Assembly (NCBI RefSeq): GCF_000422345.1
Contig: NZ_AULP01000003.1
Coordinates: forward strand, 248,001-312,000
DNA: 64,000 nucleotides
Source: Neomelitea salexigens DSM 19753
GTDB taxonomy: Bacteria; Pseudomonadota; Gammaproteobacteria; Pseudomonadales; Spongiibacteraceae
Direction of reading: 5' to 3'
The notes below the pieces were generated by a model. The model did no database searches and had not been told where the DNA came from. It worked only from the letters and a program-made list of their open reading frames with translations. A program made the translations under genes and the position numbers. Position 1 is the stretch's first letter. Each line of letters begins with the position of its first letter. Of this stretch, positions 1-64,000 are shown one piece after another.

Positions 1-410
1 TTACGGGCATTGTAGAGCCGTTGGCCAATGCGATAACCGCGCACACTTTTGTCGACACACACCTCCATGCCATAGAGCCATTCGCCATTGGGGTCGTGGC
101 GGGTGCCGTAGCCATTGGCCGTTATCGACTCCCATGTGTGGGGCTGCAGGCATACTTTACCGCTGACGCGAAACGTGGCGCAGTAGCCGACGATGTCCTC
201 GTCGAGGGTGACCACAAATTTCCCCTCCGGGAAGTGGCTGAGCTGGCCGCGCAGTTCCGCCGGTGAGTAGGGGTCGATGCCGGTGCCCTGATACACCCGA
301 CGGGACAAATTGACGATGCCTGGAATATCGCCGCGTTGGGCGGTTCTTACATGCAGCCGTTTGCCCGAGGCGGTGAGCTTTTCGCCGCCTCGTGAAGCCG
401 ATTTTGCCAT
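1..410 (-). CDS. GNAT-family N-acetyltransferase, N-terminal part (cut by the window edge)
   Basis: The reverse strand reads open from an ATG at 408-410 to the window edge, about 136 residues. It opens with a basic stretch and then LHVRTAQRGDIPGIVNLSRR, a GNAT start, followed by RVYQGTGIDPYSP, the segment WLYGMEVCVDKSVRG and then IGQRLYNAR, the acetyl-CoA-binding R/Q-x-x-G-x-G/A-like region. This N-terminus resembles the family in which a GNAT domain is fused to a C-terminal nitrilase-type carbon-nitrogen hydrolase, but the second half lies outside the window, so the fusion is inference. The start has only a weak ribosome site. The gene reads in the same direction as the DUF6489 gene upstream of it. 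Confidence 0.75.
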   Translation of the reverse strand, partial: MAKSASRGGEKLTASGKRLHVRTAQRGDIPGIVNLSRRVYQGTGIDPYSPAELRGQLSHFPEGKFVVTLDEDIVGYCATFRVSGKVCLQPHTWESITANGYGTRHDPNGEWLYGMEVCVDKSVRGYRIGQRLYNAR

Positions 411-444
411 TCTATGATCTCGCTAGCGTACGGGAAGGTGGGAA

Positions 445-759
445 CTATTCACTGGTTTTCGCGCTCGACGCGCGGCGCTTCGCAGGCGTTTTACGGGCGG
501 ATGGCTTGGCCTTGGTTTGGGTTTTGCTCTCCGAGTCGCGCTTGGTTGCCAGGCCGCTCACGGTTTTTAACAGGCGGGTGGTCATATCCAGCGTTTTCAT
601 GCCCTCGGTGAAAGCCGTTTTGGCGATTTGCTGCACCATCTCCGTGTCGCCTTCGGTGATACGCTTTTGCACAGAGTCCCAAATAGGCTGCATATCGGGC
701 AGGCCGACTAAGCGCCGCAGCTCTTCGGGTTCGATCTCCAGTTCTAAATGTACTTTCAT
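445..759 (-). CDS. DUF6489-like small protein
   Basis: This is a 104-residue protein of unknown function. The first 60 residues (KVHLELEIEPEELRRLVGLPD and onward) look like DUF6489: an acidic start, a conserved GLPD, and a helical middle (QQIAKTAFTEGMKTLDMTTRLLKTV) resembling the amphipathic helix of phasin-like proteins. The last 35 residues are low complexity, rich in K, S, A and T, and strongly basic (KTPAKRRASSAKTSE), which could bind nucleic acid or polymer surfaces; that is inference only. An AAGGAG ribosome site lies about 8 bases before the ATG. It sits downstream of acnA on the same strand with a 77-base gap. No signal peptide or membrane segment is visible. Confidence 0.7.
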   Translation of the reverse strand: MKVHLELEIEPEELRRLVGLPDMQPIWDSVQKRITEGDTEMVQQIAKTAFTEGMKTLDMTTRLLKTVSGLATKRDSESKTQTKAKPSARKTPAKRRASSAKTSE

Positions 760-836
760 TCAAGGTGCTCCTTGTGGATATGCTGAGTATGCCACTGGCA
801 AAGCAAGGGTCAATCACCTGTTGTTCGCGAATCGCA

Positions 837-3485
837 TTATTTTTGTAGCTGTCTCAAAACGTACTGCAAAATGCCGCCGCAGCGGAAGTATTCCGCCTCC
901 TGCAGGGTGTCGATCCGGCTGTGGGCAAGCACCTCATGACGGTTGCCGTCGGCCCGCGACAGGATTACTCGCACGGCTTGCTTGGGCGTTAATTCAGCGT
1001 CGCAGGGAATCAAATCAACTTCTTCCAAACCGTTGAGATCAAGCATGGTCAAGGAAACTTCACCGTCTAATTCAAGCGGTAAAACGCCCATACCAATTAG
1101 GTTGGAGCGGTGAATGCGCTCGAAACTCTCAGCAATCACGGCGCGAACGCCTAGTAGCAATGTGCCTTTGGCAGCCCAGTCACGGCTAGAGCCCGTGCCG
1201 TATTGTTTGCCGGCGATAACAACGAGCGGCGTGTTGGTCGCGCGGTACTTTTCTGCTGCTGCAAAAATGGTGGTGACATCCTCACCATTGGGGGCCAGTG
1301 TAAAGCCGCCTTCTTTCTCGACCATGCGATTGTTCAGCCGGGTATTGGCGAAGGTGCCCCGTAGCATCACTTCGTGGTTGCCCCGCCGCGAACCATAGGA
1401 GTTAAAGTCAGCAGGCTCGATACCCAAGCTTTGTAGATAGTGGCCGGCGGGACTATCGTCGGCGATTTTACCCGCGGGCGAAATATGGTCGGTGGTGATG
1501 CTGTCGCCAAATACGCCAAGTATCCTGCCGTTGCGCAAGGCATCGAGCTGTTGTTTGGGAGCGGCGATATCGCTAAAGAAACTGGGCAGGCGAATATAAC
1601 TGGAGTCATCTTGCCAGTGGTAGGTCTGCCCGGTGGGGGCGTCGAGCTGGCGCCATTCCTCGGTGCCTTTAAAAACGTCGTCGTAGGCCTCTCGATACAT
1701 GCCACCGCTGACGATTTTGCGCACCTCATGGATTTCTGCGGAAGTCGGCCACAGATCTCGCAGAAACACTGGTTGTTCCATACTGTCGTGTGCGATGGGG
1801 TCGTTTTGCAGGTCGATCAAACTGGTGCCGGCCAGCGCAAAGGCGACGACCAGCGGCGGCGAAGCTAGCCAGCTCGCTTTAATTTGCGGGTGAATGCGGC
1901 CCTCAAAGTTTCGGTTGCCGGAGAGCACCGCCGACACCAGCATATCGCCGTCGTCGATGGCCCTGGCAACAGGCTCCGGCAGCGGACCGGAATTGCCAAT
2001 ACAGGTGGTGCAGCCGTAGCCAACGATATCAAAGCCCAGTGAATCCAAATCGTCTTGCAGGCCGCTATCGGCCAGATATTGGCTGACAACTTTGGAGCCG
2101 GGGGCCAGGGAGGTTTTCACCCATGGCTTAACACGAAGACCGCGCTCGCGGGCTTTGCGTGCCAGCAGCCCGGCGGCGATCATCACATCGGGATTAGACG
2201 TATTGGTGCAGCTGGTAATGGCCGCCAATACAACGTCGCCGTGCTGCAGGGGTTGGTTCATGTCCGGGATGGGTGTTTGCTGGTTGAGGTCGCGCCCCTG
2301 CAATTCAATACAGTCGCGCATTGCTTGGCCCAATTGAGGCAGTGCGACGCGGTCCTGTGGCCGACTGGGGCCAGCCAGGCTGGGTTCTACAGCGCTTAGG
2401 TCGAGGCTCAATGTGGTGGTAAATACCGGCTTGTCGCCAGCGGAGCGCCACAGCCCCTGCGCTTTGCAATAGGCCTCTGTCAGCGCAATGGTATCGGCGC
2501 TGCGGCCGGAGAGCTTCATGTAGGCCAGAGTGGCGTCGTCGACGGGAAAGTAACCACAGGTGGCGCCGTACTCAGGTGCCATATTGGCGATGGTCGCCCG
2601 GTCGGCAACGCTCAGTTCGCCGAGGCCGTCGCCGAAAAATTCCACAAACTTGCCAACAACGCCCTGTTTGCGCAGTAGCTCAACCACGGTCAGCACCAGG
2701 TCGGTGGCGGTAACCCCCTCGCGAAGGGCGCCGCGCATTTCAAAACCGACAACATCGGGAACCAGCATGGAATAGGGCTGGCCCAGCAGCGCCGCTTCGG
2801 CTTCTATACCGCCAACTCCCCAGCCCAATACGCCCAGGCCATTGACCATCGGGGTGTGGCTGTCGGTGCCCAGGACGGTGTCGGGGTAGGCGAGAGGGCC
2901 GCCGTCATCCTGCCCTTGAAATACCACCTGCGCTAAGTATTCGAGGTTAACCTGATGGCAAATGCCTGTGCCCGGTGGCACAACATTGAAGTTTTCAAAG
3001 GCGGACTGCCCCCACTTTAAAAACCGGTAGCGCTCGACATTGCGCTGCATTTCCTTGCTAACGTTTTCCTGAAAGGCCTGGGCGGAGCCAAATTGGTCGA
3101 CGGTCACCGAGTGGTCGATAACCAAGTCCACGGGGATTTGCGGGTTGATTACTGACACGTCGCCACCGCGCTGGGCGACGGCATCGCGCATGGCCGCCAG
3201 ATCGACTATGGCAGGCACACCTGTGAAGTCCTGCATCAGTACACGTGCCGGCGAGAAGTTGACATCGGCGCCGCCGCTGGCCTTATCTGCCCATTGGCAC
3301 AGGGTGTTGATGATATGCTCATCGACCTGCGCGCCGTCGAAGTGACGCAACTGATTTTCCAGCAAAATTTTAAGCGACTTGGGCAATCGCTCAATGCCGG
3401 GTGAATCGAGTTTTTTCAGGTCGTAATAGCGGAAGTGTTTTCCTGAACAAGTCAGCTCAGAGAGCCATGATTCCCTACTTTTCAT
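837..3485 (-). CDS. acnA: Aconitate hydratase A
   Basis: Cytoplasmic TCA-cycle enzyme that isomerises citrate to isocitrate using a [4Fe-4S] cluster. At 882 residues it is close to the E. coli AcnA/IRP type (891). The three cluster cysteines are visible: C426 in TSCTNTSNP, and C492 and C495 in GYGCTTCIGNSG. The substrate-binding DSHTPMVNGLGVLGWGVGG segment and the C-terminal swivel domain with GKQYGTGSSRDWAAKG are intact. The ATG at 3483-3485 gives the expected N-terminus. It diverges from gdhA, leaving about 210 bases for both promoters. A family assignment as a 2-methylcitrate-specific AcnD is less likely because no prp genes are nearby. I see no damage. Confidence 0.96.
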   Translation of the reverse strand: MKSRESWLSELTCSGKHFRYYDLKKLDSPGIERLPKSLKILLENQLRHFDGAQVDEHIINTLCQWADKASGGADVNFSPARVLMQDFTGVPAIVDLAAMRDAVAQRGGDVSVINPQIPVDLVIDHSVTVDQFGSAQAFQENVSKEMQRNVERYRFLKWGQSAFENFNVVPPGTGICHQVNLEYLAQVVFQGQDDGGPLAYPDTVLGTDSHTPMVNGLGVLGWGVGGIEAEAALLGQPYSMLVPDVVGFEMRGALREGVTATDLVLTVVELLRKQGVVGKFVEFFGDGLGELSVADRATIANMAPEYGATCGYFPVDDATLAYMKLSGRSADTIALTEAYCKAQGLWRSAGDKPVFTTTLSLDLSAVEPSLAGPSRPQDRVALPQLGQAMRDCIELQGRDLNQQTPIPDMNQPLQHGDVVLAAITSCTNTSNPDVMIAAGLLARKARERGLRVKPWVKTSLAPGSKVVSQYLADSGLQDDLDSLGFDIVGYGCTTCIGNSGPLPEPVARAIDDGDMLVSAVLSGNRNFEGRIHPQIKASWLASPPLVVAFALAGTSLIDLQNDPIAHDSMEQPVFLRDLWPTSAEIHEVRKIVSGGMYREAYDDVFKGTEEWRQLDAPTGQTYHWQDDSSYIRLPSFFSDIAAPKQQLDALRNGRILGVFGDSITTDHISPAGKIADDSPAGHYLQSLGIEPADFNSYGSRRGNHEVMLRGTFANTRLNNRMVEKEGGFTLAPNGEDVTTIFAAAEKYRATNTPLVVIAGKQYGTGSSRDWAAKGTLLLGVRAVIAESFERIHRSNLIGMGVLPLELDGEVSLTMLDLNGLEEVDLIPCDAELTPKQAVRVILSRADGNRHEVLAHSRIDTLQEAEYFRCGGILQYVLRQLQK

Positions 3486-3698
3486 TACCGCCCCCTCAAT
3501 CGTGTGATAACGCCAGTGCAGGCCTAATGGCTTTGACTACAACCCTAGCACAATGTTGCGTGGATGAAAGCGGCTCACATTGCCGCGCCGCCGCTAAAGC
3601 ATCGCGTTTTTCAGGTCGCGACGGCGGGGGCGAAGGTGTAAGCTTGCAGGCGTTTTGCCCTGTTATGGGGCGTGATCATGGAAAGCGGCGAGGATGCT

Positions 3699-5051
3699 AT
3701 GACAGTAATTGAAAACACCATCAACGGACTGATGAGCAGTAGTCCAGCACAGTCGGAGTTCTACCAGGCCGTCGAGGAGGTGTTGGAGTCGCTGGAGCCG
3801 TTGTTGGAGAAGGAGCGTCGCTACACTGAACACAGCATTATCGAGCGGATGGTCGAGCCAGAAAGACAAATTATGTTCCGAGTGCCCTGGGTCGACGACG
3901 CTGGCTGCGTGCAGGTAAACAAGGGGTATCGCATCGAATTCAACTCGGCGCTGGGGCCCTACAAAGGCGGTTTGCGCTTTCACCCGTCGGTAAATGCAGG
4001 GATTATCAAATTCCTCGGCTTTGAGCAGATATTTAAAAATGCCCTGACGGGCCTGGAAATTGGCGGGGGCAAAGGGGGCGCGAATTTTAACCCCAAGGGC
4101 CGCTCGGATCGCGAGATCATGCGATTTTGCCAGTCGTTTATGACGGAGTTATACCGCCATATCGGCCCTCACACCGACGTTCCCGCGGGGGATATTGGCG
4201 TTGGTGCGCGTGAAATTGGCTATATGTTTGGTCAGTACAAGCGGCTGACAGGTCGCTACGAGGGTGTGCTTACTGGCAAGGGGCCCCTGTGGGGAGGCTC
4301 GTTGGGACGGCGCGAGGCCACCGGTTATGGCTGTGTGTATTTTGCGCAAACGATGATGAAGGCCCACGACGAGAGCCTGGAAGGGAAAACCTGTTTAGTT
4401 TCCGGTGCGGGCAACGTGGCGATTCACACCATTGAAAAACTCCGCCAGATTGGCGCCCGTCCAGTGAGCTGCTCCGATTCCACGGGCACTTTGTACGACG
4501 CTCACGGCATCGATGTGGAAATTTTGAAACAGATCAAGTTGGAGCGGCGGGAGTCCCTTGAGGCCTACCTGCAAGAGTTTCCCAAAGCCGAATTCACACC
4601 GATTGATGATTACCCCGAAGACGGTCACGCGGTATGGCGAATGGAGGGCGAGGTCGCCTTTCCCTGTGCAACGCAGAACGAATTGACGGCGGCCGATGCC
4701 CAGGCGCTATTGGCTAACGGTTGCCTGTGCGTCTGCGAGGGGGCCAATATGCCTTGCGAGCCCGCGGCGGCGGAGTTATTGATGCGTGAGGAAATCCTCT
4801 ACGGCCCGGGTAAAGCTGCCAATGCCGGTGGCGTGAGCGTCAGTCAGTTTGAGATGAGCCAGAATGCCAGCATGCGCCGCTGGACTTTTGAGCAGGTGGA
4901 CGAGCGACTGCAGCGAGTGATGGCCGATATCTATGCCCGCTGTAGTGCGGCAGCGAAGGAATTTGGCGAGCCGGAGAACTTGGTTGTGGGGGCAAATATT
5001 GCGGGCTTTCGCCGCGTCGCTGACGCCATGATCGAGCAGGGTGTGGTGTAA
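3699..5051 (+). CDS. gdhA: NADP-specific glutamate dehydrogenase
   Basis: Catalyses reductive amination of 2-oxoglutarate with ammonia and NADPH, the low-affinity ammonium assimilation route. The protein from the chosen start is 450 residues, close to E. coli GdhA. Visible family signatures are VEPERQIMFRVPWVDD, the catalytic-lysine region GPYKGGLRFHPSVN, GGGKGGANFNPKG, PAGDIGVGAREIGYM and the Rossmann motif VSGAGNVAIHTIEKL, plus the late GANIAGFRRVADAM. An in-frame ATG lies 27 bases upstream at 3672, but a GCGAGG ribosome site 5-6 bases before 3699 favours the shorter start. It diverges from acnA; a TRIC-type gene follows 44 bases downstream. Confidence 0.95.
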   Translation: MTVIENTINGLMSSSPAQSEFYQAVEEVLESLEPLLEKERRYTEHSIIERMVEPERQIMFRVPWVDDAGCVQVNKGYRIEFNSALGPYKGGLRFHPSVNAGIIKFLGFEQIFKNALTGLEIGGGKGGANFNPKGRSDREIMRFCQSFMTELYRHIGPHTDVPAGDIGVGAREIGYMFGQYKRLTGRYEGVLTGKGPLWGGSLGRREATGYGCVYFAQTMMKAHDESLEGKTCLVSGAGNVAIHTIEKLRQIGARPVSCSDSTGTLYDAHGIDVEILKQIKLERRESLEAYLQEFPKAEFTPIDDYPEDGHAVWRMEGEVAFPCATQNELTAADAQALLANGCLCVCEGANMPCEPAAAELLMREEILYGPGKAANAGGVSVSQFEMSQNASMRRWTFEQVDERLQRVMADIYARCSAAAKEFGEPENLVVGANIAGFRRVADAMIEQGVV

Positions 5052-5095
5052 GGGCACCGGGTAGCGGTGCAGGGCAATCTTGCCGCGGAGGATAA

Positions 5096-5713
5096 ATGTC
5101 TTCAGTAATCGTGTTTCTCGATTTTTTTGGTATCGCGGTGTTTGCGATGTCGGGTGCGCTGACCGCCGGCCACAAGCAGCTGGATATATTCGGCGTACTG
5201 GTTGTGGCCCTGATCGCCTGCCTGGGCGGCGGCACGCTGCGCGATGTGATCCTCGGTGCGCACCCCGTGATATGGGTGGCCAACCCCGCTTACCTCTATG
5301 TGGGCATTAGCGCGGCGATGGTGGTTTTTGTGCTGGCGAGATTTGTGAGGCTACCGCTGCGCACGCTGGAGGTGTGCGATGCGATCGGGCTGGCCTTCTT
5401 CACCTTGGCAGGCTTGCAAAAAGCGCAGTCGCTGGGTCACAGCGCTGATATCGCTTTGTTGATGGGCCTGATGACAGGGGTTGCAGGCGGTATTCTTCGC
5501 GACGTGTTATGCAATGAAATCCCGCTGATATTTCAGCGGGAAATCTACGCAACCGCGGCCATCGCCGGTGGCGCGCTGTTCCTCGTTTTACAGGAGCTAG
5601 GCGTTGCGGGCAGCGTTGCCCTGTTTTTGGCCATGGCCACCATACTTGTACTGCGCCTAACAGGCGTGTTTTTTGGTCTGTCGCTGCCGCGCTTCCTGCT
5701 GAGCAAGCCCTAG
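5096..5713 (+). CDS. TRIC/UPF0126 (YicG-type) membrane protein
   Basis: A 205-residue integral membrane protein of the bacterial trimeric intracellular cation channel (UPF0126) family, which is thought to conduct K+ or other monovalent cations. Two related halves are visible, each with the family glycine-rich hairpin: GGGTLRDVILG near residue 43 and AGGILRDVLCNEIPLIFQREIYA near residue 130, the second ending in the typical PLIF..EIYA helix. About seven hydrophobic segments are present and there is no signal peptide. A GGAGGAT ribosome site precedes the ATG. The last four bases overlap the end of the convergent AraC gene. The natural substrate in this organism is unknown. Confidence 0.85.
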   Translation: MSSVIVFLDFFGIAVFAMSGALTAGHKQLDIFGVLVVALIACLGGGTLRDVILGAHPVIWVANPAYLYVGISAAMVVFVLARFVRLPLRTLEVCDAIGLAFFTLAGLQKAQSLGHSADIALLMGLMTGVAGGILRDVLCNEIPLIFQREIYATAAIAGGALFLVLQELGVAGSVALFLAMATILVLRLTGVFFGLSLPRFLLSKP

Positions 5714-6723
5714 CGATCAAGCTGCTTATGGCGGTATTGCGCTGGCGTGAGCTGTGTCCAGTTTTTAAAGGCGCGACTGAAGGCACTCTGCTCTGAAAAT
5801 CCCAGTAGCGCCGCCACCTCGCCGAGTTGCAGCCGTGGATCGGCCAGATAATCTTCGGCCAGTTGCTGGCGGGTCTGTTGAAGAAGCTGTCGAAAGTTGC
5901 AGCCTTCTGCGGCAAGTTTTCGGTGGAGGTGACGCACCGAGACATGCAGGGTGTCGGCGATGCGTTCGGCGCTGGGTGGCCCCTGGCGCAGCTGGCTGAC
6001 CAAACGCTGCCTGACGATATTTGCCAGCTCCTGGCCCTGCGGTGCTTCAAGGCTATTTAAGAGTTTCCGCGCCTGGCCCTCCAGCACCTCGATGAGAGCG
6101 GGGTCGGCGGTGCGCAGCGGGGTACTGAGCAGGTCCAGCGAGATACTCACCCGCGTTTGGCTGTGGCCGAAACTCACGGGGCAGGCAAACCACTGCTGGT
6201 ATGGCTGCACATCTTCGGGAGCGGGGTTAATAAACTCGACCTTTAGCGGCGCGGCGTCTGGCTGATTGGTGATGTCCCGGCAAAACTGCAGCAGGGCCGC
6301 AATGGCAGTCTCGTCGACCAGGGCGCCGGGCCTGCCATTCTCGGCACTCCAACACAAGTCAATGTAGTCACCGCAGTCCACGCGCTGCATGGGGTTCACG
6401 TCGTAGATCAATTGGTGGTAGCGCTCCAGGCGTTGCAGCGCGCCGGCAACACTGCCACAGGCCAGCAGTACATAGCCGAGAATTCCCAGGTGACGGGGGG
6501 TAATGCGTTGTCCCAGGTGCAGGCCTAGCAGCGGGTCATCGAGAGCAGCTGACGCGCGCTGCAGGTAGTCGCGCCAGCGTAATACCGGAAAGCGGCCCAT
6601 GCCTTGCGGCGCGGGTTCACCGAGTAGCTGCTGCGCATCAATCTGGTGTTCGGCCAAATGCTCGTAGAGCAATTGAACATAGGTGTGGGGCACCACGGCG
6701 TTTTGAAGTCGAGTCTGGGGCAT
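5710..6723 (-). CDS. AraC-family transcriptional regulator (arabinose-binding-domain type)
   Basis: A 337-residue one-component regulator. The N-terminal two thirds match the arabinose_bd-type ligand domain found in OruR/ArgR-like AraC proteins (ITPRHLGILGYVLLACGSVAGALQRLERYHQLIYD). The C-terminus has two helix-turn-helix units: ERIADTLHVSVRHLHRKLAAEG and the signature LGEVAALLGFSEQSAFSRAFKNWTQLTPAQYR. It diverges from the sterol-desaturase-family gene, so that gene is the obvious target. The intergenic space holds two direct ACATGTC repeats exactly 21 bases apart, beginning 13 bases from this start codon, which fits an AraC dimer and autoregulation. The ligand is unknown; a fatty acid or sterol is an inference from the neighbour. 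Confidence 0.9.
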   Translation of the reverse strand: MPQTRLQNAVVPHTYVQLLYEHLAEHQIDAQQLLGEPAPQGMGRFPVLRWRDYLQRASAALDDPLLGLHLGQRITPRHLGILGYVLLACGSVAGALQRLERYHQLIYDVNPMQRVDCGDYIDLCWSAENGRPGALVDETAIAALLQFCRDITNQPDAAPLKVEFINPAPEDVQPYQQWFACPVSFGHSQTRVSISLDLLSTPLRTADPALIEVLEGQARKLLNSLEAPQGQELANIVRQRLVSQLRQGPPSAERIADTLHVSVRHLHRKLAAEGCNFRQLLQQTRQQLAEDYLADPRLQLGEVAALLGFSEQSAFSRAFKNWTQLTPAQYRHKQLDR

Positions 6724-6735
6724 TGCGGCACCTTA

Positions 6736-6763
6736 ACATGTCCGAAATGGTCAAATACATGTC
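6736..6763. promoter_or_regulatory. Direct repeat ACATGTC x2, 21-bp spacing (candidate AraC operator)
   Basis: ACATGTC occurs at 6736-6742 and again at 6757-6763, a start-to-start distance of 21 bases, or two helical turns. Tandem half-sites on one face of the helix are typical for AraC-family dimers. The pair lies between the AraC gene (start 6723, minus strand) and the sterol-desaturase gene (start 6825), so it could control both. Binding is inferred; only the repeat is seen. Confidence 0.55.
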
Positions 6764-6824
6764 GTGTGGCGTCAATCATAATGCCTCGGCAGCGGGAATA
6801 ATAGCGACAAAAAACGGAGTCCCT

Positions 6825-7730
6825 ATGTTGAATGATGTGATCAGCCAGGTTCAGGCAATTTTCGGCGCCCATGTAGATTGGAAGCAAGTCGTATTGATGG
6901 CGGCAACGCCAATCTTTATTGTGGCATTTATCGTCGAGCTCTATGTGCGCAAGGCCAAAGGGCCTAGCCACCGAATGTGGTCGCAGTTTGAATGGCGGGA
7001 GATTCTCACCAATCTCGGTTTGGGTGGAAGCTACCAGGTTTTTGAGTTGCTGCTGCACATCGCCATCACCGGGGCGGTGATTAATTGGATCTATCAGTTC
7101 CGCGTATTTGATATTCCGGTGAATGCGTGGACGGTTGTGCCCTTGTTCGTGCTGATGGAGTTTTGTTACTACTGGTTCCACCGTGCCAGCCATCGCATCC
7201 GCTGGTTTTGGAGTGCGCATGTTGTTCATCACTCCAGCGAAACCATGAATATGACGACGGCAATGCGCCAAAGCCTGCTGTATTCAGTGACTGGCTGGTG
7301 GTTGTTCTTCATGCCGATGGTGCTGTTAGGTGTGCACCCAGGCGTTGTATTTACCCTGTACGCGGTGAACCTGTTTTACCAGTATTTCATTCACACCGAG
7401 GCGATTGGCAAACTGCACCCCTGGCTGGAGTTTTGGTTTAACACGCCCAGCGCCCACCGCGTTCATCACGGCCGCAACCCCGAATATATCGATCGCAACT
7501 ACGGCGGTGTACTGATTATTTTTGACCGTATGTTCGGTACCTACACCGAAGAGCAGGACGATAACCCGGTTGATTATGGCATTGTCGACCAGATTCACTC
7601 TCACAATATCATCACGCTCAACTTCCACGAGTTTAACGATATGTGGCGGGACGTATTCGCTGCCGATACGGTAAAAGACGGGATCAAGCAGTTGGTGCTG
7701 CCGCCCAAGTGGGACCGCCCTCAGTCTTAA
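6825..7730 (+). CDS. Sterol desaturase / fatty acid hydroxylase family membrane protein
   Basis: A 301-residue membrane di-iron enzyme of the fatty acid hydroxylase superfamily (ERG3/SUR2 relatives), which oxidises lipid carbon chains or sterol rings with O2. The histidine clusters are present: HRASH (HxxxH), HVVHHSSE (HxxHH) and HRVHHGRNPEYIDRNYGG (HxxHH). Four or so hydrophobic segments flank them. An upstream in-frame ATG exists at 6723, but CGGAG five bases before 6825 and the normal family N-terminus decide the start. The substrate cannot be read from the sequence. A TonB receptor follows after a terminator, and the AraC regulator diverges upstream. Confidence 0.9.
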   Translation: MLNDVISQVQAIFGAHVDWKQVVLMAATPIFIVAFIVELYVRKAKGPSHRMWSQFEWREILTNLGLGGSYQVFELLLHIAITGAVINWIYQFRVFDIPVNAWTVVPLFVLMEFCYYWFHRASHRIRWFWSAHVVHHSSETMNMTTAMRQSLLYSVTGWWLFFMPMVLLGVHPGVVFTLYAVNLFYQYFIHTEAIGKLHPWLEFWFNTPSAHRVHHGRNPEYIDRNYGGVLIIFDRMFGTYTEEQDDNPVDYGIVDQIHSHNIITLNFHEFNDMWRDVFAADTVKDGIKQLVLPPKWDRPQS

Positions 7731-7749
7731 CGCCAACGTTGGCCTACGG

Positions 7750-7780
7750 CGCCGCGTGCTGAAAAGCCCGCGGCGTTTTT
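7750..7780 (+). terminator. Intrinsic terminator after the desaturase gene
   Basis: CGCCGCG at 7750-7756 pairs with CGCGGCG at 7769-7775 and is followed by five T residues. It lies 20 bases after the desaturase stop codon and separates that gene from the TonB receptor. Confidence 0.75.
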
Positions 7781-7851
7781 GTATGGCTTGGCCGCAAATG
7801 CCTACTAATCTGATTCATTATGATGTGTCGTAGTGATGGCGGGTGAGCTAT

Positions 7852-7873
7852 CATTAAGACACTTGCCTTAATG
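7852..7873. promoter_or_regulatory. Inverted repeat CATTAAG-N8-CTTAATG upstream of the TonB receptor
   Basis: Seven-base perfect inverted arms (7852-7858 and 7867-7873) with an eight-base centre lie 35 bases before the receptor start. The size and symmetry suit a dimeric repressor or activator, possibly of the TetR or MarR type. No matching regulator is adjacent. There is no T-run after it, so it is not a terminator. Confidence 0.45.
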
Positions 7874-7907
7874 GCATAACAATAATGAAAACGTAGGAAG
7901 TCATGCG

Positions 7908-10373
7908 ATGATGAAATGTAGTTATCGGAGTTGGGCCAGTGGCCTTATTGTCGCCTCGGTCGGGTTTGCTGGCGCTGCAGCTGCGCAACCGGCACTTGAA
8001 GAAGTGGTGGTGACCGCGCAGAAAAAAGCGGAGAGTTTGCAAGACACGCCAATCGCGCTGGATGCCTTTGGTGAAGAAGCGCTGGAGAGAGAGGGTATTG
8101 GCGGCGTGGGCGACCTTGCCAACAACGTGCCGGCGATGACCATCCAGCCATTCCCAATTAACACCACCACCTTGCGTATTTACATTCGCGGTATCGGCCT
8201 GATCGATGCCCAGATCACCCAGGATCCACCAGTGGGCGTATATGTCGACGGCGCTTATATCGCCCGTTCTGCGGCTCTAGCTACGGACCTTGCTGATCTA
8301 ACGCGAATTGAAGTTTTGCGCGGGCCGCAGGGCACACTCTATGGCCGCAACTCCACCGGCGGTGCCGTTAATCTGATTACTCGCCGCCCCAATGTCGATG
8401 CGGCGCAGTTCAAGCAGGCATTTACCCTTGGTGACCGCAATCTCTTCAGTAGTAAGACCATGCTGAATACGCCGCTCTGGCAGGGCGCTGCGGCCAAGTT
8501 CGCCTACTTCACCAAGCAGGTAGATGGCTACATTGAAAACACCGGCGCAGGCGGTGACTTTGGTGATTCCGACACGATGGGTTACCGCATTGATTTCGCC
8601 TGGGATGTTTCAGATAGCGTCCACATCGATTACGCCTATGATCTGGCTGAGGTGACGAACACCAATATGGCCTATTCCCATATCCGGCCTTCCGATCCCA
8701 TTCCCAACCCGGAGGTCAATCAGGGCATCGCCTTCACCAATTTAATTAACTCGGGGGCGCGACAATTCTACAACTTTAATTCCTCGGGAAATCGCCCTGA
8801 CCGAATGCACTCGGCGATCCCCATGGAAGAGGCCGACAGCGAAATTTCCGGCCATCAACTATCGGTCGACTGGCAGATTAGCGAAACACTGGCAGCGAAA
8901 TACATCTATGCCCAGCGCGAGCTGTATGACAACACGCCAACCATTTTGGCAACTGGCGCGCGCAGTGATGGCTACCGCTTAGATAATAGCCCGGTGTTTA
9001 GCTTTCCCGTGGCGGCAATACCCGGTGATTCGGCAGTGTGCAGCCCCTGCGTTGGCCGCAGTGAGCAGTACGGTGCGGTTCATCCATTGATTAATCAGGA
9101 GCAGTTCTCTCACGAATTGCAGTTATCCGGCAGTGCTTTTGCGGAGCGTCTGTCTTACATCACTGGGCTCTACTACTTTGAGGAGACCGCTACCCAGGGC
9201 GCGGGCAAGATAGGACACCTGCTGTCTGCCCCGTTGGGGAGCACTGCTGATGGCAACAACACCGGGAATCGTATCGAGGTGCTCACCGAGGCGCGTTTTG
9301 ATATTGAAAATACTGCCATGGCGATGTTTGCCCAGTTTACCTGGAAGCCCCCGGTGCTGGACGATCGCCTCAGTCTGACCTTCGGTGCGCGCCATTCTGA
9401 AGACAACCGCAAGTCAGCCGCCCTGCGTCGTCAAATCAGTTTTGTGGTGGTGCCGGGGGACCTGGATAACACCGATCGAGACGATAATGACATCGCAACC
9501 CAGCTGTCTGACGCTTTTTATAACGTACGGGGCGACAAGGACTTCAAAGACGATTCCTTTAGCTTCATCGCCGAGTATGAACTCAGTGACGACATTAACC
9601 TCTACTTCAAAGTGAACGAGGCTTACAAAAGCGGCGGTTTTAATACTCGTGAGCAAGTGACGGAGGAAGGAGCGCAGCGCTACATCGATGGCTTTGATGA
9701 AGAGAAAGTGACCGCTTATGAGCTGGGGCTGAAGTCGCGTTTATTTAGCAATCGCTTACAGGTTAATGCCGATATTTTCCAGCAGGACTTTGTCGATCAG
9801 CAGTTGAACTTCAGTGTGCCCAATACCACCAGCGACACCACCGTAGCCAATGCCGGTGAGTCCACACTCAAAGGTTTTGAGTTGGATACCACTTGGCTGG
9901 CGTCTGAAAACCTGATGTTGGTACTGAACTACGCCTACCTCGATGCTGAAATCGAGCCCAGTCGTAACCCGTTATCAGGTGAGGTGGACGATGGCTTCGT
10001 TTTCGATTCGGCGCCACGCCATGCCTACACGGCCATGGTCGACTGGACGCTGTGGAGTAGTTTGGATCGTGGCAATATTGCCTTCAATGCCACCTACTCA
10101 TTTACTGATGAACGCAATGGCGGCGGGCGCAAGGAGTTCGCGACCTTCCAGGCTGACCGTCAGGACGACTTTGCGGTGTTGAATGCGCGCTTGGGTTGGT
10201 ATCAGTTGCCGGTATTCGACGGGGTGTTGGATGTGGCGGTGTGGAGCAAAAACCTCCTCGATGAAGAATACAGCGTCAACAACATACACAACTTGCCTCA
10301 GGCGGGGCGCTCGGTAATGTTTGGTGAGCCGCGCAGCTACGGTCTGGATTTGATCTACAACTGGGGAGGTTAA
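7908..10373 (+). CDS. TonB-dependent outer membrane receptor
   Basis: An 821-residue outer membrane receptor that would import a bulky ligand using TonB-ExbBD energy. A signal peptide ends near residue 26 (GAAAAQ), followed directly by a TonB box-like EEVVVTAQKKAESLQ. The plug domain shows IRGIGLIDAQITQDPPVGVYVDG in pieces and LRGPQGTLYGRNSTGGAVN; the C-terminus is a 22-strand-type barrel ending in YGLDLIYNWGG, with a terminal aromatic-rich strand. This plug sequence is typical of the large Caulobacter/sphingomonad-like receptor group that takes carbohydrates, sterols or other organic substrates as often as siderophores. No Fur box is visible upstream, but a 22-bp inverted repeat is. The start has AGGAAG upstream; an ATG three bases later is equally possible. 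Confidence 0.92.
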   Translation: MMKCSYRSWASGLIVASVGFAGAAAAQPALEEVVVTAQKKAESLQDTPIALDAFGEEALEREGIGGVGDLANNVPAMTIQPFPINTTTLRIYIRGIGLIDAQITQDPPVGVYVDGAYIARSAALATDLADLTRIEVLRGPQGTLYGRNSTGGAVNLITRRPNVDAAQFKQAFTLGDRNLFSSKTMLNTPLWQGAAAKFAYFTKQVDGYIENTGAGGDFGDSDTMGYRIDFAWDVSDSVHIDYAYDLAEVTNTNMAYSHIRPSDPIPNPEVNQGIAFTNLINSGARQFYNFNSSGNRPDRMHSAIPMEEADSEISGHQLSVDWQISETLAAKYIYAQRELYDNTPTILATGARSDGYRLDNSPVFSFPVAAIPGDSAVCSPCVGRSEQYGAVHPLINQEQFSHELQLSGSAFAERLSYITGLYYFEETATQGAGKIGHLLSAPLGSTADGNNTGNRIEVLTEARFDIENTAMAMFAQFTWKPPVLDDRLSLTFGARHSEDNRKSAALRRQISFVVVPGDLDNTDRDDNDIATQLSDAFYNVRGDKDFKDDSFSFIAEYELSDDINLYFKVNEAYKSGGFNTREQVTEEGAQRYIDGFDEEKVTAYELGLKSRLFSNRLQVNADIFQQDFVDQQLNFSVPNTTSDTTVANAGESTLKGFELDTTWLASENLMLVLNYAYLDAEIEPSRNPLSGEVDDGFVFDSAPRHAYTAMVDWTLWSSLDRGNIAFNATYSFTDERNGGGRKEFATFQADRQDDFAVLNARLGWYQLPVFDGVLDVAVWSKNLLDEEYSVNNIHNLPQAGRSVMFGEPRSYGLDLIYNWGG

Positions 10374-10412
10374 TCCCTTTCGGATAAGTGCAAACCATCT
10401 TGTTTTCTGTGT

Positions 10413-10438
10413 AAAGGCCGGCATTGCCGGCCTTTTTT
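10413..10438 (+). terminator. Intrinsic terminator (GGCCGGC hairpin) after the TonB receptor
   Basis: AAAGGCCGGC at 10413-10422 pairs across a three-base ATT loop with GCCGGCCTTT, followed by further T residues. It is 40 bases after the receptor stop. The A-rich left arm means it could also stop minus-strand transcripts from the hydrolase gene. Nearly the same hairpin occurs at 55317. Confidence 0.85.
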
Positions 10439-10586
10439 GTTGCCGGGCATTACGGATTTTGTTTTATCGGCACCACGTCGGCCTTTTATGGCCAGCGATA
10501 GATTGCAAGGTGCCAAAGCAGTGGTTGGAAAGGCAGAAGCTTAGGTGAGAGCAGTTGCCCACCGGCGGTGCCGGTGGGCAACGTGT

Positions 10587-13001
10587 TTAAGGCGCCGTTT
10601 GTTGTGGTGGGAGTAGCGGCAGATTCACCGAGCCGCTAATTTGCACAGGTATCGGCAAGGGGGAGGCTGAGGTCGGGTATTGGCTTGGGTAGGCGCCATA
10701 GACCATCAGTACCAGCTTGTCGCCGTTTTGCATGCGGCTCATCACCCCGACCAAGTCGACATTGTGATCGCCGAAGCCTCTGAAAGGTGTTACCTGGTTC
10801 ATCAACGGCGTGGGCGCCTGAAGCGGGTTGCTGTCGCCGGATTCTCTAATGGCAAGTCCGACAAACAGAATGGGCTCAAGCAGCGGGGCATCTGCTTGCT
10901 GGTCGGCAATGCTCATGCTCAAGCTGATTGTCGGTACGCCGGCGATTACCTCATTGTCGGCCTGGGCAGTATAGAGCTCGATCTCAGTGGGTAGCAGGTT
11001 GGCTTCGTGGGCAATGATCGGCAGCGGGCTGGTAAAGGCAAAGTCGTCTCCACCGTAGGGCACATGGTTGAGCACGATGCCGTCATTACCTTCACTACCT
11101 AAGTTGAAGCAAACCTCTGGAATCTCGTTGGCAGCGCCTTGCTCAAACTTCAGCTTTTCGCGATACCAATTCACGGTCACGTCAGTGGTATTCAGGCGGC
11201 CACAAACACTTTGGCCATCGCCGCTGTCTATACCGTGGCCAGCGGCTTTGGTGAACAAGCGTACATCGCCGCCCTGATAACTCAAACAGCGGTAGTTTTG
11301 GTATGCATCATTAAAGTTAAACAGGGTGTCCATGTGGGATTGGGTAATGAACGCGTCAATAGCCCGCAGCCCGCCGTCAGCAGTGCTATCGTTTTGTCCC
11401 GCGCAGTGTGAGGCCGGGCTGTGGCGGTAGAGTAGCGCCAGTTTATCGTCGGCCAGGGTGTTTGCTGCCAAGCCGGTGGCGAGGCCTTCGTTGACTTCCT
11501 GGTCTTGATTGCCTGCCAGGTTGCCGCCAGCCGACAGCACGCTTGCCCAAAACGTTTTAAACACATCGTTTGGGTACAGGGAATAGCGCAGATCGTTCCA
11601 GGTGATGTCCGGGGCAATGGCATCCAGGCGGTGTTCTGGGTCAATCGCGTAGATCATTAATTGATAACCGCCACCGTAGGAGCCACCTACGGCGCCGATC
11701 AGCGGATTGTCTTTTTCGGTAGCGGAAGTCGGGCCATTATCCGCATAGGCAAGCTGACTCAGATTCTCTTCGGCCCAGTCCAGCACTTGCAGCCAGTCTT
11801 TGCCTTCCAGGTCGGGATCCAAAATGCGAATGGTGCCACCGGAGTCACCGTGGCCGCGCTCATCCAGACTCAGTACATAAAAGCCTTCGTCGAGTAAGGC
11901 TTTCAGCAAGCCTCCGGTGGGCCGGCTTGACTGACGGCTGCCAGAGTAGCCATGGCTATGCAAAATAAGCGGATAGCTTTCCTCTGAAGACAGCGATGTG
12001 GGCTCGTGCAGGGTGAACGCAATATTTTCCTCATCGACATTTGATACAAGGTTTACATCGTAGGAAACGCCGTCGGTAATGGTCGCTGGCGGGCAGCCAT
12101 CGGCTTCAACGGCGGTGCCTGGTGGGGTGTTGGGACACTGGTCATTGCCATTGAGCACCCCGTCGCCGTCGTTGTCGTCTTTTTGCACATTACTGCAGCC
12201 CTCGCTGTCGACGGTTGCGCCCGCGGTGGTATTGGGGCAAATGTCGTCGGCGTTATTTACGCCATCGCTATCGTCGTCCAGTTGTGAGGGCGAGCAGCCT
12301 TGAACATTGGCGGTTTCCGTTGCGGGGGTGGCCGGGCAGTTGTCTTGACCATTGTTGACGCCGTCGCCATCGTCGTCGCGCTGTGCGTCGGAGCAGCCAT
12401 TTTGGTCAACGCTGGCACCTGCCGGTGTCAGCGGGCACAGATCCTGGGCATTGCCAACGCCGTCGCCATCGTTGTCGCCGTTTTGACTATTGCTACAGCC
12501 ATTGGCGTCAACCGTGGCGCCCGCCGCCGTATCTGGGCAGTTGTCGCTGCTGTTATTGACGCCATCATTGTCGTCATCCAGCTGCGAGGCGGAACAACCA
12601 TTGTTGTCGACGCTTTCTCCCGCTGGCGTGGCTGGGCAGCTGTCGTTGGCATCTGCAACGCCGTCGCCGTCAGCATCTTCAACCGTAATCGCGCAGCCCT
12701 GAGCATCGACATCGGTGTTGCTCGGGGTTGCCGGGCAACTGTCAGATTGGTTGCTCACGCCGTCGCCGTCGTCATCCAACTGCGAGGCAGAACAGCCGTT
12801 GCTGTTGGCGATTTCGCTACTGGGCGTGGCGGGGCACTGATCTCGGGTGTCGGCAATGCCGTCGCGGTCGCTGTCAGTGCTGCCTCCTGAGTTATTGCTA
12901 GATGAGTTGCTGCTCGAGCCGCCACAGGCGGCGAGCATAAGGGTGAGCAAGAGTAAACCGAGCGATTTCCTCGACGGGAAAAGCAGCGTGCGTAACGTCA
13001 T
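10587..13001 (-). CDS. Lipoprotein: thrombospondin type-3 calcium repeats plus alpha/beta hydrolase
   Basis: An 804-residue predicted surface lipoprotein. The signal peptide ends in LAAC with C26 as lipid site, followed by a Ser/Asn/Gly linker. Residues 43-303 hold eight calcium-binding thrombospondin type-3 repeats of about 33-37 residues, each with D-x-D-x-D-G acidic loops and a C-P...G-C pair. Residues 310 to about 640 form an alpha/beta hydrolase with HSHGYSG, LDERGHGDSGG and a nucleophile elbow GGSYGG (S441), with a candidate catalytic histidine in AAGHGID. The last 160 residues look like the beta-rich tail of X-Pro dipeptidyl-peptidase/CocE-like acyl hydrolases. The likely role is outer-membrane or extracellular hydrolysis of an ester or peptide; the substrate is unknown. 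No partner gene is adjacent on the same strand. Confidence 0.85.
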   Translation of the reverse strand: MTLRTLLFPSRKSLGLLLLTLMLAACGGSSSNSSSNNSGGSTDSDRDGIADTRDQCPATPSSEIANSNGCSASQLDDDGDGVSNQSDSCPATPSNTDVDAQGCAITVEDADGDGVADANDSCPATPAGESVDNNGCSASQLDDDNDGVNNSSDNCPDTAAGATVDANGCSNSQNGDNDGDGVGNAQDLCPLTPAGASVDQNGCSDAQRDDDGDGVNNGQDNCPATPATETANVQGCSPSQLDDDSDGVNNADDICPNTTAGATVDSEGCSNVQKDDNDGDGVLNGNDQCPNTPPGTAVEADGCPPATITDGVSYDVNLVSNVDEENIAFTLHEPTSLSSEESYPLILHSHGYSGSRQSSRPTGGLLKALLDEGFYVLSLDERGHGDSGGTIRILDPDLEGKDWLQVLDWAEENLSQLAYADNGPTSATEKDNPLIGAVGGSYGGGYQLMIYAIDPEHRLDAIAPDITWNDLRYSLYPNDVFKTFWASVLSAGGNLAGNQDQEVNEGLATGLAANTLADDKLALLYRHSPASHCAGQNDSTADGGLRAIDAFITQSHMDTLFNFNDAYQNYRCLSYQGGDVRLFTKAAGHGIDSGDGQSVCGRLNTTDVTVNWYREKLKFEQGAANEIPEVCFNLGSEGNDGIVLNHVPYGGDDFAFTSPLPIIAHEANLLPTEIELYTAQADNEVIAGVPTISLSMSIADQQADAPLLEPILFVGLAIRESGDSNPLQAPTPLMNQVTPFRGFGDHNVDLVGVMSRMQNGDKLVLMVYGAYPSQYPTSASPLPIPVQISGSVNLPLLPPQQTAP
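12093..12875 (-). repeat. Eight thrombospondin type-3 repeats encoded in tandem
   Basis: Within the hydrolase lipoprotein, eight units share the pattern DxDxDG(V/I)xNxxDxCPxT followed by 12-14 residues and a GC dipeptide. The unit length is about 100-110 bases. DNA copies have diverged while the protein pattern is kept, so this is an old duplication held by selection for calcium loops rather than a recent satellite. The antisense strand is open for long stretches because of the periodic GC-rich codons. Confidence 0.9.
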
Positions 13002-13194
13002 GGCAAATGTCCGTATTGTTAGTATTTTCGGGTGCTAGCGAGGCGGGCGATGTCACGTTGTAGCAGGGGCAGCCACTGGCTGTGCTTGTGCGAGTCGCCG
13101 CCTGAACCGCGAGCAGCAGTCGGAAGTGTGCGTGGCTGACACAGTTATGTCAATTCGTGAAATTGAGTGCGAGTGGGGTGGCCACAGGTGGGCG

Positions 13195-13228
13195 ACTCAT
13201 CTGAATGGCTTAATCCGCATAGATGAGT
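13195..13228. promoter_or_regulatory. Inverted repeat ACTCATCT-N18-AGATGAGT in a 331-bp gap
   Basis: Perfect eight-base arms (13195-13202 and 13221-13228), extendable to eleven with one mismatch, surround an 18-base centre. It lies 105 bases before the broken Rieske gene and could be an operator for that gene cluster or a leader hairpin. No T-run follows. The rest of the gap 13002-13332 shows no open frame or RNA that I can support. Confidence 0.35.
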
Positions 13229-13332
13229 TGCCAGGATTCTCACCTACTGGGACGAGGGGCGGGCTTTACAAAGCTGACTAGATTCGATGCGTGCCCACGA
13301 GCACCACAATAATCATTGAATGGAGTCACGTC

Positions 13333-14240
13333 ATGTCACAACAAACCTCGCCTTTTCCTCCCTACCAAATTCAGGCGGAGGACATACCCGACCGCTACCC
13401 GAGGGGGGGGGGCCTTGGATTACTCGACGACTTTGCCCGCCTGCGGACAGCCCGCAAAACATCGATGGTTTTGGCGGCAAGGTCGTCGTGCGCTGTCGCG
13501 GCTCCCAGATTGACGCGAGTCTCAATGGCCAGCGTCTGCCGACCCTGGCCCGCAACCGCTTGTTGCTCTGTTGGTACGACCCCGATGGCAACCCGCCGCT
13601 GGCGATGCAGGAGCCGCCAATTATGGGGGAGTGCGATACGCGCCAGTGGAGCCGTTGGCAGATGCGGGAGTACCGCATACACGCCAATTGCCGCGAGCTG
13701 ATCGACAATATGGCCGATGCGGCGCACTTTGGCCCCGTTCACGGTGCAAATGTACGCAGCTTTCGCAACATTATGGATGGCCACACCTTTGTGCAGGAAA
13801 TGTGCGGCCACAGCGAGCGCCTGTCGGCGGAGAGCGAGCTGTATAGCTATGCCAAATACTACGGCCCGGCCTACCAAACAACGTATATGCGCGGCAGCTA
13901 CGACGGCCACACCGTTGAAAGCTACCTGCTGCTCAGTCACTTGCCGGTGGCGCGCGAGTGCTTTGATATTCGCTACGCGGTGATGGTGAAGCGCCTGCCC
14001 CATTTGAACGAGGCGCAAAATGCTGAGCTGTGCAAAATGTATGCGGAGAAGGCTTTTGAGGCCTTTGCTGAAGATGTGGCGATATGGCACAACAAAACGC
14101 GCATCGACAACCCCATTCTCTGCGATGGCGATGGCCCGATCCACAAACTGAGAACCTGGTACGCACAGTTTTATCAGCCGCTGGCGGAGATCAATGAAGA
14201 GCGCCTGCGCTACCGCGAGTACCAATTGCGCTATGACTAA
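13333..14240 (+). pseudogene. KshA-like Rieske oxygenase, frameshifted and lacking the Rieske cluster ligands
   Basis: The product resembles the oxygenase component of 3-ketosteroid 9-alpha-hydroxylase (KshA) and related Rieske non-heme iron enzymes. It starts at 13333 behind GGAG with the family N-terminus (QAEDIPDRYPRG, then GLLDDFA). The frame breaks between 13432 and 13455; a second frame continues from PQNIDGFGGKVVV to RNRLLLCWYDPDGNPP and the whole catalytic domain. The iron ligand region DNMADAAHFGPVHG and DVAIWHNKTRIDNP are intact. Between GGKVVV and RNRLLL only about 20 residues remain where the family has about 60-75, and no CxH or CxxH motif exists in any frame. A run of ten G (13403-13412) replaces the usual W-x-C-L region. 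Either a true pseudogene or a damaged assembly. Confidence 0.8.
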
Positions 14241-14244
14241 CATC

Positions 14245-14264
14245 GCGGCCCCAATTGGGGCCGC
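14245..14264. promoter_or_regulatory. Perfect 20-bp palindrome GCGGCCCC/GGGGCCGC
   Basis: An uninterrupted palindrome of 20 bases, GCGGCCCCAATT plus GGGGCCGC, begins four bases after the stop of the Rieske gene. As RNA it forms a hairpin of eight G-C pairs with an AAUU loop. It has no T-run, so it looks more like an mRNA stabiliser or weak attenuator between two operon genes than a terminator. Confidence 0.45.
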
Positions 14265-14323
14265 TATTCACCGCTCATGGAATCAGCGCCAAGCAAAACA
14301 TGCCAAGGAAAGGAGAGACAAAC

Positions 14324-14794
14324 ATGCGCAGTTTGAAAGATCGCTTAAATATTGATGTTGTCGATAGCATACGCATTCGCGCACCCGCTCAACGGGTGTT
14401 CGCTACGGTGGCGAATTATCCGGCAATCGCCAACTGGTTCCCGCCGTATTCATGCAGTGTGGAGGGCGGTGGCGATATCAAGGAGGGTGCGCTTGTGCAG
14501 CACCGCTATGGTCGCCCGCCATTGGTGCTGAGCCATTTTACGCGCCGTATAGAGCGCATCGTGGACGGCGAGCGGATTGAGGAGCGGTATATCGATGGAG
14601 ACCTGCGGGGCACCGGGGTATGGTGTTTCGAGCAGCACGGGCAAGAAACATTGGCCAGTTATCACTGCCGGGTGGAGGCCTTGAGCTGGTTCGCTCGACT
14701 CGGCTTTGTTCTTCAGGGTAGTCGCGCCCACAGTGAGGTATACCAGCAATACCTGGCGGCCTTAAAGCAGCAGTGCGAGGCTGCTGGCGTTTAA
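14324..14794 (+). CDS. SRPBCC (Bet v 1-like) family protein
   Basis: A 156-residue soluble protein of the polyketide cyclase/START-like fold that encloses hydrophobic ligands. The beginning, VVDSIRIRAPAQRVFATVANYPAIANWFPPYS, is the classic SRPBCC first strand and helices, and the C-terminal helix is LQGSRAHSEVYQQYLAALKQQCE. The start at 14324 is chosen because GGAG lies 8-9 bases upstream; an ATG at 14255 would lengthen it without homology. It sits between the broken Rieske gene and an HsaD-like hydrolase and so may act in the same steroid- or aromatic-type pathway. Whether it is an enzyme or a binding protein cannot be told. Confidence 0.85.
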   Translation: MRSLKDRLNIDVVDSIRIRAPAQRVFATVANYPAIANWFPPYSCSVEGGGDIKEGALVQHRYGRPPLVLSHFTRRIERIVDGERIEERYIDGDLRGTGVWCFEQHGQETLASYHCRVEALSWFARLGFVLQGSRAHSEVYQQYLAALKQQCEAAGV

Positions 14795-14812
14795 CTTTTC
14801 AAGGAAGAAGTC

Positions 14813-15691
14813 ATGTCTAAAATCGATCAAAGCCCGCAATACGCCGCGTTGCCCGGCGGTGGTATTCAGTATTACGACGCGGGCAATGGTCCCTGTGTGA
14901 TGTTGATCCACGGTTCTGGCCCAGGGGTGAATGCCTGGGCGAATTATCGCGACAATTTGCCGGTATTTGCCGCGCATTTTCGCTGCATCATGCCTGACTT
15001 GCCCGGCTACGGCGGCAGTGATGCGCGAGACGGAGACCCGGTACAAAGCTGCGTGGCCGCCTGTGTTGAGCTGCTCGATGCCCTGAATATTTCCCGCGTA
15101 CATATTATTGGTAACTCCTTGGGTGGCATCGTCGGTTCGCATATTGCGGCGCAGTATTCCGAGCGGGTCGTCAGTTTTACTACCATCGGTGGAATTGGCT
15201 TGAATCTGTTCAGCGCCTTTCCTGGGGAGGGGCTGAACCTGCTAACGGCCTTTACCGAGCAACCCAGCCGCGAAAATTTACGACGTTGGTTAGCGTCCAT
15301 GGTTTACGATCAGTCCATTATTACTGACGAGCTGCTCGAGGCGCGATACACGGCGGCAACCGAGCCAGTGACCTTGGCGACCACTCGGGCGCTGTATTCT
15401 CGGTCGGCGATCGCTGCAATTGCCGATTACCGGCGGGGAGAAAACGCCGCTCAGGTGGTCGCGCATTTGCCACGCATTCAGGCGCCGACGCTAATTACCT
15501 GGGGGCGGGATGACCGCGTGAGTCCGCTGGATATCAGCCTGTTGCCTATGCGGATGATCCCCAATGCCGAGTTGCATGTTTTCCCCAACTGCGGCCACTG
15601 GGCGATGATTGAGTGCAAAGTGCGCTTTGAGTCTTTAGCCATCGACTTTATCAATGACGCGGAGCACCGTTGTGCGCAGGTGCAGCCATGA
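14813..15691 (+). CDS. Alpha/beta hydrolase, meta-cleavage product hydrolase type (HsaD/BphD-like)
   Basis: A 292-residue cytoplasmic hydrolase. The N-terminal IHGSGPGVNAWANYRDN is the hallmark of carbon-carbon bond hydrolases acting on aromatic or steroid meta-cleavage products. The triad is S102 in GNSLGG, D234 in WGRDDRVSP and H262 in NCGHW. AAGGAAGAAG precedes the ATG. It lies 18 bases after the SRPBCC gene and its stop overlaps the LysE start, so the three genes look like one operon behind the damaged KshA-like gene. No extradiol dioxygenase is in the window, so the substrate may come from genes elsewhere, or the enzyme is an esterase of the same fold. Confidence 0.85.
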   Translation: MSKIDQSPQYAALPGGGIQYYDAGNGPCVMLIHGSGPGVNAWANYRDNLPVFAAHFRCIMPDLPGYGGSDARDGDPVQSCVAACVELLDALNISRVHIIGNSLGGIVGSHIAAQYSERVVSFTTIGGIGLNLFSAFPGEGLNLLTAFTEQPSRENLRRWLASMVYDQSIITDELLEARYTAATEPVTLATTRALYSRSAIAAIADYRRGENAAQVVAHLPRIQAPTLITWGRDDRVSPLDISLLPMRMIPNAELHVFPNCGHWAMIECKVRFESLAIDFINDAEHRCAQVQP

Positions 15692-16299
15692 GCGTCGCAG
15701 CCATGTTGTGCTTGGCGCTGGCAATGATGGCGCTGGCAGCGTTACCAAGCAGCAGTGTGTTGCTGGTAGTCGCCTGCAGTTTGCGCGGTGGTCGGCGCCA
15801 CGGTCTTGCCGCAGCGCTGGGTATTGTTATTGGCGATCTGCTGTTTGTCAGCCTGGCGATTGGCGGTGTTGCCGCGCTGGCTCAGGCGATGGGCGCGGTG
15901 TTTATCGTGGTTAAGGTGGCCGCAGCGCTGCTTCTGCTGAGTGTGGGCTTACGCTTATTGCTATCATCCCGCGCCGCTCACTCTCAGGCCTTACCGGCGG
16001 CGCCCGGTTCGCTTTGCACTAGCGCTATCGCGGGCTTGGTGGTGACGCTTGCTGATGTGAAGGCGGTGGTTTTCTATGCCAGCTTGCTGCCACTATTTGT
16101 CGACATGCAAAGCGTGTTGCCGGGAGATGTCGTGGCAATTGCGGCAATCACGGTGGCGGCCGTTGGTGGAGTGAAGTTGTTATATGTGCTGCTTGCTCAG
16201 CGATTGGTGCGAGGTTTGCCGGTGATCGCCAAGCGGGGGGAGGCTGCGGCAGGAGTTGGGCTGGTCGCTGCGTCTGGCGTACTGCTGTTGAAGGATTAG
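15688..16299 (+). CDS. LysE/RhtB-family exporter
   Basis: A 203-residue inner membrane transporter of the LysE superfamily, which exports amino acids or small organic compounds. Six hydrophobic segments are visible; the N-terminal half has PSSSVLLVVACSLRGGRRHGLAAALGIVIGD in pieces, the usual P-G-P-like loop and glycine-rich helix. The ATG at 15688 overlaps the hydrolase stop (ATGA), pointing to translational coupling; a TTG 18 bases upstream is less likely. Its substrate is unknown; export of an intermediate of the preceding catabolic genes is possible. The downstream rsmE gene converges. Confidence 0.85.
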   Translation: MSVAAMLCLALAMMALAALPSSSVLLVVACSLRGGRRHGLAAALGIVIGDLLFVSLAIGGVAALAQAMGAVFIVVKVAAALLLLSVGLRLLLSSRAAHSQALPAAPGSLCTSAIAGLVVTLADVKAVVFYASLLPLFVDMQSVLPGDVVAIAAITVAAVGGVKLLYVLLAQRLVRGLPVIAKRGEAAAGVGLVAASGVLLLKD

Positions 16300-16308
16300 T
16301 TATCGCCG

Positions 16309-17016
16309 CTACAGAAAGAGGCGACCAATAATACTGGGTACGGCGGTCTCAACTTTTAAAATACGCGGCCCCAGGCTAAAGCCCTGCATTCCGGCGGCCA
16401 GCAGTTTTTCCACTTCATAAGGAATAAATCCGCCTTCCGGACCAATGGCGAGTAGGCGAGGCTGATTACTTGCTGCCGGCACATCCTGGCTGTGGTAGGG
16501 GTGGGCCAACAGGCCTTGCCGATGTTGCAGCAGTGCTGGCAATACATCTTCTACGAAGGGCTTAAAGCGGGTGGCGCGTTCAATGCTGGGCAATTGTGTA
16601 TCGCCACACTGCTCCAAGCCCTCCAGCATGGCCGCGTGGAGGTGAGCGTCGTCGACCAAAGGGCTTTGCCAGTAGCTTTTGTCCACCCGGTAACTGTTCA
16701 GCAAAATAATTTTTTCCACGCCCAATTCGGTTGCCGAGCGAATGATGCGCCGCGCCGCTTTTGGGCGAGGCAGGGCCAGCAACAAGGTCAAAGGGAGCTT
16801 TGCCGGAGCGGGCGTATTCAGGTTAACGCGCAGTTCTATGGTGCTGCCAAGTCCGGTGATTTCCGCACTGCCAAGCTGGCCGTTAAGCACGCCGCAGCGC
16901 AGCTGCTGGCCAAGTTCAGCGCGAAGTACCTTGCGGATGTGCTGGGCGCGCGTATCGCTGATTTGCACGGTATCGGCGCCAGTGAAATCCGATGGCTGCA
17001 GCAGCAGCAAATTCAT
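16309..17016 (-). CDS. rsmE: 16S rRNA (uracil1498-N3)-methyltransferase
   Basis: A SPOUT-class methyltransferase of 235 residues that methylates U1498 of 16S rRNA using S-adenosylmethionine. The knot region is clear: [18 protein letters not shown] near residue 190 and the closing [18 protein letters not shown]. The N-terminal PUA-like domain contains [18 protein letters not shown]. The ATG at 17016 overlaps the rimO stop codon (ATGA), so the two are translationally coupled; a start six codons upstream is possible but would overlap further. The pairing of rimO with rsmE is not the classical rsmE-gshB order of enterics. Confidence 0.93.
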
Positions 17017-18374
17017 TGGGCGGGCTCGGCCCACAGGTCGTAGTCGTCAGCGCCTACGACATTGACTAATAGCGCATCGCCTGGGCGAAGGTCGGTAACG
17101 CCATCGAGGTAGACTTTGCCATCAATCTCGGGGGCATCCGCATAGCAGCGTCCAATCGCGCCTTCTTCGTCGACGACATCGATCAACACTTCCAATTGCT
17201 GGCCGATGCGCTGCTGCAGCTTTTCTGCGGAAATGCGTTGCTGCACTTCCATGAAGCGCTCCCAGCGCTGTTGCTTCACGTCTTCGGGCACGGGGTCTGG
17301 CAGGTCGTTGGCGCTGGCCCCATCGACGGGTGAATACTGGAAGCAGCCGACGCGGTCCAGTTGAGCTTCTTCCAGCCAGTCGAGCAGCAACTGGAAGTCT
17401 TCTTCGGTTTCGCCCGGAAAGCCGACAATAAACGTTGACCGTATTACCAGGTCGGGACAGATTTCTCGCCAGGCTTTGATGCGCTCTAGCGTTTTTTCCT
17501 GGTTGCCGGGGCGCTTCATCAGCTTGAGCACACGCGGGCTGGCATGCTGAAACGGAATATCCAGGTAGGGAAGGATCTTGCCCTCAGCCATGAGGGGAAT
17601 CATTTTGTCTACGTGGGGGTAGGGGTAGACATAGTGCATGCGTACCCACACGCCGAGCTCGCCCAGTGCAACGGCGAGGTCTTGCATGCGGGTTTCCAGA
17701 GCGCGGCCATCGACAAAATCCAGCTTGTATTTGGTGTCCACGCCGTAGGCGCTGGTGTCTTGCGAGATGACCAATAGTTCGCGGCTGCCGGCGGCGACCA
17801 GCTGCTTGGCCTCATCGACCACCTCAGCCAACGGGCGGCTGACGAGGTCGCCGCGCATCGCCGGAATAATGCAAAAGCTGCAGCGGTGGTTGCAGCCTTC
17901 GGAAATTTTCAAATACGCATAGTGCCGGGGCGTGAGTTTCACACCCTGCGGCGGTACCAAATCGCGGTGAGGTTGGTAGCTGTCGTCCTGGGGAACATAT
18001 TGATGAACCGCGCCCACAACGGCATCAACCGCGGCCGGGCCGCTTACGTCGAGGACTTCAGGATAAGCATTTTTAATGGCTTCGGCGTCGCTGCCTTTAC
18101 CCATGCAGCCAGTAACAATAACCTTGCCGTTTTCGTTGATCGCCTCGCCAATAGCGTCCAGCGACTCCTGCTTTGCGCTGTCGATAAAACCGCAGGTATT
18201 CACCACCACAACATCGGCATCGTCGTAGCTGGGCACCACCTCGTAGCCGTCCAGGCGCAGCTGAGTAAGTATGCGCTCTGAGTCGACGAGCGCTTTCGGG
18301 CAGCCCAAACTAACAAATCCCACTTTTTGGGTTTTGTCAGCGTTTTTCTGCGGTGTGTTCTCAGGTGTGGCCAT
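17013..18374 (-). CDS. rimO: Ribosomal protein S12 methylthiotransferase
   Basis: A radical-SAM enzyme of 453 residues that adds a methylthio group to an aspartate of ribosomal protein S12. The N-terminal UPF0004 domain carries the auxiliary-cluster cysteines C25 (SLGCPKA), C61 (NTCGFID) and C90 (TGCMGKG). The radical-SAM cluster is C161, C165 and C168 in [11 protein letters not shown]-terminal TRAM domain follows from about residue 385. [13 protein letters not shown] separates it from MiaB. The first ten residues ([10 protein letters not shown]) are a poorly conserved tail. It diverges from the APC permease gene with about 100 bases between. Confidence 0.95.
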
Positions 18375-18481
18375 GGCTACCTCGCTATATAGACGGCGCG
18401 CATTTTACCCCAATTACTGCCAGACTGCTCGAAGGGGCATTGGAATGCTGGGGCAAAAATCACATTGGGAGGATCCGAGTG

Positions 18482-19705
18482 ATGGTTAGTCATCATCCGG
18501 GCTTACGACGTCGAGTGGGCTTAGTTCGGCTCACTCTTTACGGCCTGGGAAATATCCTCGGTGCCGGTATCTACGTGTTGGTCGGCAAGGTGGCAGCGGT
18601 ATCTGGCGCTTATACGGCTTTGGCCTTTATGTTGGCGGCCTTCGGCGTTGCCTTTACGGTGTTCAGTTACGCGGAGCTGTCCGCGCGCTACCCACTGAGT
18701 GCGGGTGAAGCCTTGTACGTCGATAAGGCGTTTCAGCGCCGGCTGTTGTCGACGGTGGTAGGGGTGTTGGTATTGCTGTCGGGTATTAGCTCGTCAGCGG
18801 CGATCGCACAGGGGTTTGCTGGGTATTTTCAGGTATTCGCTGAGGTGGATCGAGGGCTGCTGATCATAGGCTTGCTGGTGACACTGGGCACTGTGGCGAT
18901 TTGGGGAATTGGCGAGTCGCTATCCGTTGTGGCGGTATTTACCTTGCTCGAGGCCTCTGGTTTGATTTTGGTGATGATTGCTGGCGGGAACTCCATTATG
19001 AACGAAAGTGGGGCGCCAGTGGTGAGTTCAGCCGAGGTGCCACCCATTACTGTGGTGGGTATTATTATGGGGGCGTTCTTGGCCTTTTATGCCTTTGTTG
19101 GCTTTGAGGATATGGTTAATATCGCCGAAGAGGTCAAAGATCCGGCGCGTAACCTTCCCCGAGCGGCGTTGATTGCACTGGCTGTGGCGACCGTGTTTTA
19201 CGCCTTGGTGAGTGCGATAGCGGTAAAGGTGGTCGCTGCAAATGAATTGGCGGCCAGTGATGCGCCATTGGCGCTGGTATATACCCGAAGCACTGGCGGC
19301 TCGCCGGTGATTATTGCTGCAATTAGTTTGTGCGCCGTGGTTAATGGCGCCTTGGTGCAGATTATTATGGGCTCGCGCTTGTTGTACGGTATGGCAAAGC
19401 AGGGCTGGTTGCCCCGGGGACTGGCGCGAGTTTCGACGGTCACGGCCACGCCGGTCGTTGCGATAGTGCTGGTAACGGCAATCACGCTCGTGATGGCGTT
19501 GACCATGAATCTAACCGGCCTCGCAGAGGTTACTAGCTTTTTGGTGCTGTCCGTTTTCGTACTCGTCAACGCTGCCCTGATCCGTATCAAGCGGCGCTCG
19601 GTGTCGGCACCGGGTGTCTATCAATACCCAGCGTGGATTCCTTGGGTGGGACTTGTGGTGAGTGCCGTATTTATTATGGCGCGGTTACTGGTAGCTGGGG
19701 GGTAG
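18482..19705 (+). CDS. APC-family amino acid permease
   Basis: A 407-residue inner membrane transporter of the amino acid-polyamine-organocation superfamily. The first helix has the substrate-site motif GLGNILGAGIYVLVGKVA, with about 11-12 hydrophobic segments after it. The helix 6 region AFYAFVGFEDMVNIAEEVKDPARNLPRA is the standard F-(V/S)-G-F-(E/D) motif. GGAGG lies 9 bases before the ATG at 18482 and 6 before a GTG at 18479, so either could start it. A haloacid dehalogenase gene begins six bases after its stop and an exported hydratase-like gene overlaps that, so the three probably form one transcript. The substrate is not evident. Confidence 0.88.
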   Translation: MVSHHPGLRRRVGLVRLTLYGLGNILGAGIYVLVGKVAAVSGAYTALAFMLAAFGVAFTVFSYAELSARYPLSAGEALYVDKAFQRRLLSTVVGVLVLLSGISSSAAIAQGFAGYFQVFAEVDRGLLIIGLLVTLGTVAIWGIGESLSVVAVFTLLEASGLILVMIAGGNSIMNESGAPVVSSAEVPPITVVGIIMGAFLAFYAFVGFEDMVNIAEEVKDPARNLPRAALIALAVATVFYALVSAIAVKVVAANELAASDAPLALVYTRSTGGSPVIIAAISLCAVVNGALVQIIMGSRLLYGMAKQGWLPRGLARVSTVTATPVVAIVLVTAITLVMALTMNLTGLAEVTSFLVLSVFVLVNAALIRIKRRSVSAPGVYQYPAWIPWVGLVVSAVFIMARLLVAGG

Positions 19706-19710
19706 GTGCT

Positions 19711-20397
19711 GTGTCAAAGATTCTTGGCTTTGATGTCTACGGCACGCTGGTGAATACGGCGGCGATTGAGGTTCCACTGCGAGATTGCATGGGTGAGTTG
19801 GCCGGTGTTTTTGCGGCGCGCTGGGGAGAGAAACAACTGGAATACAGCTTTCGACGCGGCTTGATGCAGCATTATGCCGACTTTTCTGTGTGTACGCGCC
19901 AGGCCTTGGATTACTGTTGCGAGGCCATGGCGCAGCCGCTTTCTAATGAGCAGCGTTGCAGGTTGATCGCCGCGTATGCTGAATTGCCGATCTTTGCCGA
20001 TGTACTTGATGCATTGGCGCAGCTGGCCAGTGAGGGAAACCGGCTGTTTGCATTTTCAAATGGTGCGACGGCAGATGTTAAGGGCATACTCGCGAAGGCG
20101 GAAATTAGCGATTGGTTTGAGGGGGTGGTGAGCGCGGAAGATGTGCGTGTGTTTAAGCCTAGCCCGGCAGTGTATGCGCACTTTCTGCGGTCAACGGGTG
20201 GCGTTGTCGGGCACAGCTGGTTAGTGTCTTCTAACCCCTTTGATGTGATTGGCGCGCGCAGTGCGGGGATGCAAGCGGCATGGGTAAAGCGCGATGCCGA
20301 TGCGGTGTACGACCCCTGGGATATTGCACCGAGCGTATGCGTGAAAAGCCTGGCAGAATTACCTGCCCGATTAGCAGAGAGGGATGTGAGTGAATAG
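19711..20397 (+). CDS. Haloacid dehalogenase type II (HAD superfamily)
   Basis: A 228-residue cytoplasmic HAD hydrolase. The nucleophile aspartate D8 is in GFDVYGTLV, motif II is FAFSNGAT, the lysine of motif III is in RVFKPSPAVYAHFL, and motif IV is LVSSNPFDVIGARSAGM. This combination (FDxYGTL, SNG, KP, SSNxxD) is that of L-2-haloacid dehalogenases, which release halide from short 2-haloalkanoates, although many family members act on phosphates. The start is a GTG behind GGGGGTAGG, six bases after the permease. The gene's end overlaps the next one by eight bases. Linkage to a permease may mean import of the substrate, which is inference. Confidence 0.85.
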   Translation: MSKILGFDVYGTLVNTAAIEVPLRDCMGELAGVFAARWGEKQLEYSFRRGLMQHYADFSVCTRQALDYCCEAMAQPLSNEQRCRLIAAYAELPIFADVLDALAQLASEGNRLFAFSNGATADVKGILAKAEISDWFEGVVSAEDVRVFKPSPAVYAHFLRSTGGVVGHSWLVSSNPFDVIGARSAGMQAAWVKRDADAVYDPWDIAPSVCVKSLAELPARLAERDVSE

Positions 20398-21127
20398 AGT
20401 TTTCGTATTCGTTGCCGTATGGCTGTGGGCGCTGCCCACGTGGGCAGCGGAAGCGGCGTGGCAACAGGCCTATGTCGAGCAAAATATCCGCTTTATTGCC
20501 GGGCATACCGGGGCGCCCGCTGGGTTTAAGGCAGGGCTGAGTAACACCGCGTCGCAGAAGCGTTTTGGCAGCGATAGAACGGTTTATGGCAGTTTGAGTG
20601 CTTCGGGCCAGCGGGTTTCGGGTGAGCGTGTCGCGCTGGCGGATTTTTCCCGCGGTATGGTTGAGCTGGAGTTGGCCTTTCAGTTAAACCAAACGCTCGA
20701 AGCACCCATTGCCAGCGTGGCAGAATTGCAGTTAATAGTTCGCCGCGTTGCCATTGCGCTCGAGTTGCCCGACTTGGCGTTGTTGCCGGCCAGCCCCACC
20801 GCGAAAGAGATTGTTCGCGCCAATGTCGCCGGTAAATATTTTGTTATTGGCAATGGCGTGTCTCCGCAGGGGCTTGACCTGGATGCCCTGCCATTGCGAC
20901 TGTTTCGCGATGCGTCAATGGTCGCCCAATCCTATGGCGGCGGGGTGAGTGGCGGTCAGTGGCAGGCCTTGTTAGCGCTGGTCAATCAGCGTGTTGCCAT
21001 GGGGTGGCGCATTACGCCTCAGCAGTGGTTGCTGACTGGTGCGCTGGGCGGCATGAATGCACTCGAGCCTGGCTACTATCATGCCGAGTCTGTAGAGCTT
21101 GGCGGCGTCGCGATAACGGTGTACTGA
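20390..21127 (+). CDS. Exported 2-keto-4-pentenoate hydratase-like protein (FAH superfamily)
   Basis: A 245-residue protein with a clear Sec signal peptide ending around residue 20 (LPTWAAEA). The mature part resembles MhpD/2-keto-4-pentenoate hydratases: GFKAGLSN (K in the usual YKIGLT position), then RFGSDRTVYGSL, MVELELAFQLNQTL with the metal-binding E-x-E-like pair, and a C-terminal EPGYYHAESVELGGVAITV. Family members are normally cytoplasmic enzymes of meta-cleavage pathways, so a periplasmic or surface location is unusual. The start is a GTG overlapping the dehalogenase stop by eight bases. Catalytic activity is unproven; it might have been recruited for binding. Confidence 0.65.
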   Translation: MNRVFVFVAVWLWALPTWAAEAAWQQAYVEQNIRFIAGHTGAPAGFKAGLSNTASQKRFGSDRTVYGSLSASGQRVSGERVALADFSRGMVELELAFQLNQTLEAPIASVAELQLIVRRVAIALELPDLALLPASPTAKEIVRANVAGKYFVIGNGVSPQGLDLDALPLRLFRDASMVAQSYGGGVSGGQWQALLALVNQRVAMGWRITPQQWLLTGALGGMNALEPGYYHAESVELGGVAITVY

Positions 21128-21132
21128 GCTGC

Positions 21133-21657
21133 CTACATTGCCAGCGTGTCGGGGCGGCTGTGTTGCTGAACGCGCAGTCCCTGGCGTTTTAATGCGGCCA
21201 GCAATTCAACGCTGTCTTCGCGATTTAAAAATGCCCCGACGCGGACAGTTTTCGCTCGGCAACACAAACTGATTTCCAGGGGCGCCCAGGGGTGTTGGTG
21301 CTCCAGCACCAATATGCCGCTGTGTTGCTGTGGCCACTGCCATTGTTGCTCTGCGCAAAAATAACCGCTTTCAATACGCAGCTGCTGTTCACTTATGTGA
21401 ATCACTTGTTGAATCTGCAGTTTGCCAAAGACGCGCCGCAGTAATACCCAGAGCAAAAATAATTCCAACCCCATAAAGGGCAAGATCATCCACGCGCCAA
21501 TAGCCAGAAACCCTGAGGCAAATACCAGATTGAGCCCCGCGATGGCCGCTAAGATACGCCGATTACTCTGCCAGCTGGCGGAGCGGTTCGGGCGCAGCAC
21601 AATCTGGCTGCCATCTCGGTTTGTTTGCGTTTCAACCAACGGCCTATCCTCGTGCAC
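21133..21657 (-). CDS. DUF2244 membrane protein
   Basis: A 174-residue protein with two hydrophobic segments (about residues 36-52 and 56-72) forming a hairpin, preceded by RDGSQIVLRPNRSASWQSNRR and followed by a soluble beta-rich domain. This is the layout of the DUF2244 family, often seen near cytochrome oxidase assembly genes in proteobacteria; no such genes are here. No function is established. It converges on the hydratase-like gene with only five bases between stops. The ATG is at the expected family position. Confidence 0.8.
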   Translation of the reverse strand: MHEDRPLVETQTNRDGSQIVLRPNRSASWQSNRRILAAIAGLNLVFASGFLAIGAWMILPFMGLELFLLWVLLRRVFGKLQIQQVIHISEQQLRIESGYFCAEQQWQWPQQHSGILVLEHQHPWAPLEISLCCRAKTVRVGAFLNREDSVELLAALKRQGLRVQQHSRPDTLAM

Positions 21658-21731
21658 TGACTGTAGTTTAGTGCAGGAAAAATCACATCAATAGTTATAC
21701 GTCTCCAGCAATAGTGAAAGATGTTTAGTCG

Positions 21732-22400
21732 TTAAATGGCAAAGGGAGGCGGGCAGTTAAACTGTATCGCTTTACCACTGCTGGGGTGGTGCAGATTGAG
21801 TGCGCTGGCGTGCAGCAATAGCCGGGCCGATGCCTGCCTGGCCTGTTCGTGGGCGTAGAACTCGCAGCCGAGGATGGGGTGGCCAATACTGGCGCAATGC
21901 ACACGCAATTGGTGGGAGCGACCGGTAATGGGGCTGAGCAGCAGGGTGCTTTGGCTGTCGCTGCGGCGCAGGCATTCGTAGAGGGTTTGCGCAGACTTGC
22001 CATGCTCAAAGTTAATATGCTGGCGAGGGCGGCGCGGCCAGTCGCAGGCCAACGGCAGGTCGATCATGCCTTGGGCAGGGCCAACGCAGCCGCTGACGAC
22101 GGCGTGATATTGCTTGCTGATCTGGCGTCGCTCGAATTGTTGGCTCAGGCGGCGGTGGCTGTCTTTATTCCGCGCAATCAACATCAGGCCAGAGGTGGCC
22201 ATATCGAGCCTGTGTACGATCAAGGCGTCTGGGTACTGCTGCTGGATACGGCTTATCAGGCTGTCGCGATTGGCCGGGTGACGGCCGGGCACTGACAATA
22301 AGCCAGCCGGTTTACTAACGGCCAGTAGGTCGTCGTCTTCATAGAGAATACGGTGGCACTCATTACAGGCTGGCACGATAAATTCAGTGGCTTGTGACAC
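21732..22400 (-). CDS. rluA: RluA-type pseudouridine synthase
   Basis: A 222-residue pseudouridine synthase without an S4 domain, matching E. coli RluA (219 residues), which modifies 23S rRNA U746 and tRNA U32. The catalytic aspartate is in VHRLDMATSGLMLIA, preceded by KPAGLLSVPGR, and the later PITGRSHQLRVHCASIGHPILG and RLLLHA motifs are intact. It stands alone on the minus strand, diverging from a methyltransferase gene with 190 bases between. A RluC or RluD role is unlikely because those proteins carry an N-terminal S4 domain. Confidence 0.9.
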   Translation of the reverse strand: MSQATEFIVPACNECHRILYEDDDLLAVSKPAGLLSVPGRHPANRDSLISRIQQQYPDALIVHRLDMATSGLMLIARNKDSHRRLSQQFERRQISKQYHAVVSGCVGPAQGMIDLPLACDWPRRPRQHINFEHGKSAQTLYECLRRSDSQSTLLLSPITGRSHQLRVHCASIGHPILGCEFYAHEQARQASARLLLHASALNLHHPSSGKAIQFNCPPPFAI

Positions 22401-22594
22401 GGTGGGCTCTCGACATTGGCTGACTAAATTATGCGTGATCAGTGTGCGTGAGGCGAGTGCCCAAGCGGTATCAATTTCGTCGGATTGGACGCCGACGTAC
22501 CGGGCCGTTGTCCGTATACTATCGCCGCCGAGATCAGGCTAGCGCTTGAATGCTTACCGTTGCCATTACCGCGCTGGTGTTAAAAACAGGATAA

Positions 22595-23251
22595 ATGATG
22601 AAAATACCGTCACTGCAAACGCGTCTGCGCGAGTACCTCCCGCATGGTCAGTTATCGCGCCAGCGCCTGCCTTTAGCACCTGAGCTGGAGTTGTGGTTGC
22701 TTGATGAAGCCTACCCCCAACACTTGCTGGACAGTGAGCAAATTCAGCGCATTATGAACTACCCGGCCTATTGGTGTTTCTGCTGGGCGAGTGGCCAGGT
22801 TATGGCGCGCTATATTATTGACCACCCCGAGTTGGTGCGTGGCAAGCGGGTGCTGGACTTCGGCTGTGGTTCTGCGGTGGCCGCGATCGCGGCGGCCAAG
22901 GCCGGGGCGTCATCAGTGGTCGCCTGCGATCTGGATAGCGATGCATTGGCGGTCAGTAAACTCAATGCCGAGACCAATGGCGTGAGCTTAGCCTACAGCG
23001 CAGATTTCTTTGCTGACAGTGAATCCTACGATGTGATTTTGGTTGCCGACGTGCTCTACGATCGCGCCAATTTACCGCTGTTAGGCGAGTTTCTGACGCG
23101 CGCCAACAGGGTGTTGGTGGCGGATTCCCGGGTGAAGGACTTTTCCTTTCCCGGTTATCACCATTTGCAATTTCAGCGCGCGACCACGATTCCCGATTTG
23201 GCGGAGTCCGAGGAATTTTCCCGCGTGAATGTGTACTTGGGAGAGCGTTAG
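22595..23251 (+). CDS. Class I SAM-dependent methyltransferase, ETF-beta lysine methyltransferase-like
   Basis: A 218-residue protein. The motif PYWCFCWASGQVMARYI followed by the SAM-binding RVLDFGCGSAVAAIAAAKAG and the acidic loop VACDLDSDAL is typical of the group containing ETFB lysine methyltransferase and nicotinamide N-methylase-like proteins; VILVADVLYDR is motif post-II/IV. It therefore likely methylates a protein lysine, but the target is unproven. AGGATAA precedes a double ATG, so the start could be 22595 or 22598. The end overlaps the convergent LysR gene by four bases. Confidence 0.82.
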   Translation: MMKIPSLQTRLREYLPHGQLSRQRLPLAPELELWLLDEAYPQHLLDSEQIQRIMNYPAYWCFCWASGQVMARYIIDHPELVRGKRVLDFGCGSAVAAIAAAKAGASSVVACDLDSDALAVSKLNAETNGVSLAYSADFFADSESYDVILVADVLYDRANLPLLGEFLTRANRVLVADSRVKDFSFPGYHHLQFQRATTIPDLAESEEFSRVNVYLGER

Positions 23252-24150
23252 GCGGGCCCGTGTAGCGCATCGAGAAAGGCGCTCGCCAGCGGGTTGAGGC
23301 GCTTGCCGCGTTGATAGGCGCTGCACCAGGAGCGCTTAATCGGAAAACCCTCCACCTTCAACTCAACCAGACTACCGTCGCGGATTCCTTGTTCGGCCAC
23401 GCTGGCTGGCAGTACGGCGCAATCCTCGGAGTCGACGAGAGCATGGCGTATTGCCTGATTGCTGCCCAGCACGCGGGTGCGGCGAATCACGCAGCTTTGC
23501 TGCCGGCAGTAGTCCTCGAGTACTTGCCTGCTCCCCGAGCCGGGTTCGCGCAGTAGCAGGCGGTTTTCCAGGAATTCATGCAGACTGAGCGCCCCGGCAT
23601 CGGCCAGGGGGTGATGTTTGGCAGCCACCGCCAGCAGCTGATGTTCGGCGAAGGGGGTGTACTGCAAGCCCTGGTCGCTGGGGACGCGAGTCATTACCGC
23701 TAGGTCGTGCATATTGTCGTGCAGACGTTTTATCAGATGCTGGTGGTTGTCGACATGCAGGCTCACCTCCGCATCCGGGTGCTGCTGGCAGAATCGATTG
23801 ATGTAGGTTGGGATCAGGGTCTCGGCGCTCGACTCAATAATTATATTCAAGCTGCCCTGCAACTTGCCGTGTAGCTCCGTTAACTCTATCTCTAAATTTA
23901 CCAGTCGCTGTTGCAGGTCGCGGGCCGCCCGCTGTAACAGCTTGCCTGCCGGTGTCAGGTAGAGTCGGCGGCCAACGTAGTCGAACAGCGGTTGGCGAAT
24001 TAAATCCTCCAGACTGCGTATTTGCGCGCTGACGGCGGGTTGCGTGAGCGACAACTCTTCGGCGGCGCGCGAGTAGCTCATGTGCTGACAAACCGCCAGA
24101 AAAACATCAACTTGACGCAGAGTAAGCCGTTGTAAGTAGCTGGTTTGCAT
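23248..24150 (-). CDS. LysR-family regulator beside pyruvate carboxylase (PycR-like)
   Basis: A 300-residue LysR-type regulator. The winged helix at residues 10-70 reads LRQVDVFLAVCQHMSYSRAA with SLTQPAVSAQIRSLED, and a substrate-binding domain follows. It diverges from pycA with 134 bases between, the same arrangement as PycR next to pycA/pycB in Pseudomonas aeruginosa (established knowledge). The intergenic region contains CTTAT/ATAAG palindromes that could be its sites. It probably controls the carboxylase according to a carbon-status ligand; the ligand is unknown. Confidence 0.88.
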   Translation of the reverse strand: MQTSYLQRLTLRQVDVFLAVCQHMSYSRAAEELSLTQPAVSAQIRSLEDLIRQPLFDYVGRRLYLTPAGKLLQRAARDLQQRLVNLEIELTELHGKLQGSLNIIIESSAETLIPTYINRFCQQHPDAEVSLHVDNHQHLIKRLHDNMHDLAVMTRVPSDQGLQYTPFAEHQLLAVAAKHHPLADAGALSLHEFLENRLLLREPGSGSRQVLEDYCRQQSCVIRRTRVLGSNQAIRHALVDSEDCAVLPASVAEQGIRDGSLVELKVEGFPIKRSWCSAYQRGKRLNPLASAFLDALHGPA

Positions 24151-24177
24151 CCCCGTCTCCTGCAGAATTTGCTCGTT

Positions 24178-24226
24178 TATAAGTTAATACTTATATATAG
24201 GCAAATAAATATTAATTTCTTATAAG
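24178..24226. promoter_or_regulatory. Repeated CTTATA/TATAAG palindromes between LysR gene and pycA
   Basis: TATAAG-TTAATA-CTTATA is an inverted repeat at 24178-24195, and a second palindrome CTTATAAG lies at 24219-24226. The same half-site thus occurs four times within 49 bases of A/T-rich DNA, in the place where a LysR tetramer would bind its recognition and activation sites. The second palindrome is about 60 bases before the pycA start, near the expected -35 region. Confidence 0.5.
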
Positions 24227-24284
24227 GAATATTTTCCGCTAGGGTGAATCGCATATTTGATACCGGTTTAGGAAACCAGTCGCT

Positions 24285-25700
24285 ATGCTGAAAAAAATCC
24301 TAATTGCCAACCGTGGTGAGATTGCGGTTCGTATCGTTCGTGCCTGTGCCGAGATGGGTGTTCGCTCAGCGGCCATCTACACCGAACCCGATCGGTTTTC
24401 CCTGCATGTTAAGCGCGCCGACGAGGCCTACAACGTTGGCGCGGACCCCCTGGAGGGGTATTTGAATCCTCGTAAGCTGGTGGCGCTGGCGGTAGAAACG
24501 GGCTGCGATGGCTTGCACCCCGGCTACGGTTTTCTTTCCGAAAATGCCGAATTGGCGGAAATCTGTGCTCAGCGCGGCATTACCTTTATTGGCCCCAGTG
24601 CAGAGGTTATCCGTCGTATGGGCGATAAAACCGAGGCTCGCCGGGCGATGGTGGCGGCGGGTGTGCCGGTGACACCGGGTACTGAAGACAATCTCGCCGA
24701 TGTCGATGAGGCGGTGTCGGTCGCTGCAGGCATCGGCTATCCGGTGATGTTGAAGGCCACCTCGGGTGGCGGCGGCCGGGGCATTCGCCGCTGCGACAGC
24801 GAAGCAGATCTGCGACGTCAGTTCAGTCGCGTGGTCTCAGAGGCCACCAAGGCTTTCGGTCGCGCTGATGTGTTTTTGGAGAAGTGTATTGTCAATCCGC
24901 GCCATATTGAGGCGCAGATTTTGGCCGACTCACAGGGCAATGTTATCCACCTGTATGAGCGTGATTGTTCGATACAGCGCCGTAATCAAAAGCTGATTGA
25001 AATTGCGCCATCGCCTCAGCTCACGCCAGAGCAGCGCGCGTATATCGGCGACTTAGCGGTGCGCGCGGCAGAGGCAGTGGGTTATGAAAATGCCGGCACC
25101 GTTGAGTTTTTGCTTGCCGATAATCAAATTTATTTTATGGAGATGAATACCCGCGTTCAGGTGGAGCACACCATCACCGAGCAGATTACCGGGGTTGATA
25201 TTGTGCGCGAGCAAATCCGCATTGCCTCCGGCCTGCCGCTTGGGTATCGGCAAGAGGATATTAGCTATCGCGGCTACGCGCTGCAGTTCCGCGTGAACGC
25301 CGAAGACCCCAAGAACGGTTTTTTGCCCAGCTTCGGCAAAATCAGCCGCTACTACGCTCCCGGCGGCCCGGGCGTGCGCACCGACACCGCGATATATACC
25401 GGCTACAGCATACCGCCGTATTTTGATTCGATGTGCCTGAAACTGGTGGTTTGGGGACTGACCTGGGAAGAGACGCTCAACCGCGGCGCGCGGGCGTTGA
25501 ATGATATGCGTGTTCAGGGCGTACGAACCACCGCGCCTTACTACCAGCAAATACTCAAGCACGCGGACTTCCGCGCCGCGCATTTCGACACTAGCTTTGT
25601 TGATAGTCACCCCGAACTGATCGAGTACTCCGATAAGAGTCGGCCCGAAGAGCTTGCCCTGGCGGTGGCGGCGGCGATCGCTGCTCACGCAGGACTGTAA
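24285..25700 (+). CDS. pycA: Pyruvate carboxylase subunit A (biotin carboxylase)
   Basis: A 471-residue ATP-grasp biotin carboxylase. The N-terminal domain starts with KKILIANRGEIAVRIVRACAEMG; the ATP-binding glycine loop is KATSGGGGRGIRRC; VEFLLADNQIYFMEMNTRVQVEHTITE holds the metal and biotin-site residues (E, N, R). It could be mistaken for AccC, but it is followed directly by the transcarboxylase/biotin subunit and preceded by a LysR gene, the Pseudomonas pycA-pycB order. Together they carboxylate pyruvate to oxaloacetate, refilling the TCA cycle. The start has AGGA 10 bases upstream. Confidence 0.9.
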   Translation: MLKKILIANRGEIAVRIVRACAEMGVRSAAIYTEPDRFSLHVKRADEAYNVGADPLEGYLNPRKLVALAVETGCDGLHPGYGFLSENAELAEICAQRGITFIGPSAEVIRRMGDKTEARRAMVAAGVPVTPGTEDNLADVDEAVSVAAGIGYPVMLKATSGGGGRGIRRCDSEADLRRQFSRVVSEATKAFGRADVFLEKCIVNPRHIEAQILADSQGNVIHLYERDCSIQRRNQKLIEIAPSPQLTPEQRAYIGDLAVRAAEAVGYENAGTVEFLLADNQIYFMEMNTRVQVEHTITEQITGVDIVREQIRIASGLPLGYRQEDISYRGYALQFRVNAEDPKNGFLPSFGKISRYYAPGGPGVRTDTAIYTGYSIPPYFDSMCLKLVVWGLTWEETLNRGARALNDMRVQGVRTTAPYYQQILKHADFRAAHFDTSFVDSHPELIEYSDKSRPEELALAVAAAIAAHAGL

Positions 25701-25760
25701 ACCCAATAATGATTGCAGCCGCTCAGCGGCCACGATGTGCACACAGGAAAGGAAGGCACT

Positions 25761-27560
25761 ATGACTACGCCGATTAAAATTACCGATGTCGCCCTGCGAG
25801 ATGGCCATCAATCGCTTATTGCCACTCGGCTGCGCACCGAGGATATGTTGCCGGTGTGCGCCGAGCTGGATGCGCTGGACTATTGGTCTCTGGAGGTATG
25901 GGGCGGCGCAACCTTTGATGCCTGCGTGCGTTTTTTGAAAGAGGACCCCTGGGAGCGACTGCGCAAGTTGCGTGAGGCGCTGCCTAATAGCCAGCTGCAA
26001 ATGTTGCTGCGTGGCCAGAACCTGCTGGGTTACCGCCACTATGCTGACGACGTCGTCGAGGCCTTTATTGCCAAGGCGGCAGACAATGGCATGGATATCT
26101 TCCGGATATTCGATGCGATGAACGATGTGCGTAATTTGCAGACGGCGATCGCCGCCGTGAAGGCCGCCGGCAAACATGCCCAGGGTACTATTTGCTACAC
26201 CACCAGCCCCGTGCACAACACGGAAACGTTCGTTGAGCAGGCGCGTAAGATGGTGGACATGGGCGTCGATTCCCTGGCCATCAAAGATATGGCGGGCCTG
26301 CTTACGCCGAGTACTACCGGTGAGCTGGTTGCGGCCTTAAAAGCCGAGTTTGACCTGCCGCTGGCTCTGCATTCGCATATGACATCGGGTTTGGCTGGGC
26401 TGTGTCAGCTGAAGGCGGTAGAGGCGGGCGTGGATATCATCGATACCGCTATTTCAGCCTTTGCCAACGGCACCAGCCACCCGGCGACCGAAACCATGGT
26501 TGCCGCCCTAAAAGACACGCCCTATGACCCGGGCCTGGATTTGGAAGTTTTGCAAAGCGTTGCCAAAAAACTGTGGGCGGTGCGCAAGAAATACCGGCAG
26601 TTTGAGAGTGAGTTTACTCGCGAAGATGTCAGCGTTCAGATAAACCAAGTGCCGGGCGGCATGATGTCTAACCTGGCGAACCAGCTAAAAGAGCAGGGTG
26701 CCTTGCACCGTATCGATGAAGTCTTCGCGGAGATCCCTCGGGTGCGCAAGGACCTGGGCTTCCCGCCGCTGGTAACGCCCACCTCGCAGATTGTCGGTAC
26801 CCAGGCGGTGATGAATATTCTGGCGGAGGCGCCCTATACCACCATAACCAATGAGGTGAAGCGCTATTTGCAGGGCCACTACGGCGCGGCGCTGGGAACG
26901 GTGAACGAAGAGTTGCGAGCCAAGGCGATTGGCAGTGAGGCGGTAATCGATGTTCGCCCTGCGGATTTGCTGCCGCCAGAAATGGAGAAATTGCGCGCAG
27001 AAATTGGCGAGCTGGCCGACAGTGAAGAGGATGTACTGAGTTACGCCATGTTCCCGGATCTGGGCCGCAGCTACCTCCAGCAGCGTCGCGATGGCACATT
27101 GCAACCCGAGGTTTTAGAGCCGGAACTCGAGGCCGATCGCCCCGCCGCGGAAAATGCGGTGCCCACCGAATTTGTGATCGATGTTCACGGTGAAAGTTAT
27201 CAAGTGGCGATTACCGGTGTCGGCATTAAGGGTAAAGGCAAACGGCACCTGTACATGACGCTGGACGGTATGCCAGAGGAAGTGGTTTTCGAGGCATTGA
27301 ACGAATACCAGCGCGACGGGGGGAGTGGGCGTCGGCAGGCAACTCAGCCGGGGCATGTAACAACGAATATGCCGGGCAATATCGTCGATGTATTAGTGGC
27401 GCAGGGCGATGTGGTTAAGGCGGGCCAGCCAGTGCTAGTCACTGAGGCGATGAAAATGGAAGCGGAAGTGCAGGCGCCGATTGATGGCACAGTTCGTGAT
27501 ATCCACGTTAGTAAGGGAGATCGCGTCACTCCGGGTGAGGTATTGATAGAAATTGAGTAA
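25761..27560 (+). CDS. pycB: Pyruvate carboxylase subunit B (carboxyltransferase plus biotin carrier)
   Basis: A 599-residue subunit. The HMGL-like carboxyltransferase domain begins ITDVALRDGHQSLIATRLRTEDM and has the metal and substrate region SLAIKDMAGLLTP and LPLALHSHMTSGLA. A conserved carboxylase domain covers roughly 290-500, and the C-terminal biotinyl domain has the acceptor lysine K565 in TEAMKMEAEVQAPIDG. Oxaloacetate decarboxylase alpha has the same architecture, but no beta or gamma Na+-pump subunits are near. The start at 25761 is set by AGGAAAGGAAGG; an ATG 48 bases upstream is not supported. The gap to pycA is 60 bases. Confidence 0.92.
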   Translation: MTTPIKITDVALRDGHQSLIATRLRTEDMLPVCAELDALDYWSLEVWGGATFDACVRFLKEDPWERLRKLREALPNSQLQMLLRGQNLLGYRHYADDVVEAFIAKAADNGMDIFRIFDAMNDVRNLQTAIAAVKAAGKHAQGTICYTTSPVHNTETFVEQARKMVDMGVDSLAIKDMAGLLTPSTTGELVAALKAEFDLPLALHSHMTSGLAGLCQLKAVEAGVDIIDTAISAFANGTSHPATETMVAALKDTPYDPGLDLEVLQSVAKKLWAVRKKYRQFESEFTREDVSVQINQVPGGMMSNLANQLKEQGALHRIDEVFAEIPRVRKDLGFPPLVTPTSQIVGTQAVMNILAEAPYTTITNEVKRYLQGHYGAALGTVNEELRAKAIGSEAVIDVRPADLLPPEMEKLRAEIGELADSEEDVLSYAMFPDLGRSYLQQRRDGTLQPEVLEPELEADRPAAENAVPTEFVIDVHGESYQVAITGVGIKGKGKRHLYMTLDGMPEEVVFEALNEYQRDGGSGRRQATQPGHVTTNMPGNIVDVLVAQGDVVKAGQPVLVTEAMKMEAEVQAPIDGTVRDIHVSKGDRVTPGEVLIEIE

Positions 27561-27576
27561 AGAGCAAGAAAAACGC

Positions 27577-27605
27577 TTGCAAACGGCAATGATAATGATT
27601 ATCGT
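27577..27605 (+). promoter_or_regulatory. Promoter overlapped by a near-perfect Fur box
   Basis: A -35-like TTGCAA (27577-27582) and a -10-like TATCGT (27600-27605) are separated by 17 bases. Across the spacer and -10 lies TGATAATGATTATCG (27590-27604), matching the 7-1-7 Fur consensus TGATAATNATTATCA at 14 of its 15 positions (counting N). Binding of Fur with Fe(II) would block RNA polymerase, so transcription should rise under iron starvation. The next open reading frame is about 290 bases away, beyond a terminator, which points to a non-coding product. Confidence 0.75.
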
Positions 27606-27611
27606 TTAGTT

Positions 27612-27721
27612 GTGTCGCGGCGGGATGGTGTCTCCCCCCTCTCTCTGACGTTCTTATCCCGTTGCGACCTCTCTCCGTATTGGCCCCGGTTGCTTACCCT
27701 GCTTCCGGGGCTCTTTTTTTT
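27612..27721 (+). ncRNA. Candidate Fur-regulated small RNA (about 110 nt)
   Basis: Between the Fur-box promoter and a strong intrinsic terminator lies about 110 bases with no credible coding sequence. The size and layout match iron-responsive sRNAs such as RyhB and PrrF, but I see no primary-sequence match to either. The segment contains two C/U-rich stretches, TCTCCCCCCTCTCTCT (27631-27646) and CCTCTCTCC (27668-27676), which could pair with purine-rich ribosome binding sites. The transcription start is inferred from the -10 position. An alternative is a 3'-UTR piece of pycB ending at the same terminator. No genome-wide target search was possible. Confidence 0.55.
27683..27721 (+). terminator. 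Intrinsic terminator with eight T residues
   Basis: GCCCCGG at 27683-27689 pairs with CCGGGGC at 27705-27711 over a 15-base loop, then a T, a C and eight T residues. It ends the candidate sRNA and would also stop read-through from pycB. Confidence 0.8.
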
Positions 27722-27891
27722 ACGTCCCTCCACTCCTGCACCGTGTCATGTAAGTAGTTTATGTAATTGCACTACAATGCGGTATTTGTGTCGTAGCGTC
27801 AACATCCTGTTTTCCCTCGCGTAAGCTCTTAGGCTCACTCGCTGGTATCGATGCGCGGTGACTACATAACAATAATAGAGGTTGTATCGCA

Positions 27892-30387
27892 GTGAATAGG
27901 GTTCTTTTGGGTAGCGGCCTGCTGCCGCTTTGTTTTAGCAGTCTTGTCACGGTATTGCCGATTTTCAGTGCACCCGCCTTTGCTCAGCTAGAGGAGGTGG
28001 TCGTCACGGCCAGGCGCCGGGAGGAAAGTCTGCAGGACACGCCGATTTCTGTTTCGGCGATCGGGGCATCGGCTCTGGAGGATGCGGGCATTACATCGCT
28101 GGCGGATGTTAAAAACATCGTGCCGAATTTGCAGATCGCGCCGACGGCGACCAAGAGCCAAGCCATTTTTGTGCGAGGCATCGGTCAACGCGCTTCAACA
28201 CCTGAGCTCGACCCGGGAGTCGGTCAGTATTTGAATGGGATTTTCATCGCCCGTCAGGATTCTCAGCTGTTGGATGCGGTCGACGTTGAGAATATTCAGG
28301 TTTTGCGTGGCCCTCAGGGTACGCTGTTTGGTAAAAATAATACCGGTGGCGCGATGCTGGTCAGCACGGTTGCGCCAAATTTTAGTAGCGTGAGTGGCAG
28401 CGCTACGGTCACTGCCGGTTCTCACGGTCGCCAAGATATTAAGGCCAGCGTTAATTTGCCATTGATCGAAAATCAAATGGGTCTGAGGCTCAGTGGTACC
28501 GTGCGGCGCTTGGATGGTTACTTTAAGAATATTGCCGATGGTACACGCTTTGGCGATGAGGACCGGCAAGCGGTGTCTGCGCGGCTATTGTGGGACCTTA
28601 CCGAGAACCTGCAACTCGATGTCTTCTCATTTTGGAGCTCGCAGGATGAGAAAGGGCAGGCGAACAACTGCGAAGTAATCAATGTGCAAGCGGCGGCGGC
28701 CACATTCTTTGTTCCCCAGCAGCCTGATAATTACGCCCAGCGATGTCAGCAGCAGGAGGGCTTGGCTGAGCAGCGCAAGGTGGCGATCAACACCGAAGCC
28801 AGTTTTTATCGCCAGCAGTCACAGCTTCACGCGATAAAGCTGAATTGGCATATGGGGCTGCTTGACCTTGAGTCGATCACCGCCTACAGCCGTCAATATG
28901 GCTTGGGTAAGCAGGAGGACGTTGACGGCAGTGACTTTAGCCTCGTGCACAATGGTGAGCGTTTGGCATTAAAAGCCTTGACGGCCTCCGGCGTCGACCC
29001 GGATCAAGAAACGCGTTACCAACTCAGTCAGGAGCTGAAATTCAACGGGCGATTTTTCGAGGACAAGCTCGACCTGACGTTTGGCGCCTTCTACTCTGCA
29101 GAGCGCATCGATGGTTTTCCCTACCCACAAGTTATTGGCGCCAACGGGGTTCTGGGTATTCCCCCGGAATTTCTGCTGAGTAGTACCGCAGGCGTTGCGC
29201 TGCCTGGGGTCGATTTACTGTCGGCGGCAGCCAATAACCTTGTGCTGCCGCTGCTGTCAGCGTCGGTCAATTTAAGCTATATCGAAAATGAAACACGTGC
29301 GCTGTTTGTACAGGGTAGTTACGATCTTACGTCCCATCTGCAACTAACGCTGGGTGTGCGTTACACCGAAGATGATAAACAGCGGGAGATTGCTTTATAC
29401 AACGCCGATTTCAATGCCTTTGGGCTGCGTGAGGGGCTTATTCATGCTCAGGGCGGCATCTATAACCCAGTGCCCAGAGCGTATTTTGACAATATCGACT
29501 TTGCACAACCCATTCCGTTTCTCGCGCCGGTGTCGACGTCATCAGAGCTGTCCTTTGACCAGGTTTCGCCAGCGTTGACGGTGAGCTATATCTGGGATGA
29601 GGCGGATATCGCGGCGATCGGCCTCAATAGTTTGATGACCTATGTGACCGTCAGCGAGGGCTATAAATCGGGCGGTATTGGCCTGCGGGGGCGCCGCCTC
29701 AATGAGTTCGAGCCAGAGGTGGTGGAGAACAGTGAGATAGGGTTTAAGCTCGATGCCCTCGATTCGAGTTTGCGTCTCAATGGTGCGATCTACCATATGA
29801 GCTATGACCAGATTCAAGTTCAGCAGGCCGAGACGGGGCCCGGTGGGCCGACCGATGTCATCCTGTTTTTGGATAACGCGGGTTCTGCCGTAGTGCAGGG
29901 CGCCGAATTGGAGGCAACCTGGCTCTACGAAGGGCTACAGGTCAATGCCAACGCCGGCTATACCGATGCCTATTATCGGGATTACACGGTATTTTTAGCG
30001 GATGGCTCCAGCTTTGATCGCAGTGCCGAGCCCTTTGCGGTGGTGCCAAAAAACACCCGCTCGCTCGCCGTGCAATACCATTGGCAAACGCGCTTTGGCG
30101 CATTCATTCCGCGGCTGCATTACTCTTACCGCTCGGAAATTTTTGTCGGCCTGGATGCCAAGGCCAATCTCTACGATGGCGCGACATTGGGCGGGCAGGA
30201 GTTGTATAACGCACGCCTGACCTGGCTGCCCGACGAGAAGCTGCGTGTGGCGATGTACGTGAACAACCTGAAGGACTCGCTTTTCTTTGGCGGCGGGGTG
30301 GCACTGGGTGACAATCTTGGCACAACCACGAAGGCGCAGTTGCCGCCGCGTCACTACGGTCTGGAAATTTCGTATCAATGGGATTAA
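27892..30387 (+). CDS. TonB-dependent outer membrane receptor
   Basis: An 831-residue receptor with a signal peptide ending near residue 27 (SAPAFAQ) and an immediate TonB box-like LEEVVVTARRREESLQDTP. The plug contains FVRGIGQRASTPELDPGVGQYLNG in pieces and LRGPQGTLFGKNNTGGAML; the barrel ends RHYGLEISYQWD. It belongs to the same broad group as the receptor at 7908, with SEGYKSGGIG in the barrel. The start is GTG with AGAGG nine bases upstream. A Fur box lies 290 bases before it, but a terminator stands between. Its 3' end overlaps a START-like gene by ten bases, suggesting a lipid-like ligand; that is inference. Confidence 0.9.
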   Translation: MNRVLLGSGLLPLCFSSLVTVLPIFSAPAFAQLEEVVVTARRREESLQDTPISVSAIGASALEDAGITSLADVKNIVPNLQIAPTATKSQAIFVRGIGQRASTPELDPGVGQYLNGIFIARQDSQLLDAVDVENIQVLRGPQGTLFGKNNTGGAMLVSTVAPNFSSVSGSATVTAGSHGRQDIKASVNLPLIENQMGLRLSGTVRRLDGYFKNIADGTRFGDEDRQAVSARLLWDLTENLQLDVFSFWSSQDEKGQANNCEVINVQAAAATFFVPQQPDNYAQRCQQQEGLAEQRKVAINTEASFYRQQSQLHAIKLNWHMGLLDLESITAYSRQYGLGKQEDVDGSDFSLVHNGERLALKALTASGVDPDQETRYQLSQELKFNGRFFEDKLDLTFGAFYSAERIDGFPYPQVIGANGVLGIPPEFLLSSTAGVALPGVDLLSAAANNLVLPLLSASVNLSYIENETRALFVQGSYDLTSHLQLTLGVRYTEDDKQREIALYNADFNAFGLREGLIHAQGGIYNPVPRAYFDNIDFAQPIPFLAPVSTSSELSFDQVSPALTVSYIWDEADIAAIGLNSLMTYVTVSEGYKSGGIGLRGRRLNEFEPEVVENSEIGFKLDALDSSLRLNGAIYHMSYDQIQVQQAETGPGGPTDVILFLDNAGSAVVQGAELEATWLYEGLQVNANAGYTDAYYRDYTVFLADGSSFDRSAEPFAVVPKNTRSLAVQYHWQTRFGAFIPRLHYSYRSEIFVGLDAKANLYDGATLGGQELYNARLTWLPDEKLRVAMYVNNLKDSLFFGGGVALGDNLGTTTKAQLPPRHYGLEISYQWD

Positions 30388-31121
30388 ATGTGGCTGCCAA
30401 ACAAGCCAATGAAATATCGGTTGAGCAGGCCGTGGCAGAAGCCGAGGCCTCTGCTGAGCGGCTCTTGAGTATGGCGAGGGCAATAAATGCGGGGCAGTGC
30501 CAGCCGGACACCTGGTCCTGTCGCCGTCAGTGGTGTGCAGATGCCGGGACCTATGTCTATCACAGTCATATCGCTGTGAGTGGTCAGGATCGCGAGCGAC
30601 TGCATTGGCTGAGCAATGTATTTTTTCACGCGGCTAGCCTGCACTGTCAGCCTTGGTACCCGCAATTTAAAGGTGGTAAACGCCAGGTGTTGGCCAGTCC
30701 GCCCGTGGGGCAGGTTGTCGATCATCAACTGTGTTGGGGGCGCTTTGATCTGGGGCTGCCTAGCCCGCGCTATTACCGGCAATTACTGTCTTTGCTTCGC
30801 CCGGCAGATGACGCTGCGGTAATCGTTGCCCGCTCCGTGGACCACGGCCCGGCGCTGCCACCTAAGGCCAAGCTGGCTTATACGCTGTCGCCCAATGGCG
30901 AGGTCTTGCTGTGGTGCGACGATCAGCTGCACTGGCACCATATCTGCTGTACCCCCGGGGCGGGTATTTTGAATGGTTCTGCTGACCGCTGGCTGATAAA
31001 TGCCCTGCGGTGGCTGCGCTTAGATCAGTCGGAACGGCGTACCTATCGACGTGAAGCGGAGCAGTTACGAGACTGGTTACACGCCGGTCAGCCCAGTGTC
31101 TCGCCGGCGATCTCGGCTTAG
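30378..31121 (+). CDS. START-like (lipid-binding fold) hypothetical protein
   Basis: A 247-residue soluble protein without a signal peptide. I do not recognise it firmly. The stretch from about residue 100 to 215 reads like the end of a START domain: repeated strands, a VIVARSVDHGPALP segment, and TPGAGILNGSADRWLINALRWL resembling the DPGGxxPxWLxNRF helix entry of START proteins. The N-terminus is helical and Cys/Trp-rich. It overlaps the TonB receptor gene by ten bases, so both are probably co-translated and share a ligand route. The start may be the ATG at 30378 or a GTG at 30390 with GGGA before it. Confidence 0.55.
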   Translation: MGLNVAAKQANEISVEQAVAEAEASAERLLSMARAINAGQCQPDTWSCRRQWCADAGTYVYHSHIAVSGQDRERLHWLSNVFFHAASLHCQPWYPQFKGGKRQVLASPPVGQVVDHQLCWGRFDLGLPSPRYYRQLLSLLRPADDAAVIVARSVDHGPALPPKAKLAYTLSPNGEVLLWCDDQLHWHHICCTPGAGILNGSADRWLINALRWLRLDQSERRTYRREAEQLRDWLHAGQPSVSPAISA

Positions 31122-31163
31122 CACGCCAGCGCGCGATTGCTAAAGAATGGAGCATGGAAGAGG

Positions 31164-31240
31164 TGGCGCCCCGGAGAGGATTCGAACCTCTGACCTGCCC
31201 CTTAGGAGGGGGCCGCGCTATCCAGCTGTGCCACCGGGGC
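31164..31240 (-). tRNA. tRNA-Arg(CCT)
   Basis: On the minus strand a 77-base cloverleaf is readable: acceptor GCCCCGG paired with CCGGGGC, D-arm with AGCTGGATAGC, anticodon loop CTCCTAA giving anticodon CCT, T-arm AGAGG-TTCGAAT-CCTCT and an encoded CCA end. It decodes AGG. The gene is complete and there is no adjacent integrase or duplicated 3' end to suggest use as an attachment site. Confidence 0.95.
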
Positions 31241-31305
31241 GAAAAGCGCAGCGGGAGATTCTACTGGCTCTATCAGCGTGGCGCAAAGGCTTCGTCGGCG
31301 GTTCG

Positions 31306-31770
31306 TTATTTAATGAGCGGCTCGCTGTAGCTGTGCTCGATATCCCAAGGGAAGTGTATCCAGGTATCTTGAGCAAATTCGCGGGTGTAGTACTCGGCCA
31401 GCGCCATCGCCTGAGGCTTGGCGTAGATGGTGACGAATGTGGCCTTGGGCAGCAGCTCGCGGGCAATTTTTGCAGTGCCTCCGGTATCGACGAGGTCGTC
31501 AACCAGCAGATAACCGTCACCGTCACCTTCCACTGATTTGAGAATACTAATTTCGCCCTGCTTGTCGTGGTCGTAACTGGCGATACACAGGGTGTCGACG
31601 ACGCGAAGGTTGAGTTCGCGCGCGAGAATGGCGCCCGGTACCAAGCCACCGCGGGCGATACTGATAATGCCTTTCCACGGCGTGGCGGTGAGTTTGCGCG
31701 CAAGGTTACGGGTGTCGCGGTGCAGTTCGTCCCAAGTTAGGTAGTACACGGGCGTTTCGCTGGTCGACAT
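31306..31770 (-). CDS. gpt: Xanthine-guanine phosphoribosyltransferase
   Basis: A 154-residue purine salvage enzyme (E. coli Gpt is 152) converting guanine, xanthine and hypoxanthine with PRPP to nucleotides. It begins YYLTWDELHRDTRNLARKL as in E. coli, with ISIARGGLVPGAILAREL and the PRPP loop YLLVDDLVDTGGTA, and ends PWDIEHSY. An upstream ATG at 31824 would add 18 unlikely residues, so the start at 31770 is chosen. It lies downstream of, and diverges from, the FleQ-like gene with 180 bases between. Confidence 0.92.
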   Translation of the reverse strand: MSTSETPVYYLTWDELHRDTRNLARKLTATPWKGIISIARGGLVPGAILARELNLRVVDTLCIASYDHDKQGEISILKSVEGDGDGYLLVDDLVDTGGTAKIARELLPKATFVTIYAKPQAMALAEYYTREFAQDTWIHFPWDIEHSYSEPLIK

Positions 31771-31949
31771 GCTGAGATCCTGGCTGAGTGTAGGGAAAGG
31801 CAGTAGGGCGCGATTTTGCAGCAAGCGTGGTGCCCGGGCAAGAGCGGAGATGCTTGTGTCAAAATACCGACATGCTGGTGTGGTTATGCTGCCCGGGCTT
31901 GGCTATAGTCAAAAAAACGACAACGGCAAACAGAGAAAATGTGGCACCC

Positions 31950-33272
31950 ATGCCAACGCGCATCCAGTTACTCATCGACGCAGATCCCAATATCATCGCC
32001 CACTATCGCCTGTTGTTAGAGGCACTAGACCCAAACCAGCAACGGGTGACCTGCGTTGAGGAGCTGGCACAGGCGAATGCGGTGTTATTGGCCGATGGCG
32101 CGAGCCTTGCGCCCGAAGCGCTCGCTGGGCGTCCCTGTTTTTTGGCTGGTGTGCTGGCTCAGCAAGGGCAGTGGCCGAACTGTGTGGCCTGTGTTGACGC
32201 TCCGGTATTTGATTCCCTGCTAGAGGGCCTGGGGCGCCTGGGGTCGATACTCGGCGGTGCCCCACCGGACATTGATCACGGCTTAGTCGCCAGCAGTCCG
32301 GCAATGCAGGAGTTGACGCGCCTGCTCGCCCAGGTTGCCGATAAATCGGTAACGGTGCTGATTAATGGCCCCTCTGGCGCGGGTAAAGAATTGGTTGCAC
32401 AGGCGATACACCGGCTCTCTTCCAGAAGCTCTGGCCCCTTTGTGCCGATCAATTGCGGCGCCATTCCCCGAGAGTTATTAGAATCAGAATTGTTTGGGCA
32501 TGAGCGCGGCGCGTTCACTGGCGCGATATCTAGCCGCGCCGGTCGCTTTGAGCTGGCTGACGGCGGCACCTTGTTTCTGGATGAGATTGGCGACATGCCG
32601 CTGGACATGCAGGTGAAGATATTGCGCGCCATTCAGGAGCGCAGCTTTGAGCGTGTTGGTTCCAGTGAGAGCCGCAGCGCTGATGTGCGAATCATTGCCG
32701 CGACGCATCGGGATTTGCCGGCAATGATCGACGCGGGAGAATTTCGCGAAGACCTTTACTACCGCTTGAACGTTTTCCCGCTGCAGGTTCCTGCCTTGTC
32801 CGAACGTAAAGAGGATATTCCTGCCTTGGTGCGCGACATCATCCGCCAGCTTGCCGACGACGGTTTGGGTACCCTGGCGCTAGCACCGTCGGCAGTCGCT
32901 TCTCTGCAGGCTCATCCTTGGGCGGGCAACGTTCGAGAATTGGCAAATTTGCTGGAGCGGCTGCTGATTATGTACCCCGACAAAGTCGTGGGGCGCCAGG
33001 ACTTGCCCGAAGCCTACCGCGGTGCTGAGGAGGTGTGGCAGCCACCGGCGCGCGCTGAGTGGCGCGCGAGCGAGGCGGCAATCGCCGTTGATGAGCTTCC
33101 TGTTGAGGGCGTATCACTCAAGGAAGAAGTGGCTGACTTTGAGCAGCGACGGATTCAACAGGCCCTTCGTGCGGCAGATCATGTTGTGAGCCGGGCGGCG
33201 CAGCTGCTTGGATTGCGGCGAACCACGTTGATTGAAAAAATGCGCAAGTACGGTATGTCTGCCGACGTTTAA
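31950..33272 (+). CDS. FleQ-like sigma-54-dependent activator
   Basis: A 440-residue enhancer-binding protein. Residues 1-110 are a FleQ/REC-like domain without the receiver phosphorylation site. The AAA+ domain has Walker A GPSGAGKE (140-147), the sigma-54 contact loop GAFTGA (187-192) and Walker B TLFLDEIGDMP. WAGNVRELANLLERLLIMYPDKVVGRQDLPEAYR closely follows FleQ. A Fis-type helix-turn-helix ends it (VVSRAAQLLGLRRTTLIEKMRKYG). FleQ in Pseudomonas reads c-di-GMP and governs flagella and exopolysaccharide; here no flagellar genes are near, but a cellulose locus is 25-30 kb away. The long frame opens earlier, yet family alignment favours 31950. The ribosome site is weak. Confidence 0.85.
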   Translation: MPTRIQLLIDADPNIIAHYRLLLEALDPNQQRVTCVEELAQANAVLLADGASLAPEALAGRPCFLAGVLAQQGQWPNCVACVDAPVFDSLLEGLGRLGSILGGAPPDIDHGLVASSPAMQELTRLLAQVADKSVTVLINGPSGAGKELVAQAIHRLSSRSSGPFVPINCGAIPRELLESELFGHERGAFTGAISSRAGRFELADGGTLFLDEIGDMPLDMQVKILRAIQERSFERVGSSESRSADVRIIAATHRDLPAMIDAGEFREDLYYRLNVFPLQVPALSERKEDIPALVRDIIRQLADDGLGTLALAPSAVASLQAHPWAGNVRELANLLERLLIMYPDKVVGRQDLPEAYRGAEEVWQPPARAEWRASEAAIAVDELPVEGVSLKEEVADFEQRRIQQALRAADHVVSRAAQLLGLRRTTLIEKMRKYGMSADV

Positions 33273-33664
33273 CAGCCGCCGAACAGTTCAATCCAGTTAC
33301 CGTCAGGGTCGCAAACAAAGGCGAAGCCGATGTTTTCGGCAAAGCGGGTAACATCGACGGCAATCCCGACGTTGGCCTCTTTGAGTTGGGCGATAACGCT
33401 ATTTAGGTCGGCGACGCCAAAGCTGATGTAGCGATAGCCACAGGCAGCGTGGCCACCCCCAGGAATACATTGCTCGGGCGTTTCGTCACCGTAGTTCACC
33501 AGCTTGATGACGGCCGTGCCCAATCGGTAGCGGTGCATTGTTCCGCCGGGGAAGTCGAGCTTGCCCTCGAAGGCCAAGCCAAGGGTGTCGCCATAGAAGT
33601 GACACATGGTGTCGATGTTGTGAGTGACGATGCCGACTTCTATTGTTTCGCTAAGTGCTGTCAT
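33269..33664 (-). CDS. VOC (glyoxalase/bleomycin resistance) family protein
   Basis: A 131-residue metalloenzyme-fold protein of the vicinal oxygen chelate superfamily with two beta-alpha-beta-beta-beta units: EVGIVTHNIDTMCHFYGDTLGL starts the first and YRYISFGVADLNSVIAQLKEANV the second, ending DPDGNWIELFG. H15 and E126-like positions are candidates for metal ligands. The reaction is unknown; members include glyoxalases, dioxygenases and epimerases. Its stop overlaps the end of the convergent FleQ-like gene by four bases. Confidence 0.82.
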   Translation of the reverse strand: MTALSETIEVGIVTHNIDTMCHFYGDTLGLAFEGKLDFPGGTMHRYRLGTAVIKLVNYGDETPEQCIPGGGHAACGYRYISFGVADLNSVIAQLKEANVGIAVDVTRFAENIGFAFVCDPDGNWIELFGGC

Positions 33665-33756
33665 GTGAGACGCCTCGATCTTTTTCTTTCAGGCTACCAG
33701 AGCGCCTGTACTGACGGCAGGCTTAGCTGGCAAATCTTCATAACAGTTTGAACTGC

Positions 33757-34116
33757 TTAACCACCAGCAAGTTTGACGGTGTAGCCGCGTTCTTCCAGTA
33801 GGCGCTTCAGGGCTTGGCGCTGATCCCCCTGGAACTCTAGTTGTCCATCCTTTACCGCGCCGCCAATACTGAGCTTTTGTTTTAACTCCTTGCCGAGCTT
33901 TTTCAGGGCGGTATCGTCTAGCGGTATGCCGCTGACAATACTCACGCCCTTGCCTTTGCGGCCTTTGGTTTCTCGACGAATACGCACAATGCCATCGCCG
34001 CTGCGGGCGCTGCGTTCAGCGTCGGCGGTGATATCTTTGCAGCGACACTGTTGTTGGACTTCTCCACATTGTGGACACATCCGGCCTTGGTCTGTGGAGT
34101 AGACGATACGTGACAT
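33757..34116 (-). CDS. yciH: SUI1/YciH-family translation factor
   Basis: A 119-residue homologue of eukaryotic eIF1. The C-terminal SUI1 domain reads VRIRRETKGRKGKGVSIVSGIPLDD and ends FQGDQRQALKRLLEERGYTVKLAGG, with the family G-D-x-R pattern. The N-terminus has a small CPQCGEVQQQCRC cluster that may bind zinc, as in other YciH proteins. E. coli YciH weakly adjusts initiation fidelity. It diverges from slyX with 95 bases between and stands alone. Confidence 0.92.
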   Translation of the reverse strand: MSRIVYSTDQGRMCPQCGEVQQQCRCKDITADAERSARSGDGIVRIRRETKGRKGKGVSIVSGIPLDDTALKKLGKELKQKLSIGGAVKDGQLEFQGDQRQALKRLLEERGYTVKLAGG

Positions 34117-34211
34117 AAAGAGGGTTCACTCGAAAAATTCTGGTGCAAAAAAAGTATAATAACCGGCTAGGGCGGTATAGTAGCGCTCGATTTTTTCAGG
34201 AGCTTGCAACG

Positions 34212-34448
34212 ATGTCCAGTCGCGAAACAGAGCAGCTAGTGGAGCTGCAAACTCAGTTGGCCTATCAGGAAGACTTACTCAATGCGCTCAACGACAGGGT
34301 AAGTGAACAGGACGGTGAACTGCGTATCTTGCGACAGCAACTGCGCCAATTGGCGCAAGCCAGTCGTGTAATGCGCGAAACGATGGAGGAGCAGGGCTTG
34401 GCTGAGCCCGGCTTTGCGGCGGAAATAGAGAAGCCGCCGCACTATTAA
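34212..34448 (+). CDS. slyX: SlyX-family coiled-coil protein
   Basis: A 78-residue protein, nearly all coiled coil, with heptads from VELQTQLAYQEDLLNALNDR through LRILRQQLRQLAQA and a C-terminal EKPPHY, the SlyX signature (PPHY end). Its role is unknown even in E. coli, where it lies beside slyD/fkpA. AGGAG eight bases before 34212 supports this start over the ATG at 34143. It converges on the membrane cold-shock gene. Confidence 0.9.
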   Translation: MSSRETEQLVELQTQLAYQEDLLNALNDRVSEQDGELRILRQQLRQLAQASRVMRETMEEQGLAEPGFAAEIEKPPHY

Positions 34449-34465
34449 CTCGGTGGTAGCGGGCG

Positions 34466-34888
34466 CTAATCGACGACGGAAACTTCCTCGGCCTGCGGCC
34501 CCTTTTCGCCCTCACTGAGCACAAACTCTACGAGTTGTCCTTCCATCAGACTGCGACGGCCTCGGCCCTTGCCGCGGATTGAGCGAAAGTGAACGAATAC
34601 ATCGTCACCACCCTCACGAGTGATAAAACCATAGCCCTTGCTGACGTTGAACCATTTTACGGTACCGCGCTCTCGCTTGCTGCCTAGAGCGTCAATGATG
34701 CCGGGTAGTCGTGGAGAGAGCAGCATGGCAAATAGCAGTGCTGCAAATACAAGAGCGGCTGGTAGCGCTGCCAGGCTAGCCAGCCCCAATTTGGAGAGAG
34801 AAAATACCGTCAGTGCGCTGAGCACAGCAGAAATAATAATTCTTAGAATTAACAACATAACAATACAAAACCAAAAATAAATAAACAA
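34466..34888 (-). CDS. Membrane-anchored cold-shock-domain protein
   Basis: A 140-residue protein with two hydrophobic helices at about residues 5-30 and 36-60 followed by a cold-shock domain from about residue 74: [30 protein letters not shown] contains both RNP motifs (KGYGFI and VFVHF). The domain ends [11 protein letters not shown] and carries an extra basic insert [10 protein letters not shown] compared with the soluble CspA at 38497. The predicted topology puts the RNA-binding domain on the cytoplasmic face, which would tether it and any bound RNA to the membrane. The start could also be the ATG 30 bases further in. The function is unknown. Confidence 0.75.
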
Positions 34889-34945
34889 AACAAGGGATTA
34901 AGGGCCGGCAATATCGGCCGCAGCCGGCGGAGTATAGCACTCCAA

Positions 34946-35782
34946 TTACAGTTCGTCGCCGTGCAGCGTACTGAGCTTGAAGCGGCGTGACAGCAACCAA
35001 TCGGTAACGCGGTTGGGCAACTTACTGAGTGAATACAGCCGCCGATGTCCGTTAGCAACGCCTACATAGGCGGGGCAGCGTGATCGTTGGCTGGCGTCGA
35101 AGATACGCTTGGCAACGTCGTCGGCATCACTCGCGTTTTGCTGGGACAGGCTTGCTCGCTCGGCAATGGCTTGTTGCAGTGGCTGGTAGGGCCCCTGCGT
35201 TTGCTGTGGCGTCAATTCAGATTCGGCGCGTTCAGCGAATTTAGACCGGATGGCGCCCGCTCTAACCACCATCACCCGAATGCCAAAGGGCGCTAATTCC
35301 ATGCGCATGGCATCGCTTAAAGCGTGCAAGGCGGCTTTGCTGGCGCAGTAGCTGCCGGCAAAGGGTGTCACCAAACTTGCTGACACACTGCCGATGTTTA
35401 CAACCGTACTCCCGCGCTTTAATGACTGGCGTGCAGACTGAACAAGCTCGAGCGGCGCGATGCTATTGGTTTGGAATTGCTCGGCGAGTTTTTGTGGGCT
35501 GATTTCCAGCATCGGCCCCATCAGGCCAAAGCCCGCGTTATTAATGAGTAGATCAATCTGGCCGAACTCCTCGTGCAGCTGAGTGCAAAGCGTGCGGATG
35601 TGCTCGGGGTCATTAAGGTCTAAAGCGCGCTTGTGAAGGCGGGGGTGTTCCAGCGTAATCGATTCGGGCCTGCGGGCGGTGGCAACCACGTGGTAGCCGC
35701 GAGCAAGGCCCTGTTCGGCAAGTGCTTTTCCCAAGCCGCTTGAGCAGCCGGTAATCAGCGCTAACTTAAATGAATCTGTCAT
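34946..35782 (-). CDS. Short-chain dehydrogenase/reductase
   Basis: A 278-residue classical SDR. The NAD(P)-binding motif is ALITGCSSGLGKALAEQ, then NNAGFG (NNAG), and the catalytic Tyr and Lys are in YCASKAAL, with Ser in IGSVSA. R after the first glycine motif (TARRPES) suggests NADP. The start at 35782 has GGAG eight bases upstream; the ATG 42 bases earlier is weaker. It is unlinked to an operon and the substrate cannot be inferred; such SDRs often reduce lipid or steroid ketones. Confidence 0.88.
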   Translation of the reverse strand: MTDSFKLALITGCSSGLGKALAEQGLARGYHVVATARRPESITLEHPRLHKRALDLNDPEHIRTLCTQLHEEFGQIDLLINNAGFGLMGPMLEISPQKLAEQFQTNSIAPLELVQSARQSLKRGSTVVNIGSVSASLVTPFAGSYCASKAALHALSDAMRMELAPFGIRVMVVRAGAIRSKFAERAESELTPQQTQGPYQPLQQAIAERASLSQQNASDADDVAKRIFDASQRSRCPAYVGVANGHRRLYSLSKLPNRVTDWLLSRRFKLSTLHGDEL

Positions 35783-35936
35783 GGCAACGCTCCATATGCG
35801 GGGTGTTTCATCGCGGTAAGTCACAGGCCTACGTTAGTGGAACTACGCATTTTTATGCCCCGCGTGCTGGGAGATGATGCGCTATATTCATGGGTGTTGG
35901 CAACGATGAGCCTTCAGCAAATCAGGGAGGGGTGAT

Positions 35937-38507
35937 ATGCGTGCAAGCACCACTGCGCGTCGGTATGTTGTACGCCGTTGTGCCTTTCGCTTGGTGTGGT
36001 TGGCGCTGTTGACGACAAGCCTGGCCGTAGGAAACGCAAGGGCTGAAATTACTGGATTCATAGAGCGCCCCGTCCCGTTTGCTGAGGCCTTGGCAGAAGT
36101 CGACTATTTACTTGACCACGGTGCGGTCGTACCGCGTTTCTTCGACTTGCTGGAAAATTCCGATCTCGCCGCTTTTCAGGCCCTTCAGCAGCAAATGAGC
36201 CAGGCGCTGCCCCCATTGGCAACACTACAATCGCTCGGGGGAGAGCAACAAGCCCTGCTATCGCTGCAATCTATTGTGTCCGCTTACTCGGCTTACAAGG
36301 TGGGGAATGTCGGTGCCGTTCCACTTAATGCTGAATTGGATCAGCGCATTGTTATCGATGCGCTCAGCAGGCTGCAAGGTCAATTAGTTGCACAGATCGC
36401 GCGGGATGAAAAACGCTGGCAGAGCGCGCAACGCAGCCGTCTGTTGTTGCTATTCGGATTGGTGGTGATCATATCCGCGGCTGCAGTGCTGGCAGTGCTG
36501 CTGTCGCGGCGTCAGCGCACGGTCTCGGCCTTGAAGGCCAATGTTGAAACGGAGGTATTGCGCCGCCAGACCCTGATGGCATCCATTCCTGGTGCGGTGT
36601 TGATATGCGACGCGCAAGGGATGTTGATTGCCGCGAGCGAAACCGCATCCAAGCTATTGGGCTACCGGAATGCCGCATTGATCAAGCGTTCTCTGCGCAG
36701 CTTGTTTGCACCGCGATTCGAACACAAATATGAGTTTCTGATGGAGTCCTCGTCAGAGCAGGATGCCAGCTTTAAAGGCATCGAGTTGATGTTGATGAGT
36801 CATTCCGGCAGTGAAGTGGCAGTTGAGCTATACCCCGGTTGGTACACCGATGCAGACGGCAGCCGTCGCCTGTTGTTATTGATTCGCGACATGAGTGATC
36901 AGTACTTGATGCACGAACAATATCAGCATAGCCAGCAGCGTTTTGATCTGGCGGTTATGGCCTCTCACGACGCCATATGGGATTGGGATTTGCTCGCAAA
37001 GGAGGTGTACTTAAGCCCTGCGTGGCTGAAAATGGTCGGGCTGTCTCGCTGCAACGAGCGCGACGGTTTACGCGTGCTGATGAACAGTATTCCGGAAGCG
37101 GATCAGCAACGGCTGAATCCGGAATTCATCGCGTTTTTGAAGAGTGATGACAAGCTGTTTTCTGGGGAGCACAAGATACGTCGTCGTGACGGCTCCGTGC
37201 TTGAGGTGAGTTTTCAGGCGGCCGTGCAGCGCGATTCTGAGGGACGCGTTGTGCGTATGGTGGGCGTTCAATCGGATATCAGCGCGGCGAAGCAGGCAGA
37301 GCGACAGCTGCTTGCTGACAAGCATGGGCTTGAAGATCGCTTGCGGTTGCAAAGCATGCAACTCGAAGAAGCGAATCAGCGGGCAGAACAGGTCAGTAAT
37401 GCTAAATCGGCCTTTTTGTCGGTAATGGGACATGAGTTTCGTACCCCGATGAATGCTGTGGTGGGTATGACTGACCTATTGTCAAAGTCGGCCTTGAACC
37501 GCGAGCAGCGGATGATGCTCGATACCATTCGCCGTTCCTCACAGAGTTTATTGGCAACCCTCGACAACATTATCGACTACTCACTGCTTGAAACCGGTGA
37601 CGTCACATTAGAGGAAGAGAATGTTCAGCTGTGGGATTACCTAGAGGGAGTCGCCTTGGCGGTAGCGCCAATGGTGGCGCGGAATCAGCAGCAGTTTCTG
37701 TTGCGCATCGATCCGCGGTTGCCGGAGCAATTATTTACCGACCCCATTCGCTTGCGGCAGTTACTGTTAGTGTTGCTTGAGAATGCGGTTAAGTTTTCTG
37801 TTTACAGTACGCCGAGAGGGATTATTGAGCTGCAAGTGCGTCCTGCCAGCGACGTAGAGCGGCAGTACTACGACTGGGCTGAACTTGTCTTTGAAGTTCA
37901 CGACAACGGTGTGGGGATTCCTGAGCAGGGTAGTCGTGACTTGTTTCGGCCCTTTGTGCAGGCAGAAAATTCTCGAAACCGTCGTTTTGGCGGGGTGGGT
38001 TTGGGACTGGCTGTCGCCGAAAAACTCGTGTCTCTGATGCGTGGGCATATCCTGGTGAGTAGTGCCGACGATGCCGGTAGCTGCTTCTCGGTGCTGTTAC
38101 CCGCGCAACAGCTGGAATTGAATCATGCGGATGTCGACGCCGCGGGCCTGCCGATTGTCGCGCTGGTCAGTGATGAGCGTTTGCGCTTATCGCTGTCGGC
38201 AGCGCTGAGCCGGCGCGGCTGGCGTGCACATTTCGTTACCGATGTTCACGGCCTGCAAAAACAATTGGCCAAAATGCCAAGCGACTCGCCGCAGTTGGTA
38301 ATTAGTGAGCGACGTGAGGCCTGCTTGGAAGCGTTGGACACGGTTATTTATCTGCGAGAGCGGCCTGAGCGCGAAGAGTCGCTGCCGGCGGCGAGTGAGC
38401 GCGTTGTATTAACTAACCCACTGTTGCCATCGCAACTTTATCGCGCCATTGATGCCGCTATATCGTCGGAGCAGGACTCTGCCGCAGCGGTCAAGCTCAG
38501 ACCTTGA
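35937..38507 (+). CDS. Membrane sensor histidine kinase with two PAS domains and a degenerate receiver-like tail
   Basis: An 856-residue hybrid-type kinase. A signal or first membrane helix ends near residue 37; a helical periplasmic domain (38 to about 165) precedes a second membrane helix (about 167-189). PAS domains lie about 207-320 and 330-455, the second with a C-terminal PAC motif. A short coiled coil leads to HisKA with H499 in [15 protein letters not shown], then HATPase_c with [19 protein letters not shown] and GGVGLGLAV. The last 130 residues resemble a receiver domain ([24 protein letters not shown]) but the usual phospho-aspartate strand reads QLVISER, so it probably cannot be phosphorylated. 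No response regulator is adjacent. The end overlaps cspA tail to tail by 11 bases. Confidence 0.87.
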
Positions 38508-38706
38508 GCACGTCGTCGGCTTGCAGACCCTTGGGGCCTTCTACAAGTTTGAACTCGACATTCTGGCCTTCGTCCAAAGTGCGATAGCCGTCCCCCTGAA
38601 TAGAGCGAAAGTGGACAAAAACGTCCTCGCCCTCGTTTCGGGTAATAAAGCCAAACCCTTTGGCGTTATTAAACCATTTCACTGTGCCAGTTACGCGGTC
38701 GCTCAT
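38497..38706 (-). CDS. CspA-family cold-shock protein
   Basis: A 69-residue single-domain RNA chaperone with [27 protein letters not shown] (RNP1 KGFGFI, RNP2 VFVHF), ending ADDVLKV. It melts mRNA secondary structure, often in the cold, but cold induction cannot be read here. GAGG lies before the ATG. About 270 bases separate it from valS on the same strand; an 80-codon open frame in that gap ends in the ATGA overlap but has no protein-like character, so the gap more likely holds the csp promoter and leader. The end overlaps the kinase gene by 11 bases. Confidence 0.93.
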
Positions 38707-38975
38707 TGCTTATCCTCTTTGTCGCAGTCGGGTCGCATAAAGGTGCTTTCGGTCGGGCGGCGAGATAATTGCCACCAGTCCGGGAAAAAGAGATAGGAAG
38801 CGGGCAGAGCGGTCTGCTTCGGGGCGGGGAGCCGGGCTTGCCGGTTGTCAGCGAAACGAGAAAACATCACAGTTGGGCGAATAGCGCTGCCGATATTGCT
38901 GTTAACTATAACGACTCTAGCGCCGTTGTCCATGCTTTGGCCCATTCATTTGGATCAAAGCATGGCAATGAGACG

Positions 38976-41837
38976 TTACAGCGCCTCTATTTCGCCGCGC
39001 TGCTCAACGAGTCGCAGGCGGGCATGCTGCTGGCCTTGCAGCTTTTCTTTTTCTTTCTCGACAACTGCCGCCGGTGCTTTGTCGATAAAACCGGGGTTCC
39101 CCAGCTTTCCGCTCAAGCGCTGGATGTCCTTGTCCAGTTTGGCAATTTCCTTGTCGAGGCGAGCCAGCTCCGCGGCCTTATCAATGAGGCCAGCCATCGG
39201 GACGAGAACCTCCATATCGCCTACCAGCTGTGTAGCGGCCATCGGCGCTTGCTCGCCGTCGTTCAGGGGGCGAATGTCGTCCAGTTTTGCCAGTTTCAGC
39301 AGGAACTGCCGATTGGCTTCCAGGCGTCGGGTATCTTCGTCGCTGGTGTTGCGCAGCAGCACATTGAGCGCTTTCGAGGGGGGCACGTTCATCTCGCCGC
39401 GAATATTGCGTATTGCGGTGATAACGGCTTTTAGCCACTCGGCATCGCTAAGGGCTTGCTCGTCAATGCCTTGATCATTTGCACAGGGATAGGGCTGCAG
39501 CATAATGCTGCTATCGCCCGCATTAACGCCGGCAATCGGGGCCACGCGCTGCCAAATTTCCTCGGTGATGAAGGGCATAAAGGGGTGGGCAAGGCGCAGG
39601 GTTGCTTCAAGAACTTGAATGAGCGTACGCCGCGTGCCGCGTTTTGCTTCGGCGCTGGCATTGTCGTCCCAAAGGACGGGCTTGGAGAGTTCCAGGTACC
39701 AATCGCAGTACTCGTTCCAGATAAATTCATAGACCTCTTGGGAGGCGTGATCCAAACGGTAGGCGGCCATCGCATCGGCCACGCGCCGCTGGGCTTGTTC
39801 TAAGCGCGCGCAGATCCAGCGGTCGGCGAGGCTGAGTTCCACGGGCTCATTGCCCGTGCCGCAATCTTCGCCCTCGGTATTCATCAATACATAGCGTGCA
39901 GCGTTCCAGATCTTGTTACAGAAATTCCGGTAGCCCTCTAAGCGCTTCATGTCCCAGTTGATGTCGCGGCCGGTCGAGGCCAGCGAGTAGAGTGTAAAAC
40001 GCAGTGCATCGGTGCCGTGGGCGCCAATACCCTCGGGAAAGGCTTTACGCGTTGCTTTGCCAATTTTCTCGGCAAGTTGAGGCTGCATCATATTGCCGGT
40101 GCGTTTTTGCAGCAGGCTGTCGAGGTCAATGCCGTCGATCATGTCCAAAGGATCGAGGACGTTGCCCTTGGACTTGGACATTTTTTGCCCTTGCTCGTCG
40201 CGGATCAAGCCAGTGACGTAAACCGTTTTGAAAGGGACTTGGGGGCTGCCGTCTTCATCTTTCATAAAGTGCATGGTCATCATGATCATGCGAGCGACCC
40301 AGAAGAAGATAATGTCGAAGCCGGTTACCAACACATCGGTGGGGTGGAAGGTTTTCAGGCGCTCGGTCGCTTCCGGCCAACCGAGGGTGCCAAAGGTCCA
40401 CAGCGCGGAGCTAAACCAGGTGTCGAGTACGTCTTCATCCTGTTGCAGAGCCAGTTCGGGGGGCAAGCCATACTTGCTGCGCGCTTCTTCTTCATTGCGG
40501 GCCACATAGATATTGCCCTCGCTGTCATACCACGCGGGCACGCGATGGCCCCACCACAGCTGGCGGGAAATGCACCAGTCTTGGATGTCCCGCATCCAGC
40601 TGAAGTACATATTTTCATACTGCTTGGGCACAAATTGGATGCGGCCGTCTTCTACCGCGGCAATGGCGGGCTCAGCTAATTTTGCTGTCGCCACAAACCA
40701 CTGGTCGGTGAGCAGGGGCTCGATCACCAGGCCTGAGCGGTCGCCTCGAGGGACTTTCAGGGCGTGATCATCGACTTTTTCAAGCAGGCCTGCGGCGTCC
40801 AGGTCTGCGACAATGGCCTTTCGCGCGGCGTATCGATCCAGCCCTGCGTAGGCCTCAGGCAGGCCGGCATCTAATTCATCGTTAGCGCTACTGTCGCTGT
40901 TGTAGACATCTGCGCGGCCGAGGATGGCAGCGTCCTGATCCATAATATTGATCATTGGCAGCTTGTGGCGCTGGCCAAGTGCGTAGTCGTTGAAGTCGTG
41001 CGCGGGGGTGATTTTTACACAGCCAGTGCCGAACTCGCGGTCGACATAGTCGTCGGCAACGATGGGTATACGGCGGCCGACCAGAGGCAGCTCGATAAAT
41101 TTGCCGACCAGTGACTGGTAGCGCTCGTCTGCGGGGTTTACTGCGACGGCGGTGTCGCCAAGCATGGTTTCCGGGCGGGTGGTGGCAACGACAAGGTAGC
41201 GGCTGCCATCGGCGGTGGTTTCGCCGTCGGCCAATGGGTAGCGGAAGTGCCAGAGATGGCCATTTTCGTCTTTGTTTTCAACTTCCAAGTCGGAAATGGC
41301 GGTGTGGAGCTTGGGGTCCCAGTTGACCAGGCGCTTACCGCGATAGATCAAGTTGTCGTCGTAAAGGCGAACGAAGACTTCTTGAACGGCCTTGTAGAAG
41401 CCATCATCCATGGTAAAGCGTTCGTTTTGCCAGTCGACTGAGGCGCCGAGGCGACGCAGCTGGCGGGTAATTGTGCCGCCAGACTCCTCTTTCCATTCCC
41501 ACACCTTGTCCAGGAAGGCGTCGCGGCCCAGGTCGTGGCGGGTCTGGCCACTTTCCGCAGCGAGTTTGCGCTCGACAACCATCTGGGTGGCAATACCTGC
41601 GTGATCGGTCCCTACTTGCCAGAGCGCTTTGGCGCCTTTCATGCGCTGATAGCGAGTGAGCGCATCCATGATCGAGTCCTGAAACGCGTGCCCCATGTGA
41701 AGGCTGCCAGTGACATTGGGAGGCGGGATCATGATGCTGTAGGCAGGGCCATCTCCGGCGGGGGAGAAATAACCTTTTTCCTCCCAGGTCTGGTACCACT
41801 TGCTTTCAATGTCCGCAGGCTGAAATGTTTTATCCAT
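38976..41837 (-). CDS. valS: Valyl-tRNA synthetase
   Basis: A class I synthetase of 953 residues (E. coli 951). The HIGH motif is HMGH at residues 47-50 after [21 protein letters not shown] is the second signature, and a CP1 editing domain lies between. A valine-type anticodon domain and a C-terminal coiled-coil arm ([26 protein letters not shown]) finish the protein. The frame is open 32 codons further upstream, but the family start MDKTF at 41837 is chosen. It is last in the pepA-holC-(small gene)-valS block found in many gammaproteobacteria. Confidence 0.96.
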
Positions 41838-41915
41838 GGGTTTCCGTTTGGCGATAACTGTTGGGGGTAGAGCGTGGGACGGCTCTAACGCAAAAAGGCG
41901 ATAAGTATACTGAGT

Positions 41916-41934
41916 TTTGGCCCTCTGGGCCAAA
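41916..41934 (-). promoter_or_regulatory. Hairpin TTTGGCCC-N3-GGGCCAAA in the valS leader
   Basis: Perfect eight-base arms with a three-base loop lie about 80 bases upstream of valS. There is no T-run on either strand, so it is not a standard terminator. It may be a leader structure or an operator in the gap between the small gene at 42012 and valS. Confidence 0.3.
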
Positions 41935-42011
41935 GCGCGAATGGATTGTTTAGAGAGGTTTTACGCCGGAGGCGACCGCGCGTGTTCCGGCGCGCTGCCG
42001 AGGATGAGGCC

Positions 42012-42347
42012 TCAGCGCTGACGGCTTTGTTGATACCAGCGTTCGAGTACGTCGCCGTCGAGCTTCCGCAGGCGCCTGCGAAGTTCCGCTTCTATGTCGG
42101 GTAGCATATCGTCGATCAGTTCTTGCAAAAAAATCTCCCGGCTGTGGTCGTCGTCACCCCCGGCCAGCCAGTCACTCGTGTTACTGGCTGTTTGTTCGGC
42201 GTTGTCTGACGCCTCGGCGGGCTCGGTATCGGGAGTGTGGATAATGTCGTTCAGCACCGGGATGTCGTCGCCGGTGTCACTGAGAACGGTTTTTAATGAT
42301 TGCAGTTCGTCTAACAGGGGGAGTTGCTCTTCGTTTGAGTGGCTCAT
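42012..42347 (-). CDS. Hypothetical acidic protein between holC and valS
   Basis: A 111-residue protein without a signal peptide. The first 70 residues are acidic and low in order (LLDELQSLKTVLSDTGDDIPVLNDIIH with a D/E/S/T/N-rich linker) and the last 45 form an amphipathic helix rich in charged residues (FLQELIDDMLPDIEAELRRRLRKLD). IPVLNDII resembles a short motif seen in other pseudomonad-type proteins placed at this locus, but I do not assign a function. It begins 11 bases after holC and is probably co-transcribed. Confidence 0.7.
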   Translation of the reverse strand: MSHSNEEQLPLLDELQSLKTVLSDTGDDIPVLNDIIHTPDTEPAEASDNAEQTASNTSDWLAGGDDDHSREIFLQELIDDMLPDIEAELRRRLRKLDGDVLERWYQQSRQR

Positions 42348-42358
42348 TGCGGTCCCCC

Positions 42359-42790
42359 TTATTGGCCGACGTTGTGATTGTGCAGCGGGTAGCCGCGACG
42401 CTTGTAAAAGCTGTAGCGCTGCCGCGATGCCGCCAGCGACGGCTCGCGTTGGTCGACAATTTCTGCCAGCCGTTTAAAGCGGCTGAATGGCTCCGGAACA
42501 TCATGGGCGAGATTGATCAGCAGGTCGCAGTGATCGCCCATGGCTGTGTGGTCACCGGCGTGGCAGATCGCTATGTCAGCGCCACCCTCTGCGCCCAGCT
42601 CATGGGGGAGAAAACTCTCCGGCTTAAAGTGCCAAAGACGGTCGTCGAGTTCGGCGGCTTGCTGGGCATCAGCGCAGTGCATCAATATTTGATGGCCACT
42701 GCGCCATGCCTTCTCTGCCAGTCGGCAGCTGAAATCCATTGCCGCATCAGCTGAGGTACTGCTGATAATGTAAAAATCGACGCGAGTCAC
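42359..42790 (-). CDS. holC: DNA polymerase III chi subunit
   Basis: A 143-residue clamp-loader accessory subunit that links the psi subunit and single-strand binding protein. It starts VDFYIISSTSADAAMDFSCRLAEKAWRSGHQILMHC and has the family LDDRLWHFKPESFLPHEL and LINLAHDVPEPFSRFKRLAEIVD. The GTG start immediately follows the pepA stop with no gap, so translation is likely coupled. The C-terminus RQRYSFYKRRGYPLHNH is typical. Confidence 0.92.
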   Translation of the reverse strand: MTRVDFYIISSTSADAAMDFSCRLAEKAWRSGHQILMHCADAQQAAELDDRLWHFKPESFLPHELGAEGGADIAICHAGDHTAMGDHCDLLINLAHDVPEPFSRFKRLAEIVDQREPSLAASRQRYSFYKRRGYPLHNHNVGQ

Positions 42791-44269
42791 CTAGTCCTTT
42801 GCCTTGCTTTGCAGGTAGTTGAAGAGTAGTCCGACGGGACGCCCGGTAGCGCCTTTGTTGGCACCAGACAGCCAAGCGGCGCCCGCGATATCCAAATGTG
42901 CCCAGCGGTAGTCTTTACAAAAGCGTGACAGGAAGCAGGCGGCGGTAACGCTGCCGGCTTCCGGGCCGCCAATATTTGCCATATCGGCAAAGTTACTGTC
43001 CAGTTGCGGCTGGTAGTCATCCCACAAGGGCATAGGCCAGGCGCGGTCGCGTGCGTCGTTACCACAGTTTTGCAGCTCTGCAGCGAAGTCGTCTTGATTA
43101 CTGTATAGGCCGATAGCGTGTTTGCCTAAGGCAACAACGCAGGCGCCTGTCAGCGTCGCGATATCGATTACTGACGCGGGTTTATACTTGCCTGCGTAGG
43201 TGAGGGCGTCGCAGAGCACCAACCGGCCCTCGGCGTCGGTATTGAGTATTTCGATGGTTTGCCCCGACATGCTGGTGACGATATCACCGGGCTTGGTTGC
43301 CCTGCCGCTGGGCATGTTTTCAGCCGCCGCGATAATGCCGACCACGTTGACCTTTAACTCTGCTCCGGCAACGGCGCGAAGTGTGCCCACCACACTGGCA
43401 GCGCCGCACATATCGTATTTCATTTCATCCATCTTGGCGCCGGGCTTAAGGCTGATGCCGCCCGTGTCAAAAGTGACCCCTTTACCCACCAGTACGTGCG
43501 GGCGCTGACTCTTTGCCGCACCTTGATATTCAATGGCAATCAAGCGCGCTGGCTGGTCGCTGCCGGCGCTAACCGAGAGCAGGGCGCCCATACCGAGCTG
43601 TTGCATTTTCTTCTCATCGAGTACGCTAACTTTTACTTTCTCGAACTGTCGAGCGAGTTTGCGTGATTCTTTAGCGAGAAAATCCGGCGTGCATATATTG
43701 CCGGGCAAATCACCAAGGCGACGAGTGACGTTAATGCCTTCCGCCGTTTGTTGACCATATTCGACGAGCTTACGGTTGCTGTCGCTGTTGCTGCCTTGCA
43801 GCACGGCGCGCCGCAATGCGCTGCCCGGTTTTGCCTTGCTCAAGGTCTCGCTGTACTGGTAGCGGGACACTTCCAGCAGCTGGGCGCTGCGTTGCAGTAG
43901 CCAACTGGCTTTGCGCCCATCGACGCGCAGGTCGCCAAACAGAAGACAGCAGTCTTTGCTCTGCTGTTTGTTCAATACGGCTATGCCGCTTTGCAGGAGT
44001 TTGTCGGCGTCGGCGTCGCTGACGGCCTCGCTGTCACCAGTGCCGACCAGCAGTAGCCGTTTGGCGCGAATACCGGGTAAATAGGGGATATAAAGTGTTT
44101 CTGCGACCTTGCCTTTAAAATCGCCGCGTTTCAGCAGCGTATCGATTGTGCCATTGCTCGCCTCGTTAATGGCGGTGAGGGCGCCGCTTAACTGGCCATT
44201 GCTGAAGACGACAAGGCAGTCTGTGGCGATGGTTTTTGGGTCTTTGCAGGGCTTTAGGCTGATTTGCAT
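42791..44269 (-). CDS. pepA: Leucyl aminopeptidase (PepA, M17)
   Basis: A 492-residue cytosolic hexameric zinc/manganese aminopeptidase that in E. coli also binds DNA as an accessory recombination factor. The N-terminal macro-like domain precedes the M17 catalytic half with GKGVTFDTGGISLKPG, the catalytic lysine and metal ligands, and the signature NTDAEGRLVLCDALTYA. The start at 44269 (QISLKPCKD) is preferred; an ATG 18 bases further upstream is possible. It diverges from lptF with 176 bases between. Confidence 0.95.
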   Translation of the reverse strand: MQISLKPCKDPKTIATDCLVVFSNGQLSGALTAINEASNGTIDTLLKRGDFKGKVAETLYIPYLPGIRAKRLLLVGTGDSEAVSDADADKLLQSGIAVLNKQQSKDCCLLFGDLRVDGRKASWLLQRSAQLLEVSRYQYSETLSKAKPGSALRRAVLQGSNSDSNRKLVEYGQQTAEGINVTRRLGDLPGNICTPDFLAKESRKLARQFEKVKVSVLDEKKMQQLGMGALLSVSAGSDQPARLIAIEYQGAAKSQRPHVLVGKGVTFDTGGISLKPGAKMDEMKYDMCGAASVVGTLRAVAGAELKVNVVGIIAAAENMPSGRATKPGDIVTSMSGQTIEILNTDAEGRLVLCDALTYAGKYKPASVIDIATLTGACVVALGKHAIGLYSNQDDFAAELQNCGNDARDRAWPMPLWDDYQPQLDSNFADMANIGGPEAGSVTAACFLSRFCKDYRWAHLDIAGAAWLSGANKGATGRPVGLLFNYLQSKAKD

Positions 44270-44445
44270 TGATTCTCTCTCAGACAAACATTCGCAGAGG
44301 GCGCCGCGATAAGCGATAATGCGGGCCAGATTTTTATATCGGTGCTTGCTGCGTCCAAAACCGGGACGGGCAGCGTGTTATGACGCTAGTGTAAAGGGTA
44401 TTATCTGCGCGTGAAACCATTTGCCAGCAGAGGGGCTTGGTAGCT

Positions 44446-45564
44446 GTGATTCTTTTTCGTTACCTTGCGAGTGAAATTTTTAAATCTGTATTTGCGGTTA
44501 CTTTAACGCTGCTGGCAATCATTATGAGCGGGCGGTTTGTAAAGTACCTTGCACAGGTGGCGTCGGGGGACTTCTCGCCCGATGTGCTGTTTCTTATCAT
44601 GCTGTACCGCCTTCCCGGTTTTTTGGAGGTGGTGCTGCCGCTCGGGTTGTTCATCAGTATTTTGCTGACCTACGGCCGCCTCTATGTCGATAGCGAAATG
44701 ACGGTAATGAGTGCCTGTGGCATGAGCCGTCGTCGATTGCTGCTCTATACCCAAATTCCCGCCTTTATTATTGCTGCCATCGTGGCCTATATCAGCATGG
44801 TGGTGAGCCCCGCAGGTATACAGGCCTATGCGGCCAAGCTGGCGGAGAGTCGCGCAGAAATTGGTGTGAAAGCGGCCGTTGAGGGGCGCTTTCGAATTGA
44901 TAAGGGTAGCGGCAGGGTCACCTATATAGAAAAAACCGACCGCGACTCACAGACCATGCGTTCTGTGTTTATGGCTCAGGCTGAGCCTCAGCAAAGCGGC
45001 GGGGGCGAGCGCCCTTTGGTGTCGCTGGTTACCGCCGAGAGCGGTCGATTTGAAGTGGACGCGGCCACTGGCGAGCGCCATTTGGTGCTGGACAAAGGGG
45101 TGCGTTACGTTGGCGAGCCCGGGCAGTCCGATTATCAATTTACCCGCTTTGAGCGCCTTAGCCAGCTTATGCGCGACCCGGAAGTAAAAACCTATCGCCA
45201 AGAGATCGATGGAAAATCAACGCGAGAGTTATGGCGCAGTGACGCCTTAGAGGATATCGCCGCCGTTCAGTGGCGCATCTCACTGAGCGTGTTGGTGCCC
45301 ATCGCGGCATTGATTGCGGTATCGCTGAGTAAAACGGATCATCGTCGCGGGCGCTACGGCAAAATGTTTCCGGCGTTTATGCTCTACATGTTTTACCTGG
45401 TGGCGCTCAATGCCGTGCGCGATGCCATCGCCAAGGGCAACTGGCCTGTGCTGCCGGGAATGTGGGTAATTCACCTCATCTTTCTCACACTGGGCCTTAT
45501 CCTACTCTACTGGGATAGTGTGTTGCGGCACTGGTGGCTGACCTGGAGGCGAAGCCGTGGTTGA
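44446..45564 (+). CDS. lptF: LPS export ABC transporter permease LptF
   Basis: A 372-residue inner membrane permease of the LptB2FG complex that extracts lipopolysaccharide. It begins ILFRYLASEIFKSVFAVTLTLL, with six membrane helices in two groups of three around a periplasmic beta-jellyroll domain (about residues 130-260). The start is a GTG at 44446, with AGGGG ten bases upstream; a TTG at 44437 is the alternative. lptG follows five bases after its stop. The pair diverges from pepA, as in Pseudomonas and E. coli. Confidence 0.93.
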   Translation: MILFRYLASEIFKSVFAVTLTLLAIIMSGRFVKYLAQVASGDFSPDVLFLIMLYRLPGFLEVVLPLGLFISILLTYGRLYVDSEMTVMSACGMSRRRLLLYTQIPAFIIAAIVAYISMVVSPAGIQAYAAKLAESRAEIGVKAAVEGRFRIDKGSGRVTYIEKTDRDSQTMRSVFMAQAEPQQSGGGERPLVSLVTAESGRFEVDAATGERHLVLDKGVRYVGEPGQSDYQFTRFERLSQLMRDPEVKTYRQEIDGKSTRELWRSDALEDIAAVQWRISLSVLVPIAALIAVSLSKTDHRRGRYGKMFPAFMLYMFYLVALNAVRDAIAKGNWPVLPGMWVIHLIFLTLGLILLYWDSVLRHWWLTWRRSRG

Positions 45565-45569
45565 GTGTC

Positions 45570-46631
45570 ATGCATAAATTAAATCGCTACATCGGGCGCA
45601 CAGTTGCCGCGGCTATCTTGCTGGTTCTGCTGGTCATCGTCGGTATCGACTTACTCTCCAGCCTGATCGACGAACTGAAAGAGATACGGGGCGACTATAC
45701 CTTTGTATCCGTGCTCCAGTATGTCGGCTTGGTGGCGCCGGGCAGCCTCTATAAGTACCTGCCTTTTGCGGCGCTGGTGGGCTGTTTGGCGGGGCTGGGT
45801 AGCTTGGCGAGCAGCAGCGAGCTGGTGGTAATGCGAGCGGCAGGCGTGTCAACCGCCAAGTTGGTGATGGCGGTGGTGCGGCCGACGCTATTTATCACCT
45901 TGATCGGCTTGTTTGTCGCCGAATATGTCGCGCCAGCAGCCCAGCAAATTGCGGAAAGTCAGCGCGCGATTGCGCTGCAAAAGTCGACCAGCAGTCACTC
46001 GCGGCACGGAATGTGGCACCGCGAAAGTGACGCATTTATGCATTTCAATGCGGTTCAGCCCAACGGCGTGTTGTACGGGGTGAGCATCTATCGCTTTGAT
46101 GACCAGCAAAGGCTGGTGCAAAGCACCTACGCTGAACGGGCCAATTACCTGGGTGGCAGCTGGATGCTTGAGGATGTCCGGCAAGTTGATTTCAGTGAGC
46201 AGCGTGCCGAGCAGCAGTTTTTTTCCCAGCGAGACTGGGAGTCTGATTTGTCACCGGAGCTGCTCAATGTTCTTGTGCTGGACCCTGAGGATCTCTCGAT
46301 TACTGGGCTGTGGCGTTATGCCAGTTACCTGAATAAGCAGGGGCTGAATGCGGGTGACTATGAGCTGGCGTTTTGGAATAAGCTGCTGCAGCCGGTAACC
46401 ATACTGGGCATGGTGTTCGTGGCGATCTCGTTTATCTTTGGCCCGCTGCGCGATGTGACAATGGGGTTTCGTATCTTCGTGGGGGTGATGGTCGGTATCG
46501 TGTTTCGCACTCTGCAGGATATTCTGGGGCCATCGAGCTTGGTGTATGGCTTCGACCCCATCTATGCCAGTGTGTGTCCGATCATCATCTGCTTTGCGGT
46601 CGGTGGCTTGCTGATGATGAAGCGCACTTAA
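45570..46631 (+). CDS. lptG: LPS export ABC transporter permease LptG
   Basis: A 353-residue partner of LptF with the same six-helix plus jellyroll layout. It starts HKLNRYIGRTVAAAILLVLLVIVGIDLL, contains ELVVMRAAGVSTAKLVMAV (the coupling helix that contacts LptB) and ends with helices near LVYGFDPIYASVCPIIICFAVGG. The start at 45570 is chosen from the family N-terminus, although a frame opens 36 bases upstream inside lptF. lptB, lptC and lptA are not in the window. Confidence 0.93.
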   Translation: MHKLNRYIGRTVAAAILLVLLVIVGIDLLSSLIDELKEIRGDYTFVSVLQYVGLVAPGSLYKYLPFAALVGCLAGLGSLASSSELVVMRAAGVSTAKLVMAVVRPTLFITLIGLFVAEYVAPAAQQIAESQRAIALQKSTSSHSRHGMWHRESDAFMHFNAVQPNGVLYGVSIYRFDDQQRLVQSTYAERANYLGGSWMLEDVRQVDFSEQRAEQQFFSQRDWESDLSPELLNVLVLDPEDLSITGLWRYASYLNKQGLNAGDYELAFWNKLLQPVTILGMVFVAISFIFGPLRDVTMGFRIFVGVMVGIVFRTLQDILGPSSLVYGFDPIYASVCPIIICFAVGGLLMMKRT

Positions 46632-46640
46632 TGAGCGCCC

Positions 46641-47120
46641 CTATTTTTTATGTTTGGGGAGTTGTACCACGCGGCTCGACGAGGCAATGTCCTGCCAACT
46701 TCTTCCCTGCTTATCTAGCCACGCCCACCAGTATCCGGCACCAAAAAGGAAAAAAGCCAGCGCTGCCACGGGTAGCCGGATCATTACTTGCTGCCAGGTG
46801 ACCTGCTCGCCAGAAGTTGACTCTAGCTTTAGGCGCCACGCTTGCATGCCCAGGGTTTGGCCGCTTTTTCTCCAAAACCAGCCGTAAAAGGCGACAATAA
46901 GTACTAACAGATACGCGCTGTAGGCCCAACCTTGCAATGGGGCGTTGAGTTCGTGCACCACGCTATCGGTTGCCGGTGAGTTGCCCAGCTGCTCGGCATT
47001 AAGGAAAAGCGCCGGTAGTAGCGAGGCGACAAATAGCACGGCAAACATCAGGAAGCCGTCATAAACAGCGGCGGCGAGGCGAGGCCAAACGCCGGCCACG
47101 GGATAAGTATGTTGAGTCAT
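46641..47120 (-). CDS. RDD-family membrane protein
   Basis: A 159-residue protein with the RDD domain: VWPRLAAAVYDGFLMFAVLFVASL gives the Arg and Asp of the first helix, and FYGWFWRKSGQTLGMQAWRLKLES plus the third helix complete it. The function of RDD proteins is not settled; some act as Na+/H+ transporters. It is read toward lptG and converges on it. The start at 47120 (MTQHTYPVAG) is preferred over one ten codons upstream because the extension would run into the preceding terminator hairpin. Confidence 0.85.
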   Translation of the reverse strand: MTQHTYPVAGVWPRLAAAVYDGFLMFAVLFVASLLPALFLNAEQLGNSPATDSVVHELNAPLQGWAYSAYLLVLIVAFYGWFWRKSGQTLGMQAWRLKLESTSGEQVTWQQVMIRLPVAALAFFLFGAGYWWAWLDKQGRSWQDIASSSRVVQLPKHKK

Positions 47121-47130
47121 TTTTTCTACC

Positions 47131-47172
47131 CAAATAAAAACGGCCGCCATTGTAGCAGAGCTATGGCGGCCG
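47131..47172 (-). terminator. Intrinsic terminator after the exported protein gene
   Basis: CGGCCGCCAT at 47141-47150 pairs with ATGGCGGCCG at 47163-47172 over 12 bases. On the minus strand the hairpin is followed by TTTTTATTT. It ends the gene at 47192 and isolates the RDD gene. Confidence 0.8.
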
Positions 47173-47191
47173 ATGTTTATTGCCCTTGGGT

Positions 47192-47665
47192 CTAGAAATT
47201 TACGGCCACACCGAAGGCCAGTGAGCTGCTGCGGAGGTGGAGATTGTAGTCGATGGCGAAGTTCTTGCTGGGTTTGGCTACGCGAACCCGGCCATTTTCA
47301 TCGGGAAGAAAGTTCATGGATGCACGTTTATGAATAGCGCGGTAAAGTGCTTTGGCGCCGAGTTTGATAAGCTCTTTTTTCGCCGCATTGCCCGTTTTGG
47401 CGCGGTGCTGGTTCATCCAGATGCGATTGAAGCGGGCTTCAGTGGCGCTGTGGGCAATAAAGCTCCCTGTTAATTCATCTTTTTCGATGCAAAAACGCAG
47501 GGTTGGCTGATAGCCAGGGCGATGGTCGGCGGGTAAAGTGAGCTCGCCATCGTAGCTGCTGCTTTTACCGGCGTGAGCCAGAGTGCAAAGCAGAGTGGCG
47601 ACAAGGGCCAGGATCACGCGCTGCAGGGAAGCGGGAATGATTGCGGTCTGAGTGATCGTGATCAT
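47192..47665 (-). CDS. Exported hypothetical protein
   Basis: A 157-residue protein with a signal peptide (hydrophobic VILALVATLLCTLAHA, cleavage near residue 32). The mature part has about 125 residues: a beta-rich start (YDGELTLPADHRPGYQPTLRFCIEKDELTGSF), a basic helical middle (RAKTGNAAKKELIKLGAKALYRAIHKR) and a beta-type end (YNLHLRSSSLAFGVAVNF) with a terminal aromatic residue. I do not recognise a family. GAGG precedes the ATG and a terminator follows. It diverges from the response regulator, so it could be one of its targets. Confidence 0.7.
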   Translation of the reverse strand: MITITQTAIIPASLQRVILALVATLLCTLAHAGKSSSYDGELTLPADHRPGYQPTLRFCIEKDELTGSFIAHSATEARFNRIWMNQHRAKTGNAAKKELIKLGAKALYRAIHKRASMNFLPDENGRVRVAKPSKNFAIDYNLHLRSSSLAFGVAVNF

Positions 47666-47865
47666 GTGCGTGTATCCTCGGCTATGCTGAAATTATCGTT
47701 GTTGAGCATGGACTTAGAATATCCAGCAGGGCGCCGGGAAATAATCCGTAGATGTACCGTAGGGGTTTAGCCATAGGCCCTTAGTGGGCAACCGCTGATG
47801 CAATAGCGAATGCCAAGAAAAACTGTGTAGTGAGTCACAATAATGAACAAGGGAAGCCGTACGCG

Positions 47866-48543
47866 ATGCGCATACTATTGATCGAAGATGACCTGAGTGT
47901 CGCTGAATATATTGTAAAAGGGCTGCGTGAGAGCGGTTATCAGGTTGAGCACGTGGCCGATGGCAAGTCCGGTTTGGTCAAGGCAACCACAGAGGAATAC
48001 GACGCCCTGATTGTCGATCGCATGCTGCCCAATGTGGATGGCCTAACCATTATTCAAACTCTGCGAGCGGCCAACGACGCCACACCGGCGCTCATCCTGA
48101 GTGCCTTGGGCGAGGTAGATGACCGAGTGAAGGGGCTTAAAGCGGGCGGCGACGATTATCTGGTTAAACCCTTCGCCTTCGCCGAACTGTTGGCGCGCAT
48201 TGAGGTGATACTGCGCCGCCATGAGTCCAGTTCTGCGGTGACACGCCTCAAGGTTGCCGATCTGGAAATGGACCTACTGGCGCACAAAGTGACCCGTGGC
48301 GGCGAAACCTTCAACCTGCAGCCTCGCGAGTACAAGCTATTGGAATACCTGATGCGCCACGCCGGTCAGGTCGTGACGCGCACCATGTTGTTGGAGAATG
48401 TGTGGGACTATCACTTTGATCCCCAAACCAATGTTATCGACGTGCATATCAGCCGGTTGCGGCAGAAAATAGACAAGGGCTTTGATCGTCAATTGCTCAA
48501 TACTGTTCGCGGCGCCGGGTATATGTTGGATGATTCTGAGTAA
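47866..48543 (+). CDS. OmpR/PhoB-family response regulator
   Basis: A 225-residue regulator. The receiver has the acidic pair E7-D8-D9 region, the phospho-acceptor D51 in ALIVDRMLPNVDGL, and K in LVKPFAFAELLARIE. The DNA-binding winged helix (about 125-225) reads FNLQPREYKLLEYLMRHAGQVVTRTMLLENVWDY and NVIDVHISRLRQKID. The kinase gene starts inside its last codons. The start at 47866 has AAGGGAAG upstream. Sequence resembles CopR/QseB-type regulators often tied to metals or envelope stress, but the signal is not known. Confidence 0.92.
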   Translation: MRILLIEDDLSVAEYIVKGLRESGYQVEHVADGKSGLVKATTEEYDALIVDRMLPNVDGLTIIQTLRAANDATPALILSALGEVDDRVKGLKAGGDDYLVKPFAFAELLARIEVILRRHESSSAVTRLKVADLEMDLLAHKVTRGGETFNLQPREYKLLEYLMRHAGQVVTRTMLLENVWDYHFDPQTNVIDVHISRLRQKIDKGFDRQLLNTVRGAGYMLDDSE

Positions 48544-49927
48544 GATATTTACCAGCTTTACTTTCCGGTTTTTGGTCAGCTACGTCGCGTGGTTGAGTGT
48601 GGCGGTATTCATGGTATTGGCATTGATTTACGCCTTTATCGCCTACGATTTTTTCAGTGACGTACATCGCTCGGTCAAGCTTGAATTGGAGGCGCTCAGC
48701 CAGGCCTATGAGGAGGGCGGTAGCGAAGCCGTTGACGAATTCGTCGAGGTGCACAGCGGGCCGACGCGACTGATTCGGTTTTTTTACTTTGTTGGCGACG
48801 CCGAGCAGCGCAAAATCGCCGGCAACCTCAATGAGTGGCCCGACGCCAAGGAATACCGCAATGGCTGGATCGGTTTCGACTTTGAGTCCTTAACCAATAT
48901 GGCCGACCCGGTCGGCAACGAGTTCGTTGCGCTGTCCACTCAGCTGCCAAGTGGCGAGCGTCTGTTAGTGGCACGTCACTATGCCGATGTGCTTAACAGT
49001 ACAAAGCTGGTCGCTGGGGCATTAACGCGTTCCATGGTCGCGACCATTATCCTTGGGACGATCGGCGGTGCGATCACCGCAGGGCTGAGTTTGCGGCGGA
49101 TCGAGCACATCAATACCACCTTGCACCGCATCATGAGCGGCGATTTCTCCGAGCGCATCGATGTTAGCGGCAGTACCGGAGACTTCCGGCGCCTGTCGGA
49201 AAACGTCAACCAGATGCTCGACCGCATTGAGGTGTTGATGACTGGGGTCCGGCAAGTTTCCGATAATATTGCCCACGATTTGAGGACGCCCCTAACGCGC
49301 CTTAGAAACAAGCTCAGCGATTTACACGACGACTGCAGCGACCCCGCCAATCGCGAGCAGGTGGAGGCATTAATAGAGGAAGCGGACGGCTTGCTCGGCA
49401 CCTTCAGTGCGCTGCTGCGCATTGCTCAAGTAGAGTCGGGTAACCGTCGTTCCGGTTTTGCCGATGTCGACCTGTGTACCCTTGTTTCTGACGTTATCGA
49501 GCTTTATGAGCCGCTGGCCATGGAGAAAGACCAGCAGTTCAACACCGCGCTGGCGAGGGTGGGCAAAGTAACCGGGGACCGAAATCTGCTCTTTCAAGCG
49601 GTGGCGAACCTGGTGGATAACGCCATCAAGTACACACCGGAAGGTGGTGAGGTGCAGGTTGGCTTATCGGTTGAGCCCGATTGCTACCGCGTGTATGTCG
49701 CGGATACGGGCATCGGTGTGCCGGATGCTGATCGTGAAAAAGTCTTTCAGCGTTTCTTCCGCGTGGAAAGCAGCCGCGGCTGCCACCCGGGTAATGGTTT
49801 GGGCTTGAGTTTGGTGCATGCGGTGGTGAAATTGCATGACGGCACTATTAGCCTGGAAGATAATCGGCCGGGCCTCAAAGTGGTGATGCGCCTGCCTCGC
49901 CAGAGCAGTGCGAGTAAAAAAGGGTAG
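48530..49927 (+). CDS. Two-component sensor histidine kinase (QseC/CopS type)
   Basis: A 465-residue kinase. Membrane helices at about 10-37 and 165-188 enclose a roughly 125-residue periplasmic sensor; a HAMP segment follows, then HisKA with H249 in DNIAHDLRTPLTRLRNKL and HATPase_c with NLVDNAIKYTPEGG, DTGIGVPDADREKVF and GNGLGLSLVHAV. The ATG overlaps the regulator's end by 14 bases, so the two are coupled. The periplasmic domain is acidic and has no motif I recognise. A terminator follows the stop. Confidence 0.92.
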   Translation: MILSKIFTSFTFRFLVSYVAWLSVAVFMVLALIYAFIAYDFFSDVHRSVKLELEALSQAYEEGGSEAVDEFVEVHSGPTRLIRFFYFVGDAEQRKIAGNLNEWPDAKEYRNGWIGFDFESLTNMADPVGNEFVALSTQLPSGERLLVARHYADVLNSTKLVAGALTRSMVATIILGTIGGAITAGLSLRRIEHINTTLHRIMSGDFSERIDVSGSTGDFRRLSENVNQMLDRIEVLMTGVRQVSDNIAHDLRTPLTRLRNKLSDLHDDCSDPANREQVEALIEEADGLLGTFSALLRIAQVESGNRRSGFADVDLCTLVSDVIELYEPLAMEKDQQFNTALARVGKVTGDRNLLFQAVANLVDNAIKYTPEGGEVQVGLSVEPDCYRVYVADTGIGVPDADREKVFQRFFRVESSRGCHPGNGLGLSLVHAVVKLHDGTISLEDNRPGLKVVMRLPRQSSASKKG

Positions 49928-49943
49928 GCGGCGCGCCCTTTTT
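49916..49943 (+). terminator. Intrinsic terminator after the kinase gene
   Basis: AAAAAGGG ending at 49924 pairs with CCCTTTTT at 49936-49943 over an 11-base G/C-rich loop. It overlaps the kinase stop codon. The A-rich left arm gives a T-run on the minus strand as well, so it may also serve the convergent gene at 49976. Confidence 0.65.
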
Positions 49944-49975
49944 AGGTCTTGAACTACCGCGAGTGACGTAGCGTC

Positions 49976-50452
49976 TTAGTCGTGGTCGACGATGTGTAGG
50001 TGGTCGGTATTGGGCGTCTTTACCGCGGTTTTTCGTGGCTCTTGAAGGTGACTGCCCACTTGCGCTAAAGAGAGGCCACTCGTGTCTATACTGACGGCAT
50101 TCACTTGTCGGCGCTCGTTTTCGCGCAGCACCGGGCTGCCCGTTGGGCACAGTGACAAGGTGTCCTGGCTGTCGCCAATATTCTCAGCGATGGCGCGTTG
50201 TTGAGGAGTACCCTCAGGGCAGGGGCGCGCTTCAGTGAGAATGCCGATTTTGTCGAAACCGGCCTGCAAGCGCTGTACCTCCGCCGCATTGAGTGCCTTG
50301 CGAATACGGCTGCTGCGCCCGCGCAATAGTTTGTCTATTTGGTCGGGCGGGCGCTTAAACAGCGCGGCCAGCTGTTGAACAGCGCGATCACGGTTGCTGC
50401 CGACAGCCAGATGGCCTGTTAAGAAAAGATCAAAACGTTGCTCTTCCATCAC
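49976..50452 (-). CDS. Hypothetical protein with an L7/L12-like N-terminal module
   Basis: A 158-residue protein. The first 75 residues (FDLFLTGHLAVGSNRDRAVQQLAALFK and then RSSRIRKALNAAEVQRLQAGFDKIG) follow a module seen at the N-terminus of many gammaproteobacterial proteins: a strand with F-x-G, a helix ending LAxLFK, and an I-x-K-x-(G/A)-L helix, reminiscent of ribosomal L7/L12 C-domains. The remaining 80 residues look disordered and hydrophilic, with no membrane segment. No function is known. It diverges from the AraC gene at 50647. Confidence 0.65.
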   Translation of the reverse strand: MMEEQRFDLFLTGHLAVGSNRDRAVQQLAALFKRPPDQIDKLLRGRSSRIRKALNAAEVQRLQAGFDKIGILTEARPCPEGTPQQRAIAENIGDSQDTLSLCPTGSPVLRENERRQVNAVSIDTSGLSLAQVGSHLQEPRKTAVKTPNTDHLHIVDHD

Positions 50453-50646
50453 TGTTAAGACACTCTGTTATCCATTTGTGCAAGTGAATCTGCTTTTATT
50501 ACCTTATCTTCACAACTTAGCAGACAGTGTAGAGGGGTGTTAACATTCTGGCGGTAATTTTGTGACTTGGTTGGGTCTTGCTCTGCGGTGCGGCGGTTGC
50601 AGGAGACAACAAGCTGTGCATTTGTCCGACACGATTAGCGAAGTTT

Positions 50647-51702
50647 ATGGATCTTGAAGCTGTTCCCAGTCGTTTTGCTCGCTCTCTGCTCAACCTCGCG
50701 GTTGAGCGTGGTTACGATGCGGGCAAAATTCTGCAATATGCGCAGATCCCCTTCAATCCAATAGACAGCCGCAGCGACGGCTATCAGCCTCATATCACCG
50801 CGATGCAGTACACGCGCCTGTATCAACAGGTAATGAGCCTGATACAGGACGAAGCCTTTGGCTTGATGCTCGGTCACAAGGTGACGCCGGGTGCGTTTCG
50901 CATGATGTGTTATTGCCTGCTGGGTTGCGACAACCTGGGCAAGGCTATCAAGCGTGCCTGCGAGTTCTTTCGCACCTTCTACGAAGCCGATACCCAGATT
51001 CAGTTAGATACGCGCCGAGACAGTGCAATCGTGGGTTATGGCAGTGTAAAGAAGGGCTTTGCCGGCGACTTTGTGGAGGCCTCCGACCTCTATGGGCTGA
51101 GTTTGTGGCACCGTTTCTTTTGCTGGTTGGTGGGCACAAATATCGAGCTAAAAGAAGTGCGCTTCGCCGGTCAGGCACCCCGGGAGCGGGCGCGGGTGGT
51201 GCGCTATCAGCAGCTGTTCGAATGTCCTGTGTACTACGGTCAACTGCGCGATGAATTTGTATTCGACACGCGCTATCTCAATTTTCCCCTAGTGCAGAAC
51301 GAGCGCAGCTTAAAAGAGTTTTTGCGCACTGCACCTTATCCGCTCATGGTGCTGAGCAGTGGTCGTGACGATAGCAGCTTGGTCGCCAGGGTGCGCGCCA
51401 TGATCGGCCAGGACTTCTCGCAAGGTTTCCCCAGCTTTGAACGGATCACCGAGGCCCTCAATATGTCGGCGCCCACACTGCGGCGGCGCCTTAAAAAAGA
51501 GGGAACGACTTTCCAGCAGCTTAAAGACGAGTGTCGGCGTGATGCGGCTATGGCCTACTTGAGTGGCTCGGAGCTCTCCATCAATGGCGTCGCCGCGCTG
51601 ATGGGATTTACCGACCCCTCGGCGTTTCACCGCTGTTTCAAAAAGTGGACGGGTATCACGCCGGGCGAGTTTCGTCAGCGAGAGCGCGATAGCGAAGGCT
51701 AA
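50647..51702 (+). CDS. AraC-family transcriptional regulator
   Basis: A 351-residue regulator of the same arabinose_bd class as the one at 5710. The N-terminal domain includes HKVTPGAFRMMCYCLLGCDNLGKAIKRACEFFRTFYE, and the C-terminal double helix-turn-helix has FERITEALNMSAPTLRRRLKKEG and SINGVAALMGFTDPSAFHRCFKKWTGITPGEFR. It precedes the thiolase and FadB-type genes on the same strand by 150 bases and is a candidate regulator of them, as lipid-responsive members of this class often sit by beta-oxidation genes. The chosen start (DLEAVPSRFARS) fits the family; the open frame extends 23 codons upstream. Confidence 0.87.
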   Translation: MDLEAVPSRFARSLLNLAVERGYDAGKILQYAQIPFNPIDSRSDGYQPHITAMQYTRLYQQVMSLIQDEAFGLMLGHKVTPGAFRMMCYCLLGCDNLGKAIKRACEFFRTFYEADTQIQLDTRRDSAIVGYGSVKKGFAGDFVEASDLYGLSLWHRFFCWLVGTNIELKEVRFAGQAPRERARVVRYQQLFECPVYYGQLRDEFVFDTRYLNFPLVQNERSLKEFLRTAPYPLMVLSSGRDDSSLVARVRAMIGQDFSQGFPSFERITEALNMSAPTLRRRLKKEGTTFQQLKDECRRDAAMAYLSGSELSINGVAALMGFTDPSAFHRCFKKWTGITPGEFRQRERDSEG

Positions 51703-51853
51703 CACCTGTCTTCTTCAGCTAAGTGGCTGTTAAATAAAACGAAATATCATAGATGTCAGTCCATTGACCGGATATGTTATTGCCCGCATCCCAGCTCAGA
51801 CGCCATGCTTTGCCTATTTGACGTAACCCCAATCTACTTTGGCAGGACACAGC

Positions 51854-53053
51854 ATGGCAGACGCTTTTATTTACGATGCGATTCGCACCCCGCGCGGCAA
51901 GGGCAAACAGGGCGGTTCGCTCTATGAAGTAAAACCTATTGACCTGGTGACGAATCTTCTTGAGGAGATGAAAGAGCGCCTCGAATTGGATACCAGCAAG
52001 GTCGAAGATTTGATCCTCGCCTGTGGCGAGCCAGTCAAGGAGCAGGGACAGAACATTGCCAAGGCGGCACTGGTCTATTCGAGCTGGGACGACATTACTA
52101 CCGGTGCCCAGCTTCACCGCTTCTGTGCAGGTGGTCTGGATGCCGTGAATATGGCGGCGGCTAAAGTCGCTTCCGGTTTCGAAGAGCTGGTCGCAGCTGG
52201 TGGTGTCGAGTCCATGTCGCGCCTCGGTATTGGTGCCAGCGGCGGCGCAACCGGCGACCCGTGGGTGGCGATGAAGTCCTACTTTATCTCCCAGGGTTTG
52301 GGCGCCGACATGATCGCCACCATGGATGGCATCAGCCGTGAAGAGGTGGATGCGTACGCAGCGCGCTCACAGCACCGCGCAGCGCAGGCGCGTGACAATG
52401 GCTACTTCAAGTCCATCGTTCCCGTCCGCGACATGAACGGCGTTGTGGTGTTAGAGCAAGATGAGTTGATTCGCGCTGAAACCACCGCCGAGGGCCTGGC
52501 CAAACTGAAGCCGGCCTTCCAAATGTTCAACGATTTCGGTCACGGCGGCGTCGCCAAACTGAAATACCCCGAGCTGGAAAATATCGAATGTGTGCACACC
52601 GCGGGTAACTCCTCGGGTATTGTCGACGGTGCCGGCCTGGTGCTGATCGGCAGCGAAGCCGCTGGTAAAGAGCAGGGCCTAACACCGCGCGCACGTATCG
52701 TTAGCTGTGCGCTGGTTGGCAGTGAGCCCACCATCATGCTGGACGGTCCCGTTCCCGCTACGCAGAAAGCACTGAAAAAAGCCGGTCTGAGCGTTGATGA
52801 TATCGACCTGTTTGAACTCAATGAGGCCTTCGCGTCGGTAGTGCTGCGTTACCAAAACCGTCTCGGTATTCCCGATGAGAAAATTAACGTCAACGGCGGC
52901 GCCATCGCCATGGGTCACCCCATTGGTGCGACGGGTGCAATGATTCTCGGCACCCTGTTGGATGAACTCGAGCGCCGTGACCTGAAGCGCGGCCTGGTTA
53001 CGCTGTGTGCCGGCGGTGGTATCGGCATCGCGACCATCATCGAGCGCGTGTAA
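51854..53053 (+). CDS. Acetyl-CoA acyltransferase (thiolase)
   Basis: A 399-residue thiolase that cleaves 3-ketoacyl-CoA in fatty acid beta-oxidation, or joins two acetyl-CoA in reverse. The catalytic cysteine is C91 in [15 protein letters not shown]; the histidine is in [18 protein letters not shown] and the second cysteine in [12 protein letters not shown]. The start at 51854 follows the family N-terminus ([17 protein letters not shown]). The next gene, encoding the multifunctional hydratase/dehydrogenase, begins 65 bases downstream, so the two supply a complete beta-oxidation cycle except the acyl-CoA dehydrogenase. Confidence 0.92.
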
Positions 53054-53118
53054 TTCGCGGGAACAGTGAATTTTTGGCTCGGCACTGGCTGCCGAGCGGC
53101 AAAGAGAGATACAGAACA

Positions 53119-55293
53119 ATGGGATATATTCGTTTAGAGAAAGACGCAGACGGCATCGTTGAATTGATCTTTGATCAGCCGGGTAAAACTGTAAATACCA
53201 TGGGCCTGGAATACGACGAGGCCATGCGCGCCGCCGTGGCAGAATTGCAGGGCATGGTCGAGGCTGGCGGCGTTACCGGTATTTATCTGCGCAGTGGCAA
53301 GCCCAACCAATTCTTTGCTGGTGGCGACATCAAAGAGATGTTGGAGATGGATCTGAATCCACCTGCCGATAAGAAAAAAGAAATGTACGACGGCATTATG
53401 GCGACCAAAGCGCCACTGCGTATCCTGGAAACCCTGGGTGTGCCCGTGGCGGTGGGCATGAATGGCCCGGCGCTGGGTGGCGGTTTTGAAATCGCCTTGG
53501 CGTGTCACTATCGCGTGGCCGTCAAAGGCATTCAGATGGGCTTGCCGGAGGCGATGATTGGTTTGATGCCTGGTGCCGGCGGTGTTGTGCGTATGACCTA
53601 CCTGCTGGGTATGCAGGAAGCCATTGGCCTGATTAGCCAGGGTCGACGTTTGAAGGCGGATAAAGCGTTGGAGAAGGGCTTGGTTAATGCCCTGGCCGAT
53701 GACGAAGCGGATATGCACGCCCAAGCCAAAGCGTGGATCAAGCAAAATGCCAACACTGAGGGCGGCGTTAAGCAACCCTGGGATAGCGAAGGCTACAAAA
53801 TGCCTGGTGGCGGCCCTGAAGAGGAAGCCAACCAGGGGCTGACCTTCTTTGGCCCCGCCAATGTTATGGTTCAGACCAAGAATTTGATGCCGGCACAAAA
53901 CGCCATCTTTGCCTGTGTGGTTGATTCTGCTCGTGTCGATTTCGATACCGCGCAAAAGATCGAAGGTCGCTATTTCCTCAGCCTGCTGCTGGATCAAACG
54001 GCCCGCAACATGATGACTGCCTTCTTCGTGCAAATGGAAGCGTTGAATCGCGGCGCCAGCCGCCCGCAGGGCCCTGAGAAATTCAGCTGCCAGAAGCTCG
54101 GCATTATTGGCGCCGGTCAAATGGGTGCGGGTATTGCGACAATGGCCGCTCAGAAAGGCATTGAAGTCGTACTCAAAGATATCAGCATGGAAAATGCTGA
54201 GCGCGGTAAGGCCTACGCCGAAGCCTACTTTGATAAAGGCATCAGCAAGGGTAAGGTGACCGAAGAGAAGAAAGCGGAGTACATGGCGCGCATTCTGCCC
54301 AGCGCTGACTACGCTGACTTGAAAGGCTGTGAGCTGGTGATTGAGGCGGTATTTGAAGACCGCAAGATCAAGGCAGCGGTAACGCAGGAAACTGAAGCGG
54401 CGCTGGATGCCAGTGCGGTGTTCGCCTCGAATACTTCAGCCTTGCCGATTACCGAGTTGGCGCAGGCGAGTAGCCGCGCTGAAAACTTCATTGGCATGCA
54501 CTTTTTCTCGCCCGCTGAAAAGATGCCGCTGGTTGAAATTATTCGCGGCGAAAAGACCAGTGACGAGACCTTGGCGAAAGCCTTTGACTTGGCCCAGCAG
54601 CTGGGCAAAACCCCCATTGTTGTAAACGACGCACCTGGCTTCTTCACCACTCGGGTTATCGGTAAAACGGTATCTCAAGGGGCTGAAATGCTGGAAGAGG
54701 GCGTTAATCCGGTACTTATCGAATCGGCGGCGCGCGACAATGGTTCACCTGTTGGACCGCTGGCGGCGATCGATGAAATCAGCCAGGAAACAGCGTACAA
54801 AAACGGCCAGCAAGCCAAAGCCGATGCAGAAGCGCAGGGCAAAGTGTGGGAAGACAATGCCGCGTCCCGCATTCTCGATCGCATGGTGAATGAGTTCGGG
54901 CGTCGCGGTAAAGTTCACGGCGGTGGCTACTACGAGTACCCCGAAGGTGGCAAAAAGCACATGTGGCCTGGCCTGAAGGAGGCGTATGCGCCAAATGGAT
55001 ACACCGATATGCCCTACGAAGACATCAAGGATCGCCTTGTCTTCAGCCAATGCCTGGAAGCCGTACGCGCGATGGAAGAAGGCGTGGTAACCAACGTGGG
55101 CGACGGCAACATCGGTTCCATTATGGGGATTGGCTTTCCCGCGCAAACGGGTGGTGTCTTCCAGGCGATTAATGCCTATGGTTTGAAGGCATTCGTGGCG
55201 CGCGCTAAAGAACTACAAGCACGCTACGGCGATGTGTTTGCGGTTCCTGCGCTGCTGGAGCAGCGTGCAGAAAGTGACGAGCTGTTCTTGTAG
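53119..55293 (+). CDS. Enoyl-CoA hydratase/3-hydroxyacyl-CoA dehydrogenase (FadB/FadJ type)
   Basis: A 724-residue bifunctional beta-oxidation enzyme. The N-terminal crotonase domain (about 1-300) has the oxyanion-hole segment AGGDIKEML and the catalytic glutamates near [15 protein letters not shown] and [15 protein letters not shown]. The dehydrogenase domain starts at about 320 with [21 protein letters not shown] (NAD loop) and contains [12 protein letters not shown] and [19 protein letters not shown], with two C-terminal HCDH repeats. The frame is open earlier, inside the thiolase gene, but the ATG at 53119 behind AAAGAGAGA matches the family. A terminator follows. Confidence 0.93.
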
Positions 55294-55316
55294 GACGCTC
55301 GTATTTTATGAGTGTA

Positions 55317-55343
55317 AAAGGCCGGCCTATGCCGGCCTTTTTT
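55317..55343 (+). terminator. Intrinsic terminator (GGCCGGC hairpin) after the FadB-type gene
   Basis: AAAGGCCGGC at 55317-55326 pairs across CTAT with GCCGGCCTTT and more T residues. It reaches into the stop-codon region of the convergent reductase gene and, having A-runs on the left, likely terminates both directions. The stem matches that at 10413. Confidence 0.85.
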
Positions 55344-56295
55344 ATGCCCGCTGAGTAAAATCCAGAAAGGACTCGCAGAAGATGTGGGAGCGCGACGCGC
55401 CGCGCATAAAAAGGCGCCGCTGATAGTGCCGTACGAAATCAGTGCTGCCACTCAGGTAGCAGGCGGTGTCGGATAGCGCTCCTAACTCATCAAGCGCATC
55501 GTCCAGTTCAGAGGCGGCCCCGTCTGCCCAGCTGGCGCTTGCCGCGGTGATATCCGTCTGCTCGGCCAGCTTCTCTAACGTCGTGCAGTGGTAGGGTTGC
55601 TGTGTCGAGCGATAGGCGTGGATCAATGTAATGGGTGTGGCTGGGAGTTCTTGCAGGGCCTGTTGGGCCAGGGCGAGGAGCGGCGCTAGGCCGGTGCCAT
55701 TACCCAGCAATAAAATGCGCTTGGTTCGCGCGTCGCTGCGCAGGGTAAAGTCTCCGAGTGGGCCCTGCAGCTTGACCTCACTACCTAACTCGGCGCGGCA
55801 CAGAGCGTCGCTAACTTGCCCGCCTTCATAGCGGCGAAGTTGCAGCCTCAAGTTGCCATCGTCGGCGAGGTTGCTCGCGGAATAGCAGCGGTAATCGACG
55901 CCGTTTACTGACACACTGAAATACTGACCGGCCTGCCAGCGCAGTGGCGTGCGTAGGGTGAGTTCCCAAACACGCTCGCTCAGGGCACTTCGCGCGACAA
56001 TACTGGCAGAATGTTGGCTATCTTTTGGGGAAACACTACGAATTTCCAGGCCTTCTGAGGGCTGTAATTGGCAACTAAGCGCGATACCGTCGGCTAGCTC
56101 ATCAGGGCGCAGCCCCCGTTGGGCACCGTGAATTTGTTGCGCCGCCAGTGGCCCGTCTACTTTGACTCGGCAGCTTTGGCAAGCACCGGCTTGGCAGCCG
56201 TGGGGGATCTGCTGGCGGTGACGCAGTAAACATTGCAGCACTGTCTCTGTTGGCAGGTAGTCCAGGGTTTGATCATTGAAGCGAATGCTGGGCAT
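55342..56295 (-). CDS. 2Fe-2S ferredoxin/FAD/NAD(P) oxidoreductase (phenol hydroxylase reductase type)
   Basis: A 317-residue electron-transfer protein. The plant-type ferredoxin domain at 1-90 binds a [2Fe-2S] cluster through C34, C39, C42 and C75 (HGCQAGACQSCRV and ALSCQ). The FAD domain has YRCYSASN (RxYS) and the NAD domain GNGTGLAPLLALAQQA. This order suits reductases that serve Rieske or diiron oxygenases, or CDP-glucoseen-type reductases. No oxygenase is next to it; the nearest damaged Rieske gene is 41 kb away, and a partnership is speculation. It converges on the FadB-type gene. Confidence 0.87.
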   Translation of the reverse strand: MPSIRFNDQTLDYLPTETVLQCLLRHRQQIPHGCQAGACQSCRVKVDGPLAAQQIHGAQRGLRPDELADGIALSCQLQPSEGLEIRSVSPKDSQHSASIVARSALSERVWELTLRTPLRWQAGQYFSVSVNGVDYRCYSASNLADDGNLRLQLRRYEGGQVSDALCRAELGSEVKLQGPLGDFTLRSDARTKRILLLGNGTGLAPLLALAQQALQELPATPITLIHAYRSTQQPYHCTTLEKLAEQTDITAASASWADGAASELDDALDELGALSDTACYLSGSTDFVRHYQRRLFMRGASRSHIFCESFLDFTQRA

Positions 56296-56413
56296 AGTGA
56301 GTTGTCTGCTGCGAGATAACCCGGAAATGGTACTTTGCCTGGCGTGGGCTGTCAGCGACTTTTTAACGGACGAATAGCCGTGCGTAGCGCAATGGAGCGG
56401 AGGGAGAAATACG

Positions 56414-57094
56414 GTGGCTGACAGCGAGAAGCAGATAGTAGAGAGCTGGCAAAGGAATGCGGGGCCTTGGGTTGCCGCGCTTGATCAACAGGCAATCGCC
56501 AGCCGGGTGGCGGTAACAAATGGGGCAATTGTTAACGCTGTGCTGAGCCATCATCCGCAACGCGTTCTGGATGTGGGTTGCGGAGAGGGCTGGCTAATGC
56601 GCGAGCTTGCTGGGCACGGCGTTGACGTTGCCGGTTTTGATGCCGTCGCCGAATTGGTGGCGGAGGCAATAGCGCGAGGCAGTAAGAATTGCCAGTGCAT
56701 TGCCTATGAGGCGCTAGATACGGTGGCATGGCCGCGAACATTCGATTTGGCGGTGTGCAACTTTTCTCTGCTGGGTGAATCAGTCGAGCAGCCCTTGAGG
56801 TCGCTCAAGCGGGCCTTGTCGGCTAGTGGCCATTTATTGGTGCAAACCTTGCACCCTTGTTTTATTACACGCGGCGAGAGTTACTGCTCAAGGTGGTTAA
56901 CGGGCAGCTGGGAGGGCTTGCCTGACCACCTTCATCAACAATTTAAGGATGCGCCGCCGTGGTATTTTCGCACGCTCAGTGACTGGTCTTTAGTATTTCA
57001 ACGGGCGGGCTATAGCATCGCGAACGTTGAGGAGCCAAACGCGGGCAAGGGGGCGATGCCGTTATCCATTCTATTCCATTTGCGCCCCGTGTAA
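56414..57094 (+). CDS. Class I SAM-dependent methyltransferase
   Basis: A 226-residue methyltransferase. Motif I is RVLDVGCGEGWLMRELAGHGVDVAG, motif II region is FDLAVCNFSLLGE, and the substrate half includes HLLVQTLHPCFITRGESYCSRW. The layout resembles UbiG/BioC-like small-molecule methyltransferases; the substrate is not evident. The start is a GTG with GGGAG seven bases upstream. It lies alone between the divergent reductase and the TM2 gene. Confidence 0.82.
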   Translation: MADSEKQIVESWQRNAGPWVAALDQQAIASRVAVTNGAIVNAVLSHHPQRVLDVGCGEGWLMRELAGHGVDVAGFDAVAELVAEAIARGSKNCQCIAYEALDTVAWPRTFDLAVCNFSLLGESVEQPLRSLKRALSASGHLLVQTLHPCFITRGESYCSRWLTGSWEGLPDHLHQQFKDAPPWYFRTLSDWSLVFQRAGYSIANVEEPNAGKGAMPLSILFHLRPV

Positions 57095-57131
57095 GGTGGC
57101 GTAACGATAGCTTTGAACATTAGGAGGGAAA

Positions 57132-57551
57132 GTGTCTACCAAGTTGTCTGCACCCGGCAGTGATACTCATAATATCGTTATTGCCTACGTATTGTGGCTA
57201 TTCGGCTTCATGGGGGCTCACCGTTTCTATTTGGGACGGCCGATAAGCGGAACACTGTATTTTTTTACCCTGGGCTTGTTTTTTATCGGCTGGATTATCG
57301 ACTTAGTGTTGATTCCCGCCATGGAACGCTCTGCCGATCGACGCTATCAATCAGGCACCGCCAGCTATTCCGTCGCATGGATATTGCTAACCTTTCTGGG
57401 TATTTTCGGTTTGCACCGTTTCTACCTCGGTAAATGGCTGACTGGGATTGTGTATTTACTAACGGGCGGCGTGTTTCTGCTGGGCGTTATATATGATTAC
57501 TGGACGCTCAACGAACAAATCAGCGAGCGCAATACACGCCTTTTTTACTAA
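57132..57551 (+). CDS. Protein with two TM2 domains
   Basis: A 139-residue membrane protein made of two TM2 repeats. The first has GAHRFYLGRPISGTLYFFTLG and the second GLHRFYLGKWLTGIVYLLTGG, each a helix-turn-helix with the H-R-F-Y-L-G loop. Most TM2 proteins carry one copy. The starting GTG has a strong TAGGAGGG site nine bases upstream. Its role is unknown. It converges on bcsG with 30 bases between and is not obviously part of the cellulose locus. Confidence 0.85.
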   Translation: MSTKLSAPGSDTHNIVIAYVLWLFGFMGAHRFYLGRPISGTLYFFTLGLFFIGWIIDLVLIPAMERSADRRYQSGTASYSVAWILLTFLGIFGLHRFYLGKWLTGIVYLLTGGVFLLGVIYDYWTLNEQISERNTRLFY

Positions 57552-57580
57552 TGGGAATGGGGCTTTGGTAAAACGATAAA

Positions 57581-59197
57581 TTAGTAGCGTGTCCAGCTGC
57601 TGCCATCGAGTGACAGATAGCTCTCGCCGTCGATACTGAGCATTGTGCTGCCATCATTCTGAGATACGGGCTCGGTGCGGGGAAGGGTGCTCAGCCAGTC
57701 ACTGGTGCTAAATTGCTTACTGGCAAAAATATCGGCAGCCATAAAGTCGGCCAGCAGTTGGCCAATAGCTTGATAGCTGCTGGGCTGAGTAATACGCGCA
57801 GCTGGGCCCTGACGCTCCAGGTTTGGGCCAATGAGCTTGATGGCAACCGGCACTTTTGTAATCGCCGGTGTGGGAATTTCACGCATTCCCGGAATTTGCA
57901 TGGCGTCGCCGCGCAGCCCCGCGCCGTGCTCGGGGACTAGCACTACAACAACATTGCGGCCGCTCTGCTGAAGGCGGTCTAAGAAGCGTGAAATATCGCC
58001 AAATAAGCGATCCATTCGGCGCTTATAACTTTGTGCGCCGCGCAGATTTTCCCGACTGTCCAGTAGGCGGTTGCCATCGTGCAAACTGGTGGTGTTGTAC
58101 AGCGCCACTGTCGAGGGTGACGGCGATTGTAGCCGCTGTTGCCACCAGTTCTCCAACACCGCGAGGTCGCTGTATATCGGCGAGCCGTCAAAGGCCTTCT
58201 GTGCTTGGGGGATGCCCGCAAGGGGAAACAGTTCAGCGTCGACGTGGCCAAGTTGGCGTGTGCTCTCGAGAAAATTGTCGAAGTGACCATCGTGATTCAT
58301 GAGCAGGGCATGGTCGTAACCCTGCTGCTTCAATTGGGTCATTAGCAGGCACTGGTCGCTGGTCTCTTCATAGAGTCCAGAGTGAGATAGCTGCCCACAA
58401 CTCGCTCTGCTGAGCCTGAGAACAGCCGGGCCGCTGTAACTGGTGGCCGAGTTAAATTGTTCAAAGACAAAGTCAAAGCGCTGCAATAGCGGGTGCTGTC
58501 GCTGCTCAACGACATCAAGGTCGTCCCAAGAGAGGGAGCAAACGCTGAGGAAAATAACGTCGAAGGCCTGGCGTTCTTGCGCGAGAGGCGGGAAGCGAAC
58601 CTGGCGTCGAGCTTCTCGGCTGAAGAAACTGCTGAGGTAATTATTTAGTGCCTCGTCGTCCTGCGTCGAGACACTCGCCTGCGCCTCATGTTTGCTGTGT
58701 CCGTCTAGTGAAAGGCGGGCGATGGGGGCAGTCGGCTGTGGGCTCAGGCTGTGAAGGCTTGCCGCGAAAAGTGCTAATAGCACGAATGATGTTAAACGAA
58801 AGTAGCGGTTGGCTATGATGTAAACGGCAATACCCACAACGGCGATTAGGGGATTCATATCAGGCACAAAACGCCAGGCTAGTTCGACGAGATAATCCGA
58901 CTCAAAGTGAGAGAGTTGTTCGAGTTGAGAGAATAATCGCTCTAAAGGAGGTAGGTTAGAGTCGAGATGGAGCAGCCAAAGCGCCAATATCACCGCGGCG
59001 ACTTGGCGAGCCAGGCGAAGCGCTGGAAGGGAAATTGGCAGCAATAGAAAAATTACGAAGGCGGCATTTTCAAGTACGTGAAACTGCATTTTCCCCTGGA
59101 AGTAAAGCACCAGTTTGATTAAAAAATAGGCGTTCCATATCGCCAATTCGGGTAGCACAAGTTCCCGGGATTGCAGCGTGCGGGCCTTACCGTTCAT
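57581..59197 (-). CDS. bcsG: Cellulose phosphoethanolamine transferase BcsG
   Basis: A 538-residue inner membrane enzyme that attaches phosphoethanolamine to cellulose. Four or five membrane helices (about 12-150) precede a periplasmic alkaline-phosphatase-fold domain. The nucleophile is S255 in FNSATSYSGPAVL, matching the established E. coli Ser278; C220 in SVCSLSWDD lies 35 residues before it, exactly as C243 in E. coli, and E423-H424 in VPEHGAGLRGD are metal or catalytic positions. It overlaps bcsF by ATGA and ends the bcsE-F-G operon. Confidence 0.92.
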   Translation of the reverse strand: MNGKARTLQSRELVLPELAIWNAYFLIKLVLYFQGKMQFHVLENAAFVIFLLLPISLPALRLARQVAAVILALWLLHLDSNLPPLERLFSQLEQLSHFESDYLVELAWRFVPDMNPLIAVVGIAVYIIANRYFRLTSFVLLALFAASLHSLSPQPTAPIARLSLDGHSKHEAQASVSTQDDEALNNYLSSFFSREARRQVRFPPLAQERQAFDVIFLSVCSLSWDDLDVVEQRQHPLLQRFDFVFEQFNSATSYSGPAVLRLSRASCGQLSHSGLYEETSDQCLLMTQLKQQGYDHALLMNHDGHFDNFLESTRQLGHVDAELFPLAGIPQAQKAFDGSPIYSDLAVLENWWQQRLQSPSPSTVALYNTTSLHDGNRLLDSRENLRGAQSYKRRMDRLFGDISRFLDRLQQSGRNVVVVLVPEHGAGLRGDAMQIPGMREIPTPAITKVPVAIKLIGPNLERQGPAARITQPSSYQAIGQLLADFMAADIFASKQFSTSDWLSTLPRTEPVSQNDGSTMLSIDGESYLSLDGSSWTRY

Positions 59198-59391
59198 TTA
59201 CTAGCGTCGTCCTTTTCTAAAGGGCCTTTTGCCGTTGGCACTGTCGGCTGATAGCGACGCAGGTGACGCGGCTCCAGGTGGCGGTGCATAAAGTGACGAA
59301 GGCCGGAAAGTGCCTCGCGAAGAAAATAGCCCAGCAACAGCCCTACCACTAAGCTACAGGTTAATGTGAGCATGAAGTCGTGGATATTCAT
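59194..59391 (-). CDS. bcsF: Cellulose biosynthesis protein BcsF
   Basis: A 65-residue single-pass membrane protein (E. coli BcsF is 63). A hydrophobic helix at about 8-26 (LTLTCSLVVGLLLGYFLREAL) is followed by a basic tail rich in H, R and P. BcsF recruits BcsE to the membrane and with BcsG forms part of the inner membrane complex. The gene starts six bases after bcsE and overlaps bcsG. Confidence 0.85.
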   Translation of the reverse strand: MNIHDFMLTLTCSLVVGLLLGYFLREALSGLRHFMHRHLEPRHLRRYQPTVPTAKGPLEKDDASK

Positions 59392-59397
59392 GGCCAG

Positions 59398-60978
59398 TTA
59401 CTCACCTTTGCTCTGCGTAGTTGTGATGTCCAGCCGGCGGCGTTTTGCAAAAGTCAGTGCGCGATCCCACTTGCTAGAGGGGGCGAGTGGCCGCCGCTGT
59501 GGTTGTCGATCTAGAAGTTTGCGTGCTCGCTGAGCATTTATGAATGGCGAGGCTAGCAAGAGCTTGTCCAGTAATTCATCAATATCGTCGGCATCACAGT
59601 GAAGTAAGCGGCTTGCAAATAGGTCGTTAACGGGTAGGTCTAAACTGTTCCGTAGTGCGGTTTCTGCATCTCGTAAAGAGCAGGCGTAGAGGAAGAAGTA
59701 GACTTTACCATTGACTACGGTAAGTAGGTCACCCTCGCGCCTGAGGCGGCATAATCCAAGAATTTGTTCTATGCTGATACCCGGCAGGGGCATGAGTTCA
59801 ACAATCAGGTGTTGAAGCTCACTGAACAGATTGTTGTCAAAAGCCCGCCTCGCGTAGCGGGAGAAAGTCGCTGGCTCAGTGTAGCCGTACTCACTGGAGT
59901 ATGGCCGCGTCTCGATGAGCTTGCTCAGGCTGGGAGGCAGACTGCGTTTAAATACATGACCTTGAATAGCCGAGACCAAACTGTGTACGGCTGTTGTGTC
60001 GACGCCGTGCGGAATGATGAGGCTACAGCCTGCTCTCAGCAGGTAAGCCTCGTCAGCGGCGCGCAGGCAGCGCGATGATTCGCGGACAAGAATTTTGAGG
60101 TCGTCGCCAGCGCTAGCGCGCAGCTGATAAATCATCAGTGCCAGTGTTTCGATATCTTCGGCCTGCTGGCAGTCGAAGATGACGGTTGCGGCAACGGCGT
60201 CGTCCAGACTCTCGAATAGAGCAGTGTTATCGGTTTGTTCGGCAATCACGTTGGCACTTTGATAAAGCTCTTCTTTAAGGTGCTGAACCGTGTAGATGGT
60301 GTCGACGTCGCTATTTTGGATCGCGCTGCTAGGCGGAGCTTGCGACACGTGTTCGAAATGCTTGATCGCGCGATGGTTATCCAGCGTTAACAAAAACTCC
60401 TGCTGGGCAAGCATGCCTTTGGGGCTAAGCCAGTGGTCGATGAGCAGCGAATAGCGGCTTTTTGAGATACGGGTTTGTATTGCGATCCCGGATAAGGTTT
60501 TGCTGTGACGATTTAATAGTGGTCGAAGCGTTTCACATGGGCCGTAGACAAGAAACATAATGCGATACTGACCGCGTCGACAGAATCGGCGCCATGCGCC
60601 TAAGTCTTGTTGAAGCTTGGTGGGGGAGGAGTGATCAAAGCTGTTCTCACTGAGAATCACGCAAAGGCCACTTCGGCGGGGTAGCGAAAGTCGCTCGGTG
60701 TCTCGCAATATCCGCTTGAGGTTCAGGTTTTTTGAACTGTGGTTGAAGAAGCAGCCCAAAGCTCGAGAATGGCATAGCGCTGACAGTGTTTGTTGGTCTG
60801 GTTCATCCAGTTTTTCAAAGACGCTTTTCTGCCTTTCTTGAAAGACGAAACTTTGGTGACTAGATGAAAGTAGCGAAAGGCTGGCAATAAAATCGGTAAA
60901 CGAGTGACCGAGCAAGCAGAACAGGCCGTCTTGTTTCAGGGTGTCTTCAAAGCTGTCTTTTATCGCCTGAATGCTCAT
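59398..60978 (-). CDS. bcsE: c-di-GMP-binding cellulose regulator BcsE
   Basis: A 526-residue cytoplasmic protein (E. coli 523). It has the three-domain layout of BcsE: an N-terminal ATPase-like region, a receiver-like middle (about 220-340) and a C-terminal GIL/GGDEF-like domain. The c-di-GMP I-site motif RxxGD is R413-R414-E415-G416-D417, which corresponds to E. coli R415-A-T-G-D419. It enhances cellulose synthesis and couples BcsQ/R to BcsA. It begins the minus-strand operon and diverges from bcsR with 199 bases between. Confidence 0.9.
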   Translation of the reverse strand: MSIQAIKDSFEDTLKQDGLFCLLGHSFTDFIASLSLLSSSHQSFVFQERQKSVFEKLDEPDQQTLSALCHSRALGCFFNHSSKNLNLKRILRDTERLSLPRRSGLCVILSENSFDHSSPTKLQQDLGAWRRFCRRGQYRIMFLVYGPCETLRPLLNRHSKTLSGIAIQTRISKSRYSLLIDHWLSPKGMLAQQEFLLTLDNHRAIKHFEHVSQAPPSSAIQNSDVDTIYTVQHLKEELYQSANVIAEQTDNTALFESLDDAVAATVIFDCQQAEDIETLALMIYQLRASAGDDLKILVRESSRCLRAADEAYLLRAGCSLIIPHGVDTTAVHSLVSAIQGHVFKRSLPPSLSKLIETRPYSSEYGYTEPATFSRYARRAFDNNLFSELQHLIVELMPLPGISIEQILGLCRLRREGDLLTVVNGKVYFFLYACSLRDAETALRNSLDLPVNDLFASRLLHCDADDIDELLDKLLLASPFINAQRARKLLDRQPQRRPLAPSSKWDRALTFAKRRRLDITTTQSKGE

Positions 60979-61081
60979 TCGCTATGATGTCTCGTGTCGT
61001 TCGGGACTTGCTATGCGTTGATTGCACTATAGCGCAGGGCGCGTCAGAATGGCTAGGAATCGCGGCTAAGCCTCATAAAAA

Positions 61082-61097
61082 ACCTATATATGTAGGT
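61082..61097. promoter_or_regulatory. Inverted repeat ACCTA-N6-TAGGT in the bcsE/bcsR divergent promoter
   Basis: ACCTA at 61082-61086 and TAGGT at 61093-61097 flank TATATG. It is the only clear symmetric site in the 199 bases between bcsE and bcsR. It might be an operator, or TATATG may serve as a -10 element for bcsR. No FleQ consensus is visible. Confidence 0.3.
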
Positions 61098-61177
61098 GTG
61101 ATTGCCGATGGTGGTCGTTAGCCGCGTTGGCTAAATTTGAGATACGATGTATGGATTTTCAGCCCAAGGAAAAAACA

Positions 61178-61387
61178 ATGGAGCTGCAGGAGCGCGCGCG
61201 GGAATCTCAGCGAATAGCGAAGGCCCATACTGAGCCTTTGAGCCGCGATGTTCGTTCGGTGATGCGTTCGTTAGGCGTAGGCGTCGCTTTTTCGTACAAA
61301 GAGAACTTTAGGGTGAGCGAGCGTTCGCGGTTGATGGCTCGTTGGCCACTGCTGCGAGCACTTAATAATAGCGATAGTGAGAGCTAA
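61178..61387 (+). CDS. bcsR: Cellulose biosynthesis protein BcsR
   Basis: A 69-residue protein (E. coli BcsR is 62). The C-terminal SERSRLMARWPLLRALN aligns with E. coli SQREQLAAALKRWPLLAEF, including the diagnostic RWPLL, and the DVRSVMRSLGVGVAF stretch fits the preceding helix; the N-terminus is a separate basic segment. BcsR pairs with BcsQ to bind c-di-GMP and stabilise the synthase. The start at 61178 has AAGGA seven bases upstream; open codons run earlier. bcsQ begins 38 bases after its stop. Confidence 0.75.
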   Translation: MELQERARESQRIAKAHTEPLSRDVRSVMRSLGVGVAFSYKENFRVSERSRLMARWPLLRALNNSDSES

Positions 61388-61425
61388 ACCGTGTCTGAAG
61401 CAGATGTCATGGGAAGCGCAGTGTC

Positions 61426-62169
61426 ATGTTGACAATTACGGTTAGCGGTATGCATGGCGGTGTTGGCGCTACGGCCATAGTGGCCAACTTATCTGCTGCG
61501 TTGCAGCAGCAGGGACTGCGCTGTTTGTGCATTGATGCAAATGCCGACAATATGCTGCGCTTGGCTTTGGCAGTGAACCCGGAAGAAACCTTGGGCTGGG
61601 CAAAATCAAGCCTGACCCACAGTGCATGGCAAGATGCGACGCTACAACATGAGGATGGACGGTGGGTGCTGCCCTTCGGTGAGCTAAACGTTGATGAACT
61701 GGCGCGCTTTATACCAACCTGGGCCTCCAGCGAGTCACCGTTGCATGATATATTTTACGAGCTACAGTCTTTGCCCCTGGACTGCGTAGTGATTGACGGG
61801 CCACGCTCGCGATTGCTGCCACATTATTCCCTTCCCAGTGTCGATCTAACTTTGTACGTCGCGGCGCCGGATGCGGCGAGCTATGCCTTGTTAAAACAAG
61901 ACGCCAAAAACTGGCAGTCGCCGAACTCTCGTATTCTCATTAATCGTTTACAGCCTGCTCAAGAGCTGGCCAGCGCCATTGCGAGCTTTATTGCCGATGA
62001 TTTTGAAGAGCGAATGGTGCCCTGTGTAGTGCACGAGGACTTGATTGTCGCGGAGGCTCAGGCTGAATTGTCATCGGTGATCGGATGCGCGCCGGACAGC
62101 CAAGCCGCCCAAGACTTTCAAAGCCTTGCGCTTTGGTGTCAAAGCGAACTCCAGAGCAGGGAAAAATGA
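61426..62169 (+). CDS. bcsQ: Cellulose biosynthesis protein BcsQ (MinD-type ATPase)
   Basis: A 247-residue MinD/ParA-type ATPase essential for cellulose secretion in E. coli. The P-loop GMHGGVGATAIVANL lacks the signature lysine of deviant Walker A (KGGxGK), having H and A, whereas E. coli BcsQ has R and T there. Later motifs include CLCIDANADNMLRLAL and DCVVIDGPRSR. The C-terminus lacks a clear membrane-targeting helix. Its end overlaps bcsA by ATGA. Confidence 0.88.
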   Translation: MLTITVSGMHGGVGATAIVANLSAALQQQGLRCLCIDANADNMLRLALAVNPEETLGWAKSSLTHSAWQDATLQHEDGRWVLPFGELNVDELARFIPTWASSESPLHDIFYELQSLPLDCVVIDGPRSRLLPHYSLPSVDLTLYVAAPDAASYALLKQDAKNWQSPNSRILINRLQPAQELASAIASFIADDFEERMVPCVVHEDLIVAEAQAELSSVIGCAPDSQAAQDFQSLALWCQSELQSREK

Positions 62170-64000
62170 ACGAAGATTTTTCGTCTATTCTGCGGGCCCG
62201 CTATCGGCACTATGCTGGCGTTAGTTTGGTGTCGCTGCCAGGGAAATGCATACTGATTAGCTGGTTACTGTTCTCTGCGCTGTTTCTGCGCAGCCGAATT
62301 GCAGGCTGTGAGAGTTGGCGGCTGCCTGAAGTGTTTTTCCCCCATATATCCTTGATTCGTCCCCGTTTGTTAGATCCTGTACGTGTTCTCGTGCAAATAT
62401 TCTGGTTGTTCTTCATCCGCGCTCCCCAGCATAAGAGTGGGAACAAAAACATTGCAAAGAGGCTGTCGCATGGGCTAGGCGCAAGGTTGGTAGGCGCTGG
62501 GAGCGTAGCCAAAGTGAACTGGCTTCAGCCTGCATTTTGGCAGGCGCGGGATGCCAGCGTTGCCAGGCGTCACCGGCAACCGCTGACCATTGCACTTGCA
62601 GCTGTGTTAGCAGTGCTGTGCATAACCGTGCCATTAGACCCAATGGCCCAGTTCGTATTCGCATCGGCACTTTTCGGCGTGTTGCTGATATTTAACAAGT
62701 TGCCAGGTCGCTTTCCGCAGATGCTGATGATTGTGCTGTCGCTGCTAATCTCCTGCCGGTATATCTGGTGGCGCTGCAGCTCCACACTCAATTTTGACGA
62801 CCCACTTGGCCTTGCGCTCGGTATTGTGCTGTTGCTTGCAGAACTCTATGCCTGGTTGGTGTTACTGCTGGGCTATTTTCAGAATATCTGGCCGCTCAAC
62901 CGCCCTGCGAAATCACTGCCTAAAAATACGGCGGACTGGCCGTCGGTGGATATATTTGTGCCGAGCTATAACGAAGACCTAGAGGTTGTGAGAGCCACAA
63001 TCTATGCTTGCCAGGGCTTGGATTGGCCAAAGGATAAGATGGAAATCTATCTCCTCGACGATGGTCGGCGAGATGAATTTCGAGATTTTGCCCGCGATGT
63101 TGGCGTGCACTACATCACCCGCAGCGATAACCGCCATGCCAAAGCGGGCAATATTAACAATGCTTTAAAGCAGTCACGTGGTGAGTATGTCGCTATCTTC
63201 GACTGTGACCACATCCCAACACGCGCCTTCCTTCAATTATCGATGGGCTGGTTTATCTGCGACCCTAAGCTTGCTCTCGTGCAAACCCCCCACCACTTTT
63301 TCTCACCGGATCCCTTTGAGCGTAATCTGAGTAATTTTAGGAAAGTGCCGAACGAGGGTGGTTTGTTTTACGGCCTGATACAAAATGGCAACGACCTGTG
63401 GAACGGGGCGTTTTTCTGTGGTTCCTGCGCGGTTATTCGCCGTGGTCCTCTGGAGGAAATCGGTGGGGTCGCTGTGGAAACCGTCACCGAAGACGCACAC
63501 ACCTCGCTGCGATTGCATCGCTTAGGCTATAACTCTGCCTACATACGGGCTCCGCTGGCGGCGGGGCTGGCCACTGAAACCCTCTCAGCCCATATCGGGC
63601 AGCGCATTCGCTGGGCTCGTGGAATGGCGCAGATATTGCGTTTGGATAACCCCTTGCGTGGCCCTGGTTTAAAACTGCGACAGCGCCTGTGTTATTTCAA
63701 TGCTATGTTGCATTTTCTGTCGGGTATTCCTCGTTTGGTTTTCCTATTGGCACCGCTAGCCTTTTTATTGCTGCATACTTACATTATCTACGCCCCGGCG
63801 ATAATGATTTTTCTGTATGTGCTGCCCCATATGCTTTATTCCTCGGTGGTGAATGCCAAGATTCAGGGCCGATATCGGCACTCTTTTTGGGGAGAGGTCT
63901 ATGAAACGGTGCTATCGTGGTACATCGCTAGGCCGACGACGGTCGCACTGTTTGCGCCACACAAGGGCACATTCAATGTAACGGCAAAGGGCGGCTTAAT
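62166..64000 (+). CDS. bcsA: Cellulose synthase catalytic subunit BcsA (C-terminus beyond the window)
   Basis: The frame is open for 611 residues to the right edge and begins with the long enterobacterial-type N-terminus and first membrane helices. The GT-2 domain has SVDIFVPSYNEDLEVV, LLDDGRRDEF (D,D), FDCDHIPTR (DxD, D346), TED at 441-443 and QRIRW at 479-483, all processive cellulose synthase motifs. Four helices follow, and the sequence ends at HKGTFNVTAKGG, just before the expected PilZ c-di-GMP domain. It overlaps bcsQ by ATGA. bcsB, bcsZ and bcsC probably lie to the right. Confidence 0.95.
   Translation, partial: MNEDFSSILRARYRHYAGVSLVSLPGKCILISWLLFSALFLRSRIAGCESWRLPEVFFPHISLIRPRLLDPVRVLVQIFWLFFIRAPQHKSGNKNIAKRLSHGLGARLVGAGSVAKVNWLQPAFWQARDASVARRHRQPLTIALAAVLAVLCITVPLDPMAQFVFASALFGVLLIFNKLPGRFPQMLMIVLSLLISCRYIWWRCSSTLNFDDPLGLALGIVLLLAELYAWLVLLLGYFQNIWPLNRPAKSLPKNTADWPSVDIFVPSYNEDLEVVRATIYACQGLDWPKDKMEIYLLDDGRRDEFRDFARDVGVHYITRSDNRHAKAGNINNALKQSRGEYVAIFDCDHIPTRAFLQLSMGWFICDPKLALVQTPHHFFSPDPFERNLSNFRKVPNEGGLFYGLIQNGNDLWNGAFFCGSCAVIRRGPLEEIGGVAVETVTEDAHTSLRLHRLGYNSAYIRAPLAAGLATETLSAHIGQRIRWARGMAQILRLDNPLRGPGLKLRQRLCYFNAMLHFLSGIPRLVFLLAPLAFLLLHTYIIYAPAIMIFLYVLPHMLYSSVVNAKIQGRYRHSFWGEVYETVLSWYIARPTTVALFAPHKGTFNVTAKGGL

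Follow-up and report, generated by a model that had tools for sequence, protein, structure and literature searches.

sodB and sdhC are confirmed targets of the small RNAs PrrF and RyhB according to passages of a report on such RNAs (PMC7377471), and the same passages introduce BrrF of Burkholderia as a low-iron RNA with sodB, sdhC and acnA as predicted targets and with no similarity to known Fur RNAs. FsrA of Bacillus and IsrR of Staphylococcus are presented, in the parts of PMC9410917 dealing with them, as Fur-repressed RNAs with C-rich motifs. For sX13 of Xanthomonas (RF02232), passages of PMC3771888 describe C-rich apical loops which act with G-rich motifs near start codons. Our literature search found no paper joining Spongiibacter, small RNA and Fur, and the records for PrrF with Cellvibrio and for Fur-regulated sRNAs with Cellvibrionales contain, as listed, no report of the RNA described below.

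The locus studied here lies in a stretch of 64,000 nt, referred to as the window (positions 248001 to 312000 of contig C3 in the 3.44-Mb genome G000). The genus, taken as Spongiibacter and placed in Cellvibrionales by the NCBI taxonomy, was represented by 18 genomes including G000. A preliminary description of the window had suggested an iron-regulated sRNA family with C/U-rich seeds masking ribosome sites, a suggestion supported by the presence of Fur box and RNA in 13 of the 18 genomes, by covariation and by complementarity to sodB and sdhC. The reading we favour, with a probability of roughly 0.8, is that the locus encodes a Fur-repressed, trans-acting, iron-sparing sRNA which would mask sodB and dock on the sdhC mRNA.

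Promoter and architecture of the predicted RNA

The unit is located on the plus strand and begins with a -35 hexamer TTGCAA (27577–27582), followed after 17 nt by the -10 hexamer TATCGT (27600–27605). The same spacing is found in all 13 genomes carrying both Fur box and RNA, and the -10 hexamer reads TATCGT, TATCAT, TATTGT or TACTAT among homologues. A promoter consensus scan missed this promoter (8 of 12 matches, threshold 9). The Fur box TGATAATGATTATCG (27590–27604) extends over the spacer and the -10 hexamer and agrees with TGATAATNATTATCA at 13 of 14 informative positions, or 14 of 15 if the N is counted; 11 to 14 of 14 positions are matched in the 13 genomes of the genus. In a whole-genome scan of G000 the Fur box is one of three sites with zero mismatches to TGATAATNATTATCR. 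The other two are located at G000:C2:154010-154024 and G000:C6:151847-151861 (L049, L051).

The predicted small RNA (27612–27721), whose start near 27612 we infer from the promoter, is supported by its fold, its family of homologues and covariation. The folding energy of -47.8 kcal/mol compares with -27.4 kcal/mol for shuffled sequences (z -6.1), and none of 200 shuffles was as good. A 5’ hairpin is predicted at 27614–27668, with 13 of the 14 pairs of the main helix changed on both sides in the homologues, and is capped in the predicted fold by an apical loop UCCCCCCUCUCUCU of 14 nt (27633–27646, seed 1). In G000, G013, G007 and G001 this loop, extended by positions 27647–27652 (GACGUU), is predicted to base-pair with the ribosome site of sodB. 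The linker CUCUCUCCGUAUU of 13 nt (27669–27681, seed 2), single-stranded in the predicted fold, contains UCUCUCC in all 13 Fur-box members. Both CCTCTCTC stretches are present, one in the apical loop and one in the linker. The unit is closed by a Rho-independent terminator with a U tract (27682–27721), recognized by terminator scan and fold, and its helix, helix 3, is paired in 93.2% of the alignment cells.

No ORF of at least 20 aa starting in the first 70 nt is common to all homologues, and G007, G001, G009 and G006 have none at all. When aligned, G000 and G007 differ by a 1-nt indel that shifts the 70-aa GTG frame at 27612. The preliminary description had listed a Fur box with 14 of 15 consensus positions, a promoter with 17-bp spacing, a strong terminator about 110 nt further on and before the next gene, two C/U-rich stretches and no credible protein; all of this was borne out, with the terminator ending at about 27721, and the Fur-boxed promoter with its terminated RNA unit is, as a feature of the sequence, confirmed as real.

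Distribution and conservation in the genus

Of 96 genomes searched at the DNA level five have the element, G000 among them, and all five belong to the genus; a covariance model built from them gave matches in 15 of the 18 genus genomes at E ≤ 0.1. With this first model a Fur box with 11–14 of 14 positions was found 23–29 nt upstream of the model start in 12 genomes; the other 26 loci read along with these 12 showed 5–10 of 14 positions in the same stretch of about 100 nt. A second covariance model added G005, giving Fur box plus RNA in 13 of the 18 genomes. The covariance search proposed in the preliminary description did recover a family, and the lack of conservation between Fur box and terminator which it had named as grounds for refutation was not observed. 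G006 retains a homologue of the RNA with a decayed Fur box (9 of 14) and no promoter, G011 probably carries a relic of the RNA, as judged from its sequence, and G002, G010 and G015 have no credible match to the RNA models; in all counts below, G006 and G011 are treated as genomes without Fur-controlled RNA. An 8-bp inverted repeat, AGCGTTCA...TGAACGCT, is located at the Fur-box position of G006 (L078, upstream of 1501), which is possibly the site of another regulator or simple decay.

Of the 30 base pairs in alignment A5 (12 members), 23 have changed on both sides; 90.7% of the cells are paired compared with 65.9% after shuffling, and the covariation score is 0.684 as against 0.224 for shuffled and 0.065–0.168 for slid alignments; A5 was fitted to the structure, which leans these figures in the structure’s favour. 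Left out of A5 were L017, L018 and L021–L023, which have no Fur box, and G005, found later.

Outside the genus, the order-wide searches (R1, R2) gave many low-scoring matches; some were read among L024–L044 and L192–L205 and among the out-of-genus loci of the second-model reading, and the best of those read had 10 of 14 Fur-box positions. Two loci from a scan of the collection, L046 (Aeromonas) and L048 (Agaribacterium), have no Fur box by eye and were read as terminators. An RNA resembling two hairpins also turned up in three genomes of a different family (f2, genus g3), at L025:1501-1587 and, on the minus strand, at L030:1501-1588 and L029:1501-1595, with the linker UAUCUCCGCAUU and a terminator similar to that of the Spongiibacter RNA. 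There is no clear Fur box at these loci (7, 8 and 10 of 14), and two of the genomes (G021, G065) have matches to the PrrF model elsewhere.

Complementarity to sodB

In G000, G013, G007 and G001 the sodB ribosome site AACGUCAGGAGAGA mirrors the RNA loop CUCUCUCUGACGUU, and the predicted duplex consists of 8 bp (7 in G001), one bulged base and 5 bp more. In G004, G012 and G014 it is the linker UGUCUCUCC that matches sodB GGAGAGACA over 8–9 bp, and in the third subclade (group B) the linker GAUUCUCUCC matches GGAGAGAAUCA over 10–11 bp. Seen from the mRNA side, the sodB of every subclade pairs best, on average, with the RNA of its own subclade. The mean duplex energy of first-subclade sodB is -20.8 kcal/mol with its own loop versus -11.8 and -6.9 kcal/mol with the loops of the other subclades; the sodB of G004, G012 and G014 reaches -17.1 kcal/mol with its own linker versus -13.0 and -15.6 kcal/mol, and group-B sodB -18.8 versus -13.1 and -13.5 kcal/mol. 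Seen from the RNA side, the first subclade prefers its own sodB (-20.8 versus -12.9 and -14.2 kcal/mol), as does the third (-18.8 versus -13.9 and -15.6 kcal/mol), while the linkers of the second subclade do not (own -17.1, first -17.3, third -13.5 kcal/mol). For the sodB of G004, four of the five group-B linkers (-18.2 to -19.5 kcal/mol) are better than its own (-15.4 kcal/mol).

When scored for accessibility, with opening costs included, sodB ranks 8 of 348 gene starts in G000, where seven background genes outrank it. The 347 background starts, the acnA start among them, come from mechanical calling in the window and in twenty sampled stretches. In each of the 11 Fur-box genomes run with their own RNA (all of the 13 except G013 and G003) the sodB ribosome site ranks 1–7 of 151 gene starts, the background being a random 150 of the 347, taken from G000 for the other genomes as well. 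G003 gave no sodB match, and no acnB stretch was taken from it. C/U-rich seeds fit many purine-rich ribosome sites. The GGAGAGA of sodB alone proves nothing, since it is kept in G002, G011, G015 and G006, all lacking the Fur-controlled RNA.

The sdhC leader and other candidate targets

The motif TATAATGC is located 134–169 nt before the sdhC start codon in all 18 genomes, so the sdhC leader is probably transcribed. Within this leader all 13 genomes with Fur-controlled RNA have GGAGAG 77–82 nt ahead of the start, and none of the five without it does (G002, G006, G010, G011, G015); for comparison, only 9 of the 347 background gene starts have GGAGAG within 80 nt upstream. Local folds of all 13 present the motif on a hairpin tip and leave 4–6 of its bases unpaired; folding of the whole leader retains this hairpin in 11 of 13 (missing in G004 and G012). 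Stem sequences differ between genomes in a compensated way, e.g. CCGGG/CCCGG, CUGAG/CUCAG and CCGAA/UUCGG. In G002, G011 and G006 a CCG..CGG hairpin folds locally, with a different loop sequence. On trees of the sdh locus and of leuC the absence or decay of the RNA amounts to three changes (G010; G002 with G011 and G015; G006), two of which are forced by well-supported branches, and the absence from G010 might be ancestral; three events are few.

The linker of the third subclade is predicted to pair with 11–12 consecutive bases of the sdhC loop, G-U pairs included, and that of G007 and G001 meets only 6 bp. The accessibility rank of the sdhC leader in G000 is unfavourable (103 of 348), with the hairpin cut in this test because the scored stretch began at -80. 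The sdhC leader (L109:1835-1959, minus strand, and 17 orthologues) seems to have more structure than the GGAGAG hairpin; many folds contain a GCCC/GGGC or GCUC/GAGC stem flanked by pairing of CCAC with the weak ribosome site GUGUGG.

Among the other candidates, acnB ranks 2 of 348 in G000 versus 36–143 of 151 in the other ten genomes run, and was rejected as a conserved target, being strong in G000 only among the genomes run; G013 has the same printed stretch. Both acnA and leuC rank 10 of 348 in G000. leuC, taken along as a bystander, encodes an iron-sulphur enzyme and is therefore not a clean negative control. The preliminary description had advised target prediction on mRNAs of iron-using proteins, with acnA as its example. 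For sodB and sdhC the complementarity tracks the presence and the changes of the RNA; acnA itself was dropped, as its ribosome sites in 17 genomes, read by eye, offered no extended conserved match and no convincing conservation. The aconitase-domain gene acnA is located in the same window (1827–3278, minus strand), and its ribosome site in G000, GAGGGGGC, could pair with the C-rich loop, a match not observed in most other acnA sites read.

Gene neighbourhood and alternative explanations

In G000 the element is located between a pycA-pycB pair and a TonB-dependent receptor gene. The pycA-like biotin carboxylase subunit (24285–25700, plus strand; NCBIfam NF005525, 934.6 bits) is followed by pycB, pyruvate carboxylase subunit B (25713–27560, plus strand; NF006761, 894.8 bits), the usual upstream neighbour of the RNA gene and found immediately 5’ of it in 12 of 14 compared loci (13 Fur-box genomes and G006). 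In G008 and G005 the RNA does not adjoin pycB, and a gene takes its place which we read from its protein sequence as von-Willebrand-like; a Pfam search of this protein gave no match. The position after the pyruvate carboxylase genes given in the preliminary description stands, and so does the TonB receptor in G000, although that neighbour turned out to be incidental. A scan of viral contigs with the TonB receptor as query found nothing.

The locus might instead serve the TonB receptor gene as a Fur-controlled 5’ leader or attenuator, or be the site where the pyc operon yields a short read-through RNA. The receptor gene start, 171 nt downstream on the same strand, would fit this view, iron receptors being classic Fur targets. 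However, the receptor lies within 1.5 kb of the RNA in only 3 of 15 compared loci (G000, G013, G007), while 13 genomes retain the Fur box together with RNA and terminator, so the RNA is not read as a leader of the TonB gene; since pycB is also lacking beside it in G008 and G005, the RNA gene is an independent unit, which speaks against read-through too. We rejected the leader reading and give very little credence to either variant. Only a small chance is left for a Fur-controlled RNA whose main action is to bind a protein or some other partner, with purine-rich ribosome sites giving the sodB and sdhC pairings as a by-product. Many genes do score well with seeds that match generic ribosome sites, but generic matching would lead one to expect neither sodB pairing specific to subclades nor the joint loss of RNA and sdhC loop.

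The likeliest of the alternatives, although we consider it unlikely as well, is a strongly remodelled PrrF, i.e. the same ancestral Fur-controlled RNA with a body changed past recognition in Spongiibacter. The layout is the same, with the Fur box directly on the promoter, a PrrF trait, in 13 of 18 genomes, and within the genus the PrrF model (RF00444) scores best at the locus itself, first in G012 (35.4 bits, E 3.7e-4) and then in G007 (26.7 bits). In the order as a whole the gathering cut-off of 90 bits is exceeded in 9 of 244 genomes, which served as positive control, and at E ≤ 0.001 the model matches 40 of 244 genomes in ten families other than that of Spongiibacter. Moreover, two of four Pseudomonas PrrF loci have a biotin-dependent carboxylase gene about 1.2 kb upstream (43% identity to PycA, 40–45% to the PycB carrier domain). 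On the other hand, none of the 18 genus genomes reaches the cut-off, and the G012 match falls to 16.4 bits once the Fur box is removed, rank 14 behind other sub-threshold families, so that the PrrF-model score rests on Fur box and terminator. From the 29 PrrF-model matches read we defined a core, CATCAnGCTAnTCAC, which precedes the terminator. It is present in 23 of the 29 (the exceptions are three copies of G120 and one each of G021, G079 and G076) and in none of 14 Spongiibacter RNAs. In local alignments of seven bodies with 23 of PrrF type, five stay at the shuffle level; the score of G007 was exceeded by 8 of 200 shuffles and that of G012 by 1 of 200. The Pseudomonas carboxylase we read as a low-identity paralogue, probably an unrelated acyl-CoA carboxylase, and no pyc gene lies near ten PrrF loci of other families. 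Membership in PrrF was rejected on these grounds; common descent with PrrF keeps a low probability. PrrF-like RNAs below the Rfam gathering score were also seen in several families of the order (L206–L225); several genomes have them in tandem, and G120 has three copies in succession (L218).

Proposed function and seed turnover

We return to the Fur-repressed, iron-sparing sRNA as the preferred reading. The computation establishes the promoter and Fur-box layout, the conserved structure, the distribution in the genus and a complementarity which tracks the RNA. On the strength of the sequence comparisons a Fur-controlled sRNA gene is well supported, and the sodB and sdhC patterns strongly suggest an iron-sparing role. 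With plentiful iron, Fe-Fur would cover the -10 region; when iron is scarce, the RNA of about 110 nt would be made and would base-pair through its two exposed C/U-rich seeds, one in the apical loop of the 5’ hairpin and one in the linker that precedes the terminator. It would cover the Shine-Dalgarno sequence of sodB and dock on the GGAGAG loop in the 5’ leader of the sdhC mRNA, and the likely outcome is that less Fe-SOD and less succinate dehydrogenase are made. Repression as the sign of regulation, a lowering of translation by docking on the sdhC leader and the help of an RNA chaperone, Hfq or another, are presumed parts of this scheme.

More tentatively, and with somewhat less than even odds, RNA and targets may co-evolve by seed turnover. 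The sodB contact would have moved between loop (CUCUCUCUGACGUU) and linker (UGUCUCUCC or GAUUCUCUCC) within the genus, while sdhC would keep a dedicated receptor hairpin that exposes GGAGAG on its tip, some 80 nt ahead of the start codon, the loop sequence decaying when the RNA is lost. If true, the genus offers a natural series of an sRNA which changes its pairing site yet keeps its target, and decay and seed change within one genus would make sRNA-target co-evolution directly testable. PrrF-like RNAs are widespread in the order, with none at the Rfam cut-off in the 18 Spongiibacter genomes searched; these mostly carry an RNA without demonstrable relation to PrrF that seemingly does the same job. 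It would represent another, apparently non-homologous iron-sparing solution, here in a gammaproteobacterium whose RNA directs C/U-rich seeds at a ribosome site and at an mRNA leader.

Comparison with known iron-sparing RNAs

Two properties place the RNA, as predicted, in the Fur-repressed iron-sparing functional class, which it would join as a new family: a short terminated transcript whose sigma-70-type promoter is overlaid by a Fur box, and complementarity to mRNAs of iron enzymes that is conserved along with the RNA for sodB and sdhC and not conserved for acnB. The preliminary description had also spoken of a new family of RyhB/PrrF-type layout, which agrees with the Rfam scans: at gathering scores the window contains only a tRNA, and no family reaches its cut-off at this locus. 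Compared by description and not by sequence, BrrF differs in having no Fur box of its own and probably depending on hemP, according to passages of PMC7377471, and FsrA and IsrR, likewise compared by description, belong to another phylum, the Spongiibacter seeds being located in a hairpin loop and a linker. The sX13 model scores 13.8 bits at this locus (cut-off 50); sX13 has three C-rich loops, and the passages of PMC3771888 on it do not describe it as an iron-sparing RNA.

The likeness to PrrF consists of a Fur box on the promoter, an RNA of about 110 nt and a 5’ hairpin, then a pyrimidine-rich stretch and a strong terminator; the two differ in the core CATCAnGCTAnTCAC, in their neighbours and in the RNA body, which in five of seven Spongiibacter RNAs tested cannot be aligned above chance. 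RyhB (Rfam RF00057) differs in that its model is absent among the Rfam matches of this locus up to E 10. The best reading of the sequence evidence is nevertheless that the RNA works like PrrF and RyhB, homology with either being no part of the claim. As with RyhB in the passages of PMC7377471 and PMC9410917 devoted to it, we would be dealing with a Fur-repressed iron-sparing RNA aimed at sodB and sdhC.
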